Origin: Minwuiaceae bacterium
GTDB taxonomy: Bacteria > Pseudomonadota > Alphaproteobacteria > Minwuiales > Minwuiaceae
Length of the DNA: 64,000 nt
Direction of reading: 5' to 3'
NCBI GenBank assembly: GCA_028278525.1
Contig: JANQEE010000038.1
Coordinates: forward strand, 1-64,000
The notes under the pieces were generated by a model. That model ran no database searches. It saw nothing but the letters and a program-made list of their open reading frames with translations, and was not told the origin of the DNA. This document shows positions 1 through 64,000 of this stretch, one piece after another. Made by a program: the position numbers and the translations under genes. Each line of letters starts with the position of its first letter. Positions within the stretch are counted from its first letter, which is position 1.

Positions 1-41
1 CACATCTCGGATCACAGGCCAACGGCATTCTGAAGAAGTGA
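1..41 (+). CDS. Possible 3' end of an upstream gene (partial)
   Basis: The first bases read HLGSQANGILKK and then TGA in frame 3, which looks like the last residues of a protein whose body lies left of the window. Frame 1 also stays open until a stop at 31-33, so the frame choice is a guess. No function can be assigned. The following stretch to about 200 is visibly more AT-rich than the rest of the window and I see no gene in it. Confidence 0.25.
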   Translation, partial: HLGSQANGILKK

Positions 42-203
42 GTCATTTCAATGCTCTACCGTTTTCACGCAATGCCGCATTCAAAGCACTTAGGGCTCCA
101 CAACATATTGAAATTTTTACACCTTTTGAGATGTGTGAATCCCGTAGCCCACTGGGAGAGGGGACCATATCGAACAGTCGTCCCTTAACCGGACAACGAT
201 GCC

Positions 204-1043
204 TCAGACCGGGCGGTCGCCGTTGACGGTGACCCGATACATGCGCCGTTCCGCCGGCCAGTAATCGGCGATCGGGTAGTGCTGGGTGCAGCGGTTGTCC
301 CAGAAGGCGATGGAATGCTTGCGCCAATTGAAGCGGCAAGTGAATTCCGGCGTGCGGATATGCTCGTACAAGAAGCCCAGTACGGCATCGCTTTCGCGCT
401 GCGACATGCCGTCGATATGGGTGGTGAAGGCCGAGTTGACGAAAATGCCTTTGCGGCCGGTGACCGGATGGGTGCGGATGACCGGGTGGTTGGCCGGCGG
501 CATTTCCTGTTGCGCCTTTTTCAGCCTTTCATAGCCGCCTTCCTCACGCATCAGCCGTTTGCCGAAATTGTGGGTGAAGTCGTGCACCGCCTCCATGTCC
601 GACAGAAACGTCTGCCATTTGTCGGACAACGCCTCGTAGGCGGCGTACATATTGGCCCACATGGTGTCGCCGCCGGCTTCGGGCACCGTCTGGGCGTGCA
701 GGATGGAACCGAGCGGCGGCTTCTGCATGAAGGTCACGTCGGTGTGCCAATTATTGATCTTCGACGGACGCTGCTCGTCGTTCTCGATCACGATGATTTC
801 CGGGTGGTCGTCCAGATGCGGCGCGAAGGGGTGGACCTGGAGCTCGCCGAACCGGGCGCCGAACGCCTTGTGCTGGTCGGGGCTGATATCCTGATCGCGG
901 AAGAAGATCACCAGGTTCTCCATCAGCGCGTCGTGCACTTCCTGGAAGGTCTGGTTGCCAAGCGGCTCGGACAGGTCGACGCCGCTGATTTCGGCGCCGA
1001 GGGCGCCGGCGATGGGCGTGACTTGAATGGTCTCGTAGGACAT
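204..1043 (-). CDS. TauD/TfdA-family Fe(II)/2-oxoglutarate dioxygenase
   Basis: Family members hydroxylate a substrate such as taurine or an aryloxyacetate using O2 and 2-oxoglutarate. The 279-residue length is full for the family. The iron triad is intact: H100 and D102 in NNWHTD near mid-protein, and H255 in CTQHYP, followed by R266 and R270 in the position that binds the 2-oxoglutarate carboxylate. Numbering almost coincides with E. coli TauD. It is the second gene of a minus-strand pair, 21 bp behind a 6-phosphogluconate-dehydrogenase-like reductase, so oxygenation and oxidation or reduction of one substrate is plausible. The substrate cannot be read from the sequence; there are no sulfonate-transport genes beside it, so taurine is not favoured. 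Confidence 0.88.
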   Translation of the reverse strand: MSYETIQVTPIAGALGAEISGVDLSEPLGNQTFQEVHDALMENLVIFFRDQDISPDQHKAFGARFGELQVHPFAPHLDDHPEIIVIENDEQRPSKINNWHTDVTFMQKPPLGSILHAQTVPEAGGDTMWANMYAAYEALSDKWQTFLSDMEAVHDFTHNFGKRLMREEGGYERLKKAQQEMPPANHPVIRTHPVTGRKGIFVNSAFTTHIDGMSQRESDAVLGFLYEHIRTPEFTCRFNWRKHSIAFWDNRCTQHYPIADYWPAERRMYRVTVNGDRPV

Positions 1044-1064
1044 GGTCGATCTCCCCTTTACATC

Positions 1065-1946
1065 TTACATCGGCAAATGGCGTGCGAAGACGCGGATAGT
1101 TTCTTCCAAACTTCGGGTCGTGTCGATGGTCTCCCGCGTTTCGGCGGCAAGCGGGGTCCGGGCAAGCAGCGAGAAGACGGCCGCCGCCCCGTTATGGAAG
1201 TCCGGCGTCACGCCGGCGGCGGCGAAGGTCCGCGCGATTTCCTCCATCTCGCCGATCCAGCGCGCCGAATCGGCGGGCAGGCGGGGCACCATGGCCTGCA
1301 TGCGGGCCAGCGTCGCGGTCTGGCTGAATTCGAACTCGGCGCGGAGTTCGTCGCTGAGACCCATCGCCTCGGCGGCGGTGAGCACCGCCGCGTGCAGGGT
1401 GAAGGCGCCTTTGGTCAGCGCCGCGTAGCACATCTTCATGGCCGACGCGCGGCCGATCTCCGGCCCAATCGACTTCACCTCGATGCCGTCGCAGGCGAGC
1501 CATTCGGCGGCGGCGCAATCCGGCCCGCTGACATAGAAGCGGGTCGCCGGGCCACGGCCGGGCGCGAGGCCGATGATGCCGCCGTCGATGAAGGGCGCGC
1601 CAGCGCCGATTATCGAATCGCCCACCTTCCGCACGGTTTCCGGCGATACGGCGTTGCAGTCGACGTATGGCGGCGTCGCGCCAGTCTCGGCCATAGCCGC
1701 GGCCACGTGCGCCGCCATGTCGGGCGCGGCGGCCGGAGGCAGAATGGACAGCACGAGGTCGGACTCCTCAAGCATCTGTCCGAGCGACGGGCAATCCCGG
1801 ATCTCCGCGGCGGCGGCCAATTGACGTGTCCGTTCGCTTCGGCCCTCCAGGCAGGTGATCACCTGGTGCCCGGCCACGCCGAGGGCGCGGCCGACGCCGT
1901 GGCCCATGTCGCCGGGCGACAGAACGGCGATTGTTTTCGACGACAT
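1065..1946 (-). CDS. 6-phosphogluconate dehydrogenase-like NAD(P)-binding oxidoreductase with DUF1932-type C-terminus
   Basis: A 293-residue protein of the beta-hydroxyacid dehydrogenase superfamily. The N-terminus carries a Rossmann dinucleotide loop (SPGDMGHGVG, residues 10-19), then VLSILPPAAAPD and a GGIIGLAPGRGPATRFYVSG stretch typical of the superfamily, with the helical DUF1932-like domain in the last third (AMKMCYAALTKG onward). It is the first gene of a minus-strand pair with the TauD-type dioxygenase and would be transcribed from the intergenic region at 1947-2222, which it shares with the divergent ABC-transporter operon. Likely substrates are hydroxy acids or sugar acids, but specificity is unknown. 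The start codon fits the domain boundary. Confidence 0.82.
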   Translation of the reverse strand: MSSKTIAVLSPGDMGHGVGRALGVAGHQVITCLEGRSERTRQLAAAAEIRDCPSLGQMLEESDLVLSILPPAAAPDMAAHVAAAMAETGATPPYVDCNAVSPETVRKVGDSIIGAGAPFIDGGIIGLAPGRGPATRFYVSGPDCAAAEWLACDGIEVKSIGPEIGRASAMKMCYAALTKGAFTLHAAVLTAAEAMGLSDELRAEFEFSQTATLARMQAMVPRLPADSARWIGEMEEIARTFAAAGVTPDFHNGAAAVFSLLARTPLAAETRETIDTTRSLEETIRVFARHLPM

Positions 1947-2222
1947 GGCGATGCTCCGAAAGATTGAACAGTAAGGCCAAGCTTACCCGCTGCTCCGAAA
2001 AGCGCCACTGCCCAGACTTTAACCATCCTGCGCAGGCCATGATCACGGGCGGGAACGTAAATTGGGGCCGATCCAGCCAGGAAACCGCTAACGGTTTGAT
2101 TTCAAGCGACTTGCGGCGACGCCAGCAAGCTGGCACGCTTGTTGATTGAAGCATCGCAGAATGCGCGAACTCGAACGCTCGCAGAACGCGGCGATCCGTC
2201 TAACCAGGGCAGGGGGTCTTCG

Positions 2223-3839
2223 ATGACACCGACAAGAAAATTCACAAAGCTCGGAAAATCCATAAAGCTCGGCGCGGCGGCGCTGGCGCTGGTCGCGCCG
2301 TTCGTCGCGAGCGCCGTGTCCGGGCAGGCATCGGCGGAAAAGGTCTTTAAGGCGGCGGTCCATGCCGACCTGAAGAACACCGACCCGATCTGGACCACGG
2401 CCTACATCACCCGGAACCACGGCTATCTGGTCTACGACACGCTGTTCGCGCTGGACGAAAACTACGAGCCGCAGCCGCAGATGGTCGGCGAGCATACCGT
2501 GAGCGACGACGGGCTGACCTACACCTTCACCCTGCGCGACGGGCTGAAATGGCATGACGGCACGCCGGTGACCGCGGCCGACTGCGTCGCCTCGATCCAG
2601 CGCTGGGGCAAGCGGGACGGCATGGGCCAGAAGCTCATGGACACCACCGCGTCCCTGGAAGCGGTCGACGACAAGACCTTCAAGATGGTGCTGAAGGAGC
2701 CGTACGGTCTGGTGCTGCATTCGCTGGGCAAGATCAGCTCCAACGTGCCGTTCATGATGCCAAAGCGGCTGGCCGATACGGATGCCTTCGAGCAGGTCAA
2801 GGAAATCGTCGGATCCGGCCCGTTCAAGTGGGTCGCCGACGCGTGGCGCCCGGGAAGCCTGGCCGTCTATGAAAAGAACGAAGACTACGTGCCGCGCAGC
2901 GAGCCGGCATCGAACGCCGCGGGCGGCAAGATCGCCGGCGTCGACCGGGTCGAATGGCATTACATTCCCGATCCGGCCACGGCAATGAACGCCCTGATCA
3001 GCGGCGAAATCGACTATTGGGAGAACCCGCCGCCGGACCTGTCCGCGGCGCTGAAAGGCAATCCCGATATCAAGGTCACCGTGCTCGATCCGCTCGGCAA
3101 CCAGGGCTGGCTCAGGCCGAACCACCTGCACCCGCCGTTCAACAACCCGAAGGCTCGGCAGGCGCTGGTCCATATGGTCAGCCAGGCAACCTATCTGCAG
3201 GCAATCGTCGGCGACCCCGATCTGTACAAGGTCTGTCCGGCCTATTTCATCTGCGGCACGCCGCTGGAATCGGATGTCGGCACCGACGCCCTGGCCAACC
3301 AGGACTTCGCCAAGGCCAAGGCGCTGATGAAGGAAGCGGGATACGACGGCGAGAAAATCATCCTGATGGACCCGACCGACATCCCGCAATTGCATGCGGC
3401 GTCGCTGGTGACGGCGGAACTGCTGCGGCAGATCGGCGTCGACGTCGAGGTGCAGGCGATGGACTGGAGCACGCTGACGTCGCGGCGGGCGGAGAAAAAG
3501 TCGCCGGCCGACGGCGGGTGGAACATCTTCCACACCTGGTCGATCGGCGCGGACGTGTCGTCGCCGATCGCCAATATCGGCGTCTCCGGCGGTTGCGAGG
3601 AGCGGGCATGGTTCGGCTGGCCCTGCGACGAAAAGCTGGAGAGCCTGCGCGACGCCTACGCCAAGGCCGCCGACGCGGCGGACCAGAAGGTAATCGGCGA
3701 ACAGTTGCAGGCCCGCGCCTTCGAAGTGGTGCCGTACGTCAATTTCGGCCAGTGGTTCAACCCGGTCGCGTACCGCAACAACGTCAAGGGCGTCATCAGC
3801 TCGCCGGTGCAGTTCTACTGGAACATCGCGGTAGAATGA
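2223..3839 (+). CDS. ABC transporter periplasmic binding protein, SBP_bac_5 (dipeptide/oligopeptide type)
   Basis: Solute-binding component of a dipeptide/nickel-type importer, about 538 residues. I chose ATG 2223 rather than the longer reading from 2139, because it follows a purine-rich GGGCAGGGGG ribosome-binding stretch and gives a clean Sec signal peptide: basic N-region (TRKFTK), a hydrophobic core, and probable cleavage after QASA at residue 38. Family hallmarks are LAxx-type DGLTYTFTLRDGLKWHDG and the C-terminal YWNI. It leads a five-gene operon with two permeases and two ATPases. A close paralogue lies at 7879-9477 on the other strand. The ligand is unknown; peptides, opines or glutathione-like compounds are all possible in this family. 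Confidence 0.9.
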   Translation: MTPTRKFTKLGKSIKLGAAALALVAPFVASAVSGQASAEKVFKAAVHADLKNTDPIWTTAYITRNHGYLVYDTLFALDENYEPQPQMVGEHTVSDDGLTYTFTLRDGLKWHDGTPVTAADCVASIQRWGKRDGMGQKLMDTTASLEAVDDKTFKMVLKEPYGLVLHSLGKISSNVPFMMPKRLADTDAFEQVKEIVGSGPFKWVADAWRPGSLAVYEKNEDYVPRSEPASNAAGGKIAGVDRVEWHYIPDPATAMNALISGEIDYWENPPPDLSAALKGNPDIKVTVLDPLGNQGWLRPNHLHPPFNNPKARQALVHMVSQATYLQAIVGDPDLYKVCPAYFICGTPLESDVGTDALANQDFAKAKALMKEAGYDGEKIILMDPTDIPQLHAASLVTAELLRQIGVDVEVQAMDWSTLTSRRAEKKSPADGGWNIFHTWSIGADVSSPIANIGVSGGCEERAWFGWPCDEKLESLRDAYAKAADAADQKVIGEQLQARAFEVVPYVNFGQWFNPVAYRNNVKGVISSPVQFYWNIAVE

Positions 3840-3874
3840 GGCCGGCGACAGCAAGCAAAGGCAGGGCGTAATCA

Positions 3875-4816
3875 ATGTATGCCTATGTCGTGAGGCGGAT
3901 TCTGGCCACCATCCCCGTGATGGGGGTGGTGGCCATCTTCGTCTTCCTGCTGTTGCACCTGACACCGGGCGATCCGGCGGCGGTGATCGCGGGAGACTAT
4001 GCGAGCCCCGCGGATATCGAGCGGATTCGCGAGCGGCTGGGTCTCAACGATCCGCTCTACATACAATTCGGACGCTGGATCGCGCATCTGGCGCAGGGCG
4101 ATCTCGGCATCTCCATATTTTCCAACCTGCCGGTATCGCAACTGGTCGCGCAGCGGCTGGAGCCGACGCTGATGCTGACGGTCACGACCATCGTGTTCGC
4201 GATCATCATCGCGGTGCCGCTCGGCGTGTTCGCCGCCTGGAAGGCCGGCTCGTTCATCGACCGCTTCACCATGTTGTTCGCGGTGCTCGGCTTCTCCATC
4301 CCGGTTTTCGTCGTCGGCTACATGCTGATGTACGTGTTCGCCATCCAGCTCCGGTGGCTGCCCGTGCAGGGCTATGTGAGCATTGCGGATGGGTTCTGGC
4401 CTTTCCTGCGCAGCATCATCCTGCCGAGCTTTGCGCTTGGCCTGATCTATATCGCCTTGATTGCCCGTATTACGCGCGCCAGCGTGCTGGAGGTTCTCAC
4501 CGAGGACTACATTCGGACCGCCCATGCGAAGGGCCTGTCGTCGAATGTCGTCCTGATCCGCCATGCCCTGAAGAATGCGGCCGTGCCGATCGTCACGATC
4601 ATCGGGATCGGCATCGCGCTGCTGATCGGCGGCGTCGTGATCACGGAGAGCGTCTTCAATATCCCCGGTCTGGGACGGCTGACCGTCGACGCGATCCTGC
4701 GGCGGGACTACCCGATCATCCAGGGGATGATTTTGCTGTTCGCCGGCGTGTACGTCCTGATCAACCTGCTGATCGACCTGTCGTACACGTTCCTCGATCC
4801 GCGTATCCGGTACTGA
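3875..4816 (+). CDS. ABC transporter permease, DppB/OppB family
   Basis: Inner-membrane subunit of 313 residues with an N-terminal membrane helix (IPVMGVVAIFVFLLLH), a periplasmic segment, then five more predicted helices. The LGLNDPLYIQFGRW stretch and the cytoplasmic EAA loop near residues 205-225 (EDYIRTAHAKGLSSNVVLIRHALKNA) are diagnostic of DppB-type permeases and contact the ATPases. It lies 35 bp after the binding protein and 14 bp before the second permease, in one operon. Confidence 0.93.
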   Translation: MYAYVVRRILATIPVMGVVAIFVFLLLHLTPGDPAAVIAGDYASPADIERIRERLGLNDPLYIQFGRWIAHLAQGDLGISIFSNLPVSQLVAQRLEPTLMLTVTTIVFAIIIAVPLGVFAAWKAGSFIDRFTMLFAVLGFSIPVFVVGYMLMYVFAIQLRWLPVQGYVSIADGFWPFLRSIILPSFALGLIYIALIARITRASVLEVLTEDYIRTAHAKGLSSNVVLIRHALKNAAVPIVTIIGIGIALLIGGVVITESVFNIPGLGRLTVDAILRRDYPIIQGMILLFAGVYVLINLLIDLSYTFLDPRIRY

Positions 4817-4830
4817 GTGGGGTTTAACGA

Positions 4831-5712
4831 ATGGCCGTAGCCACAGGCGATATCGCGCTAACCGGAGAACAATCCAGGTTCGACCGTTTCCTGGAATTCG
4901 CGCGGCGCAATCCGACCATCATCATCGGCATGGCGATCCTGATTTTCATGGGCATAGTCGCACTGCTGGCACCCTATCTGGTCAACGATCCGCGGACCCT
5001 CAATCCGATCAACCGGCTGAAACCGCCGAGCGCAGAGTTCTGGTTCGGCACCGACCATCTGGGACGGTCGGTTTTCGACCGCACGGTCTACGGCACCCGA
5101 ATCTCGATGGCGGTGGGCCTGAGCGTCGCGATCCTCAGCACGGTGATCGGGCTGGCAATCGGGCTGGTCGCCGGATACATCCGCATCGTCGACGCCATCG
5201 TCATGCGGATCATGGACGGCCTGATGGCGATTCCCAGCATTCTGCTGGCGATCGCGATGATGGCTTTGTTCGGGTCCAGCGTGGAGAACGTGATCATCGC
5301 CATTACGGTGCCGGAGGTGCCGCGCGTCGTGCGGCTGGTGCGCGCCGTGGTGCTGACGATCCGCGAGCAGCCCTATGTGGAGGCGGCGGTTTCCGTCGGC
5401 ACCAAACTGCCGAAGATCCTGTACCGCCATATTCTGCCGAATACCGTTGCGCCGCTGATCGTCCAGGCGACCTATGTCTGCGCCTCCGCCGTGATTATCG
5501 AAGCTTTCTTAAGCTTCCTGGGCGCCGGCACACCGCCGGAGATCCCGAGCTGGGGCAACATGGTGTCCGAGGGCCGGGTCTACTTCCAGATCACGCCCTG
5601 GATGATCCTGTTCCCGTGCGCCTGCCTGTCGATCATGGTTTTGACCGTCAACGTGCTCGGCGACGGGTTGCGCGATACGCTGGACCCGCGGATTGCAAGG
5701 CGGATGCGGTAG
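4831..5712 (+). CDS. ABC transporter permease, DppC/OppC family
   Basis: Second membrane subunit of the importer, 293 residues. It has the N-terminal OppC_N region with one helix (PTIIIGMAILIFMGIVALLAPYL is spread over residues 29-51), the characteristic HWFGTDxxGRS variant here as FWFGTDHLGRSVFDRTVYG, and the EAA-loop equivalent EAAVSVGTKLPKILYRHILPN. The stop codon TAG is immediately followed by the ATG of the first ATPase, which indicates translational coupling. Confidence 0.93.
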   Translation: MAVATGDIALTGEQSRFDRFLEFARRNPTIIIGMAILIFMGIVALLAPYLVNDPRTLNPINRLKPPSAEFWFGTDHLGRSVFDRTVYGTRISMAVGLSVAILSTVIGLAIGLVAGYIRIVDAIVMRIMDGLMAIPSILLAIAMMALFGSSVENVIIAITVPEVPRVVRLVRAVVLTIREQPYVEAAVSVGTKLPKILYRHILPNTVAPLIVQATYVCASAVIIEAFLSFLGAGTPPEIPSWGNMVSEGRVYFQITPWMILFPCACLSIMVLTVNVLGDGLRDTLDPRIARRMR

Positions 5713-6774
5713 ATGAGCCAAGCAGCCGCCATAAGCCCGCCGCCCGCCGTGTCGCCGCGTCCGGGCCAGCCCATCCTGGAGGTCGACGATCTTCGGACTT
5801 ACTTCTACACGCGGGACGGCATTGTCCGCGCCGTCGACGGGGTTTCGTTCTCGCTGAACCGGGGGGAGACGCTTTGCATCGTCGGCGAATCCGGTTGCGG
5901 CAAGAGCGTGACCGCAATGTCGATCCTCGGCCTGCTGCCGATGCCGCCGGCCAAGATCGAGTCCGGCACGATCATGTTCGAGGGGCGCAACCTGCTGACC
6001 CTGCCCGACGCCGACATGCGCAAGGTCCGCGGCAACGACATTTCGATGATCTTCCAGGAGCCGATGACATCGCTGAACCCGGTGCTGACGATCGGCCGGC
6101 AGATCTCGGAGAGCATCGTGCTGCATCAGGGCCTGACGGAACAGCAGGCCGAACAGCGCACCGTCGAAATGCTCGACCTGGTGAAGATACCGGACGCCAG
6201 GCAGCGGATTTCCGAATATCCGCACCAGATGTCCGGCGGCATGCGCCAGCGGGTGATGATCGCCATGGCCCTGTCATGCAATCCGAAGGTGCTGATCGCC
6301 GACGAGCCGACCACGGCGCTGGACGTCACCATCCAGGCGCAGATCCTGCACCTGATGAGCGAGTTGAAGCGGGAGACCGACGCCGCGATCATCATGATCA
6401 CGCACGACCTGGGCGTCGTGGCCGAAATGGCCGAGCGGGTGGTCGTGATGTATGCCGGCCGCAAGGTGGAGGAGGCGCCGGTGGAAGAGCTGTTCGCGCG
6501 GCCGCAGCATCCCTACACCTACGGATTGATGGGATCGATCCCAAGGCTCAACGAGGCCGCGGAGGCCGGCCCCGAACGGCGGCGATTACAGGAAATCGAA
6601 GGCATGGTGCCGGCGCTGAATCAGGAAATCGTCGGCTGCGCGTTCGCGCCGCGGTGCGACTTCGCCGTCGACCGGTGCCGGATCGATACGCCCGTGCTGG
6701 AAGAGAAGCGGCCGGAACATCAGGCGGCATGCTGGGAATCGGCGACGCTGCCGGAGGTTGGCGCGCATGACTGA
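5713..6774 (+). CDS. ABC transporter ATP-binding protein, DppD/OppD family
   Basis: Cytoplasmic ATPase subunit of 353 residues. Walker A is GESGCGKS at residues 58-65, the signature is SGGMRQR, and Walker B is [12 protein letters not shown] followed by the switch histidine in MITHDLG. The C-terminal oligopeptide-transporter extension contains cysteines in the [15 protein letters not shown] pattern found in Dpp/Opp ATPases, where such cysteines can bind an iron-sulfur cluster. It starts directly at the preceding stop codon and overlaps the next ATPase by 8 bp. Confidence 0.94.
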
Positions 6775-7825
6775 GCGGACGCCGGAGCAGAACGCCCAGG
6801 AGCCGGAGACGGTTCTGGAAGTCACCGACCTGAAGAAACATTTCCCGGTCACCGCGGGACTGTTTTCGAAGACTGTCGGCCATGTCTACGCGGTGGACGG
6901 CGTTTCCTTCACCGTTCGCAAAGGCGAGACGCTGGGCCTGGTCGGCGAGAGCGGCTGCGGCAAGTCGACCGTCGGCAAGACCATCATGCGCCTGATCGAA
7001 CCGACCGACGGCTCGATCAAAATCCGCGGCAAGGAGATCACCAGGGTCACCGGCGAGGCGCTGAGGAACTACCGCCGGGAAATGCAGATCGTTTTCCAGG
7101 ATCCCTATTCGTCGCTGAACCCGCGGATGTCGGCCGGCGATATCGTCGGCGAGGCGCTGGAGAACTACGGGATCGCGCGGGGCAAGGAAAAAGAGCGGCA
7201 GGTGGAGGCCTTGTTCGACCGGGTCGGTCTGCGCAAGGAGCACATGCTGAAATATCCGCACGAGTTCTCGGGCGGACAGCGGCAGCGGTTGGGGATTGCC
7301 CGGGCCCTGGCGCTTAATCCCAGCCTGATCGTCGCAGACGAGCCGGTCTCGGCGCTGGACGTGTCGGTGCAGGCGCAGGTGATCAACCTGCTGATGGACT
7401 TGCAGGAAGAATTCAACCTGACCTTCCTGTTCATCTCCCACGACCTGGCTGTGGTGGAGCATATCAGCCACCGGATCGCGGTGATGTATCTCGGCAAGAT
7501 CGTCGAGGTCACCGACAAGACGACCCTGTTCAAGATGCCGCTGCATCCGTATTCAGAGGCTCTGCTGTCGGCGGTGCCGATTCCGGACCCGACCATGCGG
7601 CGCGAACGGATCATCCTGCAGGGCGACGTGCCGAGCCCGATCAACCCGCCGAGCGGCTGCAGGTTCCACACCCGCTGTCCCTACGCGGTGGAACGCTGCC
7701 GCGCGGAAGAGCCGCCGCTGCAGGAAGTGGCGCCAGGCCACATCGTCGCCTGCCACTTACGCGACATCGGCGCCGCGCCGGTGAAGCTGGAGCGGACGCA
7801 GACGGCGGCGGTCGCCGCGGAATAG
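6767..7825 (+). CDS. ABC transporter ATP-binding protein, DppF/OppF family
   Basis: Second ATPase of the importer, about 352 residues from ATG 6767. A TTG at 6758 would add three residues but is less likely. Walker A is GESGCGKST near residue 60, the signature [14 protein letters not shown], Walker [13 protein letters not shown] and the switch ISHDLAVV. The C-terminal [14 protein letters not shown] cluster is conserved in DppF. It closes the operon and is followed within 5 bp by a strong hairpin terminator. Confidence 0.94.
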
Positions 7826-7829
7826 AAAA

Positions 7830-7856
7830 AGGCCGCCGCCCCGAAGGGCGACGGCC
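7830..7856. terminator. Bidirectional intrinsic terminator
   Basis: The arms AGGCCGCCGCCC and GGGCGACGGCCT pair with one mismatch around a CGAA tetraloop. A-tract AAAAA precedes the hairpin on the plus strand, giving U-run for minus-strand transcripts, and CTCTC follows it. It sits between the convergent ends of the ATPase gene (7825) and the second binding-protein gene (7879), so it can serve both. Confidence 0.8.
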
Positions 7857-7878
7857 TCTCTCAACACTTTCTAACTCG

Positions 7879-9477
7879 TTAGTTCTTCTCAATGTTCCAG
7901 AAGAACGGTACCGGTGCCTTGATTACGCCCGAGACGTTGTCACGGTAGGCGATCGGAAGGGTATATTGACCGATCGGAATGTAGGTAACCAGTTCATTTG
8001 CACGAGCCTGGATTTCCTCGGCAATCTTCTGCTGTTTGCCGAGATCGGTCTCTGCGGCAAATTCTTCCCGCATCTGCTCGATTTTCTCGTCGCAAGGCCA
8101 GCCAAACCAAGCCTTCTCCTCACAACCACCGGAAACACCTATGTTGGCGACCGGATTAAGCAGGTCCGGGCTGATCCAAGACGTATGAAAAACGTTCCAG
8201 CCACCGTCGGCAGGCGACTTCTTCTCGGCGCGGCGAGACGTGAGCGTGCTCCAGTCCATCGCCTGAACTTCGACATTGATTCCCGCTTCCCGCATCAACT
8301 GCGCCGTAACAAGTGTCGGCGGGCTTAACGTCGGAACATCAGTAGGATGCATTAGAACTACAGGCTCACCGTTGTATCCAGCTTCTTTCAGCAACGCCTT
8401 AGCTTTATCAATGTCCTTTGTCATGATGCGTTCGGACCCAGCAGCTGTCGCAAGGGGCGTGTCGCAGATGTACATCGTCGCGCAAGTCGTAAACAGTTTG
8501 GGATCGCCCACAATCGCACGCAGATACGTTTCCTGATCCACAATCCACTGCATCGCATGACGAGCTTTGACATTGTCGAAAGGCGGATGCAGGTGATTAA
8601 GGCGGACCCATCCCTGGCTTCCCTGCGGGTTGATAACCTCCAACTTGACACCGTCTGCGGCTTCGAGGACCGGTATTAGGTCAGGTTGAGGATTCTCAAC
8701 GTAATCGATCTCTCCAGAGATCAATGCGTTGACGGCCGTGTTGTCGTCAGGGATATAGACCCATTCGACCCGGTCGAAGTGGGCGACCTTGCCGCCTGCG
8801 GCCGCGCTGGCCGGTTCGCTGCGCGGCACGTAGTCGTCGTTCTTGGCGTAGACGACCTTGCTACCGGGCGTCCATTCGTCCTTGACGAATTTGTACGGGC
8901 CGGAGCCGATGACTTCCGGCACCTGCTCGAAGGCGTCGGTTTCGGCGAGCCGTTTCGGCATCATGAACGGCACGTTGGAGCTCATCTTGCCGAGCGCCTG
9001 AAGCACCAGGCCCCAGGGTTCGGTCAGCGTGATGGTGAGGGTCTTGTCGTCGACCGCCTCCATCTTATCGACCTTGGCCATGAGCTGCTGGCCCATGCCG
9101 TCGCGCTTGCCCCAGCGGGCGATCGAGGCGACGCAGTCTTCCGCCGTGACCGGTGCGCCGTCATGCCATTTGAGGCCGTCGCGCAGCGTAATGGTATGCA
9201 CCAGGCCGTCGTCGCTGACAGAATGGGACTCGGCCATCTGCGGCTGGACGTTGAAGTCCGCGTCCAGGGCAAACAGGGTGTCGTAGACCATGTAGCCGTG
9301 GTTGCGGGTGATGTAGGCGGTGGTCCAGATCGGATCGATGTTCTTTAAGTCGGCATGCACCTTGGCGCGCAATACCGATTCAGCCGACGCCTCCGATACC
9401 AGCGCCGTTCCCATGAGCGGGACCAGTAATACGGCGGCAGCCGCAGCCCCTTTTAGTGCTTTCGAAAAATGTGCCAT
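7879..9477 (-). CDS. Second SBP_bac_5 binding protein, paralogue of 2223-3839
   Basis: Periplasmic binding protein of 532 residues with a Sec signal peptide (hydrophobic AAAAAVLLVPLMGTA; probable cleavage after SEASA, residue 32). It aligns along its full length with the binding protein at 2223 (shared blocks include HADLKN-DPIWTTAYITRNHGY and SSNVPFMMPKRLA). A GGGAGG ribosome-binding site precedes ATG 9477. It has no permease or ATPase of its own, so it probably feeds the neighbouring transporter with a different or overlapping ligand range. Base composition changes inside the gene: the C-terminal part (about 7879-8750) is clearly poorer in GC than the N-terminal part. Confidence 0.9.
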   Translation of the reverse strand: MAHFSKALKGAAAAAVLLVPLMGTALVSEASAESVLRAKVHADLKNIDPIWTTAYITRNHGYMVYDTLFALDADFNVQPQMAESHSVSDDGLVHTITLRDGLKWHDGAPVTAEDCVASIARWGKRDGMGQQLMAKVDKMEAVDDKTLTITLTEPWGLVLQALGKMSSNVPFMMPKRLAETDAFEQVPEVIGSGPYKFVKDEWTPGSKVVYAKNDDYVPRSEPASAAAGGKVAHFDRVEWVYIPDDNTAVNALISGEIDYVENPQPDLIPVLEAADGVKLEVINPQGSQGWVRLNHLHPPFDNVKARHAMQWIVDQETYLRAIVGDPKLFTTCATMYICDTPLATAAGSERIMTKDIDKAKALLKEAGYNGEPVVLMHPTDVPTLSPPTLVTAQLMREAGINVEVQAMDWSTLTSRRAEKKSPADGGWNVFHTSWISPDLLNPVANIGVSGGCEEKAWFGWPCDEKIEQMREEFAAETDLGKQQKIAEEIQARANELVTYIPIGQYTLPIAYRDNVSGVIKAPVPFFWNIEKN

Positions 9478-9535
9478 TTAAGGCCTCCCTCTCTTGCGAT
9501 ACTCACTAATTGTCGATCGCTTCTTACCCGAGCGG

Positions 9536-9570
9536 TTCCAAGCCTTTGTTCCGCTTGGCTTGGAACAAAG
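9536..9570. repeat. Two overlapping, mutually exclusive inverted repeats
   Basis: TTCCAAGCC at 9536-9544 pairs with GGCTTGGAA at 9557-9565, while CTTTGTTCC at 9544-9552 pairs with GGAACAAAG at 9562-9570. The right arms share GGAA, so only one hairpin can form at a time. The element lies about 60 bp upstream of the second binding-protein gene (minus strand). It could be an operator or a leader switch; function is unknown. Confidence 0.6.
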
Positions 9571-9644
9571 TGTGACCGATGCCCGGACGGAAGGGAAGGG
9601 CGCAGTTTGGTAAATGCCGGCCGGTTCGCGCGCCAGAACGGCCC

Positions 9645-9682
9645 AAAAGGAAACGCCCGCGCGGCTTTCGCGGCGCGGGCGT
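9645..9682 (-). terminator. Terminator after the diiron-protein gene
   Basis: On the minus strand the sequence ACGCCCGCGC-CGC-GAAA-GC-CGCGCGGGCGT forms a GC-rich stem of about a dozen pairs with a GAAA loop, followed by TTTCCTTTT. It lies 28 bp past the stop of the minus-strand diiron gene at 9710. Confidence 0.75.
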
Positions 9683-9709
9683 CCGAGGTCTTAAGCGTTA
9701 AGCCTGCGT

Positions 9710-10825
9710 TCAGGCCGCGACGGTCTTCTGGCCGATAACCTTGCGGTCCTTGTTGATCAGCTTCAGGAACTCGATCCCATCGGCGGCGATGGCGTCGCCC
9801 ACCATCTCGTCGCCTTCCGCGGCCAGCTCCTTCATATCGACCCAGGCGGCATAGATATGCTGGGTCCGGTCGGTGATGATGCCGGCTTTAAGTAATGTCT
9901 TAACAAGGACGCGGAAGATATTGGTCGCCTTCTTCATTCCTTCCCGGCGGTCATCGTCGTCGAAGACCTCCCGGCAGGCGTCGCGGACATATTCCCAATC
10001 CAGCCCGAACTGCGGGTAGATTTCGCGCTTCTGACGGATGTTATTGAGGTTGAACAGCACCGTCATGAAGCACTCGGCGGCCCAATCTTCGACCTTTTTC
10101 TGTTCCTCGGTCGTCAGTTTAGGAATGGTGCGGTCGGCCCAGATCTTGCCGAATTTGTGGTGGAACGCCTCGTCGGTCATGACCAACTGGGTCAGCCGCT
10201 TCAGCAGCGGGTCGTTGGTGTTGGCGTGCAGGCTGGCGAAAGCGCCCATGGCGAGGCCTTCGATCAGCATCTGCATGCCGACCAGCTTTTTGTAGACCTC
10301 CGGCGCGGTGACCAGTTCCGCCAGCAACCGGCCCAGCCCTTCGCCGACCGGGTAGGGGCTGCCCCAGCGGAGCTCCACATAACGGCCGAAAGCCGTGACG
10401 TGCCGCGCCTCTTCCCGCGCCTGGTTGGCGGCGTATTCCTGAGCGCCCGGATCGACCAGGATGTGGCACAGGCTGGCGCTGAGCGAAAGCGCGCCCTGTT
10501 CGCCGTGCAGAATGGAGGAGAGGTTCCAGCGCGCGTTCTCGTTGACCAGCCTGATCTTCTGCGGCTCGGTCAGCTTGTCGGCGATGCTGGTGGACAGCTC
10601 CGGCACCGTCTCCGGCGGCATCAGGTATTCGCGCTCCATATCGAACGGGGTCGTGAAATCCAGATAGGCCGGATCCATCGGGTCCCAGAAATGATCGTGG
10701 GTCGCTGAAATGATGGTATCGAACGCCTCGCTACGTTTCGCGTAGCGGTCGGTTTCGATCATTGCCGGGAAGTCGTCGCGGTCGACCGTGTTGTAGACCG
10801 GATCGTGGGTGATATGGTCCGCCAT
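9710..10825 (-). CDS. Ferritin-like diiron-carboxylate protein (R2/oxygenase-like, function unknown)
   Basis: A 371-residue helical protein with all six ligands expected of a ferritin-like diiron site: E109 (HGEQ), E139 and H142 (EEARH), E189 (LIEG), E219 and H222 (DEAFHH). Two ExxH motifs and this spacing match the ribonucleotide reductase R2, bacterial multicomponent monooxygenase and R2-like oxidase group. It is not the R2 partner of a class I reductase here, because no nrdA is present and the genome uses NrdJ. A good AGGAGG site precedes the ATG. It is transcribed divergently from a class III CoA-transferase and has a 26-bp palindrome in its leader, so an inducible oxygenase acting on a CoA-linked or carboxylic substrate is an inference. 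No reductase or ferredoxin partner is adjacent. Confidence 0.8.
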   Translation of the reverse strand: MADHITHDPVYNTVDRDDFPAMIETDRYAKRSEAFDTIISATHDHFWDPMDPAYLDFTTPFDMEREYLMPPETVPELSTSIADKLTEPQKIRLVNENARWNLSSILHGEQGALSLSASLCHILVDPGAQEYAANQAREEARHVTAFGRYVELRWGSPYPVGEGLGRLLAELVTAPEVYKKLVGMQMLIEGLAMGAFASLHANTNDPLLKRLTQLVMTDEAFHHKFGKIWADRTIPKLTTEEQKKVEDWAAECFMTVLFNLNNIRQKREIYPQFGLDWEYVRDACREVFDDDDRREGMKKATNIFRVLVKTLLKAGIITDRTQHIYAAWVDMKELAAEGDEMVGDAIAADGIEFLKLINKDRKVIGQKTVAA

Positions 10826-10847
10826 CTCCGCCCCTCCTGATGCCTAA

Positions 10848-10873
10848 GCTTGACGTTTACGTAAACGTCAAGC
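10848..10873. promoter_or_regulatory. Perfect 26-bp palindrome, probable operator
   Basis: Half-site GCTTGACGTTTAC is followed directly by its exact reverse complement. It lies 22 bp upstream of the diiron gene ATG and 152 bp upstream of the CoA-transferase GTG. On the minus strand a perfect TATAAT occupies 10876-10881, which would place the transcription start inside the palindrome, the geometry of a repressor site. The core resembles sites of MerR-type LiuR or TetR-type acyl-CoA regulators as I remember them; the regulator is not in the window. Confidence 0.75.
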
Positions 10874-10875
10874 GA

Positions 10876-10881
10876 ATTATA
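10876..10881 (-). promoter_or_regulatory. -10 box TATAAT of the diiron gene promoter
   Basis: A consensus -10 hexamer on the minus strand, 2 bp from the 26-bp palindrome. At 16-17 bp upstream there is only a poor -35 (CTGGTA), so an activator or a weak promoter is possible. Confidence 0.5.
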
Positions 10882-11025
10882 CCCCGCTGCGAGGGGAATA
10901 CCAGCCCGATTTCTAGAATAATTCGAGCGTGAAATTCGGCCTCTAGCGCCGCCCTCCGCACCCGACGATAATGGCGAGTGGCTACCAGGAAGCTAACGAC
11001 GACGGTTAAAGCGGAGGAACGCAGC

Positions 11026-12225
11026 GTGGGCGGAGTTTTGGAAGGTATTCGGGTTCTGGATTTCGGGCGTTACATCGCCGGTCCCTATTGCGCCGCCCTG
11101 CTCGGCGATATGGGCGCCGAGGTGATCCGGATCGAGAAGATCGCCGGCAGCGAAGACCGCTACACGGCGCCGGTCGGCGAAGGGGCCGACGGCGAAGAGA
11201 TGGTCGGCGCCGGCTATCTGCAGATGAACCGCAACAAGCTTGGCCTGACGCTGAACCCGATGAAGCCGGAAGGGCGCGAGATTGTCAAAAAGCTGGTCGC
11301 CACCGCCGATATCGTGATCGCCAACCTGCCGCCGGAAACGCTGAAAGCCATGGGGCTGGACTACGACAGCCTGTGCGAGAGCAAGCCGGATATCATCCTG
11401 ACCACGGTCTCGGCCTTCGGCCATGGCGGGCCTTATAGTCACCGCGTCGGTTTCGACGGCGTCGGACAAGCGATGTCGGGCTCGGTCTATATGGCCGGCG
11501 AGCCGGGGCAGCCGCAGCGGGCGATTGGGCCTTACGTCGATTTCGGCACGGCGATATCGACCGCCTTCGGAACCATGGCCGCCCTGATGGAGCGGCAACG
11601 GACCGGGCAGGGACAGCAGGTGACCGGCGCGCTGCTCGGCACCGCACTTACTGTGTTCAATTCGTTCCTGATCGAGCAGGCTCTGGCCAAGCCGGACCGG
11701 GTCGCCACCGGCAACCGCGGCCAGACGTCGGCGCCGGCGGATGTCTACAAATGCCGCGACGGCTGGCTGATGGTGCAGGTGGTCGGCCAACCGTTGTACG
11801 AGCGCTGGGCCAACCTGATGGGCGAGGAAAGCTGGATTACCGACCCGCGCTTCAAGGACGATATCGGCCGCGGCGACAACGGCGAGGCGATCAGCGAGCG
11901 GATGGCCGCCTGGTGCGCGGAGCGGGACGTGCAGGACGCGATCGCCATTTTGGACGAGGCGCGGATTCCCTGCGGGCCGATCTATTCACCGCAGCAGGCG
12001 CTGGACGACCCGCATATCAAGGCGATGCAATTCATGAAGGACATCGACTATCCGGGCACGCCGGGCACCGCGCCGGTGGCCGACACGCCGGTGCGGCTGT
12101 CGAAAAGCGAAGCCGGTATCCGGCGGCGCCCGCCGACGCTGGGCGAGCATACCGATCAGATATTGGGCGAGCTTGGCTACGGGCCGGACGAGGTCGCGGC
12201 GTTGCGCGAGAAGCGGGTCGTCTGA
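11026..12225 (+). CDS. CaiB/BaiF-family (class III) CoA-transferase
   Basis: Moves CoA between carboxylic acids through an aspartyl-CoA intermediate. The N-terminus GIRVLDFGRYIAGPYCAALLGDMGAEVIRIEK is split over residues 7-38 and is diagnostic; the likely nucleophile is D172 in PYVDFGTA, matching D169 of formyl-CoA transferase. Length about 399 residues. I chose GTG 11026 because GGAGG lies 8 bp upstream; GTG 10978 would add 16 residues of low-complexity sequence. It is divergent from the diiron protein and ends 1 bp from the convergent phytanoyl-CoA dioxygenase-like gene. Substrate unknown. Confidence 0.9.
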   Translation: MGGVLEGIRVLDFGRYIAGPYCAALLGDMGAEVIRIEKIAGSEDRYTAPVGEGADGEEMVGAGYLQMNRNKLGLTLNPMKPEGREIVKKLVATADIVIANLPPETLKAMGLDYDSLCESKPDIILTTVSAFGHGGPYSHRVGFDGVGQAMSGSVYMAGEPGQPQRAIGPYVDFGTAISTAFGTMAALMERQRTGQGQQVTGALLGTALTVFNSFLIEQALAKPDRVATGNRGQTSAPADVYKCRDGWLMVQVVGQPLYERWANLMGEESWITDPRFKDDIGRGDNGEAISERMAAWCAERDVQDAIAILDEARIPCGPIYSPQQALDDPHIKAMQFMKDIDYPGTPGTAPVADTPVRLSKSEAGIRRRPPTLGEHTDQILGELGYGPDEVAALREKRVV

Positions 12226-12226
12226 T

Positions 12227-13093
12227 CTAGTTGGTGCCCTGACCCGACAGGTGGAAGAACGACGCCTCGCGGAAATCGGCGGGCAGTTCGACGGCGCCGG
12301 CTGAGAGGCGGGCGACGCGGGTTTCCACGCCGGCGACGACGCGGCCCTCGTACTTGTTCGGCAAGGGCGATCGGTGCAACGGGAAGGCATCGGCCGCGGT
12401 GTAGACGGAGATGTAGAGCGTGCGGCGTGCGTCGGAGCGGTTCGGTTCCGACCCGTGCACCAGGCTGGTATGCATCAGGCAGACGTCGCCGGCCCGGCCG
12501 GTCATCGGGACGAGGCGCTCACTAAGCTCGCGGCTTTCGTCGGCGGCGATCTGGCCGGTGAAGGCGCCGTTCTGCCAGAGGCTCTTCTGCCCCTCCCGAT
12601 GGGAACCGGGAACGGCCATAAGCGGGCCGTTCCGGGGCGTCATGTCGTCCAGCAGCAGCAGGGCCGTCACGATGTCGTCGTTGGTATGCGGCGTGTAGGA
12701 GAAATCCTGATGCAGGCCGACCCGGCTTTCGGTCCGCGGCAGTTTGATGTTGATCTTGCTGTGGTGGAATTTGACGTTCGGGCCGATCAGGTCGACCACC
12801 ATATCCCGCATCGGGCTTTCGAACGTCGCCTCGAAGAACACGTCCGACACCTCGACGGGGTTGTTGACCCGCCTGAGCCTGGGGCTATCGGCGGTATGGC
12901 CGGCCTCCAGGTCGAAGCGCGGCAGTTTGTCGTAGGTTTCGCCCCAGTTCTCCGTGTGGCCGCGGCTTTCGTCGATCCAGCTTTGCAACCGGTCGCGCAA
13001 CCGATCCAGGTGAGGCGTCGTTACGGCGCCTTCCGCCATCAGGAATCCGTCACGCCAAAAGTTCTCCGCCTGCGTCGGAGTCAGCATTTCCAT
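12227..13093 (-). CDS. Phytanoyl-CoA dioxygenase (PhyH)-family protein
   Basis: Fe(II)/2-oxoglutarate oxygenase of 288 residues. The metal site is H128 and D130 (GLHQDFSY) with distal H213 (SLVHGSEPNRS), and R residues just downstream suit 2-oxoglutarate binding. RNGPLMAVPGSHREG is a typical PhyH segment. It converges with the CoA-transferase with only one base between stop codons and is separated from the SDR gene by 86 bp. Bacterial members act on varied substrates such as ectoine or small metabolites; none is indicated here. Confidence 0.86.
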   Translation of the reverse strand: MEMLTPTQAENFWRDGFLMAEGAVTTPHLDRLRDRLQSWIDESRGHTENWGETYDKLPRFDLEAGHTADSPRLRRVNNPVEVSDVFFEATFESPMRDMVVDLIGPNVKFHHSKINIKLPRTESRVGLHQDFSYTPHTNDDIVTALLLLDDMTPRNGPLMAVPGSHREGQKSLWQNGAFTGQIAADESRELSERLVPMTGRAGDVCLMHTSLVHGSEPNRSDARRTLYISVYTAADAFPLHRSPLPNKYEGRVVAGVETRVARLSAGAVELPADFREASFFHLSGQGTN

Positions 13094-13179
13094 AACCCAC
13101 TCCCCATCACCGTCAGCAAGGCGACTGGCTATACGCTACATCCTTACGGAGTGTATTGGAAATAGGCAGGCGGCGGGTC

Positions 13180-13914
13180 TTAGTGAACTACGTTGCTGGA
13201 TGGCCATTGATCGGCCGAAACCCAGAGGCCGTGTCCGTCGAAGCCGGCTTCGGCGACAGCGACGAAGGCTTCGGTCAGTTGTTCCGGCGCGGGCAGGCTT
13301 TCGGGATCCTCGCCGGGAAAGGCCAGGGCCCGCATCGCAGTACGGGTCGGGCCAGGGTTGATCAGGTTGACCCGGAGGTTGGTCTTGGCGACTTCCGCGG
13401 CGTAGGTCAGCGCCATGGCTTCCAGCGCCGCCTTACTGGCCGAATAGGCGCCCCAATAGGGCTGTGGGTTGCGGGTGATACCCGACGTCACGAACATGGC
13501 CCGGCCGGCGGGGCTGGCCCGGAGCAGAGGGTCAAGCGCCCGGATCAGCCGCCAGTTGGCGTGCACATTCAGCTTGAACACCTGCTCCCACATGTCCGGC
13601 GGAAAATGGCCCATGGGCGAAAGGCGGCCGAGAATGGCGGCGTTGCCGACCAGCACGTCGAGCTTGCCCCAACGCTCCGCAATCGGCGCGGCCAGCCCAT
13701 CGATCGTCGACCATTCCATCAGATCCATGGGCACCAGCGTGGCGCTGCCGCCAGCGGACTGGATATCGTCATCGACTTTTTCCAGTTCCTCGACCGACCG
13801 CGCCACCAGGATGACATGCGCACCTTCGGCCGCGAAACGGCGCGCTATCGCCGCGCCGATGCCGCGGCTGGCACCGGTGATCAGGGCGACACGGTCGGCT
13901 AAACGCTCAGACAT
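13180..13914 (-). CDS. SDR-family NAD(P)-dependent oxidoreductase
   Basis: Classical short-chain dehydrogenase of about 244 residues from ATG 13914, which matches the family N-terminus; the longer frame from 13968 would run into purF. Cofactor loop TGASRGIG at 13-20, catalytic S144, Y157 and K161 (YSASK). It lies 10 bp after purF on the same strand, so it is probably the last gene of the radA-cvpA-purF operon, an arrangement common in alphaproteobacteria. Substrate unknown. Confidence 0.88.
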   Translation of the reverse strand: MSERLADRVALITGASRGIGAAIARRFAAEGAHVILVARSVEELEKVDDDIQSAGGSATLVPMDLMEWSTIDGLAAPIAERWGKLDVLVGNAAILGRLSPMGHFPPDMWEQVFKLNVHANWRLIRALDPLLRASPAGRAMFVTSGITRNPQPYWGAYSASKAALEAMALTYAAEVAKTNLRVNLINPGPTRTAMRALAFPGEDPESLPAPEQLTEAFVAVAEAGFDGHGLWVSADQWPSSNVVH

Positions 13915-13924
13915 CGGCTTTCGA

Positions 13925-15403
13925 TCAAACCCGTTCCGCCAGCAGGGAAAGCTGGGCCGGCGATCCACTTTCCTGGTCCAGCAGCGGGATCGGGTACTCG
14001 CCGGAGAAGCAGGCGTCGCAGTACTGCGGGTCGTTCGCGTTGCGGCGGGCCTCGCCGACGGCGCGGTAGAGCCCGTCGATGGAGATGTAAGCGAGGCTGT
14101 CCGCCCCGATCAGCGCGGCGATTTCGTCGACGCTCATGTTCGCCGCAATCAGTTTCTCGCGCGCCGGCGTATCGACGCCGTAGTAGCAGGAGTGCGTGGT
14201 CGGCGGGCTGGCGATCCGCATATGGACTTCGCGGGCGCCGGCGTTCCGCACCATCTCCACAATCTTGTTGGAGGTGGTGCCGCGGACGATGGAATCGTCG
14301 ACCAGCACGACCCGCTTGCCTTTGATGAAGGCGCTGTTCGCGTTGTGCTTCAATTTGACGCCGAGGTGGCGGATCTGATCCGTCGGCTCGATGAAGGTGC
14401 GGCCAACATAGTGGTTGCGGATGATGCCGAGCTCGAAGGGGATGCCTGCTTCCTCCGCGAAACCGATCGCCGCCGGGGTGCCGGAATCCGGCACCGGGAT
14501 GACAAGGTCGACGTCGGCCGGGTATTCGCGCGCCAACTCGGCGCCGATCTGTTTACGCACCTGATAGACACCCTGGCCTTCCATCACGCTGTCGGGCCGG
14601 GCGAAATAAACATATTCGAAAATGCAAAACCGGCTGCGCGTCGCGGGGAAGGGGAAATAGCTCCTCAATCCATTCTCGTCGACCACGATCATTTCACCGG
14701 GCGTTACGTCGCGGACGAAATCCGCGCCGATGATATCGAGCGCGCAGGTTTCCGACGTCAGGATCCAGGCCTGGTCCAACTTCCCCAGCACCAGCGGGCG
14801 AACGCCCGAGGGGTCGCGCACGCCGATCAGCTTCTTGTTGGAGAGTGCAACCAGGGAGTAGGCGCCTTCGACCTGGGTGAGCGCGTCGGTCAGGCGGTCG
14901 ACCAACTGCCGGCCCTTGCTGGTCGCCAGCAGGTGAAGGATGACTTCGGTGTCCATGGTCGACTGGAAGATCGCGCCGTCGGCGACCAGACGGCGGCGAA
15001 CCATCTGGGCATTGGTCAGGTTGCCGTTATGGGCAACCGCGAAACCGCCGGCATCGAGTTCCGCGACCAGCGGCTGCACGTTGCGGAGAATGGTCTCGCC
15101 GGTCGTCGCGTAGCGGTTATGGCCGATCGCCGAGTCGCCCTTGAGCTTCTCAATGATGTCCCGGCTGTCGAAATTGTCGCCGACCAGGCCGAGCGCCCGG
15201 TGAATGTTGAATTGGGTGCCGTCGAAGCTGACCACGCCGGTCGCTTCCTGGCCGCGATGCTGTAACGCATGCAGGCCGAGCGCCGTATGCGCCGCCGCGT
15301 CGGGCGTGCCCCAAATTCCGAAGATGCCGCACTCTTCGTGCAGTTTGTCGTCATCGAACGGATGGGTAGGGGGCATCGCCGTGCCTGGATCAATCCGGGA
15401 CAT
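13925..15403 (-). CDS. purF: Amidophosphoribosyltransferase
   Basis: First committed enzyme of purine synthesis; makes phosphoribosylamine from PRPP and glutamine. The 492-residue protein has a 24-residue leader that would be removed to expose nucleophile C25 (HEECGIFG). The glutaminase domain is followed by the PRPP loop VVLVDDSIVRGTT. Cysteines in RFCIFEY, THSCYYG and YCDACF match the four ligands of the 4Fe-4S cluster of the B. subtilis type. Its start overlaps the end of cvpA by 14 bp, so translation is coupled. purM and purN are elsewhere in the window. Confidence 0.97.
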   Translation of the reverse strand: MSRIDPGTAMPPTHPFDDDKLHEECGIFGIWGTPDAAAHTALGLHALQHRGQEATGVVSFDGTQFNIHRALGLVGDNFDSRDIIEKLKGDSAIGHNRYATTGETILRNVQPLVAELDAGGFAVAHNGNLTNAQMVRRRLVADGAIFQSTMDTEVILHLLATSKGRQLVDRLTDALTQVEGAYSLVALSNKKLIGVRDPSGVRPLVLGKLDQAWILTSETCALDIIGADFVRDVTPGEMIVVDENGLRSYFPFPATRSRFCIFEYVYFARPDSVMEGQGVYQVRKQIGAELAREYPADVDLVIPVPDSGTPAAIGFAEEAGIPFELGIIRNHYVGRTFIEPTDQIRHLGVKLKHNANSAFIKGKRVVLVDDSIVRGTTSNKIVEMVRNAGAREVHMRIASPPTTHSCYYGVDTPAREKLIAANMSVDEIAALIGADSLAYISIDGLYRAVGEARRNANDPQYCDACFSGEYPIPLLDQESGSPAQLSLLAERV

Positions 15404-16157
15404 TCGTATCCTGATCCTTGAGCAACCGGTCCATTTGCCTTCTATCGAACGCCTTATAGCCCTTTTCCTCGTCAGAGTCAGGCGGATTTGCCGGCCCCGC
15501 CTGAGGCGCTAAAAAGGTGCGCGGAATATCCTTAACGCCTTCCTGGGCCTTGCGCGCGGCTTCCTCCGCCGCGTCCTCGGCCCGGCCCGCCGCGTCGTCA
15601 ATCGCCCGCCCGGCGCCCCTGGCGGCCTCGTCGACGGCCCGGCCTATCGTGCTTTCCTCGCCGCCGAGCGCGTTGCCAGGCACCAGGCTCAGCAGAACCT
15701 CGGTGCCCCTTTCGATCAGGGGCAGGCTGCGGGCCTCCTTGATCCATTTCGGGTGGTCGTCCCGGGGCAGCAGGGAAACAAACAGCAGCCAGGCGATGCA
15801 GACCAACACCGCGCCGCGCAACACGCCGAACAGAAAGCCGAGCGAACGGTCCAATGCGCTAAGCGCGCTGTCTCGGACCCGTTTGGAAATCTGATGGCTG
15901 ATCCAGGTTAGAACGATCAGGGTAACGACGAAGATGGCGACGCCGGTAATCGCGTCCGCCGCGAGGGTCATGGTTATATATTGCCGGGCAAACGGCTGCG
16001 CGATGGGAAACAGGTTCAAGGTCAGCAAAGCCGCGCCGACCCAGCCGAACACCGCGAGCACCTCGTGCACGCAGCCCCGGGAAAACGCCAGCAAGCCAGA
16101 AAACACCAGAATGAAGAGGGCGGCCAGATCGGTGACGTTGATCGGTATCTGATCCAT
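15390..16157 (-). CDS. cvpA: CvpA-family membrane protein
   Basis: Inner-membrane protein of 255 residues with about four hydrophobic helices in the first 125 residues (LAALFILVFSGLLAFSRG, ITGVAIFVVTLIVLTWI, LGFLFGVLRGAVLVCIAWLLF). The remainder is a soluble tail rich in Ala, Glu and Arg (DEAARGAGRAIDDAAGRAED), probably helical or coiled coil and longer than in E. coli CvpA. It starts immediately after the radA stop and overlaps purF. CvpA proteins are linked to colicin V secretion and purF expression, with poorly defined function. Confidence 0.9.
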   Translation of the reverse strand: MDQIPINVTDLAALFILVFSGLLAFSRGCVHEVLAVFGWVGAALLTLNLFPIAQPFARQYITMTLAADAITGVAIFVVTLIVLTWISHQISKRVRDSALSALDRSLGFLFGVLRGAVLVCIAWLLFVSLLPRDDHPKWIKEARSLPLIERGTEVLLSLVPGNALGGEESTIGRAVDEAARGAGRAIDDAAGRAEDAAEEAARKAQEGVKDIPRTFLAPQAGPANPPDSDEEKGYKAFDRRQMDRLLKDQDTNVPD

Positions 16158-17558
16158 CTACGCGCCCCTGCGGGAGACGGCGTGGGCTTCATGGCCGGCC
16201 GAATCCTGCTCAAACAGCTCGACCAGTTCCGCGAGCCGGTCGATTTCCGACAGGGCCAGACCCGACGCGGTCTGTTTAGACCCGGCCGGCAGGATAGCTT
16301 GCTCGAAGCCGAGCTTGGCGGCTTCCTTGGTCCGTGCGTCCGACTGGGCTACCCGGCGCACCTCGCCCGATAGACCGATTTCGCCGAATATCACGGAATT
16401 CGACGGAACCGGCCGGTCGAACAGGGACGAGACCAGCGCCGCCGCGACCGCGAGGTCGGCCGCCGGTTCGACAACGCGCAGACCGCCCGCCACATTCAGA
16501 TAGACGTCGTTGCCCGCCATGCTGAGGCCGCATCTGGCATCGAGCACCGCGAGTACCATGGCGAGCCGGCCTGAGTCCCAGCCAACCACCGTCCGCCGCG
16601 GGGTGCCCAGCGGCGAGGCCCCGACCAGGGCCTGAATCTCGACCAACAGCGGCCGCGTACCCTCGATGCCGGCGAAAACAGCCGTGCCGCTGATCGGCTT
16701 GCCGCGGTCGCCGAGGAACAGCGCGGAAGGATTGCGGACCTCGTTGAGGCCGCCGTCCGTCATCTCGAACACGCCGATCTCGTCGGTCGGGCCGAAGCGG
16801 TTCTTCACCGCCCGTAAGATGCGGAACTGATGGCCACGCTCGCCTTCGAAATAGAGCACCGTGTCGACCATATGCTCCAACACGCGCGGGCCGGCGATCT
16901 GCCCGTCCTTGGTGACGTGGCCCACCAGCAGCACGCAACTGCCGCGCCGCTTGGCGAAGCGGATCAGTTCCTGGGCGCAGGTACGCACCTGGGAGACGGT
17001 GCCCGGCGCGCTGTCCAATGTGTCGGCGAACATGGTCTGGATGGAATCGATGATTACCACGGCCGGCGGCGTTCCGGCCTCCAGACTGGTCAGGATATCG
17101 CGGAGGCTGTTCGCCGCCGCGAGCCGCACCGGCGCATCCGCCAGGCCGAGCCGACGGGCGCGGAGACCCACCTGGGCGGTCGCTTCCTCACCCGATATGT
17201 AGACACAGTCCAATCCGGCGGTCGCGAGTTTGGCCGCGGCCTGAAGCAACAAGGTGGACTTTCCGATGCCGGGATCGCCGCCGACCAGGATGCCGGAGGC
17301 CGGCACCAGACCGCCGCCGCAGACCCGGTCCAACTCCTCGATTCCCGTCTTCATGCGAGGCGCGTCGAAGCCTTCATCCTGCAAGGTGCCGAAGGCGATC
17401 GACTTACCGGCGCCGGCCTTCAACCCACCGGGCGCGGCAGGTTGCCGGACTTCCTCCTGGATCGTGTTGCTGCCGCCGCAGGCATGACACCAGCCTTGCC
17501 AACGGTGATAGCTGGCGCCGCATTGCTGGCATATGTAAGTCGTGCGTTCGCGGGCCAT
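16158..17558 (-). CDS. radA: DNA repair protein RadA
   Basis: Branch-migration ATPase in homologous recombination. From ATG 17558 the protein has 466 residues: zinc finger C10-x2-C13...C24-x2-C27, Walker A GDPGIGKS at 94-101, the RadA-specific KNRFG motif, and a C-terminal Lon-protease-like domain (FGEIGLSGEVRRV). Start was set at MARER, the usual N-terminus; three extra codons upstream are unlikely to be used. Lies between mlaF and cvpA in the minus-strand operon. Confidence 0.97.
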   Translation of the reverse strand: MARERTTYICQQCGASYHRWQGWCHACGGSNTIQEEVRQPAAPGGLKAGAGKSIAFGTLQDEGFDAPRMKTGIEELDRVCGGGLVPASGILVGGDPGIGKSTLLLQAAAKLATAGLDCVYISGEEATAQVGLRARRLGLADAPVRLAAANSLRDILTSLEAGTPPAVVIIDSIQTMFADTLDSAPGTVSQVRTCAQELIRFAKRRGSCVLLVGHVTKDGQIAGPRVLEHMVDTVLYFEGERGHQFRILRAVKNRFGPTDEIGVFEMTDGGLNEVRNPSALFLGDRGKPISGTAVFAGIEGTRPLLVEIQALVGASPLGTPRRTVVGWDSGRLAMVLAVLDARCGLSMAGNDVYLNVAGGLRVVEPAADLAVAAALVSSLFDRPVPSNSVIFGEIGLSGEVRRVAQSDARTKEAAKLGFEQAILPAGSKQTASGLALSEIDRLAELVELFEQDSAGHEAHAVSRRGA

Positions 17559-17591
17559 GCAGCCCAATTCTCCGCTATTCGGGCAGTCCGC

Positions 17592-18371
17592 TCAGAGCGC
17601 CCGTAAATCCATCTGGATCGGACCGTCGACCCGGCCATGAATAAACTGTGCGACGTACTCGTTGGCCGTCTCTTCTATCTCGGAAACCGATCCCACCCAG
17701 ATAATTTTGCCTTTATAGATCATCGCAATGCGATCGGCGATCTTGCGGGCAGAATCCATGTCGTGGGTAATCGTCAGGGCCGTCGCGCCGACCTCCTTGA
17801 CGCATTCGACGATCAGATCGTTGATCACCTCGCCCATGATCGGGTCAAGGCCGGTCGTCGGCTCGTCGAAAAAAATGATGTCGGGGTTGGTCGCGATGGC
17901 GCGCGCCAGACCCACGCGCTTGCGCATGCCGCCGGACAGTTCTGCCGGGCTCAGGTCGACAACTTCCGAGCCGAGCCCGACCTGGGCGAGCTTTTCCACG
18001 GCGATATCCCGGGCCGCGGGCCGCGCCATCCGTTGGCCGGCGATCAAGCCGAACGCGACATTTTCCCAAACCGGAATGCTGTCGAACAAGGCCGCGCCCT
18101 GAAACAGCATGCCGACCTTACTCAAGACCGCTTCACGGTCGCCCACGGACATGCCGACGGTTTCCTGCCCGTCGACCCGGATGCTGCCGCGGTCGGGCGT
18201 CAGGAGGCCGAGGATGCATTTCAGGGTCACCGATTTGCCGCTGCCGGAACCGCCGATGATCACGACGGATTCACCGGCGCCGATTTCGAGGTCGATGCCG
18301 TTCAGAACCTGCTTCGGCCCGAAATGCTTGTGCACGTCGGTGAGGGCGATCTTCGACGTGACGTCCATCAT
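17592..18371 (-). CDS. mlaF: ABC transporter ATP-binding protein, MlaF-like
   Basis: ATPase of the Mla phospholipid transport system that maintains outer-membrane asymmetry. 259 residues, Walker A GGSGSGKS, signature LSGGMRKRVGLARA, Walker B IIFFDEPTTGLDP and switch THDM. The start overlaps the mlaE stop (two tandem ATGs at 18371 and 18368). The matching substrate-binding subunit mlaD is not here but begins at 63727. Confidence 0.92.
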   Translation of the reverse strand: MMDVTSKIALTDVHKHFGPKQVLNGIDLEIGAGESVVIIGGSGSGKSVTLKCILGLLTPDRGSIRVDGQETVGMSVGDREAVLSKVGMLFQGAALFDSIPVWENVAFGLIAGQRMARPAARDIAVEKLAQVGLGSEVVDLSPAELSGGMRKRVGLARAIATNPDIIFFDEPTTGLDPIMGEVINDLIVECVKEVGATALTITHDMDSARKIADRIAMIYKGKIIWVGSVSEIEETANEYVAQFIHGRVDGPIQMDLRAL

Positions 18372-19147
18372 GCACCGAAGAAGATAGTGGTCACGATGTA
18401 GTTGGCCACGAGGATAAGGATCGATGCCGAGACAACGGCGTTGGTCGTCGCCCGCCCGACGCCCTGGGCGCCGCCGCGCGAGTTGAAGCCGTGATAGCAG
18501 CCCATCAGGGCGATCAGGAAACCGAACACGGCGGCCTTGACCAGACCGGACACGACATCCTCGGTCTGCACGAAGTCGATGGTGCGTTTCAGGTAGAGGC
18601 CGGGATTGAAGCCGAGCTTCTCGGTGCTGACGGCGTAGCCGCCGAAAACCCCGATGATATCGGCGACCAGCACCAGCAGCGGCAGCATCGTGGTGCCGGC
18701 GATCAGCCGCGGCGCGACCAGGTATTTCTGCGGATTGGTGGAGAGCGTCACCAGGGCGTCGATCTGTTCGGTCACGCGCATGGTGCCGATTTCGGCGGCC
18801 ATCGCAGCGCTGACGCGGCCGGCGACCATCAGGCCGCCGATAACCGGCCCGAGCTCGCGCGTGATGCCGATGACGACGATCAACGCCACAGCGCTTTCGG
18901 CGTTGAAGCGGGAGCTGCCGATATAGATCTGCAGCGCGAGGACGGCGCCGGTAAAGAACGCCGTCAAACCGATCACCGGCAACGAGTAGTAGCCGATGCT
19001 CAGCATCTGCCGGAGGATGTGGCGGAAGTACCAGGGCGGCGAGAAGCTATGCCGGACGCCGGATGCCGTGAAGATCGAGAGCCGGCCCGTTGCGCCGAAG
19101 AAGGCGAGAAAGACCCGGCCGATCAGCGCCAGAATGTTGAACTGCAT
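18368..19147 (-). CDS. mlaE: ABC transporter permease, MlaE-like
   Basis: Inner-membrane permease of 259 residues. Family features are GLTAFFTGAVLALQ, the conserved FGATGLV-like region, EIGTMRVTEQIDAL, and a C-terminal GCYHGFNSRGGAQGVGRATTNAVV. It follows alr by 3 bp and is translationally coupled to mlaF. Confidence 0.94.
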   Translation of the reverse strand: MQFNILALIGRVFLAFFGATGRLSIFTASGVRHSFSPPWYFRHILRQMLSIGYYSLPVIGLTAFFTGAVLALQIYIGSSRFNAESAVALIVVIGITRELGPVIGGLMVAGRVSAAMAAEIGTMRVTEQIDALVTLSTNPQKYLVAPRLIAGTTMLPLLVLVADIIGVFGGYAVSTEKLGFNPGLYLKRTIDFVQTEDVVSGLVKAAVFGFLIALMGCYHGFNSRGGAQGVGRATTNAVVSASILILVANYIVTTIFFGA

Positions 19148-19150
19148 CCG

Positions 19151-20251
19151 TTACCGCCCGCCGCGATAGACCCGGTGATAGCGATCACCGAGCGACGTCA
19201 AGATTTCGTAGGAGATGGTGCCGGCGTTGGCGGCAACGTCGTCTATCTCGGCCTGACCGCCGATCAACTCGACAAGCGTGCCCGGCGAACACCGCTCCGG
19301 CGGCAGAGCGGAAACATCGAGGGTTATCAGATCCATCGAAACGCGTCCCACTACGGGTACTTTCGTCCCGTCAATGTATGCACAGGCACGGCCCCCCAAG
19401 GCGCGCAGATAGCCGTCCGCATAACCTACTGGAACGACTGCGATTCGCCCTGGCCCCTCGATTTTGTGCGCCGCACCGTAGCCAACGGCCATAGGGCTGT
19501 CAACGCGATGGATCTGCAGGATTCGCCCGGCCAGACTGACGACTTCGCGCATCGGGTTGGGCGAACCCGGCGTCGGATTCCCGCCGTAAAGCGCGATGCC
19601 GGGGCGGACAAGATCGACGTGGAAATCCGAGCCGAGGAAAATGCCGGATGAATTGGCCAAACTCGCCGGCGCCGCCGGCAACATCTCCCGATACCGCTTA
19701 AAGCACTCAAGCTGCATCCGGTTCATGGGATCGTCGCGGTCTTCCGCACAGGCCAGATGGCTCATCCAGAAACGAAGGTCGACGCCATTCAGAAGGTCCG
19801 GTTGCTCCGCGAGGGTCACAACGTGCTCCTCGTCGAGGCCGAGCCGGATCATGCCCGTATTGATCTGTATCGCCGCCGGCCAGGCGGGGCCGGCACCCGC
19901 GGCGGCCGACCATGCGGCGATGTCCTCCAGCGAATTCAGCACCGGAAATACGCGGCGGTCATGGAGTTCCGCCTCGGTTCCGCGCGGGATGCCGTTCAAC
20001 ACGAAGATGTCCGCTTCGGGAAGCACGCGGCGGAGCGCGACCGCCTCGGCGGCATGGGCGACAAAGAAGGTCCGGCACCCGGCGGCGGCAAGCACCGGTG
20101 CGGCTTTCCCCGCGCCGATGCCATAGGCGTTGGCTTTCATGACGGCGGCGCATGCCGCCGGCGCCACGCGGTCTGCCAGACTGCGCCAGTTCTCCGCTAG
20201 CGCATCGAGATCGATTGTCAGATAGGCGCCGGCCAGGCGCTTGGAGACCAT
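19151..20251 (-). CDS. alr: Alanine racemase
   Basis: PLP enzyme that makes D-alanine for peptidoglycan. 366 residues. The PLP lysine is K39 (AVMKANAYGIG) and the second catalytic base is Y258 (AVGYGAAH). The SMDLITLDVS segment is also typical. It is 17 bp behind dnaB, a common alphaproteobacterial pairing. Confidence 0.96.
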   Translation of the reverse strand: MVSKRLAGAYLTIDLDALAENWRSLADRVAPAACAAVMKANAYGIGAGKAAPVLAAAGCRTFFVAHAAEAVALRRVLPEADIFVLNGIPRGTEAELHDRRVFPVLNSLEDIAAWSAAAGAGPAWPAAIQINTGMIRLGLDEEHVVTLAEQPDLLNGVDLRFWMSHLACAEDRDDPMNRMQLECFKRYREMLPAAPASLANSSGIFLGSDFHVDLVRPGIALYGGNPTPGSPNPMREVVSLAGRILQIHRVDSPMAVGYGAAHKIEGPGRIAVVPVGYADGYLRALGGRACAYIDGTKVPVVGRVSMDLITLDVSALPPERCSPGTLVELIGGQAEIDDVAANAGTISYEILTSLGDRYHRVYRGGR

Positions 20252-20268
20252 TGAAACGCCCCGGGCCG

Positions 20269-21759
20269 CTAGCGCATTTCGGGGATGTGGTCGGGCAATT
20301 CCAGATTGTGAAATGCTGTGTATTGCGGTTCGAACATCAGCCGGACGGTGCCGGTCGGCCCGTGCCGCTGCTTACCGACAATGACCTCCGCCGTGTTGGA
20401 GACTTTTTCCATCTCTTCTTTCCACTGTTCCCATTCCGGCGTGTCGTGCTGCGGCTCCCGACGCGCCAGATAATACTCCTCGCGGTAAACGAACATGACG
20501 ACGTCCGCGTCCTGCTCGATCGATCCGGACTCACGAAGGTCGGCAAGCTGCGGGCGCTTGTCGTCGCGCTGCTCCACCGCGCGCGACAACTGCGACAATG
20601 CGATGACGGGCACGTTGAGTTCCTTGGCGATCGCCTTCAGGCCCCGGGTGATCTCCGAAATCTCCTGCACCCGGTTGTCGACGCGCTGCATGCCGGAGGG
20701 GCGCATCAATTGGAGATAGTCGACGATGAGCAGGCCCAGATTGTGAGTGCGTTTCAGACGCCGGGCGCGCGTGCGCAGCTGGGAAATGCTGAGCGCAGGC
20801 GTGTCGTCGATGAACAGCGGCGTTTCATGCAGTTTGGTCACGGCGGGCATGACCTGGTTGGCGAATTCCTCGCTGTTGACCTCGCCGCGGCGCAACCGCT
20901 CGGAGCTGATCTCGCAGGCTTCCGACAGCAATCGGGTCGCAAGTTGTTCGGCCGACATTTCCAGGCTGAAGAACGCCGAAACCGCACCTTCGCCGCCAGG
21001 GCCGCTGTAATTCGCGGCGGCGCGGAAGGCCATGTTCGCAGCCAGAGCCGATTTACCCATGGCGGGACGTCCGGCGAGAATCAACAGGTCCGACGGATGA
21101 AGGCCGCCCAACTTGGTGTCCAGATCCCTGAGGCCGGTGCTGACCCCGACCAGACGGCCGTCGCGTTTGAAGGCCGCTTCGATCATCCGGGCGGACTCGG
21201 CGATCGCCGCGCTGAAAGGCCGGAAAGCATTTTCCTTCGTGCCTTCCTCGGCGAGATGATAGAGGGCCGCTTCCGCGTCCTCGATCTGTTCCGCGGCCGG
21301 ATCGTCGATACCCGAATCGTAGGCGCGGTTGACGACTTCCTCGCCGAGGGAGATCAGTTCACGCCGTTGCGCCAGGTCGAAAACGATCTTCCCGTAATTC
21401 TCCGCATTGATGATCGTCGTCGCGGCCGCGGCCAGGCCGGCCAGGTATTGCGGTCCGCCGACTTCCGCCAGGCTGTCGTCGGAAGCGAAGTGATTTTTCA
21501 GCGTTATCGGGTTGGCGATTTCGCCGCGTTCGATCACCAATATCGCCGCTTCGTAAATACGCGCATGCAACGGCTCGGCGAAATGCTCGGGCCGCAGAAA
21601 CTCCGAGACTTTGCTGGCGGCTTCGTTGTTGACGAGGATCGCGCCGAGCAGTTCCTGCTCCGCTTCCACGTTGTGCGGCGCGGACCGGTATTGCGCGTCG
21701 TCGGTTTCTCCGAACTCGGCTTCGGCCAGCGGGTCGGGATGAATCAGAGGGTCGCTCAT
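20269..21759 (-). CDS. dnaB: Replicative DNA helicase
   Basis: Hexameric 5'-3' helicase of the replication fork, 496 residues. N-terminal DnaB domain (PHNVEAEQELLGAILVNNEA), linker helix, then RecA-like domain with Walker A GRPAMGKS, Walker B LLIVDYLQLM and the arginine finger region at the C-terminus (GKQRHGPTGTV). No intein is present; the length is normal. First gene of the dnaB-alr-mlaE-mlaF-radA-cvpA-purF series. Confidence 0.97.
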   Translation of the reverse strand: MSDPLIHPDPLAEAEFGETDDAQYRSAPHNVEAEQELLGAILVNNEAASKVSEFLRPEHFAEPLHARIYEAAILVIERGEIANPITLKNHFASDDSLAEVGGPQYLAGLAAAATTIINAENYGKIVFDLAQRRELISLGEEVVNRAYDSGIDDPAAEQIEDAEAALYHLAEEGTKENAFRPFSAAIAESARMIEAAFKRDGRLVGVSTGLRDLDTKLGGLHPSDLLILAGRPAMGKSALAANMAFRAAANYSGPGGEGAVSAFFSLEMSAEQLATRLLSEACEISSERLRRGEVNSEEFANQVMPAVTKLHETPLFIDDTPALSISQLRTRARRLKRTHNLGLLIVDYLQLMRPSGMQRVDNRVQEISEITRGLKAIAKELNVPVIALSQLSRAVEQRDDKRPQLADLRESGSIEQDADVVMFVYREEYYLARREPQHDTPEWEQWKEEMEKVSNTAEVIVGKQRHGPTGTVRLMFEPQYTAFHNLELPDHIPEMR

Positions 21760-21870
21760 TGCCGAATGAAAATATCACGACACCCGCGCCATGGCGCGCA
21801 TTATCAATTCGGTCGGCAAAAATTCGTGGGGATAAATCCGGGACAGACTGTTAGCGAACGGGACGCCCAA

Positions 21871-23103
21871 TCATGCAGCGACGATATCGGCGTCGCCGTC
21901 CGTCGATCGCTGTTCCCACTTGCCGATGTAGTCACGCGTCATCGGCACCGCATCGATTTGCTTCGCCATCTGGAACTGAAACACGACCTGTCCGCCGTAC
22001 CGGAACGACGCTTCGCATCCCGCGAGGTAGAAGTCCCACATTCGGCAGAACCGTTCGTCGTAGATTCCCGCGATCTTGCGCCAGTTGCGGCGAAACCGCC
22101 GGCGCCATTCCTTCAGCGTTTCGGCGTAATGCAGGCGCAGGATTTCGACATCGGTCGTGTAGAGTTGGGCGCGTTCGATATGCGGCGTGACTTCGCTGAG
22201 CGCCGGCGTGTAACCCCCCGGGAAAATGTACTTCATGAGCCACGGGTTGGTGGCGCCGGGACCTTCCGACCGGCCGATGAAATGGATCAACGCGATGCCG
22301 TCCGGCGTCAGCAGGTCGCGCACCTTGTCGAAGAACGTCCGGTAGAAGCCGACGCCCACATGCTCGAACATGCCGACGGAGACTATGCGGTCGTACACGC
22401 CGATCTCCTGCCGGTAATCGCGGAGTTCGAAACGCAGGCGGTCGGACAGGCCAAGATCGACGGCGCGCTGATTGGACACCTTCAACTGTTCTTCCGAAAG
22501 CGTAATGCCGGTAACGTCGACGTCGGCCTGTTGCGCCAGATGGATGGCAAGGCCACCCCAGCCGGAGCCGATGTCGAGCACCTTCATGCCCGGTTCCAGC
22601 AACAGCTTGGCCGCCAGATGCCGTTTCTTTTGTTCCTGGGCCGTTTCCAGGCTGTCGCCGGTATCACGGTAATAGGCGCAGGAATATTGCCGATCCTCGT
22701 CGAGGAACAGGTCGTAGAGCTCATCTGACAGGTCGTAGTGGTGCGCAACGTTGTCCCGCGCGCGGCCAACCGGGTTGTATTGGGCGATCCGTCGGGTCAT
22801 CCGCCGCAGCCGGGCAAGCGCGTTTTGCAGCCAGTGCCCGTAGCCCCATCCCATGTTCAGCAAAGCAAGATTGAGGAAGTCCGAGAGGTCGCAGTCTTCG
22901 AACGTCAGCGTGCCTTCCATGTAGGCTTCGCCGACACTCAACCCCGGGTTCCAGAAGACCCGACGTGCCGTCGCATCGTCGTGAATACGGATCGTGGCCT
23001 CAGGTTGTCCACGACCAAAAACGTGACGGTCTCCCTTTGCGTCAATGACGGTCAAGGTTCCACGCGTCACGAGTTGCGTCAATAACCGCCGAAGCAGAAA
23101 CAT
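21871..23103 (-). CDS. cfa: Cyclopropane-fatty-acyl-phospholipid synthase family protein
   Basis: SAM-dependent methylene transfer to unsaturated phospholipid acyl chains. About 410 residues from ATG 23103, which follows GGGAG; the longer frame to 23178 lacks homology-like sequence. An N-terminal lipid-binding domain is followed by AHHYDLSDELYDLFLD, the SAM motif VLDIGSGWGGLA and the late motif GGYTPALSE, all typical of CFA synthases. It sits between rplI and dnaB, which are usually close neighbours, and has its own promoter-like sequence. Confidence 0.92.
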   Translation of the reverse strand: MFLLRRLLTQLVTRGTLTVIDAKGDRHVFGRGQPEATIRIHDDATARRVFWNPGLSVGEAYMEGTLTFEDCDLSDFLNLALLNMGWGYGHWLQNALARLRRMTRRIAQYNPVGRARDNVAHHYDLSDELYDLFLDEDRQYSCAYYRDTGDSLETAQEQKKRHLAAKLLLEPGMKVLDIGSGWGGLAIHLAQQADVDVTGITLSEEQLKVSNQRAVDLGLSDRLRFELRDYRQEIGVYDRIVSVGMFEHVGVGFYRTFFDKVRDLLTPDGIALIHFIGRSEGPGATNPWLMKYIFPGGYTPALSEVTPHIERAQLYTTDVEILRLHYAETLKEWRRRFRRNWRKIAGIYDERFCRMWDFYLAGCEASFRYGGQVVFQFQMAKQIDAVPMTRDYIGKWEQRSTDGDADIVAA

Positions 23104-23140
23104 GAGCGCCGCTCCCCACTGCCGTTGCCCCTGGCAGTTA

Positions 23141-23170
23141 ATAATAATAAGGGAACGGGGGCGCTTGCAA
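23141..23170 (-). promoter_or_regulatory. Candidate sigma70 promoter of cfa
   Basis: Minus strand: -35 TTGCAA (23170-23165), then TATTATTATTAA, giving a -10 TATTAT with an 18-bp spacer (or 15 bp for the first register). It lies about 40 bp upstream of ATG 23103. Confidence 0.45.
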
Positions 23171-23264
23171 ATAGCCAAAACTGCTACAAATACGGGCAGT
23201 TACGGCTAGATATTCTCGTCTGCGATATCGTTTTCAGATCGTCGTCCCGCCAGGGACGGCTCCG

Positions 23265-23915
23265 TTACGGCTTGTCGGCGGCCTCCGGGTCGTCCTCGGC
23301 GCCAGCGTCTTCCGCGGCGGCTTCGTCGGTCGTCTCGTCGGCACCGTCCTCGTCGCCGCCGGGCGCCAGGGCCGTATCCTCGAAGAACTCTTCCGCATCC
23401 GCGACCAGGTCTTCTTCCTGGTCCTCGGCGCGGATCGAGCGGCCGGCCGCCTGCGCTTCGGCTTCGTCCTGCGAGCGGGCGACGTTCGCCTTGACCGTAA
23501 TGTCGACTTCCGGGTGAAGCTGCACGCGCACCGGATGAATACCAAGGGCCTTGATGGGCCGGTCCAGGGCAATCTGACGCCGCTCGACCGTATAGCCCTC
23601 GGCCGATACGGCCTCGGCGATATCGCGCGCATTGACGGAACCGTAAAGCTGCCCCGCGTCGCTGGCCTGGCGGATCAGGATGACCGTCACGTCGGTCATC
23701 TTCGCGGCAAGCTGCTCCGCTTCCGCCCGGCGTTCCAGGTTGTGCGCCTCCAGTTGGGCCCGCTGGTTCTCGAAACGCTCCAGGTTGCTCTTCGTGGCCC
23801 GCAGCGCCTTTTCGCGCGGCAGCAGGAAATTGCGCGCGAAGCCGGGCTTGACGGTGACGACGTCACCCATCTGGCCCAGCTTTTCGACCCGCTCCATCAA
23901 AATGACCTTCATCAC
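23265..23915 (-). CDS. rplI: 50S ribosomal protein L9 with long acidic tail
   Basis: Ribosomal protein of the large subunit, 216 residues. The canonical N-terminal domain is visible (MKVILMERVEKLGQMGDVVTVKPGFARNFLLP spread over residues 1-32) and the C-terminal domain ends near residue 150. The remaining 55-65 residues are an extra tail rich in Asp, Glu and Ala, making the protein well longer than the usual ~150. Start overlaps the DUF2232 stop by 4 bp. Confidence 0.96.
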   Translation of the reverse strand: MMKVILMERVEKLGQMGDVVTVKPGFARNFLLPREKALRATKSNLERFENQRAQLEAHNLERRAEAEQLAAKMTDVTVILIRQASDAGQLYGSVNARDIAEAVSAEGYTVERRQIALDRPIKALGIHPVRVQLHPEVDITVKANVARSQDEAEAQAAGRSIRAEDQEEDLVADAEEFFEDTALAPGGDEDGADETTDEAAAEDAGAEDDPEAADKP

Positions 23916-24844
23916 TCGTCCTCCTCATTCGGGCCGGTCTGCGGAGCCAACCGCTGGCAGAACCTGGCCCAATATTCGATAAATCCCAAAAGAACAAACA
24001 GCGGCATCAGTATCGAGTACATGAATACCAGCATCGCGTAGGTGATGGTCAGCAACATCATCGGCGACCGCTGCCGGCCGGCGAGCGCATGCACCACCGC
24101 GAGTCCCTGCAGGAAAAGCGGCACGCTGACCACGAACAACACCATCACTCCGGCCTCACCGGCCTTGCCCGGCAGCATCGTCGCCAGCAAAGCCGCCGGG
24201 AACAGAAGCACCAGCGGCAACGGCAGCCGGATATCCCGCATCGCGGGCGACGGACGGAGGCTGCGGTTGAAACCGGACAGCAAACCCTGCGCCAGAGCCC
24301 CGTTGATCACGAATACGATCATCCACGACGCAGCGACCATTCCCGGCAGGAACCGCAGGACGGTGGCCGCGAACGCGGCGATATCGGCTTCGCCGGACGT
24401 ATTGAGCTGGCTGAACATCCCGGCCAGGAACTGCTGCATGGATTCCGCCATTTCCGGCCCGGACAACTGCACCATGAAGTACAGGCCCATGGCGATGCCG
24501 AAGCCGGTCAACCAGCACAGCAGCAGTCCCGCCGGATACCACTCGACCCCGTCGGGCCCCTGCCGGTTGAGCAGGGCCTGACGGACCAGAACCGAAACCG
24601 GCACCGCGAAAGCGCCGGCATAGGTCAGCATCCGACCCGGCCCGCCGACCAGCATCACCGCGGCGACCCCGGCGATGCCGGCCGCGAGCGCGCTCATCAA
24701 TCCCATTGACAGGCCGACGGCGAACAGCGGCAACAGAGCCAGAAAGGCAAGAATCATCGCACCGAACGGCCCGCCGAACGGCGCGGTGTGCATAACGCCG
24801 CTCAGCACGCCGGCGGCGGCGCCGATTATCAGATCCTTGCGCAT
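23912..24844 (-). CDS. DUF2232 family integral membrane protein
   Basis: A 310-residue protein with about eight hydrophobic helices (for example ILAFLALLPLFAVGLSMGLM, LPLVLLFPAALLATML, LLTITYAMLVFMYSILMPLFVLLGF), no catalytic motif recognised. Its position between rpsR and rplI is conserved in alphaproteobacteria and matches the DUF2232 family. I chose ATG 24844 over the TTG at 24859. A terminator-like hairpin precedes it, so its expression is probably lower than that of rpsR. Confidence 0.85.
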   Translation of the reverse strand: MRKDLIIGAAAGVLSGVMHTAPFGGPFGAMILAFLALLPLFAVGLSMGLMSALAAGIAGVAAVMLVGGPGRMLTYAGAFAVPVSVLVRQALLNRQGPDGVEWYPAGLLLCWLTGFGIAMGLYFMVQLSGPEMAESMQQFLAGMFSQLNTSGEADIAAFAATVLRFLPGMVAASWMIVFVINGALAQGLLSGFNRSLRPSPAMRDIRLPLPLVLLFPAALLATMLPGKAGEAGVMVLFVVSVPLFLQGLAVVHALAGRQRSPMMLLTITYAMLVFMYSILMPLFVLLGFIEYWARFCQRLAPQTGPNEEDE

Positions 24845-24857
24845 GGCGTTGTCGTCC

Positions 24858-24882
24858 AAAAACGGCCCGGCTATCCGGGCCG
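24858..24882 (-). terminator. Intrinsic terminator or attenuator between rpsR and DUF2232
   Basis: On the minus strand CGGCCCGG-ATAG-CCGGGCCG is followed at once by TTTTT. It begins 5 bp after the rpsR stop and ends 13 bp before ATG 24844, so it can limit read-through from the r-protein genes into the membrane-protein and L9 genes. Confidence 0.8.
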
Positions 24883-24887
24883 GCCGT

Positions 24888-25157
24888 CTATTTTACGACA
24901 TAGGGCAGCAGCGCCAGAAACCGGGCCCGTTTGATCGCGCGCGCCAATTCCCGCTGTTTCTTGGTCGAAACGGCGGTGATGCGGCTGGGGACGATCTTGC
25001 CACGCTCCGACACGAAACGCTGCATGAGCTTGACGTCCTTGTGGTCGATCTTCTGCGCGCCCGGACCCGAAAACGGACAGGTCTTGCGGCGGCGGAAAAA
25101 AGGGCGCCTGGCGCCGGCCATCGCCGGGCGAACAATGCCTCTGGATTGTTCAGCCAT
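24888..25157 (-). CDS. rpsR: 30S ribosomal protein S18
   Basis: Small-subunit protein of 89 residues; the core [15 protein letters not shown] and [21 protein letters not shown] is unmistakable. The start codon overlaps the rpsF stop by one base (TAATG), giving about 12 residues before the canonical MAGARRPFF start, which is an alternative internal ATG. S18 pairs with S6 in the ribosome. Confidence 0.96.
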
Positions 25158-25615
25158 TACTTCGCCTCCGTCTTCTGGGCCGCATCGCCGGCGGCGTTAC
25201 CGCCGCCACGCGGGCCCCGGTCCCGATCACCACGGTCGCGATCGCCGCCCGGCCTGTCGTCGCGGCGGCCGCGATGGCGCTCCTCGCGCGCATGGCGGGA
25301 CTGCATCTGAATGGACGGGCCTTCTTCGAGCTCGTCCACCTTGATGGTCAGATAGCGCAGCACGTCTTCGTTGATGCGCATGTTGCGTTCGAATTCCTGC
25401 ACCGCGCCGGCCGGGGCGTCCAGATTCATCAGGACGTAGTGGCCCTTGCGGTTCTTGTTCATGCGGTAGGCCATGTTGCGCAGGCCCCAATACTCGGTTT
25501 TGGTGACCTCACCGCCATTTTCACCGATGATCGCCGTCAGGCTTTCGGTGAGGGCATCGACCTGTTGGGACGAAATGTCCTGTCGCGCAATAAGCACGCT
25601 TTCATAATACGGCAT
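25157..25615 (-). CDS. rpsF: 30S ribosomal protein S6 with charged C-terminal tail
   Basis: 152 residues. The S6 fold covers about the first 100 ([22 protein letters not shown], split; [27 protein letters not shown] region). The tail after residue ~105 is rich in Arg, Asp and Gly with [14 protein letters not shown] repeats, longer than in E. coli S6 before glutamylation. AAGGAG lies 11 bp before the ATG. First gene of the r-protein operon. Confidence 0.96.
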
Positions 25616-25644
25616 GTGTGATTTAGCTCCTTGGGTTGTCAGGC

Positions 25645-25680
25645 GTCCGCAGATGGGTTCCCAGGCCCAACCACTCGGAC
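25645..25680 (-). promoter_or_regulatory. Stem-loop in the rpsF leader, candidate S6:S18 binding element
   Basis: On the minus strand GTCCG pairs with CGGAC, enclosing an inner UGGG/CCCA stem with internal loops. It lies 30 bp upstream of the rpsF ATG. Leaders of rpsF in many bacteria carry a structured element with a CCG loop bound by the S6:S18 complex for feedback control. This hairpin has a suitable position and an internal CCG, but I have not matched it to the consensus. Confidence 0.35.
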
Positions 25681-25718
25681 TCCGTCAGCCGCGCTGCGGA
25701 GGGACGCCGAAGCCGCGC

Positions 25719-25746
25719 AATATACACAAAACGCCAAAGCCCGCAA
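25719..25746 (-). promoter_or_regulatory. Candidate promoter of the rpsF operon
   Basis: Minus strand: -35 TTGCGG (25746-25741), 16-bp spacer, -10 TATATT (25724-25719). This leaves a leader of about 95 bases that contains the stem-loop at 25645-25680. Confidence 0.45.
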
Positions 25747-25795
25747 GCGCTTGAACCCCCCTTTTAATCCCGGGTGGGCGGCTCTGCCGGTACGC

Positions 25796-25823
25796 TTGAC
25801 ACGGCCAAGCGACGCTCTATGAA
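25796..25823 (+). promoter_or_regulatory. Candidate sigma70 promoter of fabD
   Basis: Perfect -35 TTGACA (25796-25801), 16-bp spacer and -10 TATGAA (25818-25823), about 57 bp upstream of the fabD ATG. It is back-to-back with the rpsF promoter. Confidence 0.55.
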
Positions 25824-25879
25824 ATGATCCTACAAAGGGTGGAATCGCCCAACGCCAGCAACAGCTCGGAAATCCCAAC

Positions 25880-26821
25880 ATGCAACGCGCCTTCATCTTC
25901 CCCGGACAGGGCTCACAAGCCGTAGGCATGGGCCGCGAGCTTGCCGCGGCCTTCCCGGATGCGCGACATGTCCTGGAAGAGATCGACGAGGCGCTGAAAC
26001 AGAAGCTGACCAAGCTGATGTTCGAAGGCCCGGACGACGAGCTGACGCTGACCGAAAACGCCCAGCCGGCTCTGATGGCGGTCAGCCTCGCGGTGCTCAA
26101 CGTGCTGGAGACCCAGGGCGGGGTAACAATGGCGGACGCCGCCGCTTACGTGGCCGGCCACTCGCTTGGGGAGTATTCGGCCCTGGCTGCTGCCCGGTCG
26201 CTGAAGATCGAGGATTGCGCCCGGCTGCTGAAGACGCGCGGCCAGGCCATGCAACAGGCGGTCGGCGTGGGCGAGGGCGCCATGGCGGCGTTGCTCGGCC
26301 TTTCCCTGGAAGATGCGATCGCCGCCGCGGAACAGGCGGCGGAGAACGAGGTCTGCGCGGCCGCCAACGACAATTCCGACGGTCAGGTGGTGATCAGCGG
26401 CAATAAGGCCGCGGTCGAGCGGGCAATCGATATCGCCAAGGAGAAAGGCGCGAAACGCGCCATGCTGCTGCCGGTCAGCGCCCCGTTCCACTGCGCCCTG
26501 ATGCAGCCGGCCGCCGACGCGATGGCGGAGGCGCTGGAACGGGTGGAGATCGCTTCCCCGGTGGTTCCTGTGGTTTCGAACGTGACGGCGGCGGCGGTAT
26601 CCGACGAAGAAACGATCCGTAAACTGTTGATCGAGCAGATTACCGGCATGGTCCGGTGGCGCGAAAGCATGCTGTTCCTCAGGGAACAGGGTGTCGACAC
26701 GCTGGTCGAGCTTGGCGCCGGCAAGGTGCTGAGCGGCCTGGCGCGCCGGATCGACAAGGAGTTCAGCGTATCGGCAGTCGGCGAACCGGCCGATGTCGAA
26801 GCCTTTCTGGAAAGCATCTGA
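25880..26821 (+). CDS. fabD: Malonyl-CoA:ACP transacylase
   Basis: Loads malonyl groups on acyl carrier protein for fatty-acid synthesis. 313 residues, nucleophile S95 in GHSLGEYSAL, active-site histidine in SAPFHCALM, N-terminal FIFPGQGSQ. First gene of fabD-fabG-acpP-fabF, 11 bp before fabG. Confidence 0.97.
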   Translation: MQRAFIFPGQGSQAVGMGRELAAAFPDARHVLEEIDEALKQKLTKLMFEGPDDELTLTENAQPALMAVSLAVLNVLETQGGVTMADAAAYVAGHSLGEYSALAAARSLKIEDCARLLKTRGQAMQQAVGVGEGAMAALLGLSLEDAIAAAEQAAENEVCAAANDNSDGQVVISGNKAAVERAIDIAKEKGAKRAMLLPVSAPFHCALMQPAADAMAEALERVEIASPVVPVVSNVTAAAVSDEETIRKLLIEQITGMVRWRESMLFLREQGVDTLVELGAGKVLSGLARRIDKEFSVSAVGEPADVEAFLESI

Positions 26822-26832
26822 AGGAGCGCCTT

Positions 26833-27570
26833 ATGTTCGACCTGTCGGGCCGGGCGGCCCTGGTCACCGGAGCCAGCGGCGGCATCGGCGGCGCAATCGC
26901 GCGGACCCTGCATGCCCAAGGCGCCAGCGTGGCTTTAAGCGGCACGCGGCAAGGCCCCCTGGAGGAGCTGGCCGGCGAGCTTGGCGAGCGGGCGCATGTG
27001 CTGCCCTGCGACCTTGGCGATACCGCGGCGGTCGAGGGCCTGGTGGACCGCGCCGCCGAGGCGCTCGGCAAGCTGGACGTCCTGGTCAACAACGCGGGCA
27101 TCACCCGCGACGGCCTGGCCATGCGCATGAAGGACGAGGACTGGCAGGCGGTCCTGGATATCAACCTTTCGGCGGGCTTCCGGCTGGCGCGCGCGGCGTT
27201 GCGCGGCATGATGAAGCAACGCTGGGGCCGGATTATCGGCATTACCTCCGTCGTCGGCGCCACGGGCAACCCCGGCCAGGCGAACTACGCGGCCTCCAAG
27301 GCGGGGATGATCGGCATGTCCAAGGCGTTGGCCCAGGAGGTCGCGTCGCGCGGCATCACGGTCAATTGCGTGGCACCGGGATTCATCGCGAGCGCGATGA
27401 CCGACGAGTTGAACGAACAGCAGCGGGAACGCATCTTGAGCAGTATCCCGGCGGGTACGCTGGGCGACGGCCGGGACGTCGCCGCCGCAGTGGTGTTTTT
27501 AGCGTCCGACGAAGCGTCCTATGTAACGGGCCAAACCCTTCATGTGAATGGCGGAATGGCTATGTACTAG
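26833..27570 (+). CDS. fabG: 3-oxoacyl-ACP reductase
   Basis: NADPH-dependent reductase of the elongation cycle, 245 residues from ATG 26833, preceded by AAGGAG. Cofactor loop TGASGGIG at 12-19, NNAG at 86-89, catalytic S139, Y152 and K156. A longer reading in the same frame overlaps fabD and is not used. Confidence 0.96.
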   Translation: MFDLSGRAALVTGASGGIGGAIARTLHAQGASVALSGTRQGPLEELAGELGERAHVLPCDLGDTAAVEGLVDRAAEALGKLDVLVNNAGITRDGLAMRMKDEDWQAVLDINLSAGFRLARAALRGMMKQRWGRIIGITSVVGATGNPGQANYAASKAGMIGMSKALAQEVASRGITVNCVAPGFIASAMTDELNEQQRERILSSIPAGTLGDGRDVAAAVVFLASDEASYVTGQTLHVNGGMAMY

Positions 27571-27704
27571 GCCGGCCGGATCGACTAGCAAAGGCTGAGA
27601 AAGTATGGTAGACGGCTCGCCAGTCTCAGCTTGTAGCAAGTCGTGGCCGGGACAAAATGGACCATCCATCAGTATCGATAAATTAGCCAATCAGGAACGG
27701 AACG

Positions 27705-27941
27705 ATGAGCGACATAGCGGAGCGCGTTAAGAAGATCGTCGTCGAGCATCTCGGCGTAGAAGAAGACAAGGTTTCGGAGACGGCCAGCTTCATCGATGAT
27801 CTGGGCGCGGACAGCCTGGACACCGTCGAATTGGTCATGGCCTTCGAAGAAGAGTTCGGGTGCGAAATTCCCGACGACGCGGCAGAGAAAATCCTCACCG
27901 TGAAGGACGCCATCGAATACCTGGAGAAGAACTCCTCCTGA
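27705..27941 (+). CDS. acpP: Acyl carrier protein
   Basis: 78 residues, strongly acidic, with phosphopantetheine attachment site S37 in [10 protein letters not shown]. It lies 134 bp after fabG. The gap contains a weak inverted repeat (GCTGAGA at 27594 and TCTCAGC at 27634) and probably a separate promoter, as is usual for this highly expressed gene. AGGAACGG precedes the ATG. Confidence 0.97.
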
Positions 27942-28015
27942 CCTGCCGTGCCGGCCCGGACAGGCCGTTGTCACGATCAATGCCAGTTTGTCGAAGCAAA
28001 ACCGACGGGTAACCC

Positions 28016-29281
28016 ATGCGCCGAGTCGTCGTAACCGGTCTTGGAATGGTCACACCGCTGGCGGTCGGCGTTAAGCCGACCTGGCAGCGATTGCTGAATT
28101 CGGAGTCCGGCGCCGGACCGATCACCAAGTTCGATGCCTCCGATATGGCGGTCCGATATGGGTGCGAGGTGAAGTCGAAGGAGCAGCGGCCGGAGGACGG
28201 CTTCGACCCCGACGACTGGATGGACCACCGCGACCAGCGGCGCGTCGACCCCTTTATCCAGTACGGCATGGCGGCGGCCAAGGAAGCCATAGCCGATTCC
28301 GGCTGGACACCGGAAACCGACGAGGACCGCTGGCGGACCGGCGTGATCATCGGATCCGGCATCGGCGGCCTGCCGGGGATCGCCGACGGCGCCATGCTGC
28401 TGGCCGAAAAAGGGCCCCGACGGATCAGTCCGTTCTTCATTCCCGGCCGTTTGATCAACCTGGTTTCCGGATACGTATCCATCGAGTTCGGCTTCAAGGG
28501 CCCGAACCACGCCGTGGTGACGGCCTGCTCCACCGGCGCGCATGCCATCGGCGACGGCGCGCGGATGATCGGGTTGGGCGATGCCGACGTCATGATCGCG
28601 GGCGGCGCCGAGGGCGCCATGTGCAAGCTCGGCGTGGCCGGTTTCGCCGCCGCGAAAGCACTCTCGAACGGCTACAACGACGACCCGACCAAAGCGTCCC
28701 GGCCATGGGACAAGGCCCGGGACGGCTTTGTCATGGGCGAGGGCGCCGGTGTCGTCGTTTTGGAAGAACTGGACCATGCCAAGGCGCGCGGCGCCAAGAT
28801 CTACGCCGAGGTAATCGGCTATGGCATGTCCGGTGACGCGCATCATATCACGGCACCGTCGGAAGACGGCGACGGCGCGTTCCGTTGCATGAAAATGGCG
28901 GTCGAGCGCGCCGACATTACGCCCTACAAGATCGACTATGTGAACGCCCACGGCACGTCGACGCCACGCGGCGACGAAATCGAACTCGCCGCGGTGAAAC
29001 GGCTGTTCGGAGACGCGGCCTACGATATTTCGATGTCGTCCACGAAGTCGTCCATCGGGCACCTGCTCGGCGCCGCCGGCAGCGTAGAGGCGATTTTCGG
29101 CATCATGGCGATCAACGACGGCATCGTGCCGCCGACGCTTAACTTGGACGACCCGGACGACGGATGCGACCTGGATCTGGTGCCGCATGAGGCCAAGAAG
29201 CGGGACGTCAATATCGTGCTGTCGAATTCCTTCGGCTTCGGCGGCACCAATGCAAGTCTGATCCTGGCCCGGGCGCCATAG
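28016..29281 (+). CDS. fabF: 3-oxoacyl-ACP synthase II
   Basis: Condensing enzyme of fatty-acid elongation, 421 residues. Catalytic C171 (VVTACSTGAHA) with two histidines in NAHGTSTPRGD and SSIGHLLGAAG. C-terminal NSFGFGGTNASL is typical. 74 bp after acpP and 12 bp before mltG. Confidence 0.97.
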   Translation: MRRVVVTGLGMVTPLAVGVKPTWQRLLNSESGAGPITKFDASDMAVRYGCEVKSKEQRPEDGFDPDDWMDHRDQRRVDPFIQYGMAAAKEAIADSGWTPETDEDRWRTGVIIGSGIGGLPGIADGAMLLAEKGPRRISPFFIPGRLINLVSGYVSIEFGFKGPNHAVVTACSTGAHAIGDGARMIGLGDADVMIAGGAEGAMCKLGVAGFAAAKALSNGYNDDPTKASRPWDKARDGFVMGEGAGVVVLEELDHAKARGAKIYAEVIGYGMSGDAHHITAPSEDGDGAFRCMKMAVERADITPYKIDYVNAHGTSTPRGDEIELAAVKRLFGDAAYDISMSSTKSSIGHLLGAAGSVEAIFGIMAINDGIVPPTLNLDDPDDGCDLDLVPHEAKKRDVNIVLSNSFGFGGTNASLILARAP

Positions 29282-29293
29282 GCAGCGCCCCGG

Positions 29294-30274
29294 ATGAGCC
29301 GGGCGATCAAACATCTCTACACCGCGCTGGCGGTCGCCGTTGTTGCAGCAATCGGCGCCTTCGGCTGGCTGATGGCCGAATTCAACAATCCCGGCCCCTC
29401 GACCGACCCGGTGACCGTCGTCCTGCCGCCGGGCAGCGGGCTTGGCGCCATCAGCCGCCGCCTGGCCAGCAACGGGGTTATCGAGCGCGATTGGGTATTC
29501 GTGGCCGGCGTCCGCATGAACGGCGCGGCGCGGGCGCTGCAAGCCGGCGAATACGCGCTACCGGCGCGGGCCAGCCCGCGCCAGATCATGGATATCCTGG
29601 TTTCCGGCGAGACCGTGGTGCGCCGTATTACGATCCCCGAAGGGCTGACAACCGCCCAGGTCGTCTCGCTGGTGCAGGCGGAAGCGGGGTTGCAGGGCGA
29701 CTTGACCGAGACGCCGCCGGAAGGCCGGCTGCTGCCGGAAACCTATCACTTCTCCCTAGACGACGACCGCAGCGCCCTGGTCCGGAGAATGCAGGACAAG
29801 ATGGATGCCGCGCTGGCCGCCCATTGGCCGAACCGGCAGCCGAACCTGCCGCTGAAGACCGCGGACGAAGCGCTGATCCTGGCGTCCATCGTCGAGAAGG
29901 AAACTTCGCTGGAGGAGGAACGGCCCCGGATCGCCGCCGTGTTCCTGAACCGGTTGCGCAAGGGGATGCGCCTGCAATCGGACCCGACGGTGAGCTACGG
30001 CGTCACCGGCGGCACAGGGCCCATGGACCGGCCCCTGTCGCGGAAAGACCTTCGGACGCCGACGGCGTTCAACACCTATCGCATCCGGGGCCTGCCGCCG
30101 CATCCGATTGCCAACCCTGGGATCTCTTCCATCGTGGCGGTGCTCAACCCGATAGAGACCGACGAACTGTATTTCGTCGCGGACGGCAGCGGCGGCCATG
30201 CCTTCGCGAAGACGCTGCAGGAGCACAATCGGAACGTCAGGAAATGGCGGCGCTTGCAGGCGGAGAGCAAATAG
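29294..30274 (+). CDS. mltG: Endolytic transglycosylase MltG
   Basis: Cleaves nascent glycan strands in the periplasm and so limits their length. 326 residues: single N-terminal membrane anchor (LYTALAVAVVAAIGAFGWLM), LysM-like region, then the YceG catalytic domain with the glutamate in ASIVEKET, and LQSDPTVSYG and NTYRIRGLPPHPIANPG motifs. Located after fabF as in many proteobacteria. Confidence 0.95.
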   Translation: MSRAIKHLYTALAVAVVAAIGAFGWLMAEFNNPGPSTDPVTVVLPPGSGLGAISRRLASNGVIERDWVFVAGVRMNGAARALQAGEYALPARASPRQIMDILVSGETVVRRITIPEGLTTAQVVSLVQAEAGLQGDLTETPPEGRLLPETYHFSLDDDRSALVRRMQDKMDAALAAHWPNRQPNLPLKTADEALILASIVEKETSLEEERPRIAAVFLNRLRKGMRLQSDPTVSYGVTGGTGPMDRPLSRKDLRTPTAFNTYRIRGLPPHPIANPGISSIVAVLNPIETDELYFVADGSGGHAFAKTLQEHNRNVRKWRRLQAESK

Positions 30275-30277
30275 CGA

Positions 30278-31042
30278 TCAGTTTTTGTCGGGCAGCCGGT
30301 TCGTCATCAGGTCCACCAGACCGCCCGGCAGCGTATTCATCAGCCAGATTACCGCATACATCGGCCATGGGAAGGCGATCCGCCCCCGGTTGCGCTGCAG
30401 CCCTTTGCGAATAATCGCCGCGGCGCGGTCGGCGTCCATCAGGAACGGCATCGGAAATTTGTTCTCCGCCGTGATGCCGCTGCGCACGAAGCCCGGGCAT
30501 ACCACCGAGACCCGCACGCCATGCCGGCCGGCCCAGCCGCGCAGCGCCTCGCCATAGGACCGGACGGCCGCCTTGCTGGCGCAATAGGCGGGCGAGGACG
30601 GCATGCCGCGGAAGCCCGCGAGCGAACTGACCAGGGCGATCTGGCCCGCGCCCCGCCCGGCCATATGTCGCAGCACCGGATGAACGGTGTTGAACACGCC
30701 GTCGACATTTACGGCGAACGTACCGGAAGCGACGCGGCCCAGATCCCCGACCTCACGGGCGCCGAGCGCGATGCCGGCATTGGCGAACGCCAGGTCGATC
30801 GGCCGCTGCGCCTCGGCTTCGTCGATCCACTGTTCCGTCGCCGGACCATCCGTCACATCCACGACGCGCGCGGCGACCTCGGCGCCCGCGGCGCGGCATT
30901 GCTCCGCGACGCCTTCAAGCCGGTCGCGATGCCGGCCGCCGAGGGCGAGGTGCGTGCCGCTGGAGGCGTAGCAGACCGCCAGGGCGGCGCCAATTCCGCT
31001 GGAAGCGCCGGTAATGAGGATCGAGCGCGGGTCGCTCACCAT
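30278..31042 (-). CDS. SDR-family oxidoreductase
   Basis: Short-chain dehydrogenase of 254 residues with TGASSGIG at 11-18, NAG at 88-90, catalytic S139/S140, Y153 and K157 (YCASK). A hydrophobic C-terminal stretch (WPMYAVIWLMNTLPGG) suggests membrane association. It is opposite in strand to its neighbours, convergent with mltG (3 bp apart) and divergent from yicC, so it interrupts the otherwise plus-strand fab-mltG-yicC-gmk series. Substrate unknown. Confidence 0.88.
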   Translation of the reverse strand: MVSDPRSILITGASSGIGAALAVCYASSGTHLALGGRHRDRLEGVAEQCRAAGAEVAARVVDVTDGPATEQWIDEAEAQRPIDLAFANAGIALGAREVGDLGRVASGTFAVNVDGVFNTVHPVLRHMAGRGAGQIALVSSLAGFRGMPSSPAYCASKAAVRSYGEALRGWAGRHGVRVSVVCPGFVRSGITAENKFPMPFLMDADRAAAIIRKGLQRNRGRIAFPWPMYAVIWLMNTLPGGLVDLMTNRLPDKN

Positions 31043-31132
31043 GGCAATTTCCTTGTTGCGAAACAGGCCAAACAGTAGAGTAGCGGCGCGAATTCACAGA
31101 CCCAAGTATTTGATGATCAGGAGCGTTACTCA

Positions 31133-32029
31133 GTGGCATTGACCAGCATGACCGGGTTCGCCCGCGCCGACGGCCAGGCCGGCGACTATAGCTGGACTTG
31201 GGAAGTCAAGAGCGTCAACGGCCGTAACCTGGATATCCGATGCCGGATACCGCCGGGTTTCGAGGCCATAGAGCAGGCCGCGAGGCGGCGGGCGGCCGAA
31301 CATTTACGGCGCGGCAGCCTGTCGATGAACCTGCAGGTCAACCGGTCCGGCGCCCAAGCGACCTATCGCGTGAACCGGACCTTGCTGGGGCAGTTGGCGA
31401 CGATTGTCGACGACGCCAAATCGGTGGTCGACGCCGATCCGCCGCGGATCGACGGCTTGCTGGCGCTGCGTGGCGTCATCGAGATCGAAGAGCCGGAGGA
31501 GTCTGAGGACGAGCGGGCGGCGCGGGACACGGCGATCGTCGACAGCCTTGTCGACGCGCTGAAACGGCTGGCCGAGGCACGGTCGGAGGAGGGCGGCCGC
31601 CTGCAGGCCATTCTCACGGATCAACTCGACCAGATCGGGTCCTTGACCGAAAAGGCCGCGGCGACGGCGGCCATGCAGCCGGACGCCGTGAAGCAACGCC
31701 TGACCGATATGCTGAGCGATTTGCTGCAATCGACTCCCGCCTTGTCGGAGGAAAGGCTGGCGCAGGAAATCGCGCTGCTGGCTACAAAGGCGGATGTCAG
31801 AGAGGAACTGGACAGGCTGCGCGCGCATCTGGCCGCCGGCCGCGAGCTGGTCGAAAACGGCGGCCCCGACGGGACCGCGGGACGCCGCCTGGACTTTCTG
31901 GCCCAGGAGTTCAACCGCGAGGCCAATACCCTCTGTTCGAAATCCCAGGATGTGGAACTGACGGCGCTGGGCCTGGAACTGAAGGTGACGATCGACCGGG
32001 TCCGGGAGCAGGTGCAGAACATCGAATGA
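31133..32029 (+). CDS. YicC/YloC-family endoribonuclease
   Basis: 298 residues starting at GTG 31133 with AGGAGCG about 9 bp upstream. N-terminal SMTGFARADG and WEVKSVNGRNLDIRCRIP, and C-terminal DFLAQEFNREANTLCSKSQD are the family's two conserved ends. E. coli YicC is an RNase implicated in small-RNA decay. Its stop overlaps the gmk start (ATGA), a widely conserved pair. Confidence 0.94.
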   Translation: MALTSMTGFARADGQAGDYSWTWEVKSVNGRNLDIRCRIPPGFEAIEQAARRRAAEHLRRGSLSMNLQVNRSGAQATYRVNRTLLGQLATIVDDAKSVVDADPPRIDGLLALRGVIEIEEPEESEDERAARDTAIVDSLVDALKRLAEARSEEGGRLQAILTDQLDQIGSLTEKAAATAAMQPDAVKQRLTDMLSDLLQSTPALSEERLAQEIALLATKADVREELDRLRAHLAAGRELVENGGPDGTAGRRLDFLAQEFNREANTLCSKSQDVELTALGLELKVTIDRVREQVQNIE

Positions 32030-32691
32030 GCAACCAGCCCGACCCACCGGAAGGAACGGCGGCACCAATCGACCGGCGCGGCATGATGATCGTTCTGTCC
32101 TCACCGTCCGGCGCGGGCAAGACGACGATCTCGAGACGCCTGCTGGAGCGCGACGCCAACCTGGCGATGTCCATATCCGCGACCACGCGGCCGCCGCGGC
32201 CCGGTGAGAAAGACGGCGTCGACTATTTTTTCGTCGACCCGGTCGACTTCAACTTGATGGTCAACCGCCAGGAACTGCTGGAACACGCAAAGGTGTTCGA
32301 TCACTACTACGGAACGCCGTCGGCCCCGGTGATGGAGGCCTTGTCGGACGGACGCGACGTGCTGTTCGACATCGACTGGCAGGGAACGCAACAGCTCGCC
32401 CAGACGGCGCGGGACGACCTGGTCAGCATTTTTATCCTGCCGCCGTCGACCGCGGAGCTCGAACGCCGACTGAAAAGCCGGGCCCAGGACAGCGACGAGG
32501 TGGTGGCGCGGCGGATGTCCAAGGCGTCCGACGAAATCAGCCATTGGGCGGAATACGACTACATCGTGGTCAATGACGATGCGGACCGGTGCCTTAACGA
32601 CGTCTACTCGATTCTGATTGCCGAACGGAAGCGGCGGGAAAGACAGACCGGTCTGCTCGATTTCGTCAAAGCGCTGCGGCAATGGCAATAG
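32026..32691 (+). CDS. gmk: Guanylate kinase
   Basis: Phosphorylates GMP to GDP. 221 residues: P-loop SPSGAGKT at 26-33, GMP-binding TTRPPRPGEKDGVDYFFV region and the lid with DVLFDIDWQGTQQL. A 20-residue N-terminal extension precedes the fold. Translationally coupled to yicC. Confidence 0.97.
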   Translation: MSNQPDPPEGTAAPIDRRGMMIVLSSPSGAGKTTISRRLLERDANLAMSISATTRPPRPGEKDGVDYFFVDPVDFNLMVNRQELLEHAKVFDHYYGTPSAPVMEALSDGRDVLFDIDWQGTQQLAQTARDDLVSIFILPPSTAELERRLKSRAQDSDEVVARRMSKASDEISHWAEYDYIVVNDDADRCLNDVYSILIAERKRRERQTGLLDFVKALRQWQ

Positions 32692-32701
32692 CGGGCTTCC
32701 A

Positions 32702-33535
32702 TTAGCCGTCCGCCAAAGCCCGGGCAAGGGCGCACAATTCCGGAATGCCGAGTTCTTCCGGACGCGCGGTCGGCGAGATACCGAGTTTTCCCAATACGAC
32801 CTCCGGATCGGCAAACAGACCTTTCAGGCTACCGCGAAGCATTTTCCGGCGTTGCCCGAAGACCGTCGCCGTAACGGATTCCAGTTTGCCTCTGTCCGCC
32901 GGCGCGAGAGGCCGGTCGCGGGGGGTCAGGCGAAGTACGGTCGACGTTACTTTTGGCGGCGGCGTAAAGGCGCTGCGGTTGACGTCGAACAGGGTCTCGA
33001 CGTGGCAGGCCCATTGGGCCATGACGGACAGGCGGCCATAGGCCTTGGTGCCCGGGCCGGCCACGATCCTGTCCGCCACCTCTTTCTGGAACATCAAGAC
33101 GTAGGCGGCAAACCGGTCCGGCGTTTTCAGCCATTTCACCAGCAATGCGGTCGAAATGTTGTAGGGAAGATTTGCCACCAGAACCGCGGGACCGGACAAC
33201 AGCGAGGCTTCGTCGACCTCCAGGGCGTCCGCCTCGATCACGCGAAGGCGGCCGGGAAAGGCACCGCCCAGTTCCCGCAGCGCCTCGATACAACGACGGT
33301 CCCGCTCGACGGCGACCACGTCGACAGCGTGCGTCATAAGCAGGGATCGAGTAAGACCGCCCGGCCCCGGCCCGATTTCGAGAACGGTGCGACCGGTCAG
33401 GTCGCCCGCCGCCCGGGCGATCCGATCGGTCAGGTTTCGGTCCAGCAGGAAATGTTGGCCGAGCCCCTTACGGGCGGCCAAGCCGTACCGTGCGATAACG
33501 TCCCGTAGCGGCGGCAGGTCCGGCGGATGCTGCAA
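32702..33535 (-). CDS. rsmA: 16S rRNA dimethyladenosine transferase
   Basis: Dimethylates two adenosines near the 3' end of 16S rRNA. Core motifs are GQHFLLDRN, SAM loop VLEIGPGPGGLT and NLPYNIST. I place the start at TTG 33535 (MQHPPDLPPL), 5 bp after the pdxA stop, giving 277 residues as expected; the frame is open to 33604 but that part overlaps pdxA and is Pro/Arg/Ser-rich shadow sequence. No clear ribosome-binding site is visible, so the start is uncertain. Confidence 0.93.
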   Translation of the reverse strand: MQHPPDLPPLRDVIARYGLAARKGLGQHFLLDRNLTDRIARAAGDLTGRTVLEIGPGPGGLTRSLLMTHAVDVVAVERDRRCIEALRELGGAFPGRLRVIEADALEVDEASLLSGPAVLVANLPYNISTALLVKWLKTPDRFAAYVLMFQKEVADRIVAGPGTKAYGRLSVMAQWACHVETLFDVNRSAFTPPPKVTSTVLRLTPRDRPLAPADRGKLESVTATVFGQRRKMLRGSLKGLFADPEVVLGKLGISPTARPEELGIPELCALARALADG

Positions 33536-33539
33536 AGGC

Positions 33540-34571
33540 CTAGGCGGCGCGCTCGAACGCCGAGCGGTTGGCGGCGATCTCAGCCGCGCGCTTGATGGCG
33601 GCAATCAGGCTGGCCGGATTGGCCCGTCCGGTACCGGCGATATCGAAGGCCGTGCCGTGGTCCGGCGAGGTTCGTACGATCGGCAGACCGAGCGTGATGT
33701 TGACTCCCCCGTCAAAATCGATCGTCTTCAACGGGATCAGCGCCTGATCGTGATACATGCAGATCGCCGCGTCGTAGGCCCGCCGCGCCGCTGCATGGAA
33801 CAGCGTATCCGCCGGCATCGGGCCCGACAGGGAAATGCCACGACCGCGCAGTACATCGACCGCCGGTCCGATGACGTCCGTTTCCTCGTGCCCAAGCGCG
33901 CCGTTCTCGCCGGCATGGGGGTTGAGTCCGGCGACCGCGAGCCTGGGCTTGTCTACCCCGAAATCCCTGCGCAATGCGTCGGCCGTAATGGCCGCCGTCT
34001 CGACGATAAGATCGCTCGTCAGGTCCTCGGCCACACGGCGCAACGGGACGTGCACGGTCACCGGCACCACGCGAATACCCTCCGCCGCGAGCAGCATGAC
34101 CGGACGGTTCGATCCACCGCACAAAGCGGCAAGGTATTCGGTATGTCCCGGGTGCTTGAAGCCGGCTTCGTAGAGCGCCTTTTTGTTGATGGGGTTGGTC
34201 ACCATTGCCGCCGTATCGCCCCCGCGGCAAAACCCGACGGCGCGTTCAATCGCGCCAAGCACGTGGGGCGCATCCGCCGCGTCCGGTTTTCCGGGCGCGG
34301 CGGCGATCGCATGGCCGAGCGGCAGGACAGGCAACGATGCCGCGAAAGCCTCGGACGCGTTCGCGGGAGCCGCGATTTCGGCAACCGGCACCGCCATGCC
34401 AAGCGATTGGGCAAGCCGCGCCAACCGCGCCGGGTCGTCCAGAACGAAAAACGTCGGCAAGCGCTCGGCATCGCGCCTGAGCCATGCCTGCAAGGTCAAC
34501 TCGCCGCCGATGCCTGCGGGCTCGCCCATGGTGACGACGATGGGAGCGGGGGTGCCGGCCCTGTCGGCCAC
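33540..34571 (-). CDS. pdxA: 4-hydroxythreonine-4-phosphate dehydrogenase
   Basis: Step in vitamin B6 synthesis. 343 residues with metal-binding histidines in HPGHTEYLA, MYHDQALIPLKTI and TSPDHGTAFDIAG. Begins with VVTMGEPAGIGGE. Its start overlaps the surA stop by one base. Confidence 0.96.
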   Translation of the reverse strand: MADRAGTPAPIVVTMGEPAGIGGELTLQAWLRRDAERLPTFFVLDDPARLARLAQSLGMAVPVAEIAAPANASEAFAASLPVLPLGHAIAAAPGKPDAADAPHVLGAIERAVGFCRGGDTAAMVTNPINKKALYEAGFKHPGHTEYLAALCGGSNRPVMLLAAEGIRVVPVTVHVPLRRVAEDLTSDLIVETAAITADALRRDFGVDKPRLAVAGLNPHAGENGALGHEETDVIGPAVDVLRGRGISLSGPMPADTLFHAAARRAYDAAICMYHDQALIPLKTIDFDGGVNITLGLPIVRTSPDHGTAFDIAGTGRANPASLIAAIKRAAEIAANRSAFERAA

Positions 34572-35821
34572 TAGCGAAGTTCCACGACGGCGTCGCGCCG
34601 AAGGTCGCGGAGATAGCGGCGCGCCATCATCGACAGCCGGCGGTTGCCGATGTCGTCGCGGATGGCATCGGTGTCCGGTTCGGCGGCTTCGTCGCCGCTG
34701 CGCCCGCAGACCATGAACAGGTGCACGCCGACGCCGGTCCTGACCGGCTCGCTGATCTCGCCGACCTTGAGATCCGCGACCGCAGGCCGGACCTTCACGG
34801 GCAGATCGCCCAGCCGCATTTTGCCGAGGCTGCCGGACTCCGAAGACTTGAGCTCCGCGGCGACGGATTCGACGTCCTCGCAGCCGCCGATGGCGCCCCG
34901 AATGGCCGTGGCCAGATTGACCTGCGTCTCCAGTTCATCGGGGCTGGCTTTCGCATCGAGCGGCAGCAGGATCTGCTTCAGATCGAGTTCGACATCCGTC
35001 GCGCCGCCGCCCAGAATTTGCCGCTGATCGCGAATGGTGACGATGTAGTAGCCGCCGGTCACGCGGATGGGGTCCGAGATCTCCCGCAGGCGCAGGGCGG
35101 TGACCGCCTCGGCAAGTTCCTGCGAAAGCTGTTCCGGCTGCACCCACCCCATATCGCCGCCGACCGCCGCCGTGACGCCCTGGCTGAACTCCCGGGCCAC
35201 GGCCGGAAACCTGGCGCCCGACCTGATCTGCCGCACGAGGTTCTCGGCACGCCGGCGCACCTCCCCATCCTGCGCCGGGTTATCGACGGACAGGAAGATC
35301 TCGGCCAGCAGGAGTTCCGTCCTTCCGGCGCTCGCTTCCAGGCGCTGTACCACCGCCTCGATCTCTTCGGCGCTTACGGTGACGCGGGGCTGCAATGTCC
35401 GTCGGATCAGCTTTTGCCAGGCGAGGGCGGCCTTGACCTGGGTGGTGACGGCCGAGAGACCGACGCCCCGCGAGGATACGAAATCGCCGAACCGGCCTTC
35501 GGGGATATTGTTCTGGCGCTCGATGGTGCGCAGCGCGCGGTCGATCTCTTCGTCGGCCACGGCGATGTTCAGCCTGGTGGCTTCCTGGACCTGGAGGCGT
35601 TCATCGATCAAAGTGCGCAGGACCTGAGCGCGGAGGCGGCTGCGGGTCTCCGGCGTATCCTGCAGGCCGGTGCTGATCATAACCAGCCGGACCCTCTGGT
35701 CCACGTCGAAACCCGATACCACCTCGTCGTTGACGATGGCGGCGATGCGCTGGATGTTCTGGGCCGACGCGGCGGTGGCCAGAACCATCACTGAGATGGC
35801 GATGAACAAACGGATCATCAT
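34571..35821 (-). CDS. surA: SurA-like periplasmic peptidyl-prolyl isomerase/chaperone
   Basis: Escorts outer-membrane proteins such as LptD. 416 residues from ATG 35821 (a second ATG follows directly). Signal peptide RLFIAISVMVLATAASA, then IAAIVNDEVVSGFDVDQR typical of SurA_N, a parvulin domain (AREFSQGVTAAVGGDMGWVQPEQL, split) and a second degenerate PPIase-like part. Located between lptD and pdxA as in many proteobacteria. Confidence 0.92.
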   Translation of the reverse strand: MMIRLFIAISVMVLATAASAQNIQRIAAIVNDEVVSGFDVDQRVRLVMISTGLQDTPETRSRLRAQVLRTLIDERLQVQEATRLNIAVADEEIDRALRTIERQNNIPEGRFGDFVSSRGVGLSAVTTQVKAALAWQKLIRRTLQPRVTVSAEEIEAVVQRLEASAGRTELLLAEIFLSVDNPAQDGEVRRRAENLVRQIRSGARFPAVAREFSQGVTAAVGGDMGWVQPEQLSQELAEAVTALRLREISDPIRVTGGYYIVTIRDQRQILGGGATDVELDLKQILLPLDAKASPDELETQVNLATAIRGAIGGCEDVESVAAELKSSESGSLGKMRLGDLPVKVRPAVADLKVGEISEPVRTGVGVHLFMVCGRSGDEAAEPDTDAIRDDIGNRRLSMMARRYLRDLRRDAVVELR

Positions 35822-35926
35822 CCCCAACGCCTATCCTTCCGAAACGGCCCGTGAACCCGAGAATATAGCACAATGCGCCCTACCGGAGACCAATGCGCTA
35901 TGCCCTGAAATCGGCGCCGACCATAC

Positions 35927-35950
35927 GGTTTTCCGGCCTTCCGGAAAACC
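35927..35950. repeat. Perfect inverted repeat between surA and lptD
   Basis: GGTTTTCCGG and CCGGAAAACC flank a CCTT loop. On the plus strand CTTTTT follows, on the minus strand there is no U-run, so it does not look like a good terminator for lptD transcripts. It may be an RNA-stability or processing hairpin in the lptD-surA message. Confidence 0.6.
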
Positions 35951-35965
35951 CTTTTTGGAGCGCGA

Positions 35966-38140
35966 TTAACTGCCGAAATGCTTCAACCGGACGCGGAAAG
36001 TAACGTTGGTTGTCGGCTCCACGTCGCGGTCGCGGGTAAATTTCCGCTCGACAAACAACCGCATGTCGAAACACTCGTCGAGATACTGCACGCCGCCGCC
36101 GGCAAACAGGTCCTCGGACTCGGCCAGATCGCGCCGATACTCGCCGAGTACCGACCAATGCTCGGTGATTTTCGCCCGGGCCTGGATGTTGATTTCCTCG
36201 CGACTGGTCAGTTCGTCCACCGCCAGTTCCCGGGCCAGGTTCACGTAGTTGACCTTGAGCCGGTAATCCTCCGGTCCGAGCGTCAGATAGCTTTCCGTGC
36301 GGCGGAGTTTCAGATCGGTCGGATCGACGCGCATGCGGAAGACATAGTCGAGGTAGTCGGTCGGCGCGATGGTGATGCGGCCGACGACATCCGAGAGCTG
36401 GTCGTCCAGCCCGCTGCTGCCTGGGAACGTGTTGTCGTCTTCGTAGCGGAGGCTCTGCCCGACCGTGAAACTGGCGAATCCGCCGTCCCGGCCGTACAGG
36501 CCGCCGCGGACGCCATAGGTCGCGCGCGACCCGGTCTCGACCCGGTCCAGGCCGGGGAAGCGGTTCAGGCTGAACAGGTTGGTATCGTCGAACTCGACGC
36601 TGACAGAATCTTCGTTCGGAATGGAGTCAGGGTTGTTTCCGTCCGGCGAGACGACGATCGAGGCGATCGGTTCGATAAGCTGGCGAAAGCGCTCGCCGCG
36701 GCGGACCAGGGGATAGCGCCATTCGGCGGCGCCGAGCGGCAGGAAGCGGCCAGTGAATTCGTTGCCGGAACCGCTGTTGGTGCCGTCGGCCTCGTCGGCC
36801 ACGTCGTTTACCCAATAGGCGTCGCCGCGCAGTTGGGCGGTGAAATTGAACACCGAGCCGAGCGGGCCGATATGGGTGCGCTGCCAACCGCCGCTTAACG
36901 ACACGCGCCGGCTGTCGGTCCCGTCCGGCCGATAGAGCAGGAGGCCATTTGCATCGAGGTTGAACCGCCCACCGAAGTATTCCGGCTCGCCGATATGCTG
37001 GAACTGCAACAGCGGCAGAATGAAAGGGACCTCGTCCTGGGGCAGGTTTTCCCGCAGGTCCTGGAACTCATAGAGGTTGGCGGCGGCGAAGTTCCGGCCG
37101 TTGAAGCCCTCGCTAAACAGGCGCGAGGTCAGAATGTCCGAGTCGGAGATATCGTAGCGCTTCAGATAGGTATCGTCGCTGGCGCGGAAGAAATCGAAGC
37201 CCCACCGCCATTGGTTGTCGATGTTGAACAGGGCTTCGCCGCGGGCGTGACCGCGGAACTCCTCGTCGCCGGTGGTGTCGTTGTTGTCGTCGCGCTCATC
37301 CGTGTAGGTGATCGTGCCGTCGAGCTTGAATTTGCCCGACGCGGTCCGCTCCCGGTATTCGGCGCCGAGGATGACGCCTTCCTCCGTGGTGAAACGGGGG
37401 CTGATCGTGAGATCGCGGTGCGGCGCGATCGCCCAATAGAACGGTGTCGTCGCTTCGAGGCCGAGGGCGGTCGAGCGGCCGAAGATCGGCGCCAGCAGGC
37501 CGGTCTTGCGTTCGACAGTCGGGTCCGGATGATAGAAGTAGGGCGTGTAGGCGACCGGAATGCCGTAGAACTCGAGCACCGCGTGCTTGTACTCGATGAT
37601 GTTGGCTTCGCTGTCGTGAACGACCTTGGACGCCTTGACCTGCCATAGAGGTGCCTTGGTCGGGTCGTCCTCGCACAGTTTGCAGGGCGAATAAATGGCC
37701 TGATTAAGTTCGGTACGAACGCCCTCTTCGCGCTCCGCGGAATTCGCCGCGAAACGGGATTCGTCGCTAAGCAGGACGCGGATGCCGGTGATCATGCCGT
37801 CCTTGAGCTCGTTACGCAGTTCCATGTAGTCGGCGAAGAGGACTTCGCCAGTCGGCTCCTGCAAAACGACGTTGCCGGACGCGGTGACCTGGTCGATGGC
37901 TTGGTTGTAGGTGACCTGATCGGCGAGCAGCGTTCGCTCGCCCTGGACGATCTCCACGTTGCCGGAGGCGGTGACGGTGGAGAGGTTCTGGTCGTAAGTG
38001 ATCTGGTCCGCCTGCAATCGGACCGGCGTTTCTTTCAGTTCCCGGGGGTTGACCTGGGCCAATGCGAACGGCGCGGCACAGCCGATCCAGGCAAGCACCA
38101 ACAGGACACGGGCAACGACGTTCAACGGGCGCGGGGACAT
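35966..38140 (-). CDS. lptD: LPS-assembly protein LptD
   Basis: Outer-membrane beta-barrel that inserts lipopolysaccharide into the outer leaflet. 724 residues: signal peptide (VVARVLLVLAWIGCAAPFALA), N-terminal OstA jellyroll (QADQITYDQNLSTVTASGNVEIVQGERTLLADQVTY region), then a long barrel with alternating aromatic strands ending in FRVRLKHFGS. The CxxC-type cysteines CKLCEDD are near residue 155 and could join in the disulfide known for LptD. In this class lptF and lptG commonly stand just upstream; they are absent here. Confidence 0.95.
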   Translation of the reverse strand: MSPRPLNVVARVLLVLAWIGCAAPFALAQVNPRELKETPVRLQADQITYDQNLSTVTASGNVEIVQGERTLLADQVTYNQAIDQVTASGNVVLQEPTGEVLFADYMELRNELKDGMITGIRVLLSDESRFAANSAEREEGVRTELNQAIYSPCKLCEDDPTKAPLWQVKASKVVHDSEANIIEYKHAVLEFYGIPVAYTPYFYHPDPTVERKTGLLAPIFGRSTALGLEATTPFYWAIAPHRDLTISPRFTTEEGVILGAEYRERTASGKFKLDGTITYTDERDDNNDTTGDEEFRGHARGEALFNIDNQWRWGFDFFRASDDTYLKRYDISDSDILTSRLFSEGFNGRNFAAANLYEFQDLRENLPQDEVPFILPLLQFQHIGEPEYFGGRFNLDANGLLLYRPDGTDSRRVSLSGGWQRTHIGPLGSVFNFTAQLRGDAYWVNDVADEADGTNSGSGNEFTGRFLPLGAAEWRYPLVRRGERFRQLIEPIASIVVSPDGNNPDSIPNEDSVSVEFDDTNLFSLNRFPGLDRVETGSRATYGVRGGLYGRDGGFASFTVGQSLRYEDDNTFPGSSGLDDQLSDVVGRITIAPTDYLDYVFRMRVDPTDLKLRRTESYLTLGPEDYRLKVNYVNLARELAVDELTSREEINIQARAKITEHWSVLGEYRRDLAESEDLFAGGGVQYLDECFDMRLFVERKFTRDRDVEPTTNVTFRVRLKHFGS

Positions 38141-38488
38141 GGCGCTATCGGCCGCAGGGCCAGTCGGACAGGCGCGCCACCGGTCTCAAATCTCGTGCGG
38201 CCGGATCAAGGTATCGGTGACCGCGCCCCGAATGGCCACAGCCGTTTGCGCCAGCGTCATAACAACAATCCGTCTTGAAAGATCGCCGCGAAAGGCCGCG
38301 ATCGAGACTCGATATCGCGCAGTATAACGGCGGCGGCAGGGCGCGCTAGACCGGAATACAATGTGGTTTCCGCTACTTATGGGATTCGCACTTTCAATAA
38401 TCGGACCGCTGGCTAATATGCTCGTCTTGCCGCTTTGAGCCTGTCACGTTTGCCGCACCGGCGGTGATCAAAATTGCACGAGGTATGA
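38141..38488. other. Intergenic region between divergent lptD and pepA
   Basis: 348 bases without a convincing gene. The minus strand has a 24-codon ATG frame (38260-38186, MTLAQTAVAIRG...) that I do not call as a gene. The pepA-proximal half is AT-richer and holds a promoter-like pair. An imperfect dyad CGCGATCGAG...CTCGATATCGCG lies near 38297-38320. No lptG or lptF remnant was recognised. Confidence 0.6.
38392..38419 (+). promoter_or_regulatory. Candidate promoter of pepA
   Basis: -10 TAATAT (38414-38419) with TTTCAA 16 bp upstream as a moderate -35. About 70 bp before the pepA ATG. Confidence 0.4.
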
Positions 38489-39985
38489 ATGAAAATCTCT
38501 TTCTCCGATCTCAAGCTGCCCCGTTCCGGCGCGCTTGTCGTTGGTGTCGCCGAAAAGAAGACACTGCTGCCGACGGCAAAACTCGTCGACAAGAATACGG
38601 ACGGCGCCCTGACCCGTGCAATCGAAGCCAGTCGGTTCGAAGGCAAGAAAGGCCAGTGGCTGACCGTCATGGGGCCGAAGGGGGTCGGAGCCGGCCGCGT
38701 CATGCTGTGCGGTCTCGGCGAACTCGCCAAGTTGAGCGAGACCGATCTGCAGACCGCCGGCGGCGAGGCGGTCGGCAAACTGCTGACCAGTGGCGAGAAG
38801 TCGCTGACGGTCGCGCTGGATCCGCTGAGTAGCGGCCGTAAGAAAGGCCTAGGCGACGATCAGGCGGCGGCCAATGTCGGCTACGGCGCCATGCTCGCGA
38901 GCTATCGGTTCGACAAGTATGCGACCAAGAAAAAGTCGACCGAGCTGCCGTCGCTGACCGGCGTCACGGTCGCCACCAAAGCGCACACAGCGGCACGGCG
39001 CGTCTACGGCGGACTTGGCAAGGTGGCCGAGGGCGTGTTCCTGACGCGCGACCTGGTGACCGAACCAGCCAATGTGATGACACCGTCGAAACTCGCGGAC
39101 GCCTGCCGCGACCTGAAGAAGCTCGGCGTCAAGGTCGAGGTGCTGAGCGAGGAGCGCATGCGCAAACTCGGCATGGGTGCGCTGCTCGGCGTCGGCCAGG
39201 GCTCGGCGGAAGAAAGCAAACTGGCGATCATGCAGTGGCAGGGCGGCACGCAGCGGCAGAAGCCGCTCGCCTTCGTCGGCAAGGGCGTGACGTTCGATAC
39301 GGGTGGCATATCGATCAAACCGGCCGCCGGCATGGAAGAAATGAAATGGGACATGGGCGGCGCCGGCACCGTCGTCGGCCTGATGAAGGCATTGGCCGGC
39401 CGTAAGGCGAAGGCCAACGTGGTCGGCGTCGTGGCGCTGGTCGAGAACATGCCGTCCGGTCGCGCCCAGCGCCCCGGCGATGTCGTGACCTCGATGTCCG
39501 GGCAAACCATCGAGGTCATCAATACCGATGCCGAGGGACGGCTGATCCTGGCCGATGCGATGTGGTACACGCAGGGCCGTTTCAAGCCGCAGTTCATGAT
39601 CGACTTGGCGACATTGACCGGCGCGATCATCATTTCCCTCGGCCACGAATATGCCGGCATGTTCTCCAACGACGACGAACTGTCGGAGCGCCTGAGCAAG
39701 GCCGGCGAGGCGGAACAGGAGAAAGTCTGGCGGCTGCCGCTCGGCGAGGCCTACGACAAACAGATCAAATCGGACATCGCCGACATGATGAATGTCGGCG
39801 GCCGGGCCGCGGGCAGCATCACCGCCGCGCAATTCCTACAGCGCTTCGTCAACGACGTGCCGTGGGCGCATCTGGATATCGCGGCAATGGCGTGGTCGAA
39901 GAAATCCAAGCCGACGGTTCCGAAAGGCGGTACGGGCTACGGCGTCCGGCTGCTCGACCGGCTTGTCCGCGACTACTACGAATAG
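38489..39985 (+). CDS. pepA: Leucyl aminopeptidase
   Basis: Cytoplasmic M17 dizinc aminopeptidase, 498 residues. Metal and catalytic residues sit in VGKGVTFDTGGISIKP, WDMGGAGTV and NTDAEGRLILADA, the last being the M17 signature. N-terminal macro-like domain present. 25 bp before holC. Confidence 0.96.
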   Translation: MKISFSDLKLPRSGALVVGVAEKKTLLPTAKLVDKNTDGALTRAIEASRFEGKKGQWLTVMGPKGVGAGRVMLCGLGELAKLSETDLQTAGGEAVGKLLTSGEKSLTVALDPLSSGRKKGLGDDQAAANVGYGAMLASYRFDKYATKKKSTELPSLTGVTVATKAHTAARRVYGGLGKVAEGVFLTRDLVTEPANVMTPSKLADACRDLKKLGVKVEVLSEERMRKLGMGALLGVGQGSAEESKLAIMQWQGGTQRQKPLAFVGKGVTFDTGGISIKPAAGMEEMKWDMGGAGTVVGLMKALAGRKAKANVVGVVALVENMPSGRAQRPGDVVTSMSGQTIEVINTDAEGRLILADAMWYTQGRFKPQFMIDLATLTGAIIISLGHEYAGMFSNDDELSERLSKAGEAEQEKVWRLPLGEAYDKQIKSDIADMMNVGGRAAGSITAAQFLQRFVNDVPWAHLDIAAMAWSKKSKPTVPKGGTGYGVRLLDRLVRDYYE

Positions 39986-40010
39986 GCCGTCGCGACGACG
40001 GGCGGCGCCA

Positions 40011-40457
40011 ATGGTTGAAGTGAGTTTCTACCACCTGCAACGGGAACCGTTGGATGTGGCGCTGCCGAAGCTTCTGGAAAAGGTCCACGAGCGGTCGCTG
40101 AAAGCGGTGCTCATCGCCGGATCGGACGAGCGGGTCGAAGCGCTGAACAACCGGTTGTGGACCTATCGGAAGGAAAGCTTCCTGCCGCATGGCGGGCCGT
40201 CCGACGGCAATGCGTCGGAGCAGCCGATCTACCTGACGACGAAGGAAGAGAACCCGAACGACGCGACGGTCCTGGTCATGGTCGACGGAGTCGATCCCGG
40301 CTTCAAGGGCAACTTCGATCGCTGCCTGGATATGTTCGACGGCAACGACGAGGACGCCGTCGCGGCCGCGCGGGAACGCTGGAAGGCCAGCAAGGCGGCC
40401 GGCCACGAGGTGACCTACTGGCAACAGGGCGACGGCGGCTGGGAGAAAAAGGCTTGA
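40011..40457 (+). CDS. holC: DNA polymerase III chi subunit
   Basis: 148 residues from ATG 40011. VSFYHLQREPLDVALPKLLEK, WTYRKESFLPHG and QPIYLTTKEENPN segments are the typical HolC signatures. Chi links the clamp loader to single-strand-binding protein. The frame is open upstream but that part is pepA shadow. pepA-holC is a conserved pair. Confidence 0.94.
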   Translation: MVEVSFYHLQREPLDVALPKLLEKVHERSLKAVLIAGSDERVEALNNRLWTYRKESFLPHGGPSDGNASEQPIYLTTKEENPNDATVLVMVDGVDPGFKGNFDRCLDMFDGNDEDAVAAARERWKASKAAGHEVTYWQQGDGGWEKKA

Positions 40458-40461
40458 GCCA

Positions 40462-41235
40462 TCAGGCCTGAAGCGCCTTCACTATCTTGCGCACGAGCGG
40501 GCGCGGACTGAAGCGGACGGACAAGGCGATAAGCCGGTTCTTCAATCCCGGAATGACCATAGCCTTGCCGCGCCGAAAGCCGTCGTAGCCGGCCCTGGCT
40601 ACAACGTCGGCGCCTTGGGTCCCGGATCTAAACAGCAGGGTGTCTCGCATATCGGCCGTGTCGGCGAATTCGGTCGCGGTCGGGCCGGGCGCGAGGCAGG
40701 AAACCGTGACGCCGGTGCCGCCGAGTTCCTCCGTCAGCGCTTCGCTGAACGACAAAACATAAGCCTTGGTCGCGTAATAGACCGCCATGTACGGGCCCGG
40801 TTGAAACGCGGCGGTGGAGGCGACGTTCAGGACGCCGCCGCGACGCCGCGCGACCATCGGCGGCAGCAAAAGACGGGTGAGATGGGTAAGGGCGGTCACG
40901 TTGACCTGGAGCATGTCGAGTTGGCGCTGCAGATCGAGGTCGGCGGCCGGGCCGCGAAGCCCGAAGCCGGCGTTGTTGACCAGGACGTCGACCTCAACGC
41001 CGTCGGCCGCCAGAGTGTCGGCAATACGCCCCGGCGCGGATGGATCCGACAGGTCTTCGGCCATCACCATCACGGCGATGCCATGCGATGCGGCCATTTC
41101 ATCGGCCAGGGCCTGCAACGATGCTTCCCGCCGGGCAACCAGGATCAGGTCCGAGCCGTCCGCGGCGAAGAGACGCGCCAGTTCGAGCCCTATGCCCGAC
41201 GACGCGCCGGTAATCAGAACCGTTTCCTTCGCCAT
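40462..41235 (-). CDS. SDR-family oxidoreductase
   Basis: Short-chain dehydrogenase of 257 residues of the DltE-like group: TGASSGIG at 9-16, NNAG at 87-90, catalytic S140, Y153 and K157. A C-terminal FSPRPLVRKIVKAL tail is seen. Convergent with holC and 28 bp downstream of the ABC-F gene on the same strand. Substrate unknown. Confidence 0.9.
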   Translation of the reverse strand: MAKETVLITGASSGIGLELARLFAADGSDLILVARREASLQALADEMAASHGIAVMVMAEDLSDPSAPGRIADTLAADGVEVDVLVNNAGFGLRGPAADLDLQRQLDMLQVNVTALTHLTRLLLPPMVARRRGGVLNVASTAAFQPGPYMAVYYATKAYVLSFSEALTEELGGTGVTVSCLAPGPTATEFADTADMRDTLLFRSGTQGADVVARAGYDGFRRGKAMVIPGLKNRLIALSVRFSPRPLVRKIVKALQA

Positions 41236-41263
41236 CGCGCTTCTCCGTGCCGCCGCCGCGGGG

Positions 41264-43138
41264 TCAGTCGGCCGCTTCGAGAACTTCCTGGGCTTCCAGC
41301 CAGAGTTTTTCGGCAGCCTCTATCGCAGCCGAGAGCTCGCCGCTCTTGCGCGTCAGTTCGACAACGCGGTCGGACGGGCCGTCGTAGACTTCCGGGTCGG
41401 CCAACAACGCCTGGACCTTCTGCTTCTCGGCCTCCAGACGTTTCAAATCGGCCTCCGCCTGCTTGGCCTGTGTCCGCATCGACGACAGGGCGGCCCTGGC
41501 CTGGGCGGCGGCGCGGCGCTGCTCCTTGCGGTTCTGCTTGGGCGCCGTCTTGCCGTTCTCGCGGCCCGCTGCCCGCCGCTGCTCCAGCAGGAACTGGCGG
41601 TAGTCGTCGAGGTCGCCGTCGAATGTCTTCACGGTTCCGTCGGCGACCAGCCATAGCCGCTCGGCGATCAGGCCGACCAGATGCGGGTCGTGGCTGATCA
41701 GCAGGACGGCGCCGGGATAGTCGCTGACCGCGTGCACCAGGGCCTCGCGGGCGTCGATATCCAGATGGTTGGTCGGCTCGTCGAGGATCAGCACCTGGGG
41801 CGCCGCGTGGCTCATCAGGGCGAGCAGCAGCCGCGCCTTCTCGCCGCCGGATAGCGATTCGACGGGAACGTCCGCCTTCTCCTGGGCAAGGCCGAACGGT
41901 CCAAGCCGCGCCCGCACCGCCGAAATCATGGCGTCCGGCATCAGCCGCCGCATATGGTCGAGCGCCGTGTCGCCGAATGTCAGTTCGTCCAATTGATGCT
42001 GGGCGAAATAGCCCGTCTTGAGTTTAGAGGGCGCGACCACGCGGCCCGCCATGGGCTGTAGCCGGCCGGCCAGCAGTTTGGCGAAGGTCGACTTGCCGTT
42101 GCCGTTCGGCCCCAGCAGGGCGATCCGATCGTCCGGATCGATCCTTAAGTTGAGGCCGCTCAGAACCGGATTGTCTTCCTCGTACCCGACGGCGACATCG
42201 TCGAACGTTGCCAAGGGCGGGGCGAGAGAGACCGGCTCGGGAAACCGGAACGACGGCGTCCGCTGATCGACCAGCGAGGCGACGGGCTGCATGCGGGCCA
42301 GCATCTTCAGGCGGCTTTGCGCCTGCCGCGCCTTCGAGGCCTTGTAGCGGAAGCGGTCGACGAAGGCCTGGATGTGCTGGCGCTGCGCCTCCTGCTTTTC
42401 CTGCAGCTTGCGCTGCTGGGCCTGTTTCTCGATCCGGGCAGCCTCGAACTTGTCGTACCCGCCCGAATAGAGAACCAGTTTGCCCTGGTCCAGGTGCAGG
42501 ATGTGGCCGACGGACCGGTTCAACAGGTCGCGGTCGTGGCTGACGATCAGCACCGTATGCGGGTAGGACCGCAAATAGCCCTCCAGCCACATCGTCGCTT
42601 CCAGATCCAGGTGGTTGGTCGGCTCGTCAAGCAGCATCAGATCCGGTTCGCTGAACAGGACCGAGGCAATCGCGACGCGCATACGCCAACCGCCGGAATA
42701 TTCGGAACACGGCCGTTCCTGCGCCGCCTGGTCGAAGCCGAGCCCGGCGAGAATGGCCGCGGCGCGGGACGGGGCGCTGTGGGCGCCGATATCGGCGAGG
42801 CGGGTATGGATCTCCGAAATGCGGTCAGGATCGGTCGCGCTCTCGGACTCTTCAAGCAGAGAGGCCCGCTCGGTATCGGCGGCGAGCACGGTCTCCAACA
42901 GGCTTTTCGATCCGCCGGGCGCTTCCTGGGCGACGATGCCGATCCGCGCGCCGCGCCGGACCTCCAGGTTGCCGATATCCGGGCTTTGCTCGCCGGTGAT
43001 CAAGCGTAGCAGGGAGGTCTTACCGGCGCCGTTCGGTCCGACCAACCCGACCTTGTAGCCGGCCGGAATCGAGACCGTGGCACCGTCCAGCAGCGTGCGG
43101 CCCGCGATCCGGTAGGTCATGTCGTCGATCTGAAGCAT
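41264..43138 (-). CDS. ABC-F family ATPase, YheS-like
   Basis: Soluble protein with two ABC domains and no membrane part; ABC-F proteins act on ribosomes. 624 residues from ATG 43138 (GTG 43156 is an alternative). Walker A motifs GPNGAGKT and GPNGNGKS, signatures YSGGWRMRVAIA and LSGGEKARLLLA, inter-domain linker rich in Gln/Lys/Arg (QQRKLQEKQEAQRQH), C-terminal coiled coil (ALSSMRTQAKQAEADLKRLE). The SGGWRMR signature and linker resemble E. coli YheS more than Uup or EttA. Confidence 0.92.
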   Translation of the reverse strand: MLQIDDMTYRIAGRTLLDGATVSIPAGYKVGLVGPNGAGKTSLLRLITGEQSPDIGNLEVRRGARIGIVAQEAPGGSKSLLETVLAADTERASLLEESESATDPDRISEIHTRLADIGAHSAPSRAAAILAGLGFDQAAQERPCSEYSGGWRMRVAIASVLFSEPDLMLLDEPTNHLDLEATMWLEGYLRSYPHTVLIVSHDRDLLNRSVGHILHLDQGKLVLYSGGYDKFEAARIEKQAQQRKLQEKQEAQRQHIQAFVDRFRYKASKARQAQSRLKMLARMQPVASLVDQRTPSFRFPEPVSLAPPLATFDDVAVGYEEDNPVLSGLNLRIDPDDRIALLGPNGNGKSTFAKLLAGRLQPMAGRVVAPSKLKTGYFAQHQLDELTFGDTALDHMRRLMPDAMISAVRARLGPFGLAQEKADVPVESLSGGEKARLLLALMSHAAPQVLILDEPTNHLDIDAREALVHAVSDYPGAVLLISHDPHLVGLIAERLWLVADGTVKTFDGDLDDYRQFLLEQRRAAGRENGKTAPKQNRKEQRRAAAQARAALSSMRTQAKQAEADLKRLEAEKQKVQALLADPEVYDGPSDRVVELTRKSGELSAAIEAAEKLWLEAQEVLEAAD

Positions 43139-43161
43139 TTGTATGGCTCTTATCACGGCAA

Positions 43162-43191
43162 CCGGATCTTGGCCAAACGGATCTGGGCCAA
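43162..43191. repeat. Tandem imperfect 15-bp direct repeat
   Basis: CCGGATCTTGGCCAA is followed immediately by ACGGATCTGGGCCAA (13 of 15 identical). It lies 24 bp upstream of the ABC-F start codon. Confidence 0.6.
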
Positions 43192-43222
43192 TTGGGCTTT
43201 CGACTGTTGCCGCATTGCAATC

Positions 43223-43281
43223 CAGAGCGATATCCGAACCGATCGAACAAATGTTGTTCGATCGGTTCGGATATCGCTCTG
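43223..43281. repeat. Long perfect inverted repeat (28-bp arms, 3-bp loop)
   Basis: The left arm starts CAGAGCGATATCCGAACC and runs to 43250; the right arm 43254-43281 is its exact reverse complement; the loop is ATG. Between divergent ABC-F and ndk genes. It has the size and AGAGC/GCTCT ends of a palindromic extragenic element rather than a normal terminator; no U-run follows. Confidence 0.85.
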
Positions 43282-43294
43282 ATTCCTACAGAGG

Positions 43295-43359
43295 TAGAGC
43301 ATCTTTATCTGATCAATCGGAATCGCTGGTGCGATTCCGATTGATCAGATGATGCTCTA
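43295..43359. repeat. Second long inverted repeat with 3-base bulge
   Basis: Left arm 43295-43325 (TAGAGCATC, TTT bulge, ATCTGATCAATCGGAATCG) pairs with 43332-43359 around a 6-base loop; apart from the TTT insertion pairing is perfect. It starts 13 bp after the first inverted repeat and has the same AGAGC/GCTCT ends. Ends 49 bp before ndk. Confidence 0.85.
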
Positions 43360-43408
43360 GCCGATATAACCGCGCGCCTTAGCGGATTGACAGAAGGACG
43401 AGCGAAAG

Positions 43409-43831
43409 ATGGGGATCGAACGGACATTCTCGATCATCAAGCCCGACGCGACCCGGCGTAACCTGACCGGCGCGGTCAACGCCAAGATCGAAGCGGCCGG
43501 ACTGAAGATTATCGGGCAGAAGCGGATCCGGATGACCCGCGATCAGGCCGAGACGTTTTATTCGGTCCACCGGGAGCGCCCGTTCTTCGGCTCGCTGGTC
43601 GAGTTCATGACCTCGGGACCGGTCGTCGTCCAGGTCCTCGAAGGCGAGGGCGCGATCACGAAGTACCGCGAAGTGATGGGCGCCACAAACCCGGCGGAAG
43701 CCGCCGACGGCACCATCCGCAAGGAATTCGCGGAGAGCGTGGAAGCCAACTCGGTGCACGGTTCCGACGCACCGGAGACGGCGGACGAGGAAATCGGCTA
43801 CTTCTTCGCCGGGACCGAACTGGTCGGCTAA
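43409..43831 (+). CDS. ndk: Nucleoside diphosphate kinase
   Basis: Equilibrates nucleoside di- and triphosphates through a phosphohistidine. 140 residues, [15 protein letters not shown] at the N-terminus and active-site H117 in [10 protein letters not shown]. Its stop overlaps the convergent purN stop. Confidence 0.97.
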
Positions 43832-44481
43832 AGAGCGTCCGGGTTGAGCAGGGCGCCGTCCACAGGGGCGGCGCCGTCGATCTCCACGCGGTCGCCGACG
43901 ATGCGAACGCGTCCCTCCGCGATCAGGCCGACGGCCAGGGGATAAATCCGGTGCTCCACCGCGAGCACCCGCGCGGCCAACGCGTCTTCCGTATCGTCCT
44001 GGGCGACCGGTACGGCCCCCTGTACCAGGATCGGGCCCGCATCCATTTCAGGCCGGACGATATGCACGGTGGCGCCGGTTATCCGGACGCCGGACGCGAT
44101 CACCCGGTTGTGGACGTCCAAGCCCTTGAAGGCCGGCAGCAGGGACGGGTGGATGTTCACCACCCGGTCGCGCCATTTTTCGACGAATTCCGGGGTCAGC
44201 AGGCGCATGAAGCCGGCCAGACAAACCAGTTCGACGCCTGCGGACGAGAGCGCCAAATCCAGTTCTTCGTCGAAGGCGGCCCGGTCGGCATAGCCCCGAT
44301 GATCGATGACCGTCGTCGGCAACCCGGCGGCCTCGGCGCGCGCAAGGCCGGCGGCCTCGGGCCGGTTGGAGATTACGGTCGCCACTTCGGCCGGGCTGTC
44401 CGGGTCGGCGAACCGTTCGATCAGGGCCTGCATGTTGCTGCCGCGGCCGGAAATCAGAATACCGAGCTTCAACCTGCCCAC
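43828..44481 (-). CDS. purN: Phosphoribosylglycinamide formyltransferase
   Basis: Third step of purine synthesis with 10-formyl-THF. 217 residues; [13 protein letters not shown] at the N-terminus and catalytic region [12 protein letters not shown] with GATVHIV. Overlaps the purM stop by 13 bp. Confidence 0.96.
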
Positions 44482-45572
44482 GCCCGGTCCATTCCCTGTA
44501 GAAGTACTTCGCCGTCGCCCGGCACGATCCGGCCGATCCGATAGACGGTTTCGCCGTCGGCGCGGAGACCGGTTTCAATCCTCTCGACCTCGTCGGGCGC
44601 GACGACCACGGCCATGCCGATCCCGCAATTGAAGGTGCGGGCCATCTCGACCGGTTCGATACCGCCGATACCGGCAAGCCAGCGGAACACGGGCGGCGCC
44701 GGCCAGGCGGCGCAATCGATCTCGACGCCGACGCCGCCGGGAAAGATCCGCGGCAGGTTTTCCAGAATGCCGCCGCCGGTGATATGCGCCAATCCTTTAA
44801 CCCCGCCGGACCGGATCGCCGCGAGGCAGCTTCGGATGTAGAGACGCGTCGGCGTCAGCAGGGCAGAGCCTAGCGGCTGCCCCGCGTCGAACGGCGCGGG
44901 ATCGTCGAGGCGAAAGCCGCCGTCGGACACGAGCTTGCGCACCAGGGAATAACCGTTCGAATGCACGCCGGACGAGGCGAGGCCGAGCACGATGTCGTCC
45001 GGCGCGATCGTGCCGCCGTCGATCAGACTGCCGCGCTCCGCCGCGCCGACGCAGAAGCCGGCAAGATCGTAATCGCCGTCCGCATACATGCCCGGCATCT
45101 CGGCCGTCTCGCCGCCGATCAGCGCGCAGCCGGCCTCCCGGCAGCCTTCCGCCACGCCGGCGATCACCGCCGCCGCGGTTTCTTCGGCGAGCTTGCCGGT
45201 GGCGAAATAGTCGAGGAAGAACAGAGGCTCCGCGCCCTGCACGATCAGGTCGTTGGCGCACATCGCAACCAGATCGATGCCGACCGTATCGTGCTTGTCG
45301 GCGTCTATCGCGAGCTTCAGCTTGGTGCCGACGCCGTCGGTGGCGGCGACCAGGACCGGGTCGTCGTAGCCCGCGGCGCGCGGATCGAACAGGCCGCCGA
45401 AACCGCCGAGATCGCCTGCCGCGCCCGACCGTCGGGTCGCCGCGGCGAGCGGCTTTATCCGCTCGACCAGGCGATTGCCCGCATCGATGTCGACGCCCGC
45501 CTTCTTATAGGTATAACCGTTGGTGATGGTGTCCCCACCACAGATACGATATGGTCGCAGCCCGGTGAACAT
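44469..45572 (-). CDS. purM: Phosphoribosylformylglycinamidine cyclo-ligase
   Basis: AIR synthetase of purine synthesis, 367 residues from ATG 45572. Canonical parts are [36 protein letters not shown] and GIGMAVVV. The canonical start would be near TYKKAGVDI, but no ATG, GTG or TTG is in frame there, so a ~22-residue extension ([14 protein letters not shown]...) seems to be translated. Only 22 bp separate this ATG from that of the divergent DUF2066 gene. Confidence 0.93.
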
Positions 45573-45594
45573 ACTGTTTCTTGAACGCTTTGCA

Positions 45595-46704
45595 ATGATC
45601 CGAACGCGCTCTGCTTCACGCCTGATTTCGGCCGCAGCGGCCGGCCTGTTGACCGCCCTGATTGGACTGGCACCGGCATCCGCCCGGGCCGATCTTTTCA
45701 CGGTTTCCGACGTGCCCGTCGATGCCGACGCGAGGACCGCGGCGGAGGCGCGGGAGATCGCGCTGGCGGCCGGACAGCGCGAGGCGTACGGCAAGCTGTT
45801 GCGCCGACTCACGCTTCGCAAGGATCACGACAAACACCCCGAACTGGACGATGGCGATATCGCCGGACTGGTGCAGTCGTTCGAGGTGGATAACGAGAAG
45901 ACCTCCGCGACCCGGTACCTCGCCAACCTCAGAGTCCAATTCAACAAAGAGGCCATCCGCGAACTGCTGCGCGCCTTCGGCATCCCGTTCAGCGAGACGG
46001 CGAGCCGCCCGGTGCTGGTCATTCCGGTCTACGAGACGGCCGGCACCAAGCTGCTGTGGGACGAGCCGAATCCGTGGATGGTGGCCTGGACCCAGCACAG
46101 CAACGCGGAGGGCCTGGTCCCGATGTTCCCGCCGCTCGGCGATCTGCAGGACATTACGGTGATCACCGCGGCCCAGGCGATCGACGGCGACAGCGACCGG
46201 ATCGACGCCCTGGCCGACCGTTACGGAGTGAGCGACGCCCTGGTCGCCGCGGCAACGCTGACTCGCGATTTCAGCAACAACAGCAACCGCCTGACCGTCA
46301 ACCTGTTCCGCTACGGGGACAGTCCGGGACGAGTCGATATCCTGACCTTCACCGGCGCGGAAGCGGACGGCGTCGAGAGCCTGCTGATGACCGCCGTCAG
46401 CCAGGTGACGGATCGTCTGGAAGAGGACTGGAAGCGAGAGACCACCCTGCGGTTCGGCTCGCAGGCGAGCCTCAGCGCCACCGTGCCGCTCAACGGCCTG
46501 TCGGACTGGCTGACCATCCGCGACCGCCTCTCACAGATCGCGGAGGTCCGCCAGGTGGATATCGCGTCGCTGTCCATGGAAGACGCGCAGCTTGTGCTGC
46601 ACTTCCTGGGCGACCAACAACAGCTTTCCCTGGCATTGGCGCAACGGGACCTGGAACTCGTCGATATCGGCGGTTTCTGGACGTTGCGCATGATCGGCCA
46701 ATAG
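45595..46704 (+). CDS. DUF2066 domain-containing exported protein
   Basis: 369 residues with a signal peptide ([24 protein letters not shown], cut into n-, h- and c-regions; probable cleavage near residue 32). The mature N-terminus [39 protein letters not shown], split by position 33-71, matches DUF2066. Function unknown in the family. ATG 45595 is chosen by the signal peptide; no good ribosome-binding site is visible, and GTG 45565 is an alternative. Divergent from purM and 33 bp before an AI-2E-family permease; purM-DUF2066-permease-hda is a conserved neighbourhood. Confidence 0.85.
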
Positions 46705-46737
46705 CGAGGTTCCGGCAGGCGTGAAAGGGGTGGAACC

Positions 46738-47844
46738 GTGACCACGCGCCAACAGATCCTGTTCTGGACCGGCTTCGTCATCGTCTTCGGCCTGTTCCTG
46801 TTTCTCCTGCGGGAGATGCTGCTGCCGTTCGTGCTGGGCATGGCCGTGGCCTACCTGGCCGACCCGATGGCCGACAAGCTGGAAGACTGGGGCCTGTCCC
46901 GCGCGCTGGCGACGACGGCGATTACCGCCCTGTTCTTCGCTTTGGTGCTGTTGGCCTTCATCCTTATCGTGCCGCTGGTGAGCGGCCAGTTGCTGGGGCT
47001 AATCGAACGTCTGCCGATCTACGCGGACAAGATCTGGGGTACGGTGGTCCCGCTGGTCCGCGACATCGTTTCGCGGCTGCCCGACGGCGTGTTCGTCGCC
47101 GACGAGAATTGGGGACGGGACGCTCTCTCGCAGTACAGCAAGAGCGCGATGGACTGGCTGATCTCCCTGATCGCCGGGCTATGGAGCGGCGGACTGGCGT
47201 TCATCAACCTCCTGTCGCTGCTGTTCATCACGCCGATCGTCGCGTTCTACCTGCTGTGGGAATGGGATCTGATCGTCGCCAAGGTCAACGGCTGGCTGCC
47301 GCTTCGCCATGCCGACAGGATCCGCGAGATCGTGACCCAGATCGATAGTGTCATGGCCGGGTTCGTTCGTGGCCAACTGACCGTCTGCACGGTGTTGGGA
47401 TTGTTCTATGGCATCGCGCTCTCCCTAGTCGGGCTGGAATTCGGCTTCATCATCGGTATCGCCAGCGGCGCGCTGTCCTTCATCCCGTTCGTCGGCGCCA
47501 TCTTCGGCGGCGTCGCCTCGATCGGCATCGCCCTGGTGCAGTTCTGGCCGGACTACGTGCCGATCGCCGCGGTGGCGGCCATCTATGCCGCGGGCCAAGT
47601 CATCGAAGGCAATTTCCTGACGCCGAAGCTGGTCGGCAGCCGGGTCGGCCTGCACCCGGTCTGGGTAATATTCGGCCTGCTGGCCGGCGGCGTGCTGTTC
47701 GGCTTTGTCGGGGTCCTGCTGGCCGTGCCGGCGACGGCCGTGGTCGGCGTGCTGGTCCGTCATGGCCTGGCCGAATATCTCAGCAGCCACTTCTACCTGG
47801 ATCCCAGCAGGGACGGCGAAGATACGGCGGGGCCACCGTCTTGA
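46738..47844 (+). CDS. AI-2E family transporter (PerM-like)
   Basis: 368 residues with about eight membrane helices (ILFWTGFVIVFGLFLFLL, FFALVLLAFILIVPLV, LLFITPIVAFYLLW, VWVIFGLLAGGVLFGFVGVLLAVPATAVVGVL, split). GTG start after GGGGTGG. Motifs GFVRGQLTVC and ALSFIPFVGAIFGG and ITPKLVG-like LTPKLVGSRVGLHPVWV are diagnostic. Some members export signal molecules or sodium; substrate here unknown. Stop overlaps the hda start. Confidence 0.92.
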   Translation: MTTRQQILFWTGFVIVFGLFLFLLREMLLPFVLGMAVAYLADPMADKLEDWGLSRALATTAITALFFALVLLAFILIVPLVSGQLLGLIERLPIYADKIWGTVVPLVRDIVSRLPDGVFVADENWGRDALSQYSKSAMDWLISLIAGLWSGGLAFINLLSLLFITPIVAFYLLWEWDLIVAKVNGWLPLRHADRIREIVTQIDSVMAGFVRGQLTVCTVLGLFYGIALSLVGLEFGFIIGIASGALSFIPFVGAIFGGVASIGIALVQFWPDYVPIAAVAAIYAAGQVIEGNFLTPKLVGSRVGLHPVWVIFGLLAGGVLFGFVGVLLAVPATAVVGVLVRHGLAEYLSSHFYLDPSRDGEDTAGPPS

Positions 47845-48512
47845 ATGCGGCGCAGCTTGCCCTGGACCTTCAGTACAGGCCGGCTTTCGAACTCGACGCG
47901 TTCCTGGTTAGCGGCAGCAACGCCGATGCCATCGCCTGGCTGGACAAATGGCCGGACTGGCCGGCGAGCGGCCTGGCCATAAACGGGCCGGCGGGGTGCG
48001 GCAAGACCCACCTGGCGCACGTTTGGGCCGAGGTCGCGAGCGCCCGCATCGTCGCCGCCGCGGACCTTGCGGAAATGGATATTCCGAGCCTCGCGACGGG
48101 CCCGGTCGCGGTGGAAGACAGCGACAGGGGTATCGACGAGGAGACCCTGCTGCATCTCTACAACCTGCTGCGGGAAAACGATCAATATCTGTTGATCACG
48201 GGCGCAACGCCGCCGTCGCGATGGAACCTTGCGCTGCCAGACCTTATATCCAGGCTGAAAGCGCTGCCGAGCGTATCCGTCGGCGCCCCGGACGACGGCT
48301 TGCTGGCCGGCGTGCTGAAGAAGCAATTCGACGACCGGCAATTGCCGGTGACCGACGAAGTCGTTCAGTATCTGGTTGCCCGGATGCACCGGTCGTTCAA
48401 GGCGGCGGCCCTGATCGTGACCGGGATGGACCGGGCAGCCCTGGCGGCACGAAGGCGGATAACGGTGCCGCTGGCCGCCAAGGTGTTGGAACAGATTGAA
48501 GCAGAAAACTAG
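47841..48512 (+). CDS. hda: DnaA regulatory inactivator Hda/HdaA
   Basis: AAA+ protein that with the sliding clamp stimulates ATP hydrolysis by DnaA and prevents re-initiation. 223 residues starting at TTG 47841, which overlaps the TGA of the preceding gene. Walker A GPAGCGKTH at 50-58; QLALDL at residues 5-10 fits the clamp-binding motif. The DnaA DNA-binding domain IV is missing, which separates it from DnaA itself. Confidence 0.9.
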   Translation: MNAAQLALDLQYRPAFELDAFLVSGSNADAIAWLDKWPDWPASGLAINGPAGCGKTHLAHVWAEVASARIVAAADLAEMDIPSLATGPVAVEDSDRGIDEETLLHLYNLLRENDQYLLITGATPPSRWNLALPDLISRLKALPSVSVGAPDDGLLAGVLKKQFDDRQLPVTDEVVQYLVARMHRSFKAAALIVTGMDRAALAARRRITVPLAAKVLEQIEAEN

Positions 48513-48531
48513 AGAAGATTAGGAGACGACG

Positions 48532-49311
48532 ATGGATTTGGGGATCGCGGGGAAGACGGCCTTGGTTTGCGCCGCCAGCAAGGGACTTGGCAAGGGCTGC
48601 GCCATGGCGCTGGCCGCGGAGGGGGTGAACGTGACAATCACCGCGCGCAGCGCGGACACGCTGGAAGCGACGGCCGAGGAGATCCGCCAGGCGACGGGGT
48701 CGGAGGTCAGGACCGCCGCCGGCGACATCACCACCGCCGAGGGCCGGGCACTGGCGCTGGAGACCTGCGGCAGCCCGGATATTCTGGTCAACAATGCCGG
48801 CGGCCCGCCGCCCGGCAACTTTCGCGACTGGACGCGCGACGACTGGATCAAGGCGATCGACGCCAACATGCTGACAGCGATCGAACTGATCAAGGCGACG
48901 GTGGATCCGATGATCGAGCGCAAGTTCGGACGGATCGTCAACATCACCTCCAGCGCGGTGAAGGCGCCGATCGACGTGCTTGGCCTGTCGAACGGCGCCC
49001 GGTCCGGCCTGACCGGCTTCGTGGCCGGCGTCGCCCGGGTGACGGTGCGCGACAACGTCACCATCAACGGGCTGTTGCCGGGGCCGTTCGATACCGACCG
49101 GCTGCGCGGCAATTTCAAATATCGCGAAACCCAGGGCGCCGGATCGGCTGAGGAACTGGCGAACAAGGCCGCCGCGGCGCATCCGGCCGGCCGGTTCGGC
49201 CAGCCTGAGGAATTCGGCAAGGCCTGCGCTTTCCTCTGCAGCGTTCACGCCGGGTACATCACCGGGCAGAACCTGCTGCTGGATGGCGGCGGCTATCCAG
49301 GTACTTTCTGA
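48532..49311 (+). CDS. Atypical SDR protein lacking catalytic Tyr and Lys
   Basis: 259 residues annotated by fold as a 3-oxoacyl-ACP-reductase-like SDR. The cofactor loop is AASKGLGKG (14-22) and NNAG at 87-90 is kept. Where Y153 and K157 stand in other SDRs of this window, this protein has S153 and R157 (GLSNGARSG); S140 is retained. It fits the divergent BKR_3-type subgroup. The C-terminus GYITGQNLLLDGGGYPGTF is conserved. AGGAGACGACG precedes the ATG. It lies 19 bp after hda. Confidence 0.88.
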   Translation: MDLGIAGKTALVCAASKGLGKGCAMALAAEGVNVTITARSADTLEATAEEIRQATGSEVRTAAGDITTAEGRALALETCGSPDILVNNAGGPPPGNFRDWTRDDWIKAIDANMLTAIELIKATVDPMIERKFGRIVNITSSAVKAPIDVLGLSNGARSGLTGFVAGVARVTVRDNVTINGLLPGPFDTDRLRGNFKYRETQGAGSAEELANKAAAAHPAGRFGQPEEFGKACAFLCSVHAGYITGQNLLLDGGGYPGTF

Positions 49312-49333
49312 CCACTACCTCAAGGATCGAAAA

Positions 49334-49777
49334 TTGCGGATCATTGGCATAATCCGGCTGGGTTTCGGCGCCCTGGTGGCGCTGCTGACATTTGGCGGTG
49401 CCCAGGCTGCGGCGGCGGGCGTCGCCGGCGTCTGGGCGACCCCGGAGGAGAAATCGCACGTCAAGATCGAGCCGTGCGGCGACAAGTTCTGCGGCACGAT
49501 AATCTGGTTGAAGGAACCGAACGATAAGAACGGCAGCCCGAAACTGGACCGCGAGAACCAGGACGAGAGCCTGCGCTCCCGCCCGATTGTCGGCTTGCCC
49601 CTTTTGAAGGGTTTCGAAGCGGACGGGCCGAACCGGTGGGACGGCGGAAGGATCTACAACCCGGAAGACGGCAAGACCTATAAGTCCAGTATGAAACTGG
49701 ACGACGATAGCACTTTGAAAGTCGAAGGGTGCGTCCTGATCTTCTGCAAGGCTCAGACCTGGGTGCGCGTGAATTAG
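49334..49777 (+). CDS. DUF2147 family exported protein
   Basis: 147 residues from TTG 49334, preceded by AAGGA at 7 bp spacing. Signal peptide [23 protein letters not shown], then [54 protein letters not shown] and a final [16 protein letters not shown] pattern (each short block seen directly) matching DUF2147. Function unknown. Cysteines in PCGDKFCG and GCVLIFCK could form disulfides. The frame upstream overlaps the SDR gene and is not used. Confidence 0.88.
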
Positions 49778-49911
49778 GCGGCAACGGCCCAAACCACTGG
49801 TGTAACCAATCTGATTTACTTCGGTGCTATATTTACCTGTTATCCATGTATGCTTCGCTAGAAGCGTCTCGTGGATATCGACAGAACCGCGAATTTGGTG
49901 ATGGGTCGGGT

Positions 49912-52107
49912 ATGACATCGAAAAGACTAGCCTCGGCGACCGCAGCGGGCCGCGAAAGCGGCGGTGAACCGGCCATGCTGGTCGGCCAGGCCGAGACCAG
50001 CCCGGAATCGCCGGGACGTTTCATCAATCGCGAACTGTCATGGCTCGCCTTCAATTACCGAGTGATGGAAGAGGCGGAGAATACCCGCCATCCCCTGCTG
50101 GAACGCCTCCGCTTCCTGTCGATTTCCGCCACCAATCTCGACGAGTTCCTGATGGTCCGGGTTGCCGGGCTGTGGAGCCAGGTTCGCGCCGGCGTCGATG
50201 TGGTCAGTGACGACGGGCTCTCCACCGCCGAGCAACTGACGAAGATCAACGAGATGTCGGGCGAGTTGATCGCAGCGCAGCATCAGCTTTGGAAGAACCT
50301 GCGGCCGGAGCTTCGCGAACACGGCATCGCCGTGATCGACCGCGAGGAACTGACCGAGGAGGACAAAACCTGGCTCGGCCAATACTTCCTGGAACAGGTC
50401 TTTCCGGTTCTGACCCCGCTGGCGGTCGACCCGGCCCATCCGTTCCCGTTCATTCCCAATCTGGGCCTGGTGCTGGTCCTGCAACTGGCCCGCGAAACGG
50501 ACGACACGACCTTGAACGCCCTGTTGCCGCTGCCGCACCAGATCGCCCGCTTCATTCGGCTGCCGGGCGACGACATCCGGTTCATCACGCTGGAGAACAT
50601 GGTCGAGCTGTTCATGGACCGGCTGTTCCCCGGCTACAAGATCGTCGGGCGCGGCGCCTTCCGGGTGGTTCGGGACAGCGATATCGAGGTCGAGGAAGAG
50701 GCGGAGGACCTGGTTCGCTTCTTCGAAACCGCGCTTAAACGGCGCCGGCGCGGCAGCGTGGTGCGCCTGATCCTAAGCAACGACATGCCGGACGATCTTC
50801 GCCACCTGATCATCCGGGAGATCGAGGCCAGCGAAGACGACGTGCTGGTTGCCGGCGGCATGCTTGGCCTGGCCGACACCAAGCAGCTTATCGTGGACGG
50901 TCGCCCGGACCTTAAGTTCACGCCCTACAACGCGCGCTTTCCGGAGCGGATCCGCGACGTCGGCGGCGATTGCTTCGCGGCGATCCGGGCCAAGGACCTG
51001 ATCGTCCATCACCCTTACGAAAGCTTCGATGTGGTGGCCCAGTTCGTCCGCCAGGCGGCGGGCGACCCGAACGTGGTCGCGATCAAGCAGACGCTTTATC
51101 GGACCTCCGACGATTCGCCGATCGTGCAGGCCCTGATCGCGGCGGCCGAGGCCGGCAAGTCGGTAACCGCCCTGGTCGAATTGAAAGCGCGGTTCGACGA
51201 GGCCGCCAACATCCGATGGGCCCGCGACCTGGAGCGGGCCGGCGTGCACGTGGTCTATGGCTTCATCGAACTGAAGACCCACGCGAAGATTTCCGCCGTG
51301 GTCCGCCGGGAAGGCGGCACGATGCGCGTTTACGTGCATTACGGCACCGGCAACTACCATCCGGTGACGGCGAAAATCTATACGGACCTGTCGTTCTTCA
51401 CCGCCGATCCGGCCTTGGGCCGCGATGCGACGGCGATGTTCAACTACATGACGGGATATGCGAAGCCGGCGTCGCTGGAGCGGATCGCGGCCTCGCCGTT
51501 CTCGCTGCGCGAAACCATTCTGTCTTTGGTCGACGACGAAATCGCGCATGCGAAAGCCGGCAGACAGGGCTCTATCTGGGCGAAAATGAACTCGCTGGTG
51601 GACGCCGATATCATCGACAAGCTGTACGAGGCGAGCCAGGCGGGCGTGGAAATCGAACTAGTGATTCGCGGCATTTGCTGCCTGCGCCCAGGCGTTCCCG
51701 GACTGTCCGAGAACATCGGCGTCAAGAGCATCGTCGGGCGCTTCCTGGAGCATTCGCGAATTGTCTGCTTCGGCAACGGAGCCGGGTTGCCAAATCCGGA
51801 CGCCAAGGTATACATCACCTCTGCGGACTGGATGCCTCGCAACCTGGACCGCCGGGTCGAGACTTTCGTCCCGATCGAGAATGCGACGGTTCACCAACAG
51901 GTGCTCGAGCAAATCATGGTGGCGAACCTTAAAGACCAGGCGCAAAGCTGGGTGCTGGGTCCCGACGGCAAATACCGGCGGCTGAAAGCCGATGAAGACG
52001 CCTTCAGCGCGCATACCCATTTCATGACCAACCCGAGCCTGTCCGGCCGCGGCACCGCGCTGGAAGACGGTAAACCCGTACCGAAGCTGGTTCTGAACGA
52101 CATCTGA
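49912..52107 (+). CDS. ppk1: Polyphosphate kinase 1
   Basis: Makes inorganic polyphosphate from ATP. About 731 residues from ATG 49912; an in-frame ATG at 49846 would add 22 residues. N-terminal [15 protein letters not shown], catalytic histidine regions [10 protein letters not shown] and [11 protein letters not shown], and [13 protein letters not shown]-like [11 protein letters not shown]. Followed 3 bp later by exopolyphosphatase, so synthesis and breakdown enzymes are in one operon. Confidence 0.96.
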
Positions 52108-52110
52108 CGC

Positions 52111-53628
52111 ATGTCCGCGGTCATCACCGACGTAGATCCCATTTCGACCGTTTCCGAAGGCCTTGGCCAAGATCTGGCCGCGGTCGTCGACGTCGGGTCG
52201 AATTCCGTCCGGCTGGTGGTATTCGAAGGACCGTCGCGCGGCCGGCTGCCGATTTTCAACGAGAAGGTCCTGTGCGGTCTGGGCCGAAGCTTGAACGAAA
52301 CGGGACGCCTGGACGAGAAAGGCGTCGAGCGCGCCGTTTTGGCCCTGAAGCGCTTTTCGGCGCTGATCCAGCGCATGGGGGTGGCCCAGGTCGACAACGT
52401 GGCAACGGCGGCGGTTCGCGATGCAGCCGACGGTGACGCGTTCGTGGACCGTGTGCGGCGCGAGGTCGGCATAGAGCTCCGGGTTCTCACCGGCAAGGAA
52501 GAAGCCATCATGGCCGGCTATGGTGTGCTGGCCAGCCTGCCGAACGTGAAAGGCCTTGTCGGCGACCTCGGCGGCGGCAGTCTGGAACTGGTCGAGCTCA
52601 AGAACGGCCGGATCGGCAGGACGGCAACGTTGCCACTGGGCCCGCTTCGATTGGAAGGCATCGCCGACCCGGTCGCGCTTCGCCGCCATGTCGACGACTC
52701 TCTCGGCTCGGTCGACTGGCTGCCGGGCATGCGGGGCCAGCCGCTCTACGTGGTCGGCGGCGGATGGCGATCGTTGGCGCGGGTGCATATGGCGCAGACC
52801 GACTACCCGCTGCATATCATCGATAACTATACGGTGGAACCGGATGTGATCCGCGAGATCAGCCGGGTGCTGTCCCGCCAAAGCCGCAATTCGCTGCAAC
52901 GGCTGGCGGGGGTTTCCTCCCGCCGTGTCGATACCCTGCCGCATGCGGCATTCGCACTGCGCCGCCTGCTGAAAATCGCCGCGCCCGACAAGGTCGTCTT
53001 CTCCGCCCATGGGCTGCGCGAAGGGCTGCTGTTCGACCGGCTGACCGCGACCGAGAAGAAGCGGGACCCTCTGTTGGAATCCTGCCGGGCGATGGCCGAA
53101 CGGGAGAACCGCTTCGCGATCGTCGACCAGGAGCTGTTCGACTGGATGAGCCCCGTATTCGAGGGCGAAAGCGCGGACGACGCGCGACTGCGCAGCGTCG
53201 CCTGCCTGCTCAGCGACGTCGGCTGGCGGGTCCATCCGGACTATCGTGACCAGCAGGCTTTTCGCCGGGTGTTGCGCGCGCCGTTCCCCGCAATCGACCA
53301 TGCCGGCCGGGCGCTGGTCGCCCTGGCCGTGCTTTGGCGCTACCGCAGCAACCACGACGAGGGGCTTGTGACCGCCATCAAGCGGCTGCTGACGGAAGAA
53401 CAGATCGAGCTCGCGCAGAAGATCGGCCTCGCCCTCAGGCTTGCCCATACGCTGACGGGGGGCACCGCCGGTGCTTTACATAATGCCGAGCTTACGGTCG
53501 ACGATGGCGCGCTGACATTGACGCTGGGACCGGCGATTGCCGACCTGAACGGCGAAACCGTGCTCCGGCGCCTGGAAGCGCTTGCCAAGGCCATGGGCAG
53601 CGCGAGCGCGATCAAACTGCGCGATTAA
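52111..53628 (+). CDS. ppx: Exopolyphosphatase (Ppx/GppA family)
   Basis: Hydrolyses polyphosphate or pppGpp. 505 residues with the ASKHA phosphate loops VVDVGSNSVRLVV and VGDLGGGSLELVEL, and a C-terminal HD-like helical part (SDVGWRVHPDYR). Coupled with ppk1; its stop overlaps the convergent rnd stop by 4 bp. Confidence 0.94.
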   Translation: MSAVITDVDPISTVSEGLGQDLAAVVDVGSNSVRLVVFEGPSRGRLPIFNEKVLCGLGRSLNETGRLDEKGVERAVLALKRFSALIQRMGVAQVDNVATAAVRDAADGDAFVDRVRREVGIELRVLTGKEEAIMAGYGVLASLPNVKGLVGDLGGGSLELVELKNGRIGRTATLPLGPLRLEGIADPVALRRHVDDSLGSVDWLPGMRGQPLYVVGGGWRSLARVHMAQTDYPLHIIDNYTVEPDVIREISRVLSRQSRNSLQRLAGVSSRRVDTLPHAAFALRRLLKIAAPDKVVFSAHGLREGLLFDRLTATEKKRDPLLESCRAMAERENRFAIVDQELFDWMSPVFEGESADDARLRSVACLLSDVGWRVHPDYRDQQAFRRVLRAPFPAIDHAGRALVALAVLWRYRSNHDEGLVTAIKRLLTEEQIELAQKIGLALRLAHTLTGGTAGALHNAELTVDDGALTLTLGPAIADLNGETVLRRLEALAKAMGSASAIKLRD

Positions 53629-54794
53629 TCGGCCATTTCCTGCTCTGAAATCCGCACCAGCTTGACGGCCTTGCCATTGGCCGCCAGGGCGATCCGGCCA
53701 TGTTTCAGGGCGATGGCATCCTCGCCGAAGATCTCCCGCCTCCATCCGTGCAGCGCCTGCACCGGGGCATCGTCGTCGGCGGCGATGCGCTCCAGATCCG
53801 CGACGTTGCAGATCAGTTTCTGAGCCACATTGTGGGTTTCGCACTTCATTTTGAGCAGGACTTTCAGCAGTTCCACCAACGGGCCGAGGCCCGGCGGCAG
53901 AGGATCCTCGGCGCGGGCCTCCGGCCAATCCTTTTTCGGAAGCTTGACGCCCTCCTGCACGGCATCCAGCAGGTCCCGCCCGTGGCGCCCTTCGGCGAAG
54001 CCCCGGCTGAGGCCGCGAACGTGCGACAGCTTTTCCACGTCGCCCGGCGGTTCCGCCGAGATTTCCAGCAGCGCCTCGTCGCGTAGGACCCGGTTGCGCG
54101 GCACGTCGCGGCGCTGCGCCTCCCGCTCCCGCCAGGCGGCGACGGTTGTCAGGACGGCGAGCATGCGCCGGTTCTTGCTGCGTGTCTTGATCCGCCGCCA
54201 GGCATTTTCCGGATGCACGGCATAGGTATCCGGATTGGTCAGGACGTCCATTTCCTCCTGCAGCCAGTGGGTCCTGTCCGAGCGCTCCAGACGCCGGGCC
54301 AGTTTTTCGTAGATGACCCGCAGGTGAGTGACATCGGCGAGGGCGTAATTGAGCTGCTTGTTGCTGAGCGGTCGGCGCGACCAGTCGGTGAAACGGGAGG
54401 ATTTGTCGACCTGCTCCTTCACCAGTTTGCGCACCAGGGTCTCGTAGCCGACCGACTCGCCAAAACCGCAGACCATGGCGGCGATCTGAGTATCGAACAC
54501 CGGCGCAGGCACGCTGCCGTTCATATGGTAGAAAATCTCGATGTCCTGGCGGGCGGCGTGGAAGACCTTCAAGGTGGTCTCGTCGGCCAGCAGGTCGGCC
54601 AGGGGCTCCAGCGATATCCCGTCCGCCATGGGGTCGACAATCGCCGCCTCGTCCGGCCCGGCCATCTGGACCAGGCACAGACGCGGCCAGAACGTCGTCT
54701 CCCGCATGAATTCGGTGTCGATCGTGATATAGGGGCCTTGCCCCAATCGCCGGCAAAGCGCGGCCAGCTCGTCGCTACTGGTAATCGTACGCAT
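53625..54794 (-). CDS. rnd: Ribonuclease D
   Basis: 3'-5' exoribonuclease in tRNA maturation. 389 residues: DEDD exonuclease domain with D26-x-E28 (TIDTEFMRE), HAARQDIEIF and YALADVTHLRVIYEKL; HRDC domain around residues 205-285 (HVRGLSRGFAEG). Convergent with ppx, divergent from aspS; ppx-rnd-aspS is a conserved alphaproteobacterial order. Confidence 0.95.
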   Translation of the reverse strand: MRTITSSDELAALCRRLGQGPYITIDTEFMRETTFWPRLCLVQMAGPDEAAIVDPMADGISLEPLADLLADETTLKVFHAARQDIEIFYHMNGSVPAPVFDTQIAAMVCGFGESVGYETLVRKLVKEQVDKSSRFTDWSRRPLSNKQLNYALADVTHLRVIYEKLARRLERSDRTHWLQEEMDVLTNPDTYAVHPENAWRRIKTRSKNRRMLAVLTTVAAWREREAQRRDVPRNRVLRDEALLEISAEPPGDVEKLSHVRGLSRGFAEGRHGRDLLDAVQEGVKLPKKDWPEARAEDPLPPGLGPLVELLKVLLKMKCETHNVAQKLICNVADLERIAADDDAPVQALHGWRREIFGEDAIALKHGRIALAANGKAVKLVRISEQEMAD

Positions 54795-54953
54795 CGGGTT
54801 AAGCTATACACCAAGTTGAGCCGCGCGTCCCGGGGGGTTGGCCACAATCGAGCAAAATTGAGACCGGGCGCAAAGCGGTCTTGACAAGTGGACGGGTTCG
54901 ATGCGTTTTGGCGCCGCATCAAACCTGCCAATCGCGTTTTCCGAGGGATTCCC

Positions 54954-56741
54954 ATGCACGCTTACCGGAGCCACACCTGCGGCGAACTGCGCGACGCGCA
55001 TGTCGGCGAGACCGTCCGCCTGTCCGGTTGGGTGCACCGCAAGCGCGACCATGGGAATCTGCTGTTCGTCGACCTGCGCGACCACTACGGCCTGACCCAG
55101 TGCGTCATCGAGACCGGCTCCGTACTGTTCGAGAAACTGGAGGGGATTCGGGCCGAGAGCGTGATTTCGGTGACGGGCCCGGTGGTCAAGCGCAGCGAGG
55201 AAACGGTCAATCCCGGCCTGGAGACGGGTCAGGTCGAGGTTCGAATCGAAGTGCTGGACGTCCAGTCGGAGGCCGAAGAACTGCCGATGCCGGTGTTCGG
55301 CGAGCATCAATACCCCGAGGATATCCGGCTGAAATACCGCTTTCTCGACCTCAGGCGGGAGCGCATGCATCGCAACATCACGCTGCGCAACCGGATCATC
55401 TCGTCGATCAGGCGCCGGATGACGGAGCAGGGCTTCATGGAGTTCCAGACCCCGATCCTGACGGCGACCAGCCCGGAAGGCGCGCGGGACTTCCTGGTGC
55501 CGAGCCGTCTGCATCCCGGCAAGTTCTACGCCCTGCCGCAGGCGCCGCAGCAATTCAAACAGCTGGTGATGGTCAGCGGCTTCGACCGCTATTTCCAGAT
55601 CGCGCCATGCTTCCGGGACGAGGACGCCCGCGCGGACCGCAGCCCGGGCGAGTTCTACCAGCTTGACCTGGAGATGTCGTTCGTCACGCAGGAGGACGTC
55701 TTCGCGGCGGTCGAGCCGGTCCTGGCCGGGGTGTTCAAGGAATTCTCCGACTGGCGGATCGAAGAGCCGTTCGTGCGCATCCCCTTCCAGGAAGCGATGC
55801 TGAAATACGGCACCGACAAGCCGGACCTGCGCATCCCGTTCGAGATCAGCGACGTCACGGAGGCGTTCGACGGCGGCGGTTTCGGCATCTTCGCCCGCAA
55901 TATCGCAAAAGGCGCCGTGGTCCGGGCGATACCGGCGCCGGGCTCGGCGGGCCGGCCGCGGTCTTTCTTCGACAAAATGAACGACTGGGCGAGGGACGAG
56001 GGCGCGCCGGGCCTCGGATACATCGTGTTCGAGGGCGGCGCGGGCAAGGGACCCATCGCCAACAACCTGGAAGCCGACCGGGTGCAGAAGATCCGCGAGA
56101 TCACCGGCGCCAAGGACGGCGACGCGGTGTTCTTCGCCTGCGACAAGGCGGACGGGGCCGCGAAATTGGCCGGCGCGGCACGGCTGAAGATCGCGGACGA
56201 CCTGGAAATGGTCGAGGACGGTGTTTTCAAGTTCTGCTGGATCGTCGACTTCCCGATGTACGAATTCGACGAGGCCGAGCGGAAGATCGACTTCAGCCAC
56301 AACCCGTTTTCGATGCCGCAGGGCGGGCTGGAGGCGCTGGAGCAGAAGGATCCGCTGGAGATCCTGGCCTACCAGTACGACATCGTCTGCAACGGCGTCG
56401 AGCTGAGTTCCGGGGCGATCCGGAACCACCGGCCTGACATCATGCTGAAAGCGTTCGAGATTGCCGGTTACGGCCAGTCGGAGGTGGAAAGCCGGTTCGC
56501 TGGTATGTTCAACGCACTGCGCTACGGAGCCCCGCCGCACGGTGGCCTGGCGCCGGGCATCGACCGGATCGTGATGCTGCTGGCACACGAGCCGAACATC
56601 CGCGAGGTCATCCTGTTCCCGGTCAACCAGCAGGCCGAGGACCTGATGATGAACGCCCCGTCGGAAGTCGAGGCCCGGCAATTGCGGGAACTGCATATCC
56701 GCACCGTGTTGCCGGAGGAGCCGGAGAAGAAACCCCAATAA
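54954..56741 (+). CDS. aspS: Aspartyl-tRNA synthetase
   Basis: Class II synthetase, 595 residues from ATG 54954 ([18 protein letters not shown]). OB-fold anticodon domain, motif 2 [19 protein letters not shown], the bacterial GAD insertion and motif 3 [14 protein letters not shown]. The open frame 22 codons upstream has no coding look. A TTGACA hexamer lies at 54881-54886 but no good -10 follows. Genomes of this class often have a non-discriminating enzyme that also charges tRNA-Asn; not decidable here. Confidence 0.96.
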
Positions 56742-56873
56742 GCCGCCGAAGCGTGGATCTTGAATCTTACGCGGATGTAATGTTTGGAACGTGGCCCGTT
56801 AACCTTGGATTCCCACCTGTGTCGTACAGGGGAAAAAGCTCCCTGAAACGCTGGAATTCAAAGGAGCACGACC

Positions 56874-57107
56874 ATGTACGACCGACACGAAAAGCGGCAA
56901 CGCGATTCCTTGGACCTTATCGTCGACGCACGAGATATCAGGAACGCGACGTTGTTGCGGGCGCTCCGTTCGCTCTTCCGGACACCGAAGACCGTCTTTG
57001 CGAAATGTTACCTGGAGCCTCAAAGCAGAAGTGCCGCCGAGGAGATTAGGCCGATTGGTCGCCCGGTCGTGAACCCCCTCTACCTGCGCGGCCTCGATGC
57101 CCGGTGA
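56874..57107 (+). CDS. Small hypothetical protein (77 aa)
   Basis: Strong AAAGGAG site 7 bp before ATG. The 77 residues are basic and polar (MYDRHEKRQRDSLDLIVDAR...) with an amphipathic stretch LLRALRSLFRTPKTVF and no signal peptide or membrane helix. No family recognised. It stands alone between aspS (132 bp) and the convergent AraC gene. Good ribosome-binding site and lack of a competing longer frame favour a real gene, but no homology was identified. Confidence 0.5.
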   Translation: MYDRHEKRQRDSLDLIVDARDIRNATLLRALRSLFRTPKTVFAKCYLEPQSRSAAEEIRPIGRPVVNPLYLRGLDAR

Positions 57108-57136
57108 TCGAAGCGTCACCGGAAATTGACAACCCT

Positions 57137-57159
57137 GGCCCGGCTATCTCTGCCGGGCC
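57137..57159. terminator. Hairpin at the end of the araC-type gene
   Basis: GGCCCGGC and GCCGGGCC form an 8-bp stem around TATCTCT. It overlaps the stop codon of the minus-strand AraC-family gene and lies 30 bp past the small plus-strand gene. U-runs are poor on both sides, so termination is only likely. Confidence 0.45.
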
Positions 57160-57944
57160 TTGCGGCCGCCGGAGAAATAACGGCGCGGCGAAACACCGAG
57201 CGCACGGCGGAACATGGCGACGAACGCGCTCGGGCTTTCGTAGCCTACATCCAACGCAGTGGCGGTGACCGCGCCGCCGCCAGCCAGAAGTTCAAGCGAC
57301 CTGAGCAGGCGGGCCTGCTGCCGCCAGGCGCCGAAACTCATCCCAGTCTCCTGAACGAACAGGCGGGCGAGTGTCCGCTGGCTCGCACCAACCTGACGGG
57401 CCCAGTCCGCCAGACTGTTCGGGTCGGAAGGGTCGGCCTGCAGGGCGCCGGCGATCCGCACTATACGGCTGTCGCGGGGCATTGGCAGATAAAGGGGCGC
57501 AACCGGCAGGATTTCGATCTGGTCGAGAATGACCGCCATCAAGCGCGCGGTGGGCTCGTCCGGCGCATAGGCCTGCGGGTGCGACGTCGCCGCCAAGATC
57601 AGCTCCCGCAGCAAGGGTGATACGGCGACGACCCGGCAATCGGCCGGCAATCCCCGGCGCGCATCCGGTTTGACATAAAGGGTCCGCATTGCGAGCGGGC
57701 CGCGCATGGTAATGCTGTGTTCGACGCCCGGCGGGACCCAGACAGCCCGTTGCGGCGGCACGACGAACGCGCCGCCCGCCGTATTCAGGGTCATGACCCC
57801 TTCGGACGCGTAAACCAGCTGGGCGGATCGATGACTGTGCGGCGCTATCGCCGACCCGTCGGGAAAATTCTTGGCCATGGCGAGAACCGGCTGCGGCAGG
57901 CGCTCCAGGAGAGCCGGTTCGGTGATGTGGCCGGTTTCAGACAT
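57144..57944 (-). CDS. AraC-family transcriptional regulator
   Basis: 266 residues: N-terminal cupin-like domain (PHSHRSAQLVYASEGVMTL, PPQRAVWVPPGVEHSI) and a C-terminal pair of helix-turn-helix motifs (DWARQVGASQRTLARLFVQETGMSFGAWRQQARLLRSLELL region, then TALDVGYESPSAFVAMFRRALGVSPRRY). It belongs to the group often described as cupin-AraC, frequently controlling a divergent efflux gene. Divergent from the MFS transporter with 75 bp between start codons. Confidence 0.92.
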   Translation of the reverse strand: MSETGHITEPALLERLPQPVLAMAKNFPDGSAIAPHSHRSAQLVYASEGVMTLNTAGGAFVVPPQRAVWVPPGVEHSITMRGPLAMRTLYVKPDARRGLPADCRVVAVSPLLRELILAATSHPQAYAPDEPTARLMAVILDQIEILPVAPLYLPMPRDSRIVRIAGALQADPSDPNSLADWARQVGASQRTLARLFVQETGMSFGAWRQQARLLRSLELLAGGGAVTATALDVGYESPSAFVAMFRRALGVSPRRYFSGGRKARQR

Positions 57945-58019
57945 AACTTGACTTTATAGCGTGAGACCGACGCCGGCTAGACTGCCAAAATCAACCGACA
58001 AACTGAAAAGGCAGGGAAC

Positions 58020-59210
58020 ATGGTGACGCGCGACACCGCTAAGGTGCTGTTTCTCAATGTCGGGCATTTCTATGCGCACCTGTTCATGGTGCTGTTCGCC
58101 ACGGTGGTGCTGGCCCTGGAAACCGAGTTCGGCGTCTCCTACGGCGTGCTTCTGCCTTTGGCGACGGCGGGCTTCGTGGTGTTCGGGGCAGGGTCCCTGC
58201 CATCCGGCTGGCTCGGCGACCGATGGAGCCGGCCCGGCATGATGACGATCTTCTTCATCGGTATCGGCGCCGCCTCCATCGCCACGGGCTTCGCGCGCTC
58301 AACCTTCGAGATCGGCGCCGGACTGCTGGCGATCGGCGTCTTTGCGTCGATCTACCACCCGGTCGGGATCGCCATGCTGGTGGACGGGCGGGAGAAGGTC
58401 GGCCGGCTGCTCGGCGTCAACGGCGTGTTCGGCAATATGGGGCTGGCCGGGGCCGGCCTGATCGCCGGTATCCTGACCGACCTGATCAGTTGGCGCGCCG
58501 CGTTCATCGTTCCGGGACTGGTCGCGATTGCAACCGGTTTGCTGTTTCTGGCCTTCAACCGCAGCGAAGATCGCGCGGCAGCCGGCGCGGCAAAACGGGC
58601 GGCGGACCCGGTTATCCCACGCGCCACGATGATCCGAGTGATGATTGTCGTCGCCGTGGCGACCCTGGCAGGCGGCATCATCTTTCATGCCACCACCGTG
58701 TCGCTGCCGAAGGTATTCGACGAACGGGTTCCCGGACTGGTCACCGGAACCGCGGGCATCGGGTCTCTGGTGGCCATCGTCTTCGCACTGGCCGCATTCA
58801 CGCAGATCGCCGTCGGCCAAATGATCGACCGGTATGAGATCAAGCCGGTCTTCCTGTTGCTGGTGGTTGTGCAAGTCCCGCTACTGCTCCTGATCACCAC
58901 TCTGTATGACCTGCCGATGTTCGTCGCGTCGCTATTCCTGATGTGTCTGGTGTTCGGCGAGATACCGATCAGCGACACACTGGTCGCGCGGCACACCGTC
59001 AGCGCCTGGCGGGGCCGCGTCTATGCCGCTAAGTACGTGCTGTCACTGGGCGTCAGCGCCTCGGCCTTGCCGATGGTCGGCTACCTGCACGAGAGCGCCG
59101 GTTTCGATGCGCTGTTCGCCGTGCTCGCTGGGTTTGCCGGGGTTCTGGTGATCTGCGCCCTGGCGTTGCCCGGGCGTTTGTGGTTGCGCGTCGGGGTTTC
59201 CGCAACCTGA
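58020..59210 (+). CDS. MFS transporter
   Basis: 396 residues with about 12 membrane helices. Motif A-like GWLGDRWSRPG after helix 2 and NGVFGNMGLAGAGLIAG later. Helices are evident at LFMVLFATVVLALE, AFIVPGLVAIATGLLFLAF, SLVAIVFALAAF and VPLLLLITTLYDLPMFVASLFL (short pieces). Member of the fosmidomycin-resistance-like or drug/metabolite group by appearance; substrate unknown. Probably regulated by the divergent AraC protein. Confidence 0.88.
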   Translation: MVTRDTAKVLFLNVGHFYAHLFMVLFATVVLALETEFGVSYGVLLPLATAGFVVFGAGSLPSGWLGDRWSRPGMMTIFFIGIGAASIATGFARSTFEIGAGLLAIGVFASIYHPVGIAMLVDGREKVGRLLGVNGVFGNMGLAGAGLIAGILTDLISWRAAFIVPGLVAIATGLLFLAFNRSEDRAAAGAAKRAADPVIPRATMIRVMIVVAVATLAGGIIFHATTVSLPKVFDERVPGLVTGTAGIGSLVAIVFALAAFTQIAVGQMIDRYEIKPVFLLLVVVQVPLLLLITTLYDLPMFVASLFLMCLVFGEIPISDTLVARHTVSAWRGRVYAAKYVLSLGVSASALPMVGYLHESAGFDALFAVLAGFAGVLVICALALPGRLWLRVGVSAT

Positions 59211-59220
59211 CGACCTTTGT

Positions 59221-59272
59221 AAAGAAAAATGGGGCGCGCTGCTGAAGGGCACTATCGGGCGCAGCACGCCCC
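59221..59272 (-). terminator. Terminator of nrdJ
   Basis: On the minus strand GGGGCGTGCTGC and GCAGCGCGCCCC pair with one mismatch around an 18-base loop, followed by ATTTTTCTTT. It is about 90 bp past the nrdJ stop and also lies 20 bp after the convergent MFS gene. Confidence 0.7.
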
Positions 59273-59364
59273 CAAGGAGTCAACAGGGAGGACTACTGCC
59301 GGCAAGCGCGCGCATAGCACCTGCCGGCTACGCTACGAAACACGTATCGGCGCATGCGCCGGTG

Positions 59365-62300
59365 TTACGAGCATCCACTTGTCCCGCCGCAAGTATCACA
59401 CTTCATACAGGTCCCGTTGCGCAGCAGCGTGAAGTTGCCACACTCTTCACACGGATCTCCTTCATAACCTCTCATCCGCGCCTCGCGGATCTGTTCGACG
59501 CGGGCCGAAGCACGTTCGACAACAGCGACATCTGCGGTGGCGGCAACCTGCGTCGCGGTTGCAACCGCAGAGACGGCGGCACCCACGTCGCCGCCGGCCA
59601 GCTGGGCCGTGGCGGCGCCGTTGCCACCGCCGCCGTTCAAGACATACAGGTTGGTCCGCATGTAACCGTTCGAGGCCAGGCCGATCACCGCCGATAGCGG
59701 ATCTTCCGCCGCATCGTCATCGTCTTCGGCAACCGGGTTCGACTCCGCGCGGCCATGCCCCAGGCTGTCGAAATGGCTTTCGTTCGGATCGACATGGCCC
59801 AGATCGTTGCGGCCGAGATAGCTGACCGCCAGCTCGCGGAAGACATAGTCGATGATCGAGGTCGACATCTTGATCACATCGTTGCCTTCGACGATGCCCG
59901 ACGGCTCGAACCGGGTGAAGGTGAAAGCGTCGACGAACTCTTCCAACGGCACGCCGTACTGAAGGCCGATCGAGATCGCGATGGCGAAATTGTTCATCAG
60001 GCTGCGGAAGGCGGCGCCTTCCTTGTGCATATCGATGAAGATCTCGCCGATGCTGCCGTCGTCGTATTCGCCGGTCCGCAAATAGACCTTGTGGCCGCCG
60101 ACCATGGCTTTCTGGGTGTAGCCTTTACGCCGCTGCGGCAGCCTGCGGCGGCCATGCGCAACGACCTTCTCGACGATCCGCTCCGCGATGATCTGGGTCT
60201 GTTTGGCGGGCGCGGCCGCAACCACATCCTCGACCAGATCCTGATCGTCATCCTCCAGCGTTACCGCCGACAGCGGCTGCGAGAGTTTCGAGCCGTCTCG
60301 GTAGAGCGCGTTGGCCTTCAGGCCAAGCCGCCAGGACAGCAGGTAGGCCTGCTTGCAATCCTCGACCGTCGCATCGTTCGGCATGTTGATGGTCTTGGAA
60401 ATCGCGCCGGAAATGAACGGCTGGGCCGCCGCCATCATGCGGATGTGGCTGTCGGTCGAGAGATAGCGCTGACCGAGCCGGCCGCAGGGATTGGCGCAGT
60501 CGAACACCGCGAGATGTTCGTCCTTCAGATGCGGTGCACCCTCCAGCGTCATGGCGCCGCAGACATAGGTGTTGGCCGCTTCGATCTCCGACCGGGAGAA
60601 GCCCAGTTCCGACAGAATGTCGAAACCGAGATCGTTCAACTGGTCTTCGGTGAAGCCGAGGACGCGGGTGCAGAACTCCTCGCCGAGGGTGTACTTGTTG
60701 AATGCGAACTTGATATCGAAGGCGGTGGCGAGACCGGACTCCAACTGATCGATGACGCTCTGGCTGAAGCCTTTTTCCTTGAGCGCCTTGTGATCAATCG
60801 CCGGCGCGCCTTCCAGCGTGCCGTGGCCGACGGCGTATTCGATCATCTCGGCGGCTTCGGCCTCGGCGTATCCGAGCGTCTCAAGCGCCTCCGGCACGAT
60901 GCGGTTGATGATCTTGAAGTAGCCGCCGCCGGCGAGCTTCTTGAACTTGACCAGGGCGAAGTCCGGCTCGATGCCCGTCGTGTCGCAATCCATGACCAAT
61001 CCGATCGTGCCGGTCGGCGCGATCACCGTGGTCTGGGCGTTGCGATAGCCGTGCCGCTCGCCAAGTTCCAGCGCGCGGTCCCAGGCGCCTTTGGCGGCCG
61101 CCGTCAGACCCGGTTCCGGCACGCTGGCATCGTCCAGCGCGACCGGCGCGATCGACAGAGCCTCATAGCCTTCCTGCTTGCCGTAAGCCGCCAGGCGATG
61201 ATTGCGGATCACCCGCAGCATGTTCTCGCGATTGCGCTCGAAGCCGGGAAACGCGCCGAGTTCCGACGCCATCTCCGCCGACGTGGCGTAGGAAACGCCG
61301 GTCATCAGCGCGGTGACCGCGCCGCAGAGCGCCCAGCCTTCCTTCGAATCGTAGGGCAGGCCCATCGCCATCAGCAGCCCGCCGATATTCGCGTAGCCCA
61401 GTCCCAGAGTACGGAAATCGTAGGAAAGTTGGGCGATCCGGCGCGACGGGAACTGCGCCATCAGCACCGACGTTTCCAGGACCACGGTCCACAGCCGGAC
61501 CGCATGCTCGAACGCCTGGATGTCGAACTTGCCGTCGGCGTTACGGAAGGCGAGCAGGTTGAGCGACGCCAGATTGCAGGCGGTGTCGTCCAGGAACATG
61601 TATTCGGAACAGGGGTTGGACGCGTTGATGCGGCCATCCGACGGGCAGGTATGCCAGTCGTTGATGGTCGTGTCGTACTGGATGCCCGGATCGGCGCTCG
61701 ACCAGGCCGCGTAGCCGATCTGGTCCCACAGATCCTTGGCGCGCACGGTCTTCTCGACCTTGCCGTCGGTGCGGCGGATCAGCTTCCACTCGCCGTCGGC
61801 CAGCACCGTATCAAGGAATTCGTCGGTAACCCGCACCGAGTTGTTGGAGTTCTGGCCGGAGACGGTGAGGTAGGCCTGGGAATCCCAATCGGTGTCGTAG
61901 GTATCGAACGAGATCTCGTGGAAGTCCTGGCGGGCGAACTGGATCACGCGCTGGATGTAGTTCTCCGGGATCATCGCCCGGCGGGCCGCCAGCACTTCCT
62001 TTTTCAGCAGCCTGTTCTTGCGGGGATCGAAGCGGTCTTCGTCGTCGGCATCGAAGGCCGGCGCGTGACAGGCTTTGATGACGGCGTTCAGGTGCGTGTT
62101 GCAGAGTTTCGACCCTGCAACCAGAGAGGCGACCTTCTGCTCCTCGACCGCCTTCCAGCTGATATATTCCTCGATATCCGGATGGTCGACGTCGACGGTG
62201 ACCATCTTGGCCGCGCGCCGTGTGGTGCCGCCGGACTTGATCGCCCCGGCCGCACGGTCGCCGATCTTCAGGAAGCTCATCAGGCCGGACGACTTGCCGC

Positions 62301-63027
62301 CGCCGGACAGGGATTCGCCCGCGCCGCGCAGGTTGGAGAAATTGGTACCGGTGCCGGAGCCATATTTGAACAGGCGCGCTTCCCGGATCCAGAGATCCAT
62401 AATCCCGCCGTCATTGACCAGATCGTCGGAGATCGACTGGATGAAGCAGGCATGCGGCTGCGGATGCTCGTAGGCGTTCGACGATTCGGTCAGGGCGCCG
62501 GATTTGTAATCGACATAGAAATGGCCCTGGGCCGGTCCGTCGATGCCGTAGGCCCAATGCAGACCGGTGTTGAACCATTGCGGCGAGTTCGGCGCACCCA
62601 TCTGGCGGGCGAGCATGAACCGCATCTCGTCGAAGAAGGCGCGGCAATCGGATTCGGCATCGAAATAGCCGCCCTTCCAGCCCCAATAGGCCCAGGTGCC
62701 GGCCAGCCGGTCGAACACCTGCTTGGCGCTGGTCTCGCCGACCGTGTCGCGCGACTTCGCGCCGTCGTCCGGCTCGTGCCGCCAGAGCCACTCCGGAACG
62801 TCCGCTTCCTCGACCGGCTTCAACGACGCGGGCAGGCCGGCTTTCCGAAAGTACTTCTGCGCCAGGATATCGCAGGCCACCTGCGACCAGTGCGCCGGCA
62901 CCTCGATATCGTCCATTTCGAACACGGACGATCCGTCCGGATTGCGGATTTCACTACCGGTTTTCCGAAACTCTATATCGGCATACGGCTCGCGACCTTC
63001 GACCGTAAAACGACGCTCAATGCGCAT
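59365..63027 (-). CDS. nrdJ: Adenosylcobalamin-dependent ribonucleotide reductase (class II)
   Basis: Reduces ribonucleotides with a B12-derived radical and needs no oxygen. 1220 residues, usual for alphaproteobacterial NrdJ. Active-site segments are [34 protein letters not shown] and [25 protein letters not shown] (seen as separate blocks). The C-terminus has an Ala/Gly-rich linker and cysteine cluster CEECGNF...[14 protein letters not shown] for redox transfer. GGGGAA precedes the ATG. Implies the cell makes or imports cobalamin. Confidence 0.97.
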
Positions 63028-63345
63028 ATCAAATTCCCCACCAAGGATGTCCCGACCAATCCCGAGTGCGCCGCAATTTCGCCTTTGTTTTCAGGCTCTT
63101 TCGGACGCAGACGGGCTGCTTATCCGGCGGAAGTCTGCCCAAATGTTGTGGTGACTTCGTTTGGACACCCAAAATATGGCAAGCGTCATCAAAGGGCAAC
63201 AAAATATAGTGATCGCCCCCTTGAAATGTCCATATGTAGCGTTGGGATTGAAAAAGTTTGGAAAGTGGGAAGTCTGGACGGGAAGCGGCCACGGTGTCAT
63301 ATTCCGCCGATTCCTGCCCCGGGCGCCCGCTATCAAGAGTGGCCA
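63028..63345. other. Intergenic region between divergent nrdJ and NDUFA12 genes
   Basis: 318 bases without a gene, AT-richer than the surroundings. It holds two NrdR-box-like sites (63165-63180, 63197-63212) and a possible plus-strand -35 TTGAAA at 63221. I saw no cobalamin riboswitch features, though I could not fold the sequence. Confidence 0.65.
63165..63212 (-). promoter_or_regulatory. Pair of NrdR-box-like sites and nrdJ promoter
   Basis: Reading towards nrdJ, TCACTATATTTTGTTG (63212-63197) matches about 12 of 16 positions of an NrdR-type box (ACACTATATATTGTGT form), and GCCATATTTTGGGTGT (63180-63165) about 9-10. Their starts are 32 bp apart, three helical turns, as in known tandem NrdR boxes. 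A TTGTTG -35 in the distal box and CATATT -10 in the proximal box, 18 bp apart, would put the promoter under the repressor. Confidence 0.55.
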
Positions 63346-63687
63346 ATGACCATTAGAACGCGTTTTCTGACTTGGCTGAACGGTCGGCAGGTCGGCTCCG
63401 ACCATTTCGGCAACCGGTATTTCGTGGAAAAGAACGGCGGTCCGAAGCGCTGGGTGCTCTACAACGGCATCCCGGAAGCATCGAAAGTGCCGCCGGAATG
63501 GAATGCCTGGCTGCATTACACGATCGACGAACTGCCGGCGGAACGGCCGACCTTGCGAAATTGGGAACAGGACCACGTCCCAAATCTGACGGGCACGCCG
63601 GCCGCCTATCGGCCGCCGGGACATGTCAGCCGGGGCGGGCAGCGATCCGCCGCCACCGGCGATTACGAGCCCTGGCGCCCGGAATAA
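63346..63687 (+). CDS. NADH:ubiquinone oxidoreductase accessory subunit, NDUFA12 family
   Basis: Complex I accessory protein (B17.2-like), 113 residues from ATG 63346. VGSDHFGNRYFVEK, RWVLYNG, EASKVPPEWNAWLHYT and YEPWRP are the family's landmarks. This subunit is found in alphaproteobacteria and mitochondria, supporting the taxonomic guess. 39 bp before mlaD, a common neighbour. A very long frame reading in from antisense nrdJ is only a shadow. Confidence 0.94.
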   Translation: MTIRTRFLTWLNGRQVGSDHFGNRYFVEKNGGPKRWVLYNGIPEASKVPPEWNAWLHYTIDELPAERPTLRNWEQDHVPNLTGTPAAYRPPGHVSRGGQRSAATGDYEPWRPE

Positions 63688-63726
63688 CGCCGCCGCTTTC
63701 CTTTACCCGGCAAAGGAGACAGCCCG

Positions 63727-64000
63727 ATGGGCAACAACATCGTCGAAACCCTGATCGGCGCCATCGTCCTGGCAATCGCCGTGTTCTTCGTTGCATTCGC
63801 CTACTCGACGGCCGAGGTCAGCCCCAGAAGCGGCTACGACCTGACGGCGCGGTTCACCCGGGTCGACGGTCTCTCGGTCGGCAGCGATGTCCGGATGAGC
63901 GGCATCAAGGTCGGCACCGTGACCAACCAGACGCTGGACGCGGAAACCTTTGATGCCGTGGTGCATATCAACATCCGCGACGACGTGAAGATCCCCGACG
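63727..64000 (+). CDS. mlaD: Outer membrane lipid asymmetry protein MlaD (partial, 3' end missing)
   Basis: MCE-domain substrate-binding subunit of the Mla system. ATG 63727 follows AAAGGAG. The 91 visible residues show an N-terminal membrane anchor (TLIGAIVLAIAVFFVAFAY) and the start of the MCE domain (YDLTARFTRVDGLSVGSDVRMSGIKVGTV region). The gene runs off the window. Its partner genes mlaE and mlaF are 45 kb away at 17.6-19.1 kb. Confidence 0.93.
   Translation, partial: MGNNIVETLIGAIVLAIAVFFVAFAYSTAEVSPRSGYDLTARFTRVDGLSVGSDVRMSGIKVGTVTNQTLDAETFDAVVHINIRDDVKIPD

Follow-up and report, generated by a model that had tools for sequence, protein, structure and literature searches.

What are the two long inverted repeats that stand side by side between the divergent genes for an ABC-F type ATPase and nucleoside diphosphate kinase (ndk), upstream of both (Table 1)? 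They are the two strongest inverted repeats of the window (that is, the whole 64-kb stretch of DNA that was analysed), in which no other passes the threshold used, and as single-stranded DNA the segment 43215-43365 folds with -69.2 kcal/mol, against -19.6 ± 2.7 for shuffled sequences (z = -18). A first-pass annotation had seen a perfect 28-bp hairpin with an ATG loop, followed 13 bp on by a second hairpin with a TTT bulge, both beginning with AGAGC and ending with GCTCT. That description holds at every point but one: the second stem has 29 pairs (9 + 20), not about 27. The absence of U-runs is also borne out: neither a U-tract terminator match nor a σ70 promoter match is found in 43100-43450, and the readings of the hairpins as an intrinsic terminator (a GC-rich stem with a U-tract) and of the region as a promoter were accordingly rejected. 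Rfam offers only sub-threshold microRNA-like matches, as it would for any long hairpin. (A local detail: ndk and the convergent minus-strand gene downstream of it share 4 nt, 43828-43831, where their stop codons overlap.)

Table 1. The two-hairpin unit and its neighbours (positions in the window)
Feature	Position	Strand	Remarks
Whole two-hairpin unit, one repeat copy	43223..43359	.	match to covariance model R1 at C61:43220-43363, 143 bits; belongs to the 9 full copies of the genome
Hairpin A, 28-bp perfect stem	43223..43281	.	43223-43250 / ATG loop / 43254-43281; lacks the usual 3-nt inner-arm bulge
Linker between hairpins A and B, 13 nt	43282..43294	.	
Hairpin B, 29 pairs, TGGT loop	43295..43359	.	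copies elsewhere in the genome
Unpaired TTT bulge, inner arm of hairpin B	43304..43306	+	family feature (+3 nt on inner arm)
Left outer end, CCAG	43222..43225	.	family consensus CTAG; T to C compensated by G at 43281
Right outer end, CTAG	43357..43360	.	
GANTC site, hairpin A end / linker	43281..43285	.	
GANTC site near hairpin B loop, left arm	43320..43324	.	
GANTC site near hairpin B loop, right arm	43333..43337	.	
ndk, nucleoside diphosphate kinase	43409..43831	+	starts 49 nt past the unit; Pfam NDK 4e-54
ABC-F type ATPase gene, divergent	41264..43138	-	starts 84 nt before the unit; two ABC_tran + ABC_tran_Xtn

The two hairpins are not alone in their genome. A BLAST search with each of them separately gave only half of the picture: hairpin B has many relatives, while hairpin A looked single-copy at the E-value used. 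A pattern search finds A-type hairpins next to B-type hairpins elsewhere in the genome too, and the repeat unit is therefore the pair: hairpins A and B are one unit, not two unrelated elements. Eight such pairs align with 87% mean column identity, and a covariance model (R1) built from these 8 copies matches 9 full units of the 5.95-Mb assembly at more than 130 bits, and roughly twelve others that are weaker or decayed. In the alignment 16 base pairs are altered on both sides, a number reached by none of 500 shuffles (slid controls give 2-5). Short deletion forms of the repeat are also present. In L023 (G000:C42:79530-79612) and L022 (G000:C12:46642) the hairpins are shortened by symmetrical deletion of the stem middles, with the base motif kept; separately, in two different genomes the sequence GGATATTGCTCTAG comes just before a full unit (L046, G000:C57:392833; L186:2627); it is an inverted half-end that belongs to a second unit and has the CTAG in common with the first, which gives the impression of insertion of one element at another's end.

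How widely is the unit distributed? R1 finds it in at least 25 of 385 genomes of Alphaproteobacteria, spread over many families, and in at least 8 of 399 in a phylum-wide scan, all of them again Alphaproteobacteria; these are lower bounds, because only 7-8 candidates were scored per genome in the large scans. The distribution is patchy: at the filters used none of 8 genomes of the same family matches, and distant families do. On named genomes a half-hairpin pattern (part of hairpin B) leads to the same repeat, with R1 matching 69 of the 80 loci listed, nearly always with the full model; hosts named among these loci include Pelagibius litoralis, Denitrobaculum, Kiloniellaceae, Tistlia, Bradyrhizobium and Beijerinckia. 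The few pattern matches outside the class include a Limnohabitans MAG and a Parabacteroides record. Relatives of about 105 bp reside on Bartonella plasmids; plasmid searches gave no match to either of two queries, the window copy and a G036 copy. Viral contigs yielded no match to the hairpin-B pattern, and carriage of the repeat by phage was rejected on that ground.

Between genomes the stem sequences are almost wholly unlike one another, and it is the layout that stays constant: the unit is bounded on its two outer sides by CTAGAGC, its hairpins are separated by a short linker, and the inner arm of a hairpin is usually 3 bases longer than the outer one. CTAG is intact at 203 of 252 outer ends, and at both ends of 85 of 134 elements; the C at -1 is found at 89% of outer ends and is not a feature of inner ends. 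Among 272 parsed hairpins the inner arm is longer by a net 3 nt in 194 and by none in 53. (In one copy, L131:203-346, the bulge of the 5' hairpin is reversed: its 3 additional bases are on the outer arm.) Close to its loop one hairpin has the motif GAACC, the other GAATCGC. GANTC occurs 2.0 times per element in 19 other genomes, against 0.54 in shuffles, in a count that left out the pattern-selected loci (which contain GATTC by construction); it is absent from 5 of the 9 copies in the window's own genome, and the window copy contains three, of which two lie next to the loop of hairpin B without being part of it. By these standards the window copy is atypical: it is placed in a divergent promoter region, it has lost one bulge, and its left CTAG is now CCAG.

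The lost bulge touches on how the two arms of a hairpin stay alike. Window hairpin A departs from the consensus in ways that are matched on both of its arms. In the C61, C3 and G036 copies both arms are of the outer type, and in another G036 copy (L090) both are of the inner type. The alignment (A1) has 20 cells changed on both sides and 4 one-sided wobble cells, 3 of these at a loop-closing pair. These changes fit the copying of one arm onto the other in folded DNA; selection on structure may also account for them.

Where the repeat lies in relation to genes was judged with a simple codon-based gene caller written for the analysis. Just 1 of 65 elements is inside a called gene, and two others overlap a gene by 55-69 nt; many overlap only the stop codon of a called gene. 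Convergent neighbours flank 28 of the 57 elements that have two called neighbours, against 30 of 203 other gaps (Fisher p = 3e-7), and where exactly one long frame enters an element it meets TAG in frame in 66 of 96 cases (66 against 19 and 11 for the other frames, p = 2e-12; random positions give about 1:1:1), although both p-values are optimistic, since the copies of one genome are only partly independent of each other. No long frame abuts 99 of 232 element ends. The C29 copy makes the arrangement concrete: convergent SDR and MarC genes, each with its full domain, both terminate at the element's TAG, and a MarC homolog (52% identical) ends within one codon of the C29 gene's stop position. 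The copies thus bear out the first-pass suspicion of a palindromic extragenic repeat or a miniature mobile element pair: they are multiple, mostly intergenic and share their boundaries, the "pair" becoming one two-hairpin unit.

Direct signs of movement are fewer. Two Pelagibius genomes with orthologous flanks have a filled site in one and an empty site in the other. No clean target-site duplication is seen: the divergence at the sole well-aligned empty site is about 80%, CTAG is missing from it, and the gene at the filled site ends about 10 codons before its ortholog. The alignment of Kiloniellaceae L190/L235 is too diverged to read, and neither L185 nor L141 is an empty site, because AGAGC-type ends are found in both genomes close to the start of the same gene. 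All 5 of 5 Bartonella plasmid copies are common to two strains, which indicates no recent movement there.

The CTAG ends are also meeting points with insertion sequences, in Pelagibius, Denitrobaculum, a Kiloniellaceae genome and G036: an IS5-type end adjoins the element CTAG in three genomes, another, repeated IS-like end does so at five P. litoralis loci, and in G036 the neighbour at the CTAG is an IS481-like transposase gene (rve_3). (The IS family names are presumptive, taken from the end sequence and one Pfam match.) At P. litoralis L160, L135, L178, L222 and L228, contigs end in CAGGCTGCTGAAAAAGG... directly at the element CTAG; this sequence is probably an IS that uses the elements as landing sites. 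The similar GGCTGCTGAAAAAGG adjoins the C24 copy in the window's own genome (L043).

Which described repeats does this one resemble? Its nearest relatives are the CIR and Bru-RS repeats rather than the RAYT-driven REPs. As described, the CIR of Caulobacter consists of a pair of stem-loops with a linker between them; its termini are TA, and GANTC is conserved in it. The present repeat shares with it the two long stem-loops and linker, TA at the termini (the left end of the window copy, CCAG, apart), the intergenic placement (with the one exception noted) and the alphaproteobacterial host, and in part the GANTC, which lies near one hairpin's loop in many genomes; it differs in its length (about 137-145 bp, against about 110) and in that GANTC is not conserved among the copies of its own genome. 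It is accordingly filed as a variant of the CIR / Bru-RS kind and not as CIR itself, CIR being compared by description only. Bru-RS1 and Bru-RS2 of Brucella (103-105 bp, thus shorter, and likewise compared by description) are also dispersed, intergenic, palindromic alphaproteobacterial repeats, and also hot spots for IS, at YTAR with TA duplication in Brucella and at abutting CTAG here. RIME1, the Rhizobium-specific intergenic mosaic element, has a layout of two palindromes; by description it shares with the present repeat the intergenic location and a conserved secondary structure.

The repeat, then, is multi-copy, of fixed boundaries and architecture, mostly intergenic, enriched at convergent gene ends, a supplier of TAG stops, and abutted by IS at its CTAG ends. 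From this we infer that it is a mobile element, and the window hairpins are probably a single copy of a non-autonomous, dispersed repeat of the CIR / Bru-RS type, a hairpin pair about 137 bp long that inserts at CTAG and whose arms are kept complementary mostly by copying. Copies would spread by insertion at CTAG, best tolerated at stop codons and above all at one common to convergent genes; mobilisation would be in trans, by a factor recognising the CTAGAGC ends and the bulged hairpins (the analysis found no mobilising gene). In the folded DNA one arm would be copied onto the other by template switching, which would be the main source of the near-perfect stems, and sequences could drift while complementarity persists because of such copying. 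The window copy probably inserted between the divergent genes and was then "perfected" by arm copying.

What might move such a repeat? Paired palindromes in inverted order, with bulged stems, recall REP, REPIN and BIME elements, moved by a single-strand Y1 (RAYT) transposase acting on hairpins, and two inverted bulged hairpins resemble REP dimers in particular (PMC3733652). There is one RAYT-like gene in the genome, and RAYT genes co-occur weakly with the repeat (9 of 25 carriers against 61 of 360 other genomes, p = 0.03). An origin of this kind is nevertheless improbable: Y1_Tnp is undetected at E <= 1e-5 in 16 of the 25 carriers found, including G036 (one contig, about two dozen copies), so that RAYT/Y1 was rejected as a required mobiliser and the repeat has no obligatory RAYT as a RAYT-dependent REPIN does; the RAYT genes of carriers are accompanied by different hairpins of their own; the ends are CTAG, not the GTAG/CGTC tag; and the stems are about 28 bp long against 5-13 bp in REPs. 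(After the genome's single RAYT-like Y1 transposase gene, L041 or G000:C57:1-780, comes a long hairpin of the gene's own, CTAACAAAAAAGGGGA..., at the end of the contig; this hairpin has no relation to the AGAGC repeat.) A DDE transposase of the IS5/IS427, IS481 or IS1182 type, targeting CTAG/YTAR and moving the unit as a MITE, is a better candidate and still a somewhat unlikely one. IS of several types have their junction precisely at the element CTAG, and IS711 of Brucella duplicates TA at YTAR and favours Bru-RS; however, the IS ends seen (GGGTCAGGACTCA, CAGGCTGCTGAAAAAG) are unlike CTAGAGC, so that the IS may merely use the element as a target, and the two ends of the element are parts of two separate hairpins instead of forming one pair of terminal repeats.

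Or is mobility beside the point, the unit being a functional chromosomal signal at gene ends that is held in place by selection (for CcrM methylation, termination, mRNA 3' stabilisation or nucleoid binding)? The enrichment at convergent gene ends, the excess of GANTC in the other genomes and the strict architecture speak in its favour, but the missing GANTC in 5 of the genome's own 9 copies, the patchy distribution that at the filters used passes over 8 genomes of the same family, the lack of a U-tract and the position of the window copy upstream of both of its neighbours make this unlikely. Closer to the locus itself, the unit could possibly affect ndk, given its 49-nt distance; that it exists as a 5' UTR regulatory hairpin for ndk or the ABC-F gene is very hard to credit, the same two-hairpin unit standing beside unrelated genes and mostly at their 3' ends.

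The preferred reading of a mobile CTAG-inserting repeat can be carried further, if only tentatively: CIR, Bru-RS, RIME1 and many undescribed repeats might form one class-wide superfamily, set by grammar (CTAGAGC ends, two unlike hairpins, the inner arm longer by 3 nt, loop-proximal GAACC and GAATCGC) and not by sequence, moved by some enzyme and tolerated at CTAG where convergent genes share a stop. Such a testable grammar may unite several separately named alphaproteobacterial repeats, and it comes with a definite rule for insertion, at CTAG, which is often a stop codon. The repeat would also provide a natural case in which to separate arm-to-arm DNA copying from RNA selection as the source of "compensatory" changes, a distinction that matters wherever RNA structure is inferred from covariation.
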